This document shows positions 1 to 28,458 of a stretch of 28,458 nt of DNA, one piece after another. The stretch is from a virus, in the IMG/VR virus record IMGVR_UViG_3300029923_000089, positions 1 to 28,458 of that record. The stretch is one strand, 5' to 3'. Position numbers and translations under genes: made by a program. Under the pieces are notes generated by a model. That model had not been told where the DNA came from and did not search any database. It saw only the letters and a program-made list of their open reading frames with translations. Within the stretch, counting starts at the first letter, position 1. The number at the start of each line of letters is the position of its first letter.

Positions 1-264
1 GTGAATAGCGGACTTAACTACAGCGTGAATAGCGGACTTGACTACAGCGTGAATAGCGGACTTGACTACAGCGTGAATAGCGGACTTGACTACAGCGTGA
101 ATAGCGGACGTAACTCCAGCGTGAATAGCGGACGTAACTCCAGCGTGAATAGCGGACTTGACTCCAGCGTGAATAGCGGACTTGACTACAGCGTGAATAG
201 CGGACTTGACTCCAGCGTGAATAGCGGACTTAACTCCAGCGTGAATAGCGGACTTAACTCCAGC
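1..264 (+). repeat. In-frame 24-bp tandem repeat, 11 copies
   Basis: Eleven consecutive 24-bp units encode the octapeptide VNSG(L/R)(D/N)(Y/S)S. The units differ only at a few positions (ctt/cgt, gac/aac, tac/tcc). Unit length is a multiple of three, so copy-number change keeps the reading frame. There are no spacers, which excludes a CRISPR array. The array may extend left of the window. Confidence 0.95.
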
Positions 265-504
265 GTATGTGCCGGTAGACACCGCTCCGAAATCAACCTA
301 AATGGTATTAACTCTTTTGGTATTGCAGGAAAAGACTCTAAAATAAAGGGCAAAATAGGTTGTGCTATATGTCTTGTTGAGCATGATGATAACAATGAGA
401 TAATAGCTGTAAAATCAGCATTGGTGGACGGTATAAAGATCAAGGAAGATACTTATTATACCATTAAAAACGGAAAGTTTGTTGAAGTAAAGTCTAAAAA
501 ATAA
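1..504 (+). CDS. DUF7666-like repeat protein, C-terminal part (5' cut by window)
   Basis: The gene runs in from the left edge, so the GTG at base 1 is a repeat codon rather than a proven start. Residues 1-88 are eleven exact-length octapeptides of the form VNSG(L/R)(D/N)(Y/S)S. A C-terminal domain follows (about 89-167), with an AGRHRS-type degenerate repeat, a conserved GKDSKIKGKIGCAICLVE stretch and a VDGIKIKEDTYYTIKNGKFVEV ending. That repeat-plus-tail arrangement is what I recall from DUF7666 proteins of Bacteroidota and their phages. Their function is unknown; the repeats resemble a solenoid or surface array. The N-terminal domain must lie upstream of the window. Confidence 0.7.
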   Translation: MNSGLNYSVNSGLDYSVNSGLDYSVNSGLDYSVNSGRNSSVNSGRNSSVNSGLDSSVNSGLDYSVNSGLDSSVNSGLNSSVNSGLNSSVCAGRHRSEINLNGINSFGIAGKDSKIKGKIGCAICLVEHDDNNEIIAVKSALVDGIKIKEDTYYTIKNGKFVEVKSKK

Positions 505-508
505 TTAT

Positions 509-736
509 ATGCCTTTCTCCTGCAAAGTATCCGTTGCGGTACGCCTTCCAAAAAGGAATGGTAAGTTTTCAGCTCTTTTTAATAAATATGATGAACATGA
601 AGCCATATGCAACCAGCTGACTAATATCTACCAAAACAATGGCCATACACCTGTTATAGGCTCAATGATTGACGGAAAGAAGATCATTGATAAGGAGTCG
701 AATGACAGTACAATATTTCTAATTATAAAAAACTAA
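509..736 (+). CDS. Small hypothetical protein (75 aa)
   Basis: Starts 4 bases after the previous stop at the first ATG. The product is a basic 75-residue protein (MPFSCKVSVAVRLPKRNGKF start) without signal peptide or membrane segment. I do not recognise the family. Tight spacing to both neighbours makes it a likely member of the same early operon. Confidence 0.6.
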   Translation: MPFSCKVSVAVRLPKRNGKFSALFNKYDEHEAICNQLTNIYQNNGHTPVIGSMIDGKKIIDKESNDSTIFLIIKN

Positions 737-756
737 CACTTTAAATTTTATAAATT

Positions 757-1203
757 ATGTATAATTGGTTTGAAACAAAGATTAAATACGAAAAAACCGC
801 TGAAGAGGGTAAGATCGTAAAAGTATCGCAAATTGACCTGGTAGATGCCTTGTCATTCACTGAAGCTGAAGCCCGGATCACTAAAGAAATGCAGCCATTT
901 ATAAGTGGTGAGTTTGTAGTTGATTCTATTAAACGTGCCCGTATTAATGAGCTCATGGATAAGTATGACGGTGATAAGTTGTACAAGGTGAAAACTATAT
1001 TTATTTCACTTGACGAAGAAAAAGGAACTTCAAAGCGTATTGCGGCTCAAATGTTAGTAAGGGCCAACAACATTGAAGAGGCTCGTGCAAATCATGACGA
1101 CGGAATGAAAGGATCCATGGCAACATGGGAAGCTGAAATCATTAAAGAAACAAAGATTGACAGTATTTACAAATACGACGCTCCAACAGATTCAAAGAAA
1201 TAA
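757..1203 (+). CDS. DUF4494 domain-containing protein
   Basis: The 148-residue product opens with MYNWFETKIKYEKT and contains LVDALSFTEAEARI and EMQPFISGEFVVDSIKRA. This is the pattern I associate with DUF4494, a family common in Bacteroides-type genomes and phages. The rest of the domain, including MLVRANNIEEA and DDGMKGSMATWEAEIIKET, is present, so it looks full length. Function is unknown. It sits in the early/accessory block and points to a Bacteroidota host. Confidence 0.85.
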   Translation: MYNWFETKIKYEKTAEEGKIVKVSQIDLVDALSFTEAEARITKEMQPFISGEFVVDSIKRARINELMDKYDGDKLYKVKTIFISLDEEKGTSKRIAAQMLVRANNIEEARANHDDGMKGSMATWEAEIIKETKIDSIYKYDAPTDSKK

Positions 1204-1223
1204 ATTTCTAAACACTACACTAT

Positions 1224-1451
1224 ATGCAACTATGCTCTTTCGATCTTTACATGGGTGACATAACACCTGAATATCTTATGCTTCTTGAACCGGGCGAACA
1301 AATAAAAGTTCCGGTAGCGAATATAGTAGAAGCTCAAATAAATGTAACAACATTAAATCAACAAGCAAAAAAAGAAATTCGTAAAGATCGTTGGAGTGTA
1401 TTTACACGGACGCGTGAACTAGGTTATGTTATTGTTATCAGAGTAAATTAA
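1224..1451 (+). CDS. Small hypothetical protein (75 aa)
   Basis: Unrecognised protein between the DUF4494 gene and the methyltransferase gene, 4 bases from the latter. It contains PGEQIKVP and a basic C-terminal half (KKEIRKDRWSVFTRTRELGYVIVIRV). An alternative start is the ATG at 1251, which would leave 66 residues. The basic RxxW...R pattern could contact nucleic acid, but this is a guess. Confidence 0.55.
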   Translation: MQLCSFDLYMGDITPEYLMLLEPGEQIKVPVANIVEAQINVTTLNQQAKKEIRKDRWSVFTRTRELGYVIVIRVN

Positions 1452-1455
1452 AGAT

Positions 1456-3948
1456 ATGGATTATCAAGACTTTTTAGAGCATAAGATTAAAACTTCTCCA
1501 CTGAGCGGATTTCAAGTAGAGCGTGACGAAATAAATCCAATGGTATTTGAATTTCAAAAGGATACAATTATATGGGGGTTATTGGGTGGCAAACGTGCAT
1601 TATTTAGCTCATTTGGATTAGGAAAGACATTCTGCCAGTTAGAAATGGCAAGGCTTACCCTAAAGAAGAAAGGTGGAAAAGCATTGATCATATGCCCGCT
1701 GGGAGTAAAACAGGAATTCACTGAGGACGGTAAGAAGCTTGGAATACAAATCACCTATGTTAAGAGTAACAGTGATATCATCAACTCACCAAATCCGATT
1801 ATGATAACGAATTATGAACGGGTCCGGGACGGTGGGATAGACGTTGATCAGTTTATATTCGTAACACTGGACGAGGCTTCTGTATTGCGTTCGTATGGAT
1901 CGAAGACATATCAGGAGTTTCTTCCAATGTTTGAAAGCATTCCTTACAGGTTCGTTTGTACAGCTACACCTTCGCCAAACAAGTTCAAAGAATTAATTCA
2001 TTATGCCGGATTCTTAGGTATCATGGATACAGGACAAGCACTAACCAGATTCTTTGCAAGAAACTCACAAAAGGCAAATGATTTGACATTGTACCCACAT
2101 AAAGAAGAAGAGTTCTGGCTATGGATGTCGACCTGGGCATTATTTGTAACCAAGCCTTCAGATTTAGGTTATAGCGACGAAGGATACGACCTTCCACCCA
2201 TGAACATGCATTATCACTGTGTAACGGTAGATCATTCATTGGCACAGGATGAACTTGACGGTCAAAAGAAAATGTTCAGGGATTCAGCCATGGGACTTGC
2301 AGAAGCTTCGAGAGAGAAAAGACTAACACTTGACGATAGGATTGATAAAATGACCGATATCCTCGTAAGTGAAGATCTGGATAAACACTGGATTATATGG
2401 CATGATCTGGAAGATGAACGTAGGGCCATAAAAAAAGCAATACCTGAAACAGTTGAAGTATACGGTTCACAGGATATTGATACAAAAGAACAAAATATCA
2501 TTAAGTTCTCGAACGGTGAAATTAAGATACTCGCTACCAAACCAAAAATAAGCGGTTCAGGGTGTAACTTCCAGAGGTATTGTTCGGATATGATATTCTT
2601 AGGTGTTGGGTACAAATTCAATGACTTCATTCAGGCAATACACCGGTGTTATCGTTTCCTGCAAAAGAACGAAGTAAATGTACATGTGATCTACGCTGAA
2701 AGTGAAGAAAGCATACTCAAGGTATTACTTGAAAAATGGGCACAACATGTTGAACTGGTTGAGAACATGACCAGAATTATAAAATTATACGGATTAACAC
2801 AAAATGCAATGGAAAGTTTAAAAAGAACAATAGGATCAGATAGGGTGGAAGTAAGTGGAACGTTCTATACAGCCATAAATAATGATTGTGTAGTAGAGAC
2901 TGCTTCCATGGAAGAAAACAGCGTAGATTTGATTCATACCAGTATCCCGTTCGGGAATCAGTACGAATACTCACCCTCTTACAATGACTTTGGCCATAAT
3001 GAAGATAATGAACAGTTCTTTGTTCAAATGGACTTCTTAGTTCCTAATCTGCTTAGAATTTTAAAACCTGGTAGAGTAGCTGCCATTCACGTAAAGGACC
3101 GTATTTTATTTGGAAATGCTACAGGGTTAGGAATGCCGTCGGTGGATCCTTTCAGTGACATGACCGTGGCAGCATTCAGGAAACACGGCTTTATATTCTT
3201 TGGACGTATTACGGTAGTCACAGACGTAGTGAGAGAGAATAATCAAACGTATCGGTTAGGTTGGACTGAAAACAGCAAGGACGGCTCTAAAATGGGTTGT
3301 GGAATGAATGAATATATTTTGCTTTTCAGAAAATTACCCTCTGACACTTCGAAAGCATATGCAGACGAACCCGTTCACAAATCAAAGGAGGTTTACACCC
3401 GTGCACATTGGCAAGTTGATGCTTCAGGATTTTGGAGAAGCTCAGGAGATAGGTTCTTGTCTACCGAAGAAATCAAATCACTTCCAATCGAGAAGGTGCA
3501 ACGCTACTTCGAAGACTTTAGCCGGAATAGTCTCTATAACTACCATGAACATATCCGTGTTGGTCAGGTAATGGAAGATGCCGGAAAGTTACCAGCAACG
3601 TATATGAGCATTGCACCAGTCAGCACAGACGATGACGTATGGACTGATATCATCAGAATGAGAACGCTAAACAGCAAACAAACACAAAAGAAACTTCAAA
3701 ATCATGTATGTCCATTACAACTGGATATCGTGGAGCGTGTAATCGGCAGGTTCTCAAATGAAGGTGAAGTAGTATTAGATCCTTTTGGCGGACTCATGAC
3801 AGTTCCTTATATGGCCCTAAAAATGAAACGTAGGGGTTGTGGAATTGAACTAAATGCTGATTATTTCCGTGACGGGCTTTTTTACCTTCGAAAGATAGAA
3901 TGCGAGTTAACGGCACCTACCTTATTTGACTTAGACGAAATAGCATAA
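1456..3948 (+). CDS. Phage helicase-DNA methyltransferase fusion protein
   Basis: This 830-residue protein has two modules. Residues 1-430 are an SF2/SNF2-like helicase: Walker A FGLGKT (53-58), motif II DEAS instead of DEAH (139-142), motif III TATPSP (169-174) and motif VI QAIHRCYR (393-400). Residues 465-820 are an amino-methyltransferase in beta-class order. The catalytic motif appears as SIPF (496-499) in place of SPPY, and the SAM-binding motif DPFGG (775-779) with GIELN (796-800) comes last. I see no nuclease domain, so this looks like a self-protection or anti-restriction methylase rather than a restriction enzyme. Similar methylase sequences occur in Mu-like phages. The target site is not predictable. 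Confidence 0.85.
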   Translation: MDYQDFLEHKIKTSPLSGFQVERDEINPMVFEFQKDTIIWGLLGGKRALFSSFGLGKTFCQLEMARLTLKKKGGKALIICPLGVKQEFTEDGKKLGIQITYVKSNSDIINSPNPIMITNYERVRDGGIDVDQFIFVTLDEASVLRSYGSKTYQEFLPMFESIPYRFVCTATPSPNKFKELIHYAGFLGIMDTGQALTRFFARNSQKANDLTLYPHKEEEFWLWMSTWALFVTKPSDLGYSDEGYDLPPMNMHYHCVTVDHSLAQDELDGQKKMFRDSAMGLAEASREKRLTLDDRIDKMTDILVSEDLDKHWIIWHDLEDERRAIKKAIPETVEVYGSQDIDTKEQNIIKFSNGEIKILATKPKISGSGCNFQRYCSDMIFLGVGYKFNDFIQAIHRCYRFLQKNEVNVHVIYAESEESILKVLLEKWAQHVELVENMTRIIKLYGLTQNAMESLKRTIGSDRVEVSGTFYTAINNDCVVETASMEENSVDLIHTSIPFGNQYEYSPSYNDFGHNEDNEQFFVQMDFLVPNLLRILKPGRVAAIHVKDRILFGNATGLGMPSVDPFSDMTVAAFRKHGFIFFGRITVVTDVVRENNQTYRLGWTENSKDGSKMGCGMNEYILLFRKLPSDTSKAYADEPVHKSKEVYTRAHWQVDASGFWRSSGDRFLSTEEIKSLPIEKVQRYFEDFSRNSLYNYHEHIRVGQVMEDAGKLPATYMSIAPVSTDDDVWTDIIRMRTLNSKQTQKKLQNHVCPLQLDIVERVIGRFSNEGEVVLDPFGGLMTVPYMALKMKRRGCGIELNADYFRDGLFYLRKIECELTAPTLFDLDEIA

Positions 3949-3963
3949 TAAGTAAAACAATCT

Positions 3964-4091
3964 GAAAGCGTTCAGAATGTTGCAGCGAGGAGATAAGACT
4001 AAAATCAATAATTTAAAAGGGAATAAAAAGGATTTCCATTGATTTGCGTGGGAAATAATACGTCTTTTCGCTGCACCTTATTTATGCTTTC
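3964..4091. repeat. Long interrupted inverted repeat between genes
   Basis: The 158-base gap after the methyltransferase gene holds nested complementary arms. GAAAGC (3964-3969) pairs with GCTTTC (4086-4091), TGCAGCGA (3981-3988) with TCGCTGCA (4068-4075), AAGAC (3995-3999) with GTCTT (4062-4066), and AAATCAAT (4002-4009) with ATTGATTT (4038-4045). A transcript could fold into a long hairpin with internal loops. There is no T-run after it, so a simple terminator is unlikely; a processing site or structured leader is possible. Confidence 0.6.
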
Positions 4092-4106
4092 ATAACCAAC
4101 TTAGAT

Positions 4107-4400
4107 ATGGACAGTAATGCAACCACTCTGGACGAGTTAATACTTGAAACGGTAGACAGGCTTCAAGAATCAAGAAAACGCCAACACATAGCTCCTGTGT
4201 GCGCTATGCAGGTAGAATTATTCAATGAGGTATTAAAACAATCGATACGCGGATTTAATTTCCCAGAAACCGCTATGAGAAAGTTAAGTGATAAAATACG
4301 AATTGAAATAAAATCAACGACTGAAAAGTTAGTTGAGGACAACCGATTATTTAAAGGAGAAACAATAAATGATTTTTACTATAAAATTCCGGTACCATGA
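4107..4400 (+). CDS. Hypothetical protein (97 aa)
   Basis: Mostly helical, charged product with no cysteines beyond one and no signal peptide. I do not recognise the family. Its stop overlaps the next start as ATGA, so the two genes are probably translated together. It is the first gene after the structured gap at 3964-4091. Confidence 0.65.
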   Translation: MDSNATTLDELILETVDRLQESRKRQHIAPVCAMQVELFNEVLKQSIRGFNFPETAMRKLSDKIRIEIKSTTEKLVEDNRLFKGETINDFYYKIPVP

Positions 4401-4717
4401 CAACTTCAATTGAGAAACAAGCAAAGAAACTTCTGGACCAGCACAAGGATCAGGAAGGAAAGTTCACTTCATGGTTAGAAGCTAAAGTATCCTATCACAA
4501 AAAGCTTCATTATTACTTCAAGAGCTATGTTAACAACATGTTCTCCGAATTACCTGCAGACGTATTAACCCTGCAAAAAGAAGTTGAAGAGTTGCGGTCA
4601 AAAGAAAAGGATAACATATCCAACATTGTACTTCTATCACAGCAAAAGAAACAACTCCAGGGAACTTGTATCACTTTACAGGAAGAAATCAAACGATTAA
4701 GAAAAAGTAAGAAATAA
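4397..4717 (+). CDS. Hypothetical coiled-coil protein (106 aa)
   Basis: Overlaps the previous gene by ATGA. Residues from about 55 onward (LTLQKEVEELRSKEKDN... LQEEIKRLRKSKK) show heptad-like spacing of leucines and charged residues, which predicts a coiled coil. The C terminus is very basic. No known family is evident; a small accessory or DNA-associated protein is possible. Confidence 0.65.
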   Translation: MTTSIEKQAKKLLDQHKDQEGKFTSWLEAKVSYHKKLHYYFKSYVNNMFSELPADVLTLQKEVEELRSKEKDNISNIVLLSQQKKQLQGTCITLQEEIKRLRKSKK

Positions 4718-4743
4718 ACCCACATAATAAACTCATTTGCGTA

Positions 4744-5151
4744 ATGAAATCAACAGATCAATTCAAAAAGACTATACAGCAACACCTTGAAAATCGCGCA
4801 CTGGAAGATAGTTTGTTTGCATCAACCTTCAATAATCCGGACAAGAATATCGATGATTGTGTAACCTATATCCTGAATACAGTACACAAAAGCGGTTGCG
4901 GTGGATATACAGACGATGAAGTATTTTCTATGGCAATTCATTACTATGATGAACAAAGTATCGAAATAGGAGCTAAGATTAAATGTCAGGTAGTAGTAAG
5001 TCATGCCATTGTACTTTCAGAAGAAGAGAAAGCTGAAGCAAGGAAATTAGCTTTGGATAAATATCAGGAAGAGATAGCCAGTTCATTTGGAAAGAAGCCG
5101 GTTGTAAAGAAAGAAAAACCGAATATAGAACAAACTAGCTTATTTGACTAA
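4744..5151 (+). CDS. PcfK-like protein
   Basis: The 135-residue product begins MKSTDQFKKTIQQHLENRA and ends with the motif EQTSLFD. It matches the PcfK-like family, first named from the enterococcal conjugative plasmid pCF10 and common in Bacteroidota mobile elements. An SLFD-type tail resembles sliding-clamp binding peptides (QxxLF), which is my inference. It overlaps the PcfJ-like gene by one base (TAATG), so the pair is clearly co-translated. The biochemical role is not established. Confidence 0.8.
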   Translation: MKSTDQFKKTIQQHLENRALEDSLFASTFNNPDKNIDDCVTYILNTVHKSGCGGYTDDEVFSMAIHYYDEQSIEIGAKIKCQVVVSHAIVLSEEEKAEARKLALDKYQEEIASSFGKKPVVKKEKPNIEQTSLFD

Positions 5152-6500
5152 TGAAACCAAAAACTAAGTTTCAAATAAGAATTGCCGGACTAAGTTTGAA
5201 ACTACCTGCTATTTCTGATAAACAAATTGACTATGCATATAATAAATGCTTCCAGCATTCCGGATACAGAACTAAATCAGGTGGGACAACATGCATGGAG
5301 TGTGGAACTGTATTTAACAGGAATGATAATCCTGAATTGTTGATTAATAGATTAAATGACCAGGTTGTATGTCCGGATTGTTCAACGGATTTGAAAATTA
5401 TTGATACAAGAAAGCGAACAGTGCAAGAACATAAATATTTATGTATTATCACAACATGCCAAGAATTTCAAGTGATAAGATTCTTATCAGTTATGCAGTA
5501 TTATAAGAAAGGTAAAAAGTCAAATTATACCAGTTGTGAAGTAGTACAACATTGGATTAATTCAAAAGGCAAATTTGAAACTGTATCAAGAATAAGATCT
5601 CAAAACTTTGGATATTATATTGACTGTTGGTGTTGGACGAGTGAATTAGAATTAAGGGCCAAAAGCGACAATCAAAACATTGAATCATATACTTTATACC
5701 CAATTCACAAATATGCAAAGGACATTGTAAGAAACGGATTTAAAGGTAATTTCCACGGTCTTACACCACTTGAAATGTTTGTAAAATTACTTTCCAATAG
5801 TAAAATAGAAACACTGCTTAAATCAGGTAAGAAAACGACATTTAGATATTTTGCACAAGGAAGTGAACTTAGGCTCAATATGTATTGGAACCAGGTGAAA
5901 ATACTACTTCGTAATAACTATGAACCGAATGATACAGGTATTTGGACAGATTACATTGATTTACTTATTCATTTTGAAAAGGATATTTCAAATGCAAAAT
6001 ATGTTTGTCCAATTGATCTAAATAAGGAACATGACAGGCTTGTTAAAAAGAAACGTGAAATTGAAAGTAAAAAAAGAAATGAAGAAGCTAAAAAGCTTGC
6101 ATATGAACAGGAAGAACAGTTCAAAGCTCTTAAAAGTAGATTCTTTGGTTTACAGTTTACAGACGGTCTTATTTTAATTAAAGTGCTTAACAGTGTTCAG
6201 GAGTATGTATCAGAGGGCGATAAGTTGCATCATTGTGTATTTACGAATAGATATTATAGTAAACCTGAATCATTGGTTATGAGTGCAAGGATAAATGATG
6301 AACCGGTTGAAACTATTGAAGTGTCACTCGAAGATTTTAAAGTGATTCAATCTCGTGGAATGCAAAATAATAATACAGATTATCATGATCGGATTATCGA
6401 ACTTGTAAATCAAAATATGAAAATGATCAGACAAAGGAAAAGTCAAAGAATGAAAACAATCAATCAATCAATCAATCAAAAATTGCAGTATGAACTATAA
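5151..6500 (+). CDS. PcfJ-like protein
   Basis: The 449-residue protein pairs with the PcfK-like gene, as in other mobile elements. An N-terminal zinc-finger-like region has CxxC pairs at C48/C51 and C74/C77. A basic helical stretch (about 300-330) precedes the PcfJ signature region with KLHHCV (about 360) and the SARIN...ETIEVSL...QSRGMQNN segment. The C terminus is encoded by a CAAT microsatellite and overlaps the RuvC-like gene by 11 bases. Its role in a phage is unknown; plasmid relatives are linked to conjugation loci. Confidence 0.82.
   Translation: MKPKTKFQIRIAGLSLKLPAISDKQIDYAYNKCFQHSGYRTKSGGTTCMECGTVFNRNDNPELLINRLNDQVVCPDCSTDLKIIDTRKRTVQEHKYLCIITTCQEFQVIRFLSVMQYYKKGKKSNYTSCEVVQHWINSKGKFETVSRIRSQNFGYYIDCWCWTSELELRAKSDNQNIESYTLYPIHKYAKDIVRNGFKGNFHGLTPLEMFVKLLSNSKIETLLKSGKKTTFRYFAQGSELRLNMYWNQVKILLRNNYEPNDTGIWTDYIDLLIHFEKDISNAKYVCPIDLNKEHDRLVKKKREIESKKRNEEAKKLAYEQEEQFKALKSRFFGLQFTDGLILIKVLNSVQEYVSEGDKLHHCVFTNRYYSKPESLVMSARINDEPVETIEVSLEDFKVIQSRGMQNNNTDYHDRIIELVNQNMKMIRQRKSQRMKTINQSINQKLQYEL
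6457..6479 (+). repeat. CAAT tetranucleotide microsatellite in PcfJ-like 3' end
   Basis: Five complete CAAT units plus CAA lie in the last codons of the PcfJ-like gene (encoding TINQSINQ), 11 bases before the next start. Tetranucleotide tracts in coding DNA are typical sites of slipped-strand length change. Loss of one unit shifts the frame into that of the downstream gene with no intervening stop. Confidence 0.85.
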
Positions 6501-6966
6501 AATAATTATAGCAATAGATCCAGATATTACAAGATCAGGAATTGCAATTCTTGAAAAAGAAACAAAAAATATAAGCGTATTTAATTATCAGTTTCCTTTT
6601 ATTGTGGATTTCTTTCAAAAGATAAGTGATAATAAATCTGATATTCTTATAGTTGTGGAGGCTGGGTGGTTAAACTCAATTAGTAATTTTCACGGTGATG
6701 TTTCCAAAATAGGTCAACGAATCGCAAAGAATGTAGGTTCAAATCATCAAACAGGAAAACATATTATTGAAATGGCAAAACATTACGGTTTAAATGTTGA
6801 ACTACAAAAGCCATTTATTAAATGCTGGAAAGGACCTGAGGGTAAGATAACGCATGACGAAATTAAGTCATTTACCGGAATCACATTCCCAACGAATCAG
6901 GAAACCAGGGACGCTATTTTAATAGCTTGGATAGTTTCCGGCTTTCCTATCAAAATCAAAAGATAA
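6490..6966 (+). CDS. RuvC-like Holliday-junction resolvase/nuclease
   Basis: The 158-residue product has an RNase-H-fold layout like RuvC. The first strand is IIAIDPD with D10, the second acidic residue is in LIVVEAGW (E57), and the C-terminal helix NQETRDAILIAW carries D141. Size matches small phage RuvC-type resolvases. Such enzymes cut branched DNA before packaging or during recombination. Start is the ATG overlapping the PcfJ-like gene. Catalytic assignment is from spacing only. Confidence 0.75.
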   Translation: MNYKIIIAIDPDITRSGIAILEKETKNISVFNYQFPFIVDFFQKISDNKSDILIVVEAGWLNSISNFHGDVSKIGQRIAKNVGSNHQTGKHIIEMAKHYGLNVELQKPFIKCWKGPEGKITHDEIKSFTGITFPTNQETRDAILIAWIVSGFPIKIKR

Positions 6967-6986
6967 TATATTAACATTTTTATTTC

Positions 6987-7021
6987 ACTTCCGTGTTGCG
7001 GTAAGGCTGACGAAGTCGGAA
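6987..7021. other. Small inverted repeat upstream of HD gene
   Basis: The 82-base gap holds two alternative short stems: TTCCG (6989-6993) with CGGAA (7017-7021), or ACTTC (6987-6991) with GAAGT (7012-7016). This is a GC-richer island in very AT-rich surroundings. There is no T-run and no clear promoter motif. It may be an operator or leader structure; evidence is weak. Confidence 0.25.
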
Positions 7022-7048
7022 TCTTATTTTAATTAAACCCAAATAATA

Positions 7049-7543
7049 ATGGAAAACGAAGACCTATATAAAAAAGACTGTATAAGGACATACAGTGGTA
7101 AATACGTAAATGTATTTGAACCTACAGAAGATATGATATGCATTGAGGATATAGCTCATGCACTTGCTCACCAGTGCCGTTTTGCTGGCCATACACAGAC
7201 TTTTCATTCTGTAGCTGAACATTCTATCATGTGTGCAGACTTATCTATTAAATCGGATAAATTACAGGCATTAATGCACGATGCAAGTGAAGCGTACTTA
7301 GTAGACATTCCCACTCCGATAAAAAACCACATGACGGAGTATAAAGTAATTGAAAACAATCTCATGTGTGTTATTGCTAAAAAATTCGGATTTCACTGGC
7401 CTATGGTTGATGCAGTCAAATACATTGATAAAGCAGTGTTAGAATACGAATGGAAGAATAATGTTATCAATAAGACTGCCTCTATTCTTCCTGAAATAGC
7501 AAAGAATTCATTTTTACTAGAGTTTAAAAGACTAACTAAATGA
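7049..7543 (+). CDS. HD-domain phosphohydrolase, YfbR-like 5'-nucleotidase
   Basis: The 164-residue protein carries RFAGHTQTFHSVAEHS (H48-H58) and the HD pair in ALMHDASEAYLVDIPTPIK (H77, D78, E81, D86). This is the arrangement of YfbR-like deoxynucleoside 5'-monophosphatases found in many phages. It would bind divalent metal and dephosphorylate nucleotides, tuning the dNTP pool. A later D in KYIDKAVLEYEW may complete the metal site. It starts the replication block and ends one base before the next gene. Confidence 0.85.
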   Translation: MENEDLYKKDCIRTYSGKYVNVFEPTEDMICIEDIAHALAHQCRFAGHTQTFHSVAEHSIMCADLSIKSDKLQALMHDASEAYLVDIPTPIKNHMTEYKVIENNLMCVIAKKFGFHWPMVDAVKYIDKAVLEYEWKNNVINKTASILPEIAKNSFLLEFKRLTK

Positions 7544-7544
7544 C

Positions 7545-8441
7545 ATGGAAGGTTGGATAAGATATTATCGCAAATCTGTTGAAAACAGCATGTATTTCTC
7601 AGAACCTTTTACCCGTTGGCAGGCTTGGACAGACATGTTAATTATAGCAAACCATAAGCCAGGATCATTCATAAAAAGAGGTATTAGGGTCGATGTTGGA
7701 GTAGGTCAAACAGGCTATGATGTTGAAAATTTGGCGAAACGTTGGAAGTGGTCTAGGGGTAAGGTGGAGCGGTTTTTATGTATGCTTGAAGCGGATAATC
7801 AAATAATAAGGCAGAAAAATAATGTAACTACATTAATATCAATTTGTAAGTATCAAGATTATCAAACAGACAGTAAGGCAAAGAATAAACCTAGTGACAA
7901 CTCAAACAGTAAAGCAAACGGACATCAAACAGTAAAGCAAACGGACACTAACAAGAATGAAGAGAATAAGAAGAATGATAAAGAAGAAATAGATAAATCT
8001 ATTTCTCTCTCAGAGAAAGATAGAATTTTTAAAATTTTCTTTTTAGAAAAAGGAATTATAAACCCTGAAAAGGAAATCGAACGATTCAATGCCCATTACG
8101 AAAAAACAGGGTGGAAAGATGCCAACGGAAATGAAATAACCAATAAATGTGCAGCTGCCTTTAATTGGAAAACAAAAGAAGTCACTGCCGGGAATTCAGA
8201 TTTTATAAATCGCTGGAAAAAAATACATTCTGAAATGTCGGTTAATTTCGATTCTGAATGCAACTGTATGATATTTGGGTTGAAGTCAATTAAGATTACA
8301 GGACAATCAATCACGCTAACCTCTACAAAGGAATTATACGACTTGGTCGAAAATTCAACAGGAGATATACAAATGATAATCCCTCTGATAAAAAAATACT
8401 TTCAAGGTTTCAAGTTTGGGTGGAACGTAATAACAATCTAA
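7545..8441 (+). CDS. Phage replication initiator / replisome-organiser-like protein
   Basis: N-terminal residues 1-105 look like the winged-helix domain of phage replisome organisers, with a helix-turn-helix around LAKRWKWSRGKVERFLCML (63-81). A low-complexity K/N/S/E linker (about 105-158) follows. Next comes a DnaD-like segment with the FNAHYEKTGWKDANGN pattern (181-196), and a C-terminal domain of about 85 residues. As in lambda O, the linker-coding DNA contains iteron-like repeats, so it may bind an origin inside its own gene. The exact family is not certain. Confidence 0.72.
   Translation: MEGWIRYYRKSVENSMYFSEPFTRWQAWTDMLIIANHKPGSFIKRGIRVDVGVGQTGYDVENLAKRWKWSRGKVERFLCMLEADNQIIRQKNNVTTLISICKYQDYQTDSKAKNKPSDNSNSKANGHQTVKQTDTNKNEENKKNDKEEIDKSISLSEKDRIFKIFFLEKGIINPEKEIERFNAHYEKTGWKDANGNEITNKCAAAFNWKTKEVTAGNSDFINRWKKIHSEMSVNFDSECNCMIFGLKSIKITGQSITLTSTKELYDLVENSTGDIQMIIPLIKKYFQGFKFGWNVITI
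7902..7947 (+). repeat. Two perfect 23-bp tandem repeats (iteron-like)
   Basis: A 23-bp unit beginning TCAAACAGTAAAGCAAACGG is repeated exactly at 7902-7924 and 7925-7947. A degenerate third version begins at 7862 (TCAAACAG, a 4-base insertion, then TAAGGCAAA). The unit is not a multiple of three, so the two copies are read in different frames and the repeat is not selected at protein level. An AT-rich, strand-asymmetric tract follows. Confidence 0.85.
7985..8006. repeat. 22-bp palindrome in the candidate origin region
   Basis: AGAAATAGAT (7985-7994) and ATCTATTTCT (7997-8006) are perfect complements separated by two bases. It lies 38 bases after the iteron-like repeats inside the initiator gene, in a very AT-rich stretch. 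This is the sort of element found in phage origins or protein-binding sites. Confidence 0.75.
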
Positions 8442-8618
8442 ATGGCAAAGATAATAGAGCTTCCATGCTACAGAATGGATTATACGTCAGTAGAAGAAAT
8501 GACGAGCGATGAACTATCTAAACGATTGGAAATGATGAAAGATTATACACCGGGTGAACGGTGGCACCTGCACCAGGTATGGAAGTTTCATAAGAATAAA
8601 TTAAAAAACACGCTTTGA
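8442..8618 (+). CDS. Small hypothetical protein (58 aa)
   Basis: An ATG directly follows the stop of the initiator gene, and the reading frame is open for 58 codons to TGA at 8616-8618. The product (start MAKIIELPCYRMDYTSVEEM) is rich in M, K, H and W in the second half (TPGERWHLHQVWKFHKNK). No family is recognised. It fills the only gap in the block, and its stop overlaps the next start, which supports it as a real gene. Confidence 0.6.
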   Translation: MAKIIELPCYRMDYTSVEEMTSDELSKRLEMMKDYTPGERWHLHQVWKFHKNKLKNTL

Positions 8619-8980
8619 AAACAAAATCTACAAAACAGGCAGCAAAGGATAGGTTGCTGGCAAAGATTAAAAAAGAAATTTATATTGAGAATGGAGATTC
8701 ATGTATGATTTGCAAAAATGAACCGAGTGTGGACCTTATGCACATTCTACCCAAAAGCATATGGCCAGAGCATTACACTGAGAAATGGAATCTTATTCTT
8801 GGTTGCCGGTCATGCCATGATTTATTTGATAGTTCGGCAACATATCGCAGGAAAACGAAATTGTACAATAAAGTTGTAAAACATGATCCACAGGGAGCTT
8901 ACAGGTATTTCCAAATGAGTAATGCCATAAATGATATTGATATTGAATTAATTAATAATCTTGATAAAGTACTAAAATAA
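8615..8980 (+). CDS. HNH-like zinc-binding protein
   Basis: The start is TTG at 8615, overlapping the previous stop (TTGA). The first in-frame ATG would fall inside the zinc motif, so TTG is preferred. The 121-residue product has CMIC (C30, C33), LMHILPK (H43) and CRSCHDLFD (C64, C67, H68), the layout of a small HNH/zinc-ribbon nuclease fold. Phage HNH proteins often act in packaging or recombination. It sits in the replication block, more than 1 kb before the terminase. Activity is inferred. Confidence 0.7.
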   Translation: MKTKSTKQAAKDRLLAKIKKEIYIENGDSCMICKNEPSVDLMHILPKSIWPEHYTEKWNLILGCRSCHDLFDSSATYRRKTKLYNKVVKHDPQGAYRYFQMSNAINDIDIELINNLDKVLK

Positions 8981-8987
8981 AATCATA

Positions 8988-9290
8988 ATGGAAAATACAG
9001 AAGTTGTTTTTATTAAAGAAGTTATTTGTAAGGCTTTTTGTCTTACAGATACAGATTTAAGCAAGAAATGCTCACAGGCTCCTTATAAAATGGCGCAATA
9101 TATGTTTTGTTATTTTGCTTATAATGCAACACTTAACAAGTATGCCTTAAAGGAATTAATAGGTGTTTCACATGTATATTCGGTCGATGCCTATTTACGG
9201 AAACATGATAGTATGCTTACAAATGCTACTTATAAAAAAATATCAATCAAAATAGAAGCAAAATTAAATGAAATTCAGCATAACAATTGA
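8988..9290 (+). CDS. DnaA domain-IV-like DNA-binding protein
   Basis: The 100-residue protein resembles the C-terminal DNA-binding domain of DnaA alone. VICKAFCLTDTDLSKKCSQAPYKMA parallels the DnaA helix preceding the basic loop, and LKELIGVSHVYSVDAYLRK parallels the IG...HTTV...K helix-turn-helix. No ATPase domain is present. It may bind DnaA-box-like sites or regulate replication. Its 3' end overlaps the next gene by 23 bases. Confidence 0.6.
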   Translation: MENTEVVFIKEVICKAFCLTDTDLSKKCSQAPYKMAQYMFCYFAYNATLNKYALKELIGVSHVYSVDAYLRKHDSMLTNATYKKISIKIEAKLNEIQHNN

Positions 9291-9903
9291 AGGTAAAAAG
9301 TCGATTCAGTCTATACAGAATGAATTTGCAAACCAGCTATCCTACAAAGAGATTCAGAAAACAACAGCATTTGCACTGAACACAACGGCAAGGCGTGTCA
9401 TTGCAATGGCTAAGAAGGATGCTAAGAAGGAGTATACAATCAATAGCAAATACATTGGTCGTATTGCAGATCTAACTAAACCGGCTAAAGGAACAGTGGA
9501 TGGATTATATGCAGCTGTTAGTTATTCTTACAAGACTGTTCCCATGGTAGGATTCAATTTCAAGGAGTCCAAGAGTCGAACAGGTAAGAGAGGATCCGGC
9601 TTTATCATGATAGAGATAAAGAAAAGTAAGAACCAGATCCTTAAACATGCTTTTGTTGCTTCAATGGCAAGTGGACATAAGGGCATATATGCGGCAGGGA
9701 GTTATAAAGGATCAAAGTTTATCCATGACAAAGTGAAGACAAGCACAGGTAAGCAACGAGTAACAGAAATGAAAGGTCCGTCGTTCTCTACCATGGCTGC
9801 AAATAAGAACACACAAGCACACGTAACGACTTATGTTGAGAAGAACCTTCCGTCACGATTGAGGGCATTGCTTCAAAACAAAGTTAACAAATTAACTAAA
9901 TAG
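9268..9903 (+). CDS. Minor tail protein Z-like (tail completion)
   Basis: The 211-residue basic protein has an ALNTTARRVIAMAKKDAKKEYTI region (57% helical-looking) and a C-terminal VEKNLPSRLRALL helix, the pattern I know from lambda gpZ-like minor tail proteins. Length is close to lambda gpZ (192). In lambda, Z maps after the head-tail connector gene; here it lies before the terminase, which is unusual. It starts inside the DnaA-like gene. Confidence 0.6.
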   Translation: MKFSITIEGKKSIQSIQNEFANQLSYKEIQKTTAFALNTTARRVIAMAKKDAKKEYTINSKYIGRIADLTKPAKGTVDGLYAAVSYSYKTVPMVGFNFKESKSRTGKRGSGFIMIEIKKSKNQILKHAFVASMASGHKGIYAAGSYKGSKFIHDKVKTSTGKQRVTEMKGPSFSTMAANKNTQAHVTTYVEKNLPSRLRALLQNKVNKLTK

Positions 9904-10089
9904 GTTGTACGCACTGGGGGTATAAAAGGTACTGTACGGCCATAGTTAATGCAGGCAGCCGCACCCCCGTTTTCAATTTAGATATGAAAAATTAATCATA
10001 TACGCACCTGAATTTTAATACAATATTAACGCGAGAGTGAATGTTGCGTACATATACGCACATCAAAAATTAAATACGCAAAAAACAAA
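9904..10089. other. Non-coding stretch with TACGCA repeats, candidate cos/packaging site
   Basis: This 186-base gap lies immediately upstream of the small terminase gene. It contains TACGCA at 9908, 10001, 10055 and 10075, plus an inverted copy TGCGTA at 10045. The 10045-10060 pair forms TGCGTA-cata-TACGCA. GGGGGT (9916-9921) and ACCCCC (9963-9968) can pair around a GC-richer centre. The downstream genes are of the lambda Nu1/A type, whose cos lies just before them and carries repeated small-subunit sites. Cos is therefore a reasonable inference; a promoter operator is the alternative. Confidence 0.45.
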
Positions 10090-10674
10090 ATGAGTGAGTT
10101 GATAAGTTTCAGGGAATTTGCAAGGCGGATTGAAGTTGGCGAAAAGACCATTCGAGACGCTGTTAACCTTGGTAAGATTTCGAAAGGAGTTGTTGAGAGC
10201 AATGGGAAAAAGAAAATTGACTATCTGGAAGCTTTGAAAGAAGTTGAAGCGTATAATTTAGGGGCAAAGTCAAGGTATGGTAAAGAAAATATACAACAAC
10301 CTTCCATTCATGTAAAACAAAATACTCAGAAAGCAAGCAATAGAACGGATTCAGATTTTACAGTAGATTTGAATAATGATAGTTCTATGGCACAGGCCCA
10401 GAAGTACGAAAAGATCTTTAAGGCCAAGTTAGCTCAACTTGAATTTGAACAAAAACAGGGTATTCTAGCTCCTAAAGAAGAACTATATACAGAGCTTTTT
10501 GCATACGGAACTGAAGTAAGAAATAATATACTAAGCATACCTGACAGGATTACAGACACGTTGATTTCATTGGCAAATGACCGGAACGCATTTAATAATT
10601 TTTTGATTGATAACCTGACAGAAGCTTTGGAAACATTTGCAACAAAAGAAAGAAATGAAAATAGGATTAATTGA
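10090..10674 (+). CDS. Terminase small subunit (Nu1-like)
   Basis: The 194-residue protein opens with an excisionase-type helix-turn-helix (LISFREFARRIEVGEKTIRDAV, residues 4-25) typical of gpNu1 DNA-recognition domains. A polar linker and a long helical C-terminal part (105-190, KYEKIFKAKLAQLEFEQKQG) suit oligomerisation and large-subunit contact. Length compares with 181 for lambda gpNu1. It would recognise the packaging site, probably the repeats just upstream. Its end overlaps the radical SAM gene by 20 bases. Confidence 0.85.
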   Translation: MSELISFREFARRIEVGEKTIRDAVNLGKISKGVVESNGKKKIDYLEALKEVEAYNLGAKSRYGKENIQQPSIHVKQNTQKASNRTDSDFTVDLNNDSSMAQAQKYEKIFKAKLAQLEFEQKQGILAPKEELYTELFAYGTEVRNNILSIPDRITDTLISLANDRNAFNNFLIDNLTEALETFATKERNENRIN

Positions 10675-11497
10675 TGTTGACGGGAAAGGATTTCCAAATT
10701 TAGCTTTAATGAAGATTTCAGCATATCACAAGTCAATTGGGGATAGTGTAGAATGGGCAATGTTCGATAATTATGATCGAACCTATATGAGTAAAGTTTT
10801 TACTTTCTCAAATGAAAGCATGTTGGAGTTTGGCAATTTAGGAGAAATAATTAAAGGTGGTACCGGATATAACTTTACCAAGCTTGATTCTAAAATAGAA
10901 AACATGTGCCCGGACTATTCCATATATCCTGATTTTAAAGAAGCATATGGATTCTTGACACGAGGTTGTATTAGAAAATGTAAATGGTGCATAGTTCCTG
11001 AAAAAGAAGGATCTATAAGAGCAAATCAAGATATAGAAGAGTTTATAGAAGGAAGAAAAGCAGCTATTTTAATGGATAATAATGTATTATCCAGCGAACA
11101 CGGATTAATTCAGATTGAAAAAATTATAAAACTTGGTATAAAAATAGACTTTAATCAAGGGTTAGACGCAAGAATTATAGCAGGAAATGAAGAAATTGCC
11201 AAGCTACTATCAAAAGTAAAATGGTATAAGCCAATAAGAATGGCCTGCGATTCATTAAGTCAAATGAAACACGTTGAAAAAGCCACTAAACTATTAAGAA
11301 AATACAACTGTAAACCGAATAAATTTTCGGTTTATGTACTATTAACAGAACTAGAAGATAGTTATCAACGAATTAATTTTTGTAAAAAATTAAAAATAGA
11401 TCCATTTGCCCAGCCATATAGGGATTTTAAAAAAATCAGATTATCCCTCAATGGCAACTTGACATGGCACACTACACCAATCGCAAACAGATTTTAA
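10655..11497 (+). CDS. Radical SAM protein, phage type
   Basis: The ATG at 10655 is chosen over an upstream TTG because it gives the clean start MKIGLIDVDG. The 280-residue product has an N-terminal domain resembling cobalamin-binding folds, then a radical SAM cluster motif GCIRKCKWC (C105, C109, C112) followed by IVPEKEG. The later FNQGLDARI segment is typical of radical SAM barrels. It would bind a 4Fe-4S cluster and SAM; the substrate is unknown. It is inserted between the two terminase genes and is AT-rich compared with them, which suggests later acquisition. Confidence 0.85.
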   Translation: MKIGLIDVDGKGFPNLALMKISAYHKSIGDSVEWAMFDNYDRTYMSKVFTFSNESMLEFGNLGEIIKGGTGYNFTKLDSKIENMCPDYSIYPDFKEAYGFLTRGCIRKCKWCIVPEKEGSIRANQDIEEFIEGRKAAILMDNNVLSSEHGLIQIEKIIKLGIKIDFNQGLDARIIAGNEEIAKLLSKVKWYKPIRMACDSLSQMKHVEKATKLLRKYNCKPNKFSVYVLLTELEDSYQRINFCKKLKIDPFAQPYRDFKKIRLSLNGNLTWHTTPIANRF

Positions 11498-11503
11498 ACA
11501 GTT

Positions 11504-13444
11504 GTGATTTCAAAGATTTTAGACCAAGAGTTAATTTTAAATGTAGCCAATACTTCAATGCTGAGTAATACTAAGAAAAACATATCACTGATAGTTGGAT
11601 TTCTGGACGGATTACGTCCGGTACCAAAGCTCACTGTATCTGAATGGGCGGATCAGAACAGGTGGTTATCACCAGAGGCTGCTTCTGAGCCCGGAAGGTG
11701 GCGAACAGACAGAACTCCATACCTGAAAAAAATCATGGATTGCTTATCTGTATATTCTTCTTACAAGTATGTGGTTGTTATGAAGGGTGCACAGTTGGGA
11801 TTTACGGAGGCCGGTAATAACTGGATCGGATATATTATCGACAACAGTCCAGCTCCGACGTTGATGGTGCAACCAACGGACGATACGGTGAAGCGTAACT
11901 CGAAAATGAGAATTGACCCCATGATACAGTCTTGTGAATCATTGAGACGCAAAGTGTCAACTGCAAAGAGTCGGAGCGGAGAGAATACTATTACACAAAA
12001 GAACTTTCCCATGGGGGTACTTCTTATGGCAGGTGCCAATAGTCCTGTGGGGTTGCGGTCTATACCGATACGGAATGTTTTCCTTGATGAAGTTGACGGG
12101 TATCCTACAGACTTGAACGGAGAAGGTTCACCAATTGAACTGGCAGAGGCTAGAACGAGGACATTTGCAAAGAAAAAAATTTTTATTATCTCTACGCCAA
12201 CGATCGAGGGACATAGTGCCATTGAATCAGCATTCGAAGAAACAGATCAGCATTATTATCATGTCCCATGTCCTCATTGCGGAGCTAAACAGATATTGAA
12301 ATTTGAAAACCTTCAGTGGGAAGATGGAAAACCTGAGACTGCACGAATGTCATGTGTTGAATGTGGGTCATTGATTGAAGAAATAAGCAAGCCAGATATG
12401 CTGGCGAATGGAGAATGGATTGCAACGATACCAGAAAACACCAGTAAGGATCGTATTGGATTTCACCTGAATAGTTTTTATAGCCCGCTGGGTTGGTTTA
12501 GTTGGAGTGATATCGCTGCAAAGTATGAACAGGCAAAAAAGAATCCTGAGAAAATGGTCGTGGTTATAAATACCATATTTGGGGAGACGTTGAAAGAAAG
12601 TGGAGAAGCTCCGAACTGGGAAAACATATACAACAGGCGTGAAAGCTATGCACCAAACACCGTACATGCAGACGTTTGTTTTATGACAGCCGGGGTTGAC
12701 ATTCAGAAAGATCGTATAGAACTGGAGATAGTTGGCTGGTGTGCCGATAAAAGCAGTTATTCGATTGATTACAGATCGTTGTTGGGAAGTCCATTCTTGC
12801 CGGATGTGTGGAAGGAGTTAGCAAAAGTATTGAATGAAACCTGGATTTGTGAAGACGGCAGGGAATTGCAATTAGTTCGTGTAGCAGTGGATAGCGGTTA
12901 TGCAACGTCTGAGGTCTATGATTTTGTACGGTCCTTTGGAAATAAGCGTATCATGGCAACCAAGGGCCAGGATAAAATGCAGATTGCTTTTTCAACTCCA
13001 AAGCAAATTGATTACAATAAAAACGGAAAGAAGATTGGGAAATTAAAGCAGTGGAATATCGGTGTATCTTTTCTTAAAACTCAATTGTACGAATGGTTTA
13101 AGATAGAACCAAACTACGAAGACGGAACTTATCCACCTTGCTACTGCCACTTTCCACAATACGACAACCGTTATTTTGAAGGGCTAACCGGTGAAGACTG
13201 GGTAGAGAAAAAAAAGAAATGGACAAAGCGATATGCACGTAATGAACCGCTCGATTGCAGGGTATATGCCAGGGCGGCTGCTTCGATAGTAGGATTGGAC
13301 AGATTGAAACCTGAACAGTTGAAAGCATTGGGAGGGGTTACGGAACGGAAACAAAAAAATAACTCACCGGATACTTCGAATAACGAAACGGAACAGGATC
13401 CGGAAGAAAAAAAGAAAAGAAAATCAGGTGGATTTTGGAATTGA
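11504..13444 (+). CDS. Terminase large subunit (lambda gpA family)
   Basis: The product has up to 646 residues from GTG 11504; the ATG at 11558 is an alternative that removes 18 residues. ATPase motifs are KGAQLGFTE (94-102, Walker-A-like) and FLDEVD (193-198, Walker B), followed by a zinc knuckle CPHC (256-259) and CVEC (284-287). The nuclease half starts at AGVDIQKDRIELEIVGW with D399, and D463 lies in VAVDSGYA. This is the GpA terminase layout used for cos packaging. It cuts concatemers and drives DNA into the prohead. Confidence 0.95.
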   Translation: MISKILDQELILNVANTSMLSNTKKNISLIVGFLDGLRPVPKLTVSEWADQNRWLSPEAASEPGRWRTDRTPYLKKIMDCLSVYSSYKYVVVMKGAQLGFTEAGNNWIGYIIDNSPAPTLMVQPTDDTVKRNSKMRIDPMIQSCESLRRKVSTAKSRSGENTITQKNFPMGVLLMAGANSPVGLRSIPIRNVFLDEVDGYPTDLNGEGSPIELAEARTRTFAKKKIFIISTPTIEGHSAIESAFEETDQHYYHVPCPHCGAKQILKFENLQWEDGKPETARMSCVECGSLIEEISKPDMLANGEWIATIPENTSKDRIGFHLNSFYSPLGWFSWSDIAAKYEQAKKNPEKMVVVINTIFGETLKESGEAPNWENIYNRRESYAPNTVHADVCFMTAGVDIQKDRIELEIVGWCADKSSYSIDYRSLLGSPFLPDVWKELAKVLNETWICEDGRELQLVRVAVDSGYATSEVYDFVRSFGNKRIMATKGQDKMQIAFSTPKQIDYNKNGKKIGKLKQWNIGVSFLKTQLYEWFKIEPNYEDGTYPPCYCHFPQYDNRYFEGLTGEDWVEKKKKWTKRYARNEPLDCRVYARAAASIVGLDRLKPEQLKALGGVTERKQKNNSPDTSNNETEQDPEEKKKRKSGGFWN

Positions 13445-13490
13445 GATAGTAAATCAAAATAATTAAATACGAATTAAACAAATAACAAAA

Positions 13491-14066
13491 ATGAAAACAA
13501 AACCTGTAAAATTTGAATTTAGTACTAAAGTTTTTGAGACAATTGATCAACTTCTTTTGGATGTTGAATGTAAAAATTACACAAGCAAATTAATCTCAGA
13601 GATAAAAAGAAATAGATCCATTCGACCATTACCACCTCCTGGTATGAGGTATGTTCGTGGAGCCTATGAACAACTTGCGGAAAGTAACCGCTTAACTTCT
13701 GATTTTATGTTAGCAGAATATCCGGCATTAGTTGCTAAAAAATCAATTCTATCATCAACAATCAGGTTATTTATTGGAGAAGTTATATCTAAATCGCTTC
13801 AAAAAACATATAATCACTACCGGATTACCCTTGAAAAAGGATCTGTTATTACCGGAAATAGTTTATTAAGTTGGGTTAAAGTTCATTCAATAGATATTGA
13901 AGCTAGGATTATTATCGTAAAAATTAAAGTAAAAAGACTACCGGAAATAAAAACCGAAGAATGGGATCTGGATAGTGTAATTGAAAACTTTAAATCAGGA
14001 GTATATTTTTTAAAGAGTAATAACCCGGTTAAAGAAAAAGTAAATGAAAAACAACTTACCAATTGA
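13491..14066 (+). CDS. Hypothetical protein (191 aa)
   Basis: Unrecognised, basic, soluble protein. It contains a proline-rich turn (RSIRPLPPPGMRYVRGAYEQLAES) and a beta-rich C-terminal half (WVKVHSIDIEARIIIVKIKVKRL). It is preceded by a short A-rich leader after the terminase and overlaps the next gene by 23 bases. It is AT-rich compared with the terminase gene and belongs to the three-gene accessory block. Confidence 0.6.
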   Translation: MKTKPVKFEFSTKVFETIDQLLLDVECKNYTSKLISEIKRNRSIRPLPPPGMRYVRGAYEQLAESNRLTSDFMLAEYPALVAKKSILSSTIRLFIGEVISKSLQKTYNHYRITLEKGSVITGNSLLSWVKVHSIDIEARIIIVKIKVKRLPEIKTEEWDLDSVIENFKSGVYFLKSNNPVKEKVNEKQLTN

Positions 14067-14577
14067 AAAACCATTGAAACAGATTGTTCTTATTTTGAGT
14101 AGCCAATTTATGAAAGAACACCCGCGTTCAGGTGAACCAACGTATTTCAGGGAAAGTATTTTATTACGTGTTAAAGACGGTGAAATGCCATTTATAATGG
14201 ACGACGGAACTGCCTTATTTCCCAAAGAGCATACCTGCCGGGCGGATTATGAAGGCTGGGTTGATAAAATAGAACAGGTTAACCTGGGTGAAGCTGTATT
14301 GAGGGTTGTTTGTTGGAGTGGAATTGCTTATCGTTCGAAATGGAAAGACATTATAACTCTAAAAAAAGATGACGGCGTAGGAGTTCAGAAACTAACCTTC
14401 CATAATTCGCTTGTCGGTTTCCCACGGGTAGATAATGACGGTTCTATAACTGCACTTATTCCGAATCGACTTGCAAACAATGACGGCTTGGATATTAAAG
14501 ATTTTAAATCCTGGTTTAAAGGATATGATTTAAGTAAACCGCTTGCAATTATTCAATTTACTAAATTCAGATATTGA
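14044..14577 (+). CDS. ASCH/PUA-like domain protein
   Basis: The 177-residue product has FRESILLRVKDGEMP, WVDKIEQVNLGEAVLRVVCWSGIAYRSK and the C-terminal ANNDGLDIKDFKSWF... IIQFTKFRY. This block order is what I recall from ASCH-like phage proteins, where a conserved DG...F..WF and IhfT.frY close the beta barrel. ASCH/PUA-fold proteins bind RNA or act on modified nucleosides. It lies one base before the second radical SAM gene, so a joint nucleic-acid-modification role is possible but unproven. Confidence 0.6.
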   Translation: MKNNLPIEKPLKQIVLILSSQFMKEHPRSGEPTYFRESILLRVKDGEMPFIMDDGTALFPKEHTCRADYEGWVDKIEQVNLGEAVLRVVCWSGIAYRSKWKDIITLKKDDGVGVQKLTFHNSLVGFPRVDNDGSITALIPNRLANNDGLDIKDFKSWFKGYDLSKPLAIIQFTKFRY

Positions 14578-14578
14578 T

Positions 14579-15685
14579 ATGAAAAAGAAATTTTATTTTG
14601 AAAATGAAGATGCTGAAACGGCACATTCAGAAGAATACTTTCGGGAGATAATGAAAGAAGAAGGATTGAATGAATTAAAAGTCCTTGAAGCAATTCCGGT
14701 ACCACATTCAAAATCAGATTTTGTTTATTGCATGGAAGCTGATACTTGTTATGAAAAATCAGATTGTGGAAAACAATGTGAATCATACAAACCAGATAAT
14801 GGTAAAAATGGCAAGTGCGAGTTCCGTGGTCAATATTGCGATTTTGGAGAAGAAGTAGTATTTAATAAAAAAATTAAAAGCTTCAAAGGTAAGGCTATTT
14901 ATAACCCTAGCGGGAAAGCCGGTGAATATAGTTATTGGGCATGTAATTTTTACAAAGGTTGTTCAAATGGTTGTACTTATTGCTATCTGAAAAAAGGAGT
15001 TTTAGCTCAAGCAATGGGAGGTGATAAACCGGAGCTGAAATCCTGCTTTAAAAATGAAGAAAACGCACTTGAAATATTCAAGAAAGAAATTTTACAAAAT
15101 AAAGAAGATTTACAAAAACATGGTTTGTTCTTTACATTTACCAGCGATCCTTTTCTGAAAGAAACAATTGATCTTACACACGACGCAATTGGAATTTGTC
15201 AGTTCAACGAAATACCTGTTAAAGTTTTGACTAAAACAACATGGTGGGTTGAAGACTTACTTCTTGACGAAGATACTTACAAAGATCATAGAAAAGATTT
15301 AATTGCATATGGTTTTACTTTGACAGGACATGATGAATTAGAACCCAATGCTTCAACAAATTTACAGCGCATACAAGCAATGAAGGAACTTCACAATGCA
15401 GGATTTAAAATCTTTGCAAGTATTGAACCGATTGTTGATTTCGTTTCTGCAAAAAATATGATAGGATCAACGCTTGAATTTTGCGATTTATATAAAATTG
15501 GTTTAATGTCAGGTAAAAAGTATGACGTTGTAGAAGCACAGAGTTTTGTAGAATGGCTAAATGATTTATCTAAACAACCTAAAATATATCTGAAAGAAAC
15601 CCTTCAAGAGCTAACACATTATACAAATGAAGAGTTAGATTTTAATTTTGTTAATCGGGATTATAATATGTTCACTGGGGTATGA
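14579..15685 (+). CDS. Radical SAM protein, spore-photoproduct-lyase-like
   Basis: The ATG at 14579 follows the previous stop by one base and is preferred to an upstream TTG. In the 368-residue product a cysteine-rich N-terminal region (C51, C57, C63, C67, C80, C87) could hold a metal site. The radical SAM motif CSNGCTYCY (C128, C132, C135) follows. FTFTSDPFLKET and FKIFASIEPIVDF are typical of the SPL-like/Rv2578c branch. It probably binds 4Fe-4S and SAM; substrate is unknown. It ends the accessory block before the terminator. Confidence 0.85.
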   Translation: MKKKFYFENEDAETAHSEEYFREIMKEEGLNELKVLEAIPVPHSKSDFVYCMEADTCYEKSDCGKQCESYKPDNGKNGKCEFRGQYCDFGEEVVFNKKIKSFKGKAIYNPSGKAGEYSYWACNFYKGCSNGCTYCYLKKGVLAQAMGGDKPELKSCFKNEENALEIFKKEILQNKEDLQKHGLFFTFTSDPFLKETIDLTHDAIGICQFNEIPVKVLTKTTWWVEDLLLDEDTYKDHRKDLIAYGFTLTGHDELEPNASTNLQRIQAMKELHNAGFKIFASIEPIVDFVSAKNMIGSTLEFCDLYKIGLMSGKKYDVVEAQSFVEWLNDLSKQPKIYLKETLQELTHYTNEELDFNFVNRDYNMFTGV

Positions 15686-15732
15686 AAAAACAAGGATCCT
15701 AACGCATTAGCATTATTAAAAAAACAGAAATT

Positions 15733-15760
15733 AAAGCTACCTCAAAAGGGTAGCTTTTTT
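15733..15760 (+). terminator. Intrinsic terminator after the cargo block
   Basis: AAAGCTACC (15733-15741) pairs with GGTAGCTTT (15749-15757) around a seven-base loop and runs into a T-tract to 15760. This is a standard Rho-independent terminator. It ends transcription from the packaging/cargo genes just before the late promoter module. Confidence 0.9.
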
Positions 15761-15773
15761 AATATTGCAAAAA

Positions 15774-15831
15774 CTCAAATCAAACTCAAATCAAACTAAA
15801 TTGAAATAATGAATTAAGAGGTTTATTTTTG
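15774..15831 (+). promoter_or_regulatory. Late promoter module, copy 1 (of 82-bp repeat 15753-15834)
   Basis: Two tandem 11-mers CTCAAATCAAA (15774-15784, 15785-15795) precede TATTTTTG (15824-15831), which fits the Bacteroidota -7 consensus TAnnTTTG. A TTG lies 20 bases upstream of that box (15801-15803), a plausible -33 element in this copy. The 11-mers would sit at about -64 to -43, where an activator would bind. The gpW gene starts 41 bases downstream of the box. The same module recurs at 23679-23760. Confidence 0.75.
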
Positions 15832-15871
15832 TTGCCTAAGATACTGATTAAACTGATTTGAACGAATAAGA

Positions 15872-16075
15872 ATGGCCTATACACAGTTACAACTTGATAA
15901 ACTCACGGATGCTATTGCATTGGGAGCTACTACTGTAAGGTATGGTGACAAAGAGATTGTCTACCGTTCTATTAAAGAAATGAAGCTGATTAAACAGGAA
16001 ATGGAAGCTGATTTGGGAAAGAATGTAAAAACTGTCAATAGAAAATTTGCAGAATATGGCCGTGGATTCGAATAA
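15872..16075 (+). CDS. gpW-like head-tail joining protein
   Basis: At 67 residues it is nearly the size of lambda gpW (68). The pattern AVxxGxxxVRYGDKEIVYRSIKEMKLIKQEMEADL matches the gpW fold (helix, beta-hairpin, helix). It would plug the portal after packaging and provide the tail attachment surface. The position between large terminase and portal is exactly that of lambda W. It is the first gene after promoter module 1 and overlaps the portal gene. Confidence 0.85.
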   Translation: MAYTQLQLDKLTDAIALGATTVRYGDKEIVYRSIKEMKLIKQEMEADLGKNVKTVNRKFAEYGRGFE

Positions 16076-17510
16076 AGTAAAATTAAATCTACTGGACAGA
16101 ACTGTAGCCTGGATAAATCCACGTGAAGGAATGCGAAGACTTCAGGCTAGGCGAAGTTATGAAGCTGCACAATACGGTCGAAGAAATAAAAGTATGAAAG
16201 GTGCAACCTCCAATGGTCCAAATGTGGAGATTGGAGTTGCACTTCAGACATTGAGAAACAGAAGTAGGAGTTTTGTACGTAACAACGGTTGGGCAAAGAG
16301 AGCATTGGGCGTAATAATTACCAACACGGTAGGCGAAGGAATAAGACCGGCTCCAACAAGTGGAACCCGGAACCAGATAAAGAAAATTAAACAGGTTTGG
16401 AAACATTGGGCTGAAAGTACCGAATGCGATTGGGACGGAAATAATACTTTTTACGGATTACAGCAGTTGATCATGTCTGAAATTTCGGAAGGTGGAGATT
16501 GTCTGATTATCCGGAGACGTGTAAAACCTACCAGGTTTAATCCGATCCCCATTAAAATACAAGTATTAGAAGGAGATCAGCTGGATCACCAGAAAAACTT
16601 TATAAATGAAGAAGGATATTGCAGGTTAGGAGTGCAGTTCAATAAAGAAGGTTTAAAAACCGGATATTGGGTATGGAGTTCAAACCCAAATGATATGGCT
16701 GTTAACTGGACCGGTATTCAGTCCGAACTTATTTCAATTGATGACGTTCTGCAACCTTTTGAAGTATTACGGGCCGGACAAGTAAGAGGAGTTCCAAGTG
16801 GTGTTTCTGCTTTCATGAAAATGTCCGATTTCAGTGACTATGAAGATGCGCAACTCATGCGGCAAAAAGTAGCTGCAGCTTTTGCAGCTTTTGTAAAAAA
16901 TCACGAGTTCAAAGTAGGAGAAGATACAGATTTAACTGAGCATATTGAACCGGGTATCATACAATACCTGCAACAAGAAGAAGAGATTATATTTTCAAAT
17001 CCACCGGCAGCGGACGGTTATGGAGAATACTCAAAGAAAATTTTGCAGGGTATTGCAGCCGGATACGAGATAACATATGAAATGCTTACCATGGATTACA
17101 GCAACGTGAACTTCACAAGCGGTCGAATGGCAAAGATAGACGTTAGCGGACGTTTTAGGAAGCTTCAGTATAACTTAATGGTACCACAGGTTTGCGTTCC
17201 TATCTGGAGGTGGTTTATGGATTCATTAGTTATGGTTGGTTTGACAGGTGTTTATGTCGATTGTGATGCAAGTGACTGGACAGCTCCAAGAGTTCAGCAA
17301 CTGGATCCTGTAAAAGAAACAAATGCACGAATCGCACAGATTTCAGCTGGGATAACTACCTGGAGTGAAATAGTACGGGAAGACGGACGCGACCCTGACG
17401 AGTTCTTAGAAGAAGTGAAATTAGAGCGTAAGAAAATGGCAGATGCCGGGATAAACTTTACGAGTGTCGTAATGGCACCTGTTGAAGCAAAGGTAAACGA
17501 GAATGTATAA
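16056..17510 (+). CDS. Portal protein (lambda gpB family)
   Basis: The ATG at 16056 gives 484 residues; a TTG nine bases upstream is possible. The N-terminal half has ARRSYEAAQYGRRNKSM, SFVRNNGWAKRALGVIITNTVGEGI and LIMSEISEGGDCLII. The stem/crown part has GEYSKKILQGIAAGYEITYEMLTMDYSNVNFTSGR. These are hallmarks of the lambda-type portal. It forms the dodecameric ring through which DNA enters and leaves. The stop is followed by a short gap and an inserted anti-defence gene. Confidence 0.93.
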   Translation: MAVDSNKVKLNLLDRTVAWINPREGMRRLQARRSYEAAQYGRRNKSMKGATSNGPNVEIGVALQTLRNRSRSFVRNNGWAKRALGVIITNTVGEGIRPAPTSGTRNQIKKIKQVWKHWAESTECDWDGNNTFYGLQQLIMSEISEGGDCLIIRRRVKPTRFNPIPIKIQVLEGDQLDHQKNFINEEGYCRLGVQFNKEGLKTGYWVWSSNPNDMAVNWTGIQSELISIDDVLQPFEVLRAGQVRGVPSGVSAFMKMSDFSDYEDAQLMRQKVAAAFAAFVKNHEFKVGEDTDLTEHIEPGIIQYLQQEEEIIFSNPPAADGYGEYSKKILQGIAAGYEITYEMLTMDYSNVNFTSGRMAKIDVSGRFRKLQYNLMVPQVCVPIWRWFMDSLVMVGLTGVYVDCDASDWTAPRVQQLDPVKETNARIAQISAGITTWSEIVREDGRDPDEFLEEVKLERKKMADAGINFTSVVMAPVEAKVNENV

Positions 17511-17534
17511 AATATAACCAATAATTTTATTAAT

Positions 17535-17846
17535 ATGAATTTTGGAATTGCAATTGAAGCTTTAAAAGCTGGTAAAAGAGTTAGTAGACAGGGTTGGAAT
17601 GGAAAAGTAATGTTTGTTTTTATGCAAGTTCCTTCGACTATCCATAAAGATATTGTACCAAAAATGCAATCTCTACCTGAATCAGTAAAAAAAGAATTTG
17701 TAAGAAGATTCAATGATACTTCTGAACAAATTGACGCTATTTATTATAACAACCAATTAGCAATTGTTGGTTTAAGTAATCTTATTTCAGGTTGGAATCC
17801 TTCAACTTCTGACGTATTATCTGAAGACTGGACAATTTTAGATTAA
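17535..17846 (+). CDS. tad2: Tad2-like anti-Thoeris protein (DUF2829)
   Basis: The 103-residue protein begins MNFGIAIEALKAGKRVSRQGWNGK and ends WNPSTSDVLSEDWTILD, the two conserved ends of DUF2829. DUF2829 proteins include Tad2, shown to sequester the cyclic-ADP-ribose-type signal of Thoeris defence as a tetramer. A central insertion (about 38-75, PSTIHKDIVPKMQSLPESVKK) enlarges it relative to the shortest members. It sits as a single-gene insertion between portal and capsid genes. Function follows from the family, not from direct proof here. Confidence 0.85.
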   Translation: MNFGIAIEALKAGKRVSRQGWNGKVMFVFMQVPSTIHKDIVPKMQSLPESVKKEFVRRFNDTSEQIDAIYYNNQLAIVGLSNLISGWNPSTSDVLSEDWTILD

Positions 17847-17851
17847 TTATT

Positions 17852-19903
17852 ATGCCAAAAACAAAGCAATTATTAATCGGTGTACAATACAGGGCACAAG
17901 CTCAGGTAGTACAAAACAGCTTTAATACAGAAGCCGGAACATTTGATATCACGTTTGCAACTGAAACTCCGGTACTCCGGTGTAATTGGGATGAAAACTA
18001 TTCTGAAGTTTTGCTTTGTGATAAGAAAAATGTCCGTATGGGACGTGTAGATGCAGGTATTTCACTTCTTGACAGTCATCCGGATAGATTCAACCCTGTT
18101 GTAAAACCTGAAAATGTAATGGGTAAAATTTCAAATGTACGATTTGAAAATAAATCCATGGTCGGAACTGTCACTTTAGGAGCACAATGCAGCGATGCAA
18201 CCCGTGCAGATTTAATAAGTGGAATTCTTGATACATTCTCTGTTGGTTATTCCATATATAAAGGAATCAGGGAAGAAGATACAGTTACCAATACAGTAAC
18301 TTACAAAATGACAGACTGGGAGCCAAACCATGTTGCCATTGCGCCTATACCAGCGGACATAAACTCCACTATGCGGAGCAATGATACTAATCAAAATACT
18401 TTTTTCATTGAAAATAATTTAAAAAACGAAACAAACATGTTTAAAACCATTGAAGAAATCAGAGCCGGTGGTACTGCTGAAGATAAAAGCCGTATCGAAG
18501 CTATTGTAGGCATTTGCCGTTCGGCACAATTGGACGATGCTCGCGCTATGGAGCTTTTCAGCACTGAAAAGACACTTGACGCAATTCGTTCGGAAAATCC
18601 GGCAAAAACACCTGTAAATGTTGTGAATATCGAAGGAATCAGAAGCCAGGCTACAGCAGATCGCAGGATCCGTTTAGACTCTATTCTGAAAAGTACACGA
18701 GCTGCAGGAATGGAAGATTCCAGGGCCATTGATTTTTTCAATGGAGAAAACACAGTTGAAGAAATACGTCAATCTGTTATTGACGATTTTGTAAAAAGAG
18801 ATCCTAAACCTGCACCTCATATTGGTGATACAGGAGCTGAAAAGAAAGTACGTGGTATTGAAAATGCTATGTTGCACCGTTCAAATCCTTCCATTTTCAA
18901 ACTTGAAGAAGGTGGTAATGAATTCCGTGGAATGAGTTTACTGGAAATCGGAAAAGAGATTCTCGTTGGTCAAGGTGTGAATGTCCGTGGAAAAGATAAG
19001 CAAGAGATTGCTCAATTGATTATCATGGGCCAACAACGTGATATGTCAACTTCTGATTTCCCATTGATTCTTGAAAACGTGTTGAACAAATCGCTTCGTG
19101 CTGACTATCAACTTGCAGAAGAATACTGGGGAATGATTTCGCGTGAAACTTCCGTGAATGATTTCAAGGCAAAGGCCATGTATCAGATTGATTCTTCCAA
19201 CGGTATGAAAAAGTTACCAGAAGGTGATGAAATCAAATATGGTAGCATGAAGGAAGCAAAACAAACTATTGCAGTGGAAACATTTGCAGAAGGTTTGATC
19301 TTGACCCGCAAAATGATTATCAATGACGACATGTCAGCATTCGAACGTATTCCACAGAAATTTGTTACGGATTGGGATTTGTTACGTGGTGATATGGTTT
19401 GGAACATGTTAACTGCCAATGTCAAAATGGACGACGGGAAAACATTATTCCATGCTGATCATGCCAATCTTTCAGGTTCCGGCTCAGCATTGAGCGAAGC
19501 TTCTTTAACTGCTGCAGTTCTTGCAATGAAAAAACAAACTGGAATTGCTGGAAAGACATTACGCGTTGTTCCTAAATTGCTGGTTGTATCTCCTGAAAAT
19601 GAAATCACAGCCCGTAAATTACTGGCAGTTATCGCACCAACACAATCGTCAAGCGTAAACGTGTTTTCAACTATGAATATCACGTTAATTGTTGAACACC
19701 GGTTAAGTGGAAACGCTTGGTTCCTGGCTGCTGATCCTGCTGCCATTGACGGTCTGTATCATGCTTATTTGAGCGGTAACGGAGGTTTACGTGCTAATCG
19801 TGAAGATAATTTCAATACTCAAGGTATTAAATTCGCTGTTGCAGCTGAGTTTGGTGTCGCTGCTATTGATTATCGTGGGTGGTATAAGAATGCAGGTCAA
19901 TAA
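17852..19903 (+). CDS. Prohead protease-major capsid protein fusion
   Basis: The 683-residue product joins three parts. Residues 1-175 are an HK97-type protease with H76 (LLDSHPDRF), S130 (DTFSVGYS) and H160 (EPNHVAIAPIPAD) as likely catalytic residues. Residues 196-330 are a helical, scaffold-like region with two similar copies (EIRAGGTAEDKSRIEAIVG and GIRSQATADRRIRLDSILK). Residues 340-683 are a Mu gpT-like capsid domain ending in VAAEFGVAAIDYRGWYKN. Met196 (18437), after an A-rich leader-like stretch, is a possible internal start. The protease would process the shell during maturation. Confidence 0.9.
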   Translation: MPKTKQLLIGVQYRAQAQVVQNSFNTEAGTFDITFATETPVLRCNWDENYSEVLLCDKKNVRMGRVDAGISLLDSHPDRFNPVVKPENVMGKISNVRFENKSMVGTVTLGAQCSDATRADLISGILDTFSVGYSIYKGIREEDTVTNTVTYKMTDWEPNHVAIAPIPADINSTMRSNDTNQNTFFIENNLKNETNMFKTIEEIRAGGTAEDKSRIEAIVGICRSAQLDDARAMELFSTEKTLDAIRSENPAKTPVNVVNIEGIRSQATADRRIRLDSILKSTRAAGMEDSRAIDFFNGENTVEEIRQSVIDDFVKRDPKPAPHIGDTGAEKKVRGIENAMLHRSNPSIFKLEEGGNEFRGMSLLEIGKEILVGQGVNVRGKDKQEIAQLIIMGQQRDMSTSDFPLILENVLNKSLRADYQLAEEYWGMISRETSVNDFKAKAMYQIDSSNGMKKLPEGDEIKYGSMKEAKQTIAVETFAEGLILTRKMIINDDMSAFERIPQKFVTDWDLLRGDMVWNMLTANVKMDDGKTLFHADHANLSGSGSALSEASLTAAVLAMKKQTGIAGKTLRVVPKLLVVSPENEITARKLLAVIAPTQSSSVNVFSTMNITLIVEHRLSGNAWFLAADPAAIDGLYHAYLSGNGGLRANREDNFNTQGIKFAVAAEFGVAAIDYRGWYKNAGQ

Positions 19904-19913
19904 TCTGTATACT

Positions 19914-19950
19914 GATTTACACAGATTGAATAAGGATTTACACAGATAAG
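19914..19950 (+). repeat. CACAGAT direct repeat after the capsid gene
   Basis: GATTTACACAGATT (19914-19927) and GATTTACACAGATAAG (19935-19950) are near-identical units 21 bases apart, starting 10 bases after the capsid stop. The same two-unit arrangement with the same 21-base period follows the tube gene at 23014-23050. It resembles dispersed CACAGAT repeats seen in Bacteroidota genomes. Confidence 0.8.
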
Positions 19951-19958
19951 AAAAAACA

Positions 19959-19982
19959 GTGAGTGGATGAAAGTCCGCTCAC
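19959..19982 (+). terminator. Hairpin after the capsid gene (attenuator-like)
   Basis: GTGAGTGGA (19959-19967) pairs with TCCGCTCAC (19974-19982), with one G-T wobble and a six-base loop. It is followed by A-rich rather than T-rich DNA, so it is more likely an mRNA stabiliser or weak attenuator than a full terminator. It rules out the upstream ATG at 19967 as start of the next gene. Confidence 0.5.
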
Positions 19983-19999
19983 ATAAAAAAATAAACAGA

Positions 20000-20329
20000 A
20001 TGAAAAATTACATTTGCGAAGGCGATCGAATTCAGAATACAGCTCCTGCAGGCGGAATAACTTCCGGAGACTTGCATTTGATCGGTTCAAAAGTAGCAGT
20101 AGCAATGACAACTGCAGCAGAAGGTGAAACTTATGTCTCATTGACAGAAGGTGTTTTCGAAGTGCCAAAAGCAACCGGTGCAATTACTATCGGTGCAAAG
20201 GTATACTTTGACAGTACTGCTAAAAATGTAACCACAACAGCTACAAGTAATACATTGGTTGGTTGGGCTTACACAGCAGCTGCTAGTGGTGACGCTACTG
20301 TTCAAATCAGTATCAACGAAAACGTGTAA
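20000..20329 (+). CDS. DUF2190 capsid decoration-like protein
   Basis: The ATG at 20000 is chosen (109 residues, MKNYICEGDRIQN) because the earlier ATG lies within a hairpin. The sequence has GGITSGDLHLIGSKVAVAMTTAAEGE and SLTEGVFEVPKATGAITIGAKVYFDSTAKNV, the DUF2190 pattern of small beta proteins that follow the capsid gene. They are thought to act as capsid cement. The stop overlaps the next start (TAATG). Confidence 0.85.
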   Translation: MKNYICEGDRIQNTAPAGGITSGDLHLIGSKVAVAMTTAAEGETYVSLTEGVFEVPKATGAITIGAKVYFDSTAKNVTTTATSNTLVGWAYTAAASGDATVQISINENV

Positions 20330-20679
20330 TGAGCGTATTTGACGACATCCAGCAGATTGTATTTTCGGGCACGCAATCAGTGTTCGGAGATACGGCTGTT
20401 TGGACACCGTCGGATTCATCTATTGCGCAAACTGAGAAGGTGCTTTTCAATTGTCCAACAGAACCTGTTTCAATTGGAAGTAGTGACAGGTATGAATACA
20501 GACCATATAAATATTGGTTTGAGTACTCTATTAATCAATTTCTAAATTTAAAAACATTGGTTGATAACGGAAACGTACAATATCTCATTGTAAAGGGTTA
20601 TAATCTCGTAATAAAAGAAGTTAATACCAAATTTGATGGTCAGACTTATATTGCGTATGCTGAATTAAACAATGATTAA
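20329..20679 (+). CDS. Head-tail connector, gpFII-like
   Basis: The 116-residue product (MSVFDDIQQIVFSGTQSVFGDTAVW) has the shape of lambda gpFII-like connectors: a short N-terminal helix, then a beta barrel (NVQYLIVKGYNLVIKEVNTKFDGQTYIAYAEL). The position after the decoration protein matches. It overlaps both neighbours. Sequence similarity is weak, so position carries much of the call. Confidence 0.55.
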   Translation: MSVFDDIQQIVFSGTQSVFGDTAVWTPSDSSIAQTEKVLFNCPTEPVSIGSSDRYEYRPYKYWFEYSINQFLNLKTLVDNGNVQYLIVKGYNLVIKEVNTKFDGQTYIAYAELNND

Positions 20680-21166
20680 CTACGAACAACTGGAGATTGA
20701 TATTTCCGATTTGCTTTGTCCTAAATTGGTAGATACGGACGAGAATATAACTGAATTAAATACCATTTACCTGGCAAAACCTTTGCCGGACAATGAAGCG
20801 GAGTATCAAAAGAATTTCACTAAGCCGGCTGTTTATGTTATTTGTACGAATTCTGATTATGATAGTCCGGAAAGTACAGACATTATTATTCAGAATGAAA
20901 CTGTCAATTTTGAAATCCTGTTACGAAGTAAAACCAGAAAAGGACCTTCAGGTATTTTTGCCATTATCAGTGATATTAAAACAAAATTATTAGGGTATAA
21001 ATTTCGTGGATTCACAAAAATAAAGTTGATAAAAAACGGATATATTGATTCAGGTACCCAAAACGACTGGAATTATATGATCAGTTTTTCAACCTCAATT
21101 AAAGCCATTGAGAATTTACCTGAACCGGTGGTCCCAACTTTCAAAAAAATTGATACCAATGGATAA
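20672..21166 (+). CDS. Mu gp37-like tail terminator
   Basis: The 164-residue product begins INYEQLEIDISDLLCPKL and contains FTKPAVYVICTNSDYDSP and NETVNFEILLRSKTRKGPSGIFAIISDIKTKLLGY. This layout is typical of the Gp37/DUF1834 family that precedes the sheath in Mu-like phages. It probably caps the tail tube and joins it to the head. It overlaps the next small gene by 8 bases. Confidence 0.75.
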   Translation: MINYEQLEIDISDLLCPKLVDTDENITELNTIYLAKPLPDNEAEYQKNFTKPAVYVICTNSDYDSPESTDIIIQNETVNFEILLRSKTRKGPSGIFAIISDIKTKLLGYKFRGFTKIKLIKNGYIDSGTQNDWNYMISFSTSIKAIENLPEPVVPTFKKIDTNG

Positions 21167-21317
21167 GTACACAAATCAACATGGTATTATATCATTTACT
21201 GATAATGGAAAAGATTATATTTTCGATAAAGGTGAAACGATAGAACTGCCAGACACAAGTTATGTAAAATCCCTTGTAAAAAAGGGATATGTTATTAAAC
21301 AAAAATCCAAAAAATAA
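21159..21317 (+). CDS. Small protein in Mu gp38 position
   Basis: The ATG at 21159 overlaps the previous gene and gives 52 residues (MDKYTNQHGIISFTDNGKDY). The central KGETIELPDTSYVKSLVKKGYVI resembles the short DUF2635-type proteins found between gp37 and the sheath in Mu. The call rests mainly on size and place. Function in Mu-like phages is unclear. Confidence 0.6.
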   Translation: MDKYTNQHGIISFTDNGKDYIFDKGETIELPDTSYVKSLVKKGYVIKQKSKK

Positions 21318-21318
21318 A

Positions 21319-22494
21319 ATGAGTGATACTTTTTTACATGGGGTTGAAACAATTACCTCACCACAAATAGCACTTGTAAACACGGTGAAGACTGCTGTTA
21401 TAGGATTGATTGGAACTGCTGCAACCGGAGATACTGATAAACTGATATTGTGTGCTACTGAAAAGGACGACACTCAGTTTGGTTTGTTGGGTACCATTCC
21501 GGAAGCATTAGCTATTATCCGGTCGATCACAAAGAAAACAGGTGCAACAGTGTTAGTAGTTTCAGTTGGGACCGGAACACCTACACCGGTAGCTGCTGAT
21601 TTTACAGGTTCAGTCACTGACGGAGTTCGTACAGGGCTTAAATGTTTTGAAACTGCATTCAGTCAGTTCGGATTTAATGCCAAGGTGTTTATTGCACCTC
21701 GATTTACCGGCTTGTCAGGTGTTGCAGCAGCATTGACAACTTCAGCTAATCAGTTCAGGGGTTGTGCTTATCTGGACGCTCCAACGGGCACTACTGTCAG
21801 CGGAGCAATAGCGTTGCGTATTACTGCGGGACTTTGGGCATCTACTTCAACCCGTGCCATGCTTTATTATCCCGGACTTAAAAACAGTACAGGTACAGTA
21901 GTTCCACTATCTACATATGCGGCTGCAATACGGGCAAAAGTAGATGCAACAAGTGAAACAGCAGGTGGAGGATTCTGGGTAAGTTCCTCGAATAATACCA
22001 TTGACGGAATCACCGGACTTGAAACGGAACTGACAGCAGCTATTAATGATCCGACAACAGAAACGAACTTATTAAATGCTTCCGGAATTACAACCGTATT
22101 TAATAACTATGGTGCTGATTTCAGGTTATGGGGAAACCGTAACTCTTCGTTTCCAACTGAAACCGGAGCATTGACTTTCGAGTGTGGACAAAGAACAAAG
22201 GATATTGTAGACGAATCAATTGAACTGGCCATGTTGCCATATATTGACAAGCCAATTATCCAGGCTTATATTGACCTGGTGCGTCAGACTGTGAATAATT
22301 ATTTTAACGGACTTATTGCGCGTAAGGCTTTACTGGAAGGTAGCCAATGTACATACGATCCTGCAAAGAATTCAACTGAAGAACTTGCAAACGGACATGT
22401 AGTATTTACAACCGTGTACATGTTCCCAACACCAGGTGAACGGATCACCTTCGACAATTACATTGATACTTCATTACTTTCTAATCTGAAATAA
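21319..22494 (+). CDS. Tail sheath protein
   Basis: The ATG at 21319 directly follows the previous stop; the product has 391 residues, close to P2 FI (396). It has HGVETI at the N terminus, a VKTAVIGLIGTA strand, and the C-terminal DIVDESIELAMLPYIDKPI...QAYIDLVRQTVNNYFNGLIARKAL region typical of contractile sheath proteins. This is the main evidence that the virion is a myovirus. Confidence 0.93.
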   Translation: MSDTFLHGVETITSPQIALVNTVKTAVIGLIGTAATGDTDKLILCATEKDDTQFGLLGTIPEALAIIRSITKKTGATVLVVSVGTGTPTPVAADFTGSVTDGVRTGLKCFETAFSQFGFNAKVFIAPRFTGLSGVAAALTTSANQFRGCAYLDAPTGTTVSGAIALRITAGLWASTSTRAMLYYPGLKNSTGTVVPLSTYAAAIRAKVDATSETAGGGFWVSSSNNTIDGITGLETELTAAINDPTTETNLLNASGITTVFNNYGADFRLWGNRNSSFPTETGALTFECGQRTKDIVDESIELAMLPYIDKPIIQAYIDLVRQTVNNYFNGLIARKALLEGSQCTYDPAKNSTEELANGHVVFTTVYMFPTPGERITFDNYIDTSLLSNLK

Positions 22495-22496
22495 TC

Positions 22497-23015
22497 ATGA
22501 GCTTAGTAATATCAAAAGTACAGGACGCTAACGTTTATATTAACGGAACGTCGACACACGGACAAGCGTCTGAAGTGTCATTACCTGAAATTCAGTTTTC
22601 AAAATCTGAATACAAGGCTCTTGGTTTGATTGGCTCGTTGAAGTTTTTCAATGGAGTCGACGCACTGGAAGCAACCATTAAGTGGAATTATCCGGACAAT
22701 GACGTACAAGTTGCGTGTGCGAACCCGCGTAAGGCCATTGAACTAATGGTAAGGAGTAACAAGACCGTGTACACCAATGGAGACGTAACAGACGAACAAC
22801 CTGTTGTTGTTTATTTGCGTGGTACCTCAAACAATCATGGACTGGGAGCATTCAAGGCCAAAGAAGATACGGACCTGTCAACTAAATTTGATATTTCGTA
22901 TATCAAAGAAGAAGTGAACGGGCGTGCCATTGTAGAATTGGATATCATCAACAACATATTCCGAATTGACGGAGTTGATCAGTTGGCTGCTTATAAACAA
23001 AATCTTGGAATTTGA
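22497..23015 (+). CDS. Major tail tube protein (P2 FII-like)
   Basis: The product has 172 residues, equal in length to P2 FII. It starts MSLVISKVQDANVYINGTS and includes EVSLPEIQFSKSEYKALGLIGSLKFFNGVDALEATIKW, as in FII tube proteins, with C-terminal VELDIINNIFRIDGVDQLA. It forms the inner tube inside the sheath. It lies two bases after the sheath stop; its own stop falls inside the second CACAGAT repeat pair. Confidence 0.93.
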   Translation: MSLVISKVQDANVYINGTSTHGQASEVSLPEIQFSKSEYKALGLIGSLKFFNGVDALEATIKWNYPDNDVQVACANPRKAIELMVRSNKTVYTNGDVTDEQPVVVYLRGTSNNHGLGAFKAKEDTDLSTKFDISYIKEEVNGRAIVELDIINNIFRIDGVDQLAAYKQNLGI

Positions 23016-23050
23016 TTTTCACAGATTAAAGATTGATTTTCACAGATAAG
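23014..23050 (+). repeat. CACAGAT direct repeat after the tube gene
   Basis: GATTTTCACAGATT (23014-23027) and GATTTTCACAGATAAG (23035-23050) repeat with a 21-base period, matching the pair at 19914-19950 except for A/T at one position per unit. The first unit overlaps the tube stop codon. A strong terminator-type hairpin follows within 3 bases. Confidence 0.85.
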
Positions 23051-23052
23051 AT

Positions 23053-23086
23053 AAACCATTCCGGCACAATGTCCGGAATGGTTTTT
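23053..23086 (+). terminator. Strong hairpin terminator after the tube gene
   Basis: AAACCATTCCGG (23053-23064) and CCGGAATGGTTT (23073-23084) form a perfect 12-bp stem with an 8-base loop, running into a short T-tract. It lies between tube and chaperone genes. Since the next gene has no visible promoter, partial read-through is likely and would lower expression after the abundant tube protein. Confidence 0.85.
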
Positions 23087-23113
23087 AATCCTAATAAATT
23101 AAATAAAAATACT

Positions 23114-23476
23114 ATGCCCGAAGAAAAATATTTTAAAAGAAAAATAAACGAAGGTACTATAAAGCGTACTCATTTATGTTCGTTTGATAAGAAAATTAAA
23201 CTCGATATGATTGTTCAGAGCGGAAAGAAAACGGTTGAATATATCATGAAATTACAAGCAAAAGAAGTTGCCACTGACAAAAAAGTTAATTCAACCAACG
23301 ATGCTGAAGAAAATTTTAGAAAACAACTTTCAAGTGTTAGAATAAATGACCTTCCTGTTGTTTATGAAGATTTAATAAACAGTTTCGACGATGAAGAGAT
23401 TCTTGAAGTGATCACTTTCATTAACGACGGTGATATGTCTGATTATGGAGGGAAGAAATCACCAAAAAACGCATAA
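23114..23476 (+). CDS. Tail assembly chaperone, short form (gpG-like)
   Basis: The ATG at 23114 is chosen because earlier ATGs lie within the terminator hairpin. The 120-residue, charged protein starts MPEEKYFKRKINEGTIKRTH and lies between tube and tape measure, the place of lambda G or P2 E. The last codons contain the slippery sequence A AAA AAC, so some ribosomes shift to the longer form. It would coat the tape measure during tail assembly. Confidence 0.75.
   Translation: MPEEKYFKRKINEGTIKRTHLCSFDKKIKLDMIVQSGKKTVEYIMKLQAKEVATDKKVNSTNDAEENFRKQLSSVRINDLPVVYEDLINSFDDEEILEVITFINDGDMSDYGGKKSPKNA
23447..23470 (+). promoter_or_regulatory. -1 programmed ribosomal frameshift site
   Basis: The heptamer A AAA AAC (23464-23470) is in the correct phase of the chaperone frame (CCA AAA AAC). 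GGAGGG (23447-23452) lies 11 bases upstream, the distance at which an internal Shine-Dalgarno stimulates -1 slippage in E. coli dnaX. GGTGAT (23429-23434) could also pair with ATCACC (23458-23463) next to the heptamer. The -1 frame is open from 23443 to 23658, so slippage adds 62 residues. Confidence 0.85.
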
Positions 23477-23658
23477 TCCCGATTGACGATGTTATTTTTT
23501 TAGCACACTATACCGGATCGGGAATAAATGAAGTATTAAAGTATGACGTTGAATTTTATTATAAATGTTTGGATAGCGCAGCCGAACAATATAAACTGGA
23601 ATTAAACGTACAAAACTCACCAAAAGAAGTCATTATACTGGGATTTGCCAAAGAATAA
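23464..23658 (+). CDS. Tail assembly chaperone, frameshift extension (gpGT-like)
   Basis: This frame is -1 relative to the chaperone and has no good start codon of its own. Expressed by slippage at A AAA AAC, it gives a 181-residue fusion. The extension includes RIIPIDDVIFLAHYTGSGIN, VLKYDVEFYYKCLDSAAEQYK and ends IILGFAKE. A short helical extension reached by slippage is the arrangement of gpGT-type T domains, which bind tape measure protein. Confidence 0.8.
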   Translation, partial: KKRIIPIDDVIFLAHYTGSGINEVLKYDVEFYYKCLDSAAEQYKLELNVQNSPKEVIILGFAKE

Positions 23659-23660
23659 TT

Positions 23661-23686
23661 AAGCCACTTTAACCGGTGGCTTTTTT
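23661..23686 (+). terminator. Intrinsic terminator before the tape measure gene
   Basis: AAGCCAC (23661-23667) pairs with GTGGCTT (23676-23682) and the T-tract continues to 23686. The stem sequence differs from the terminator at 15733, but its T-run likewise begins the shared 82-bp module. It separates the head/sheath block from the distal tail block. Confidence 0.88.
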
Positions 23687-23699
23687 AATATTGCAAAAA

Positions 23700-23757
23700 C
23701 TCAAATCAAACTCAAATCAAACTTAATCAGAATAACAAATTAAGAGGTTTATTTTTG
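23700..23757 (+). promoter_or_regulatory. Late promoter module, copy 2 (of 82-bp repeat 23679-23760)
   Basis: The tandem 11-mers CTCAAATCAAA (23700-23710, 23711-23721) and TATTTTTG (23750-23757) are identical to copy 1 and at the same spacing. The only differences are six substitutions within the 14 bases at 23724-23737, where copy 1's TTG (-33) becomes TCA. Loss of a -33 box but not of the 11-mers implies activator dependence. The tape measure gene starts 31 bases after the box. Confidence 0.75.
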
Positions 23758-23788
23758 TTGACTTGCAAATTTACATAGAAAATAAAGT

Positions 23789-25507
23789 ATGGCAGACGTT
23801 ATGAAACTTGGTTTAATTCTATCGGCAACGGACAAAATGTCCCGTATTGTTGACCAAGCCATGGGAAAGTCATTCAAATCTATGAGTAATTTTCAAAAGA
23901 GATCAAAAGCAATTGGAGGTTCATTACAGAAGTCTGGAGCCGTTATGATGGCAGCTGGAACAGCAATAGCCGGTGCTTTATTCGCAAATTTCAATGCAGT
24001 AAATGAAAAAGCAAAAGAAGTACAGTTCACCTCTCAAAAAATAGGATTATCAACTGAAGAATTTCAAAAATTAAGCTATGCTGCAAAGAGAAGTAATGTA
24101 AGTGTAGAACAATTTCAAGTCGGTATGGGAAAGCTTTCTAAAACTATGGTATTGGCAGCACATGGAGAAAAGGCTTCTCAAAAAATCATGTCTATGATGG
24201 GTGTCAGCGCAAAAGATAGTAACGGTAAACTAAAAACGACTGCAAAAGTAATACAGGAACTTTCCGATAAATATAAAAATGCAAAGGACGGACCTACAAA
24301 GGTTGCATTAGCCATGTTGGCATTTGGTAAATCCGGAAAGGATATGATTCCAATGCTCAATAAAGGAGGTAAAGCAATTGAGGATTTAGGAAATAAATTC
24401 AGAAAATCAAATGCATATTTATCACGTGAAAATATAGCAGCATTTGGTAAATACAGAGCTTCAGTAGCCAATACAAAACTTCAACTTGACGGATTAAAAA
24501 ATCAAATAGCCATTTCCACACTTCCAACAGCTATAAAGTTAGCTGATAAAATATCAAAGTTAGCTGATAAATTTGGAAACTGGATAAAAAGAAATCAAGA
24601 TTTATTTTCAACTTTAGTAAAAGTAGCGTCAGTAATTGCGGGGCTACTTATTGTTATGGGGGCATTTAATGTTGTTTCAGGAACGGTAATTAAGTTTGTT
24701 GGAACGGTTTCAAAAGCAATGAGTCTAGCTAAAAACTCCATGTTGCTTTTCAAAATTCAATATTATGCATTAGCAGCGGCTCAAAAAGTATCTGCTATGT
24801 GGACGGCCATAACAACTTCAAGTGTATGGGCATTCACGGCTGCATTACTTGCAAATCCAATCACGTGGGTAGTTATTGGTATTGTTGCATTGGTAGCAGG
24901 ATTGGTATTGGCATGGAAAAAGTTTGAAGGATTCAGGGCAGCGGTAAAGACTACCTGGGCAGTTGTGAAGGGATTTGGAAACATATTAAAAGAATACGTA
25001 CTTGACAGGATTAAAGGCATCATATCCGGATTGGGTTCAATGGGAAGGGCTATTGGATTATTATTCAAAGGTAAGTTTGCAGCAGCCGGTAAAGAAGCTT
25101 TAAAAGGAGTTAAGGACTTATCCGGATATTCTGCTGCTGAAAATGCAATGAAGAAAACAGTTAAGTTAACTCAAAATATAAAACCTACCTTTTCAAAGAT
25201 ACTTGCACAAGAAAAAGCGATTGTAAAAGACAAGGAAAAAGCAACCGTACAAGCGCATAAAGAATCAAAGGTTGTTCAAATACACTCAACTAATAAAAGA
25301 GATACAGTCAAAACAGTTGCTACAAATAGTACTGTTAACTCAAATGCTCCAGTTATTCATTATGCTCCAGTTATTCATTTGAATGGTGGAAGTTTGACAG
25401 ATAAGGCTGATTTTATGAAATTATTGAAAGATAATCAAAAAGAATTTGAGCAATTTTTAAAAAAAATAGCAGGAAATAATCAAAGAATATCATACCAAGC
25501 TTTATAA
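23789..25507 (+). CDS. Tail tape measure protein
   Basis: The 572-residue product has the TP901-type start (KLGLILSATDKMSRIVDQAMGKSFKSM) and the KIGLSTEEFQKLSYAAKRSNVSVEQFQVGMGKL block. Two hydrophobic regions (276-298 and 346-376) could help DNA pass the host membrane, and the C-terminal part is basic. At about 1.5 A per residue, it predicts a short tail of roughly 85 nm. It is the first gene after promoter module 2. Confidence 0.93.
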   Translation: MADVMKLGLILSATDKMSRIVDQAMGKSFKSMSNFQKRSKAIGGSLQKSGAVMMAAGTAIAGALFANFNAVNEKAKEVQFTSQKIGLSTEEFQKLSYAAKRSNVSVEQFQVGMGKLSKTMVLAAHGEKASQKIMSMMGVSAKDSNGKLKTTAKVIQELSDKYKNAKDGPTKVALAMLAFGKSGKDMIPMLNKGGKAIEDLGNKFRKSNAYLSRENIAAFGKYRASVANTKLQLDGLKNQIAISTLPTAIKLADKISKLADKFGNWIKRNQDLFSTLVKVASVIAGLLIVMGAFNVVSGTVIKFVGTVSKAMSLAKNSMLLFKIQYYALAAAQKVSAMWTAITTSSVWAFTAALLANPITWVVIGIVALVAGLVLAWKKFEGFRAAVKTTWAVVKGFGNILKEYVLDRIKGIISGLGSMGRAIGLLFKGKFAAAGKEALKGVKDLSGYSAAENAMKKTVKLTQNIKPTFSKILAQEKAIVKDKEKATVQAHKESKVVQIHSTNKRDTVKTVATNSTVNSNAPVIHYAPVIHLNGGSLTDKADFMKLLKDNQKEFEQFLKKIAGNNQRISYQAL

Positions 25508-25512
25508 TATAC

Positions 25513-26412
25513 ATGTTTCTCCAGCTAGGCACATATAAATTCGAAGGTATTAAGTTACCTCAATCATGGAATCGTTCAAGGGAGACTCTTTACGGGCAGA
25601 TCGCAATTATAGGAAGTAAACCGGTAGTTCAGAATGTCGGTGAGAAGTTGGAAGAAATTGAACTGGGTATTTTTTTAAGTTCGGAATTTTGTACTCCTAA
25701 AAGTGAAATGGAAGCATTGCACTCAATCAGGACCCGCGGAGTAGTATCGAACCTGGTTGACGGAACTGGAAAGAATTACGGGAAGTTTGTGATTACCTCT
25801 ATTCAGGAAGATATTGTAAACGCATTACCGGACGGATATATAACGGATATTTCAGCAACGTTGCGGTTATTAGAGTATAACACGACTGAATCGTTGGTTA
25901 AACAAACAGGGAAAGCTTTTGTAAACAGTAACCCGGTTGCCACTCTTCCATTGACAGTTATTAAAACGCCAATGGTATTGATAGTAACTTCGATTAAACA
26001 TGGAACTGATATTTCAAAACAGATTAGTACACAAATAGCAAAGGGACAAATGTCAGCCGGAAAATTAAATCGGTTACAACAGAGTGCTCAGAGTGCAATT
26101 GATAATTTTAATGTGGCAACTTCAAAGATAGATAATGCCCGTAAAATGATACAGCGAGGCTCAACGCAGGTACATATGGCCCTTAACCAGGCAACAGGTA
26201 CATTGACGAATATAAAGATACTGGCTTCAAGAATACAAATAGCCACTGAACAGATAAACAGCATTCCAGGTGCTATATTGGGAGCGGACAGTTTGCAGGA
26301 TTATGCTGATTTAATGAATAACGGTGAATTACTAAGTTCCGGTGTATATGCACTCAATATAGCAAGTACACCATTTGCGGCGGTAATTGGAAGCAGGGAG
26401 GGAGGAATATGA
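25513..26412 (+). CDS. P2 gpU-like tail protein with helical extension
   Basis: N-terminal residues 1-135 match the gpU/DNA-circularisation pattern: MFLQLGTYKFEGIKLPQSWNRSR, GSKPVVQNVGEKLEEIELGIFL, then GKNYGKFVITSIQED. From about 175 to 270 the chain is polar and helical (KGQMSAGKLNRLQQSAQSAIDNF). At 299 residues it is about twice P2 gpU (159), so it is an extended form. It probably acts in tail or baseplate joining. The stop overlaps the tiny membrane gene (ATGA). Confidence 0.85.
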   Translation: MFLQLGTYKFEGIKLPQSWNRSRETLYGQIAIIGSKPVVQNVGEKLEEIELGIFLSSEFCTPKSEMEALHSIRTRGVVSNLVDGTGKNYGKFVITSIQEDIVNALPDGYITDISATLRLLEYNTTESLVKQTGKAFVNSNPVATLPLTVIKTPMVLIVTSIKHGTDISKQISTQIAKGQMSAGKLNRLQQSAQSAIDNFNVATSKIDNARKMIQRGSTQVHMALNQATGTLTNIKILASRIQIATEQINSIPGAILGADSLQDYADLMNNGELLSSGVYALNIASTPFAAVIGSREGGI

Positions 26413-26570
26413 TACTTATAATAGTGTATTTTATAGTTGCAGTGATAATATTTATCTTTTCACCCGTAATTTTATTAATCCTACTAAGATTAATAAAAAC
26501 AGTTTTTATTACGTGGCCTTTGGTATCACTAAGATTAATAGAAAGAAACCTGCTTAAAAAGTATTTATGA
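26409..26570 (+). CDS. Tiny membrane protein in the tail cluster (53 aa)
   Basis: An open frame fills the gap between gpU and gpX genes and overlaps both by ATGA, which argues strongly for a real gene. The product begins MILIIVYFIVAVIIFIFSPV and is hydrophobic for about 26 residues, then basic (RLIERNLLKKYL). This predicts one membrane segment with a cytoplasmic basic tail. I do not recognise a family; holin-like or host-interference roles are possible. Confidence 0.7.
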   Translation: MILIIVYFIVAVIIFIFSPVILLILLRLIKTVFITWPLVSLRLIERNLLKKYL

Positions 26571-26788
26571 GTAAGTCTATTAATCATATATGTTCGCAAG
26601 GTCAAACGTGGGGTTATTTGGCCAACTTATACTATGGCAGTATGAAAGGTATAAAGACATTGGTTGATGCTAATCCAGGCGTTCCAATTGATCCTATATT
26701 ACCCTACGGAACAACTTTAATAGTTCCCATTGTTGAGAATACTGATTCGGCATTGATAATAACGAAATTGGCACCATGGAAGAACTAG
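26567..26788 (+). CDS. Tail protein X-like (LysM-type)
   Basis: The 73-residue product contains QGQTWGYLANLYYGSMKGIKTLVDANP and LPYGTTLIVP, the small LysM-like fold of P2 gpX (67 residues). It is thought to link hub and tube at the baseplate. It overlaps the membrane protein gene at its start and gpD at its end (13 bases). Confidence 0.88.
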   Translation: MSKSINHICSQGQTWGYLANLYYGSMKGIKTLVDANPGVPIDPILPYGTTLIVPIVENTDSALIITKLAPWKN

Positions 26789-27879
26789 CAATGAAGCCGG
26801 TTGTAAAAATAATATGGAATAACAAGGATATTGCTACAACGGTAGAAAAATATCTTTCAAGTATTAGTTATACGGACCATGAAGAAGGTGCCAGTGACGA
26901 ATGCACGTTGAAATTCGATAATACTTCAGGAATTTGGAGCGAAGACTGGTATCCTGTGGAAGGAGATACGATTCAAGCTTATATTGGATATAATGACAAG
27001 CTGATTGATTGTGGCATATTTCAGGTGGACGAGGTGACATTATCAGGGGTGCCTGACGAGATAGAAATCAAAACAATCGCTTCAGGAATAACAAAGGCAC
27101 TCAGGACGCGGAATAACAAAGCATTTGAAGAGATGACTTTGAAACAAATAGCGTTGTTTTTTTGCAACAAACACGGGTTAAGACTGATTGATAATTCAAG
27201 TCTGAAATTAAATCAAATCAACCTGGACCGTAAGACTCAGGAAAATAAAACGGATCTGGCTTTTTTGAGTGAGATAGCTAAAGAGTACGGATTCTTATTT
27301 TATATAAAAGGGAGCGATCTTGTTTTTGTAGATTACTATACACTGGATAATTCTCCGTCTGTTATGGAGATTGACAAGACAGATATAGGTAGTTATTCGT
27401 TGACAAATAAAACATACGATACTTATGCTTCAGCTTCGATTGTCCATAGAAACCCGAAAAAAGGGAAGTTGATAAAAAGCGAGGTGACTGATATCTTGAA
27501 TAATAACGTTGTTGATATTCACGTTTTGGGCGGGAAAGCCGGAAATATCCAACAGGCTGAAATGAAAGTCAAAGGCGGACTTTGGAATAAGAATAAATTC
27601 AAGGAGTCTGGAACGTTGAATGATTTACCGGGTGATCCGTTGCTTGTTTCGGGTGTGAACTTTGATTTAACAGGTTTTGGATTACCCAGCGGAAAGTATC
27701 ACAACGTAACTAGTACGCACACTGTTTCAGGAGGTTCGGTTTATACAACGAGTTTAGAGATCCGGAAGACGGGAACAATTCCGAAACCTAAACGGGTTCC
27801 CAGAGTTGCGAAACCTAAACCAACGCAATCGGAAACAGTTCAATTGGACACTAATGATGAAATAGAAGAAAATCAATAA
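26776..27879 (+). CDS. P2 gpD-like baseplate hub protein
   Basis: The 367-residue product opens with KPVVKIIWNNKDIATTVEKYLSSISYTDHEEG. Later blocks are WYPVEGDTIQAYIGYNDKLIDCGIFQVDEV, EMTLKQIALFFCNKHGLRL and TDLAFLSEIAKEYGFLFYIKGSDLVF, as in gpD/T4 gp27/VgrG-type hubs. Length is close to P2 D (387). A proline/lysine-rich C-terminal tail (about 332-367) is disordered. It holds the spike protein encoded next. Confidence 0.9.
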   Translation: MEELAMKPVVKIIWNNKDIATTVEKYLSSISYTDHEEGASDECTLKFDNTSGIWSEDWYPVEGDTIQAYIGYNDKLIDCGIFQVDEVTLSGVPDEIEIKTIASGITKALRTRNNKAFEEMTLKQIALFFCNKHGLRLIDNSSLKLNQINLDRKTQENKTDLAFLSEIAKEYGFLFYIKGSDLVFVDYYTLDNSPSVMEIDKTDIGSYSLTNKTYDTYASASIVHRNPKKGKLIKSEVTDILNNNVVDIHVLGGKAGNIQQAEMKVKGGLWNKNKFKESGTLNDLPGDPLLVSGVNFDLTGFGLPSGKYHNVTSTHTVSGGSVYTTSLEIRKTGTIPKPKRVPRVAKPKPTQSETVQLDTNDEIEENQ

Positions 27880-27883
27880 TTGA

Positions 27884-28342
27884 ATGTTACGATACGGACT
27901 AATTAGTGAAGTTGATTATTCGACAGGTCGGGCAAGGGTAAACTTTGACGATTTAGGTATTGTATCCGATTGGTTGACATTACCAAAAAATATAAAGGAA
28001 AATAGGTACTTTGAAGTCAATATGCAGGTTGCGGTACTCATGCATGATAATGGAGAAGACGGTGAGATAATCCATGAAGTACCCAATGATGACGTGAAGC
28101 CTCCAATCTGGGCTAGTGAGAATGTAGAAGGAATTGAATTTAAGGACGGAACAAAAGTGACTTATGATAATTCAACTAAGAAACTTACAATTGATGCTGG
28201 ATTAACAGGTGAACTAGTTTTTAATTGCGCAAAGTTAACCGTTTCAGGGGATATTATAGGACAAATAGCCGGGATAGGAAATGTATCATTATTAACTCAC
28301 GTGCATGCTTCCATAGGTGCACCACCAACACCAACACCATGA
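27884..28342 (+). CDS. Baseplate spike protein (P2 gpV-like)
   Basis: The 152-residue product starts LRYGLISEVDYSTGRARVNFDDLGIVSDWL, an OB-fold typical of gpV. A beta-helical repeat segment (GIEFKDGTKVTYDNSTKKLTIDAG) follows, ending in HVHASIGAPPTPTP. The HVH motif near the C terminus recalls the HxH iron site at the P2 gpV tip. It is shorter than P2 gpV (211). It overlaps the next start by ATGA. Confidence 0.88.
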   Translation: MLRYGLISEVDYSTGRARVNFDDLGIVSDWLTLPKNIKENRYFEVNMQVAVLMHDNGEDGEIIHEVPNDDVKPPIWASENVEGIEFKDGTKVTYDNSTKKLTIDAGLTGELVFNCAKLTVSGDIIGQIAGIGNVSLLTHVHASIGAPPTPTP

Positions 28343-28458
28343 GTTTTGATAAATCAATAAATATAGGTAAAATTGGAATTGCGAAAACAATAGACGATGT
28401 AATTGCGAAAACAAAAGATAATGGATTAGGGAATAAAAATCCTTATGACCTAGAAGAT
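28339..28458 (+). CDS. Baseplate-region protein, 5' part (cut by window)
   Basis: An ATG overlapping the gpV stop opens a frame of 40 codons to the window edge (MSFDKSINIGKIGIAKTIDD). The product is incomplete and not recognised. Its place suggests another baseplate component such as the gpW/gp25-type gene that follows V in P2, but the visible part does not prove this. Confidence 0.55.
   Translation, partial: MSFDKSINIGKIGIAKTIDDVIAKTKDNGLGNKNPYDLED

Follow-up and report, generated by a model that had tools for sequence, protein, structure and literature searches.

The window, a 28,458-nt stretch of viral DNA, carries two blocks of structural genes that open in the same order, an intrinsic terminator followed by a putative promoter and a structural gene. 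The putative promoters lie in two copies of one module, which open a gpW-like Ad1/portal block (from 15872) and a tape measure block (from 23789), as profile matches confirmed.

15733–15757, forward strand: intrinsic terminator 1 behind a radical-SAM gene, 10-pair stem and then a T-run (folding z = −4.0)
15753–15834, forward strand: module copy 1 (putative head promoter), from repeat comparison
15872–16075, forward strand: gpW-like head-tail adaptor Ad1, which opens the head block (PHROG 2545, E = 1e-16)
16047–17510, forward strand: portal protein, lambda family (PF05136, 2.7e-88)
17852–19903, forward strand: major capsid fusion protein (PF25209, 3.3e-42; PF10124, 1.9e-09)
21289–22494, forward strand: tail sheath (PF04984)
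22497–23015, forward strand: tail tube (PF04985)
23661–23682, forward strand: intrinsic terminator 2, 8-pair stem and then a T-run (folding z = −4.0)
23679–23760, forward strand: module copy 2 (putative tail promoter), from repeat comparison
23789–25507, forward strand: tail tape measure protein, which opens the tail block (PHROG 8462, 7.8e-45)

The two copies are 7.9 kb apart, and on recomputation they aligned without gaps and were identical at 76 of 82 positions, which reproduced the coordinates, length and identity of the original prediction. A repeat finder stretched the repeat to 89 nt at 91% (15749–15837 and 23675–23763), and the flanks are unmatched (23/60 positions upstream and 17/60 downstream). 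The six mismatches (15798, 15802–15804 and 15810–15811 in the head copy) span 14 nt, as had been reported (P = 2.5e-4 for six random differences falling within a span as short), and cluster on the −33 region, leaving the 11-mers and the −7 box described below untouched. Both copies begin in the T-run to which the stem of a strong terminator leads, and the two stems are indeed unrelated in sequence.

Within the modules, a motif search recovered the two exact 11-mers and the identical −7 box that had been described for each copy.

15774–15784, forward strand: 11-mer unit 1, CTCAAATCAAA, exact match, about −62 to −52 from the predicted start
15785–15795, forward strand: 11-mer unit 2, CTCAAATCAAA, exact match, about −51 to −41 from the predicted start
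15795–15805, forward strand: third unit, degenerate but in register, ACTAAATTGAA; it overlaps the −33 region of the head copy
15800–15803, forward strand: −33-like ATTG, 20 nt 5' of the −7 box
15824–15831, forward strand: −7 box TATTTTTG of copy 1, predicted start 15836–15837 by the spacing rule
23700–23721, forward strand: two exact 11-mers of copy 2
23750–23757, forward strand: −7 box TATTTTTG of copy 2, predicted start 23762–23763 by the spacing rule

Exact CTCAAATCAAA occurs four times in the whole window, twice per copy, and a search of the record for the tandem 22-mer at up to 3 mismatches returned no further sites except overlapping ones. The degenerate third unit reads ACTTAATCAGA in the tail copy, and for each copy the period-11 autocorrelation had the lowest P value that 300 shuffles allow (P = 0.003). 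Intrinsic curvature of the array was unsupported, its bend in a crude wedge model falling at the 17th and 56th percentiles.

Start positions were predicted by rule, 4–5 nt past the −7 box. Bacteroidota promoters usually have about 19–21 nt between the −33 and −7 elements, and the head copy retains ATTG-N20-TATTTTTG, in which ATTG matches three of the four bases of TTTG; the tail copy has ATCA instead and does not fit the −33 element. In both copies TATTTTTG matches perfectly the −7 box TAHHTTTG of Bacteroidota, the probable host phylum, the consensus for both elements being taken from PMC6847099. We only infer this host, since a portal-profile search of 84,980 bacterial and archaeal genomes found no relative. 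The motif TANNTTTG by itself is unremarkable in the AT-rich window (42 found versus 37 expected), and it is the combination of elements that is special. The predicted leaders of ~27–36 nt are typical of Flavobacterium; reading them as an RNA leader or antiterminator was rejected because their folding is ordinary (z = 0.3 and −0.2).

In a second phage, L021, the head module is identical at 83 of 83 nt (15756–15838), with 86.6% identity in the downstream DNA and unrelated DNA upstream, where non-homologous cargo stops exactly at the T-run of the module. Because the head copy is identical despite such flanks, the module is, on sequence grounds, real and constrained. L015 (portal 85% identical) has no 11-mers, yet keeps TTAAGAAGTTTATTTTTG and the −7 region, and the 11-mers are also absent from L017, L025, L034, L037 and others, so that most relatives are without them. 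The expectation that related phages carry the 11-mers before structural operons was thus borne out in L021 and failed in these others. Outside the lineage of the window no tail copy was seen; in five other lineages the tape-measure gene abuts the preceding gene with no room for a promoter. A terminator-like hairpin with a T-run stands 5' of gpW in L015, L017, L025, L028, L034, L037 and L039. At the corresponding place in L028, which represents a second lineage, seven 11-bp units lie between the terminator and TAATTTTG. This comparison is weakened because the array is of a CCCCAAACT type that also occurs in an unrelated GC-rich phage, L111 (the one such phage in a CTYTCCCCAAA search), and its likeness to the window array may be coincidence. 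Lag-10 period arrays in L017 and L025 were not significant (P = 0.09 and 0.21).

Module DNA gave no meaningful match among cultured phages. Across the same 84,980 genomes the exact 22-mer was matched three times, in two cyanobacteria and in an alphaproteobacterial MAG; these sites are without promoter context and were taken as chance. A wider operator search with ACTCNNNNCAAACTCNNNNCAAACT returned 32 viral stretches, all unrelated sites beyond the window relatives, L021 and the L028 phage, and one with TTAAGARGTTTATTTTTG gave nothing more than the window relatives again and chance sites. Other phages have tandem 11-mers at other places, often replication-linked.

The small DNA-binding gene that was expected to accompany the modules has a plausible phage-coded candidate at the right place, as judged by synteny, Pfam and predicted fold.

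8988–9290, forward strand: candidate late activator, a 100-aa stand-alone protein resembling DnaA domain IV (Pfam in relatives, AlphaFold/Foldseek, synteny)
9268–9903, forward strand: gpZ-like minor tail/completion protein (PF06763, 1.7e-05), overlapping the candidate activator gene

The candidate gene is the last before the late genes, at the early/late junction, and lies directly 5' of the gpZ-like gene in the window, L015, L017, L032 and L037; it encodes the sole syntenic small HTH protein found at this junction across the relatives. The Bac_DnaA_C profile matches four of five family members (best 1.9e-5) and matches nothing but the candidate in the records of the window, L015, L028/L032 and L037. 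The AlphaFold model (pLDDT 91, pTM 0.83) has DNA-bound DnaA domain IV structures as its best Foldseek matches in the PDB (TM 0.81–0.86, rmsd 1.5), and its BFVD matches are stand-alone 'DnaA C-terminal domain' phage proteins (E ~2e-4 to 7e-3, TM ≤0.87). Between the window and L015 the candidate is the fastest-diverging conserved gene, with 36% identity against 59% for TerS, 67% for the gpZ-like protein, 81% for TerL and 85% for the portal. Both the candidate protein and the operator are changed in L015, a co-change that rests on one phage pair. A 97%-identical protein in L110 gives no test of the pairing because it sits on a rearranged, prophage-like contig without modules. Taking the sequence and the predicted model together, this protein may quite possibly be the activator that binds the 11-mers, an assignment we make tentatively.

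Many phages encode stand-alone DnaA-C proteins, mostly without an assigned role, and some of these may act in replication. One such protein is held by the cultured Nonlabens phage P12024L, whose annotation leaves the gene unmarked; no link to an operator was drawn from it.

On balance we favor, with some reservation, a reading in which the two modules are paired late promoters of host sigma-A type aided by a phage activator on the 11-bp repeats, the 8988–9290 protein being the likeliest one. The host's RNA polymerase, carrying the primary sigma factor of Bacteroidota, would read both modules via TATTTTTG, and each block would be transcribed from its own promoter with a terminator directly 5'; because the module sits right behind that terminator, the downstream block would depend on it. 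Between about −63 and −31, the direct repeats of 11 bp would form a same-face array of asymmetric half-sites for the phage-encoded activator, which would replace or reinforce a −33 contact that is weak in the head copy and missing in the tail copy. Produced from the end of the early region, the 8988–9290 protein would bind the tandem 11-mers as side-by-side monomers and recruit sigma-RNA polymerase to the head and tail operons simultaneously. The tail copy would descend from the head promoter, duplicated in this lineage into the site of the terminator 5' of the tape-measure gene. The original prediction of a phage-coded activator coordinating head and tail is consistent with the promoter anatomy, the pairing, the perfect conservation in L021 and the candidate protein. 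Its argument from loss of the −33 region offers weak evidence of activator dependence: this element is poorly conserved across Bacteroidota promoters generally, which have AT-rich motifs upstream instead (PMC6847099), and the head copy still retains three of its four bases.

That same background fits ordinary, activator-independent sigma-A promoters, whose A-rich 11-mers would be UP-like or AT-rich elements and whose second copy would be a duplication keeping a strong promoter. The −7 box is perfect, ATTG at the 20-nt spacing persists in the head copy, and L015 keeps the −7 region without 11-mers. However, an AT-rich element needs no exact 11-bp repeat that is identical in L021 and between the copies, the array's bend is not unusual, and the 11-mers stay constant between the copies while the −33 region changes; we regard this explanation as unlikely. 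Somewhat less unlikely, though still doubtful, is that the operator and promoter architecture is as proposed and the activator is another phage or host protein. Many small early-region genes have no assigned function and the early genome is incomplete in the window, but the DnaA domain IV protein alone combines the syntenic position at the junction with the fastest divergence.

The exact end of the L021 cargo at the T-run, and the two exchangeable blocks that the copies bound, would also suit a recombination linker, a homology block for mosaic exchange that is itself conserved by exchange. A linker would hardly call for a complete, properly spaced promoter 5' of each block or for mismatches confined to one functional subregion, and we hold it to be improbable. 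More improbable still are replication iterons with the DnaA-like protein as initiator and promoter proximity incidental: DnaA domain IV binds origins and tandem 11-mers elsewhere are often replication-linked, but here each array keeps an equal distance to a −7 box that opens a structural operon, and neither lies near replication genes. The exact units are confined to the two promoter modules, rather than standing beside an initiator gene or origin.

The favored reading of activator-controlled paired promoters amounts to a proposed late switch for a probable Bacteroidota phage, in which the operator is defined by sequence, two promoters are the targets and a single protein is named as candidate; our literature searches did not find a late-gene switch described for host-polymerase-dependent Bacteroidota phages. 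If true, one class among the numerous small 'DnaA C-terminal' phage proteins would thereby gain a role. It is conceivable, though we would not expect it, that these proteins more widely include Bacteroidota late activators acting on one-turn-spaced arrays between a terminator and a −7 box, activator and array co-diverging faster than other late genes and thereby keeping late control phage-specific.

The original statement that no late-control module of this form had been described was too strong, since Mu C and GafY each provide one activator for several late promoters. Mu C serves the dispersed lys, I, P and mom promoters and binds just upstream of the −35 region, comparable to the position of the window array, and here too the same operator units recur at both modules. 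Mu differs in that C belongs to another family and its host polymerase uses sigma-70 promoters; the window proteins scanned with Pfam include no match to the Mor/C family, and the candidate family matches Bac_DnaA_C. Compared with promoters of Bacteroidota sigma-A (sigma-ABfr; TTTG/TAnnTTTG), the modules share the perfect −7 box and resemble them partly, in the head copy, through the −33-like ATTG at a spacing of 20, and they differ in the tandem direct repeats from −63 to −31 and in the tail copy without a −33 element. Other stand-alone 'DnaA C-terminal domain' phage proteins have the candidate's fold and are annotated solely as replication-initiator domains, whereas the candidate is proposed to act at late promoters. 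GafY/GafA of Caulobacter and Rhodobacter are activators of gene transfer agent clusters. GafY, a homologue of DnaA domain IV, switches on the structural operon of such an agent by contacting RpoD domains 3–4; the promoters involved have a degenerate −35, and a consensus element in its place abolishes the need for GafY (PMC9632790, PMC11150451). The 8988–9290 protein has a predicted stand-alone fold of this kind, by structure and Pfam, so that the likeness is at fold level, and the proposal shares with GafY/GafA a phage-type structural operon, one activator for several promoters and a degenerate −35/−33 element. Those systems belong to Alphaproteobacteria, GafY acts far upstream (−123 to −113) with IHF, its partner GafZ adds antitermination, and a tandem 11-bp array of the window type is not reported in the GafY literature searched. 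If the proposal is true, the GafY principle, in which a DnaA DNA-binding domain is re-used as an activator of structural genes, would extend past gene transfer agents.

The window holds two gapless copies of an 82-bp promoter module that match at 76 of 82 bases, and all six differences between them are clustered in 14 bases, exactly as in the original prediction. Each copy starts in the T-run of a strong terminator, the stems of the two terminators being unrelated, carries the -7 box TATTTTTG at an identical offset, and leads into a structural block: the head-tail adaptor (gpW-like) and portal genes after one, the tape-measure block after the other. Just outside the module, the flanks are unlike (23/60 and 17/60 matches). 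All four exact copies of the 11-mer in the 28,458 bases lie inside the two modules. The repeat array is slightly longer than first noticed: a third, degenerate unit (ACTAAATTGAA / ACTTAATCAGA) lies in register and overlaps the -33 region, and in both copies the self-similarity at period 11 is as extreme as 300 dinucleotide shuffles can show (P = 0.003). The elements concerned are as follows:

1-314: 24-bp tandem repeat array at the contig start, coding for a run of VNSGLDYS-like units
8988-9290 (+): stand-alone DnaA domain IV-like protein, 100 aa, candidate activator
9924-9975: likely cos site
14543-15685: radical-SAM/SPL-like gene preceding the head promoter
15753-15834: head copy of the module
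19913-19958 and 23013-23058: 46-bp intergenic repeat (83%)
23679-23760: tail copy of the module

The 46-bp repeat is another duplicated late-region element: one copy directly follows the capsid gene, the other the tail-tube gene, and each is a pair of GATTTWCACAGAT units 21 bp apart. The putative cos site contains position 9954, at which two independent contigs (L013 and L023) begin exactly. This position falls within AAAAGGTACTGT...GCAGGCAGCNGCACCCCCRTTTTC, a non-coding element located in the interval from the gpZ-like gene to TerS; all of the element, or its right half, is conserved in the viral stretches L015, L017, L021, L025, L032 and L037.

The terminase and portal encoded by the viral contig are of lambda type, its capsid protein is a fusion, and its tail, with sheath and tube, is contractile. 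We infer a Bacteroidota host from the AT-rich genome, the Bacteroidota-type -7 boxes and a protein of DUF4494, a Bacteroidota family; the search of bacterial genomes found no relative. At the -33 position, the head copy has ATTG (weak) and the tail copy ATCA (absent). The original prediction took the conservation of the 11-mers but not of this region as suggesting a phage-coded activator. The Bacteroidota polymerase uses a TAHHTTTG box with starts 4-5 bases downstream, and -33 is poorly conserved in this phylum (PMC6847099), so that the argument is weaker there than assumed. A promoter that works independently of any activator is a serious alternative.

The exact tandem 22-mer was found in nine viral stretches, most of which are the same phage species as the window; in L006 the match is a chance one in another context. 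L007/L021 is a different phage (DNA 79-88% identical over aligned parts), yet it shares 83 consecutive identical bases with the head module (15756-15838). Such an unchanged run would be very improbable at 13% divergence (~1e-5), so the module is either constrained or exchanged as a unit. The cargo upstream of the L021 promoter is unrelated to that of the window and ends in a different terminator; instead of the radical-SAM/SPL-like gene region, L021 has unrelated DNA up to exactly the T-run of the module. That the module is a recombination linker, or its repeats iterons, we consider less serious than an activator-independent promoter or another activator. The tandem 11-mers expected in related phages are present in L021 but not in the next relative, L015, which retains the -7 half (TTAAGAAGTTTATTTTTG), nor in more distant relatives, where gpW is preceded by a hairpin resembling a terminator and, after it, a gap resembling a promoter, but the upstream sequence is otherwise different. 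In L028, seven 11-bp units (ACTCTCCCCAA type) lie between the terminator and TAATTTTG, and the last full unit is 39 bases from the -7 box, versus 29 in the window, a difference of about one helical turn. An unrelated phage also carries array sequences like those of L028, so what the L028 units have in common with those of the window (ACTC....CAA) may be a coincidence. The 10-bp periodicity in L017 and L025 is non-significant.

In five other lineages (L017, L028, L030, L034 and L035), there is no room for a promoter before the tape-measure gene, and in two of them a terminator-like hairpin with a T-run lies directly before this gene, the tail promoter being absent (L017 17570-17610, L028 10960-11010). 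For these reasons, the tail copy most likely arose in the window lineage, when a promoter was duplicated into a site where a terminator already stood. The L017/L028 hairpin possibly tunes tape-measure dosage.

The search for a co-conserved small DNA-binding gene yielded the candidate at 8988-9290. It overlaps the gpZ-like gene at the latter's start, which places it at the junction of the early and late regions, and its orthologues in L015, L017, L032 and L037 occupy the same position. As a single sequence, it matches the Pfam DnaA C-terminal helix-turn-helix weakly (0.089), while four of five family members match (best 1.9e-5); in the records of the window, L015, L028/L032 and L037, the candidate gene is the only such match. 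The AlphaFold model is confident (pLDDT 91, pTM 0.83), and its best solved-structure matches are DnaA domain IV on DnaA-box DNA (3pvp and 1j1v; TM 0.81-0.86, rmsd 1.5). Between the window and L015, the candidate is 36% identical, versus 67% for the gpZ-like protein, 59% for TerS, 81% for TerL and 85% for the portal; over short distances it changes little, the L110 protein being 97% identical within DNA that is 89% identical. In this one comparison, its fast divergence together with the absence of the 11-mers in L015 would fit the pattern expected of a protein/operator pair. L110 (IMGVR_UViG_3300028853_000061) is a rearranged 11.7-kb element that carries the candidate and the gpZ-like gene, capsid pieces and a tail gene, with one end resembling a tmRNA 3' end; it is perhaps a prophage remnant or a satellite retaining the activator. 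Many stand-alone DnaA-C proteins are present in phages and may have other roles, and an activator other than the 8988-9290 protein is likewise a serious alternative.

The analysis shows the anatomy and conservation of the module, and the predicted fold and synteny of the candidate. We infer that the 8988-9290 protein would bind successive 11-bp half-sites on one helix face, from about -63 to -31, and would hold the sigma-A polymerase at both promoters, despite the weak (head) or absent (tail) -33. With both blocks insulated by terminators, head and tail genes would therefore rise together once the activator appears. With its partial -33, the head copy is predicted to allow some basal expression of the head genes, and the tail copy to depend more strictly on the activator.

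Such an activator would have known counterparts. GafY, which is homologous to DnaA domain IV, acts through RpoD domains 3-4 to switch on the gene-transfer-agent operon of Caulobacter and ~18 accessory promoters, and with a consensus -35 an activator is no longer needed (PMC9632790, PMC11150451); the DnaA-like N-terminus of GafA is likely required at Rhodobacter structural promoters (PMC9638019). The original prediction knew of no described module of this form. None of the open-licence PMC papers searched was found to describe a terminator-abutting module that combines a one-turn direct-repeat array with a Bacteroidota -7 box and is duplicated to both the head and the tail operon. One activator serving several late promoters is already known from Mu C, and GafY is a known case of a DnaA domain IV protein that activates structural genes of phage type.
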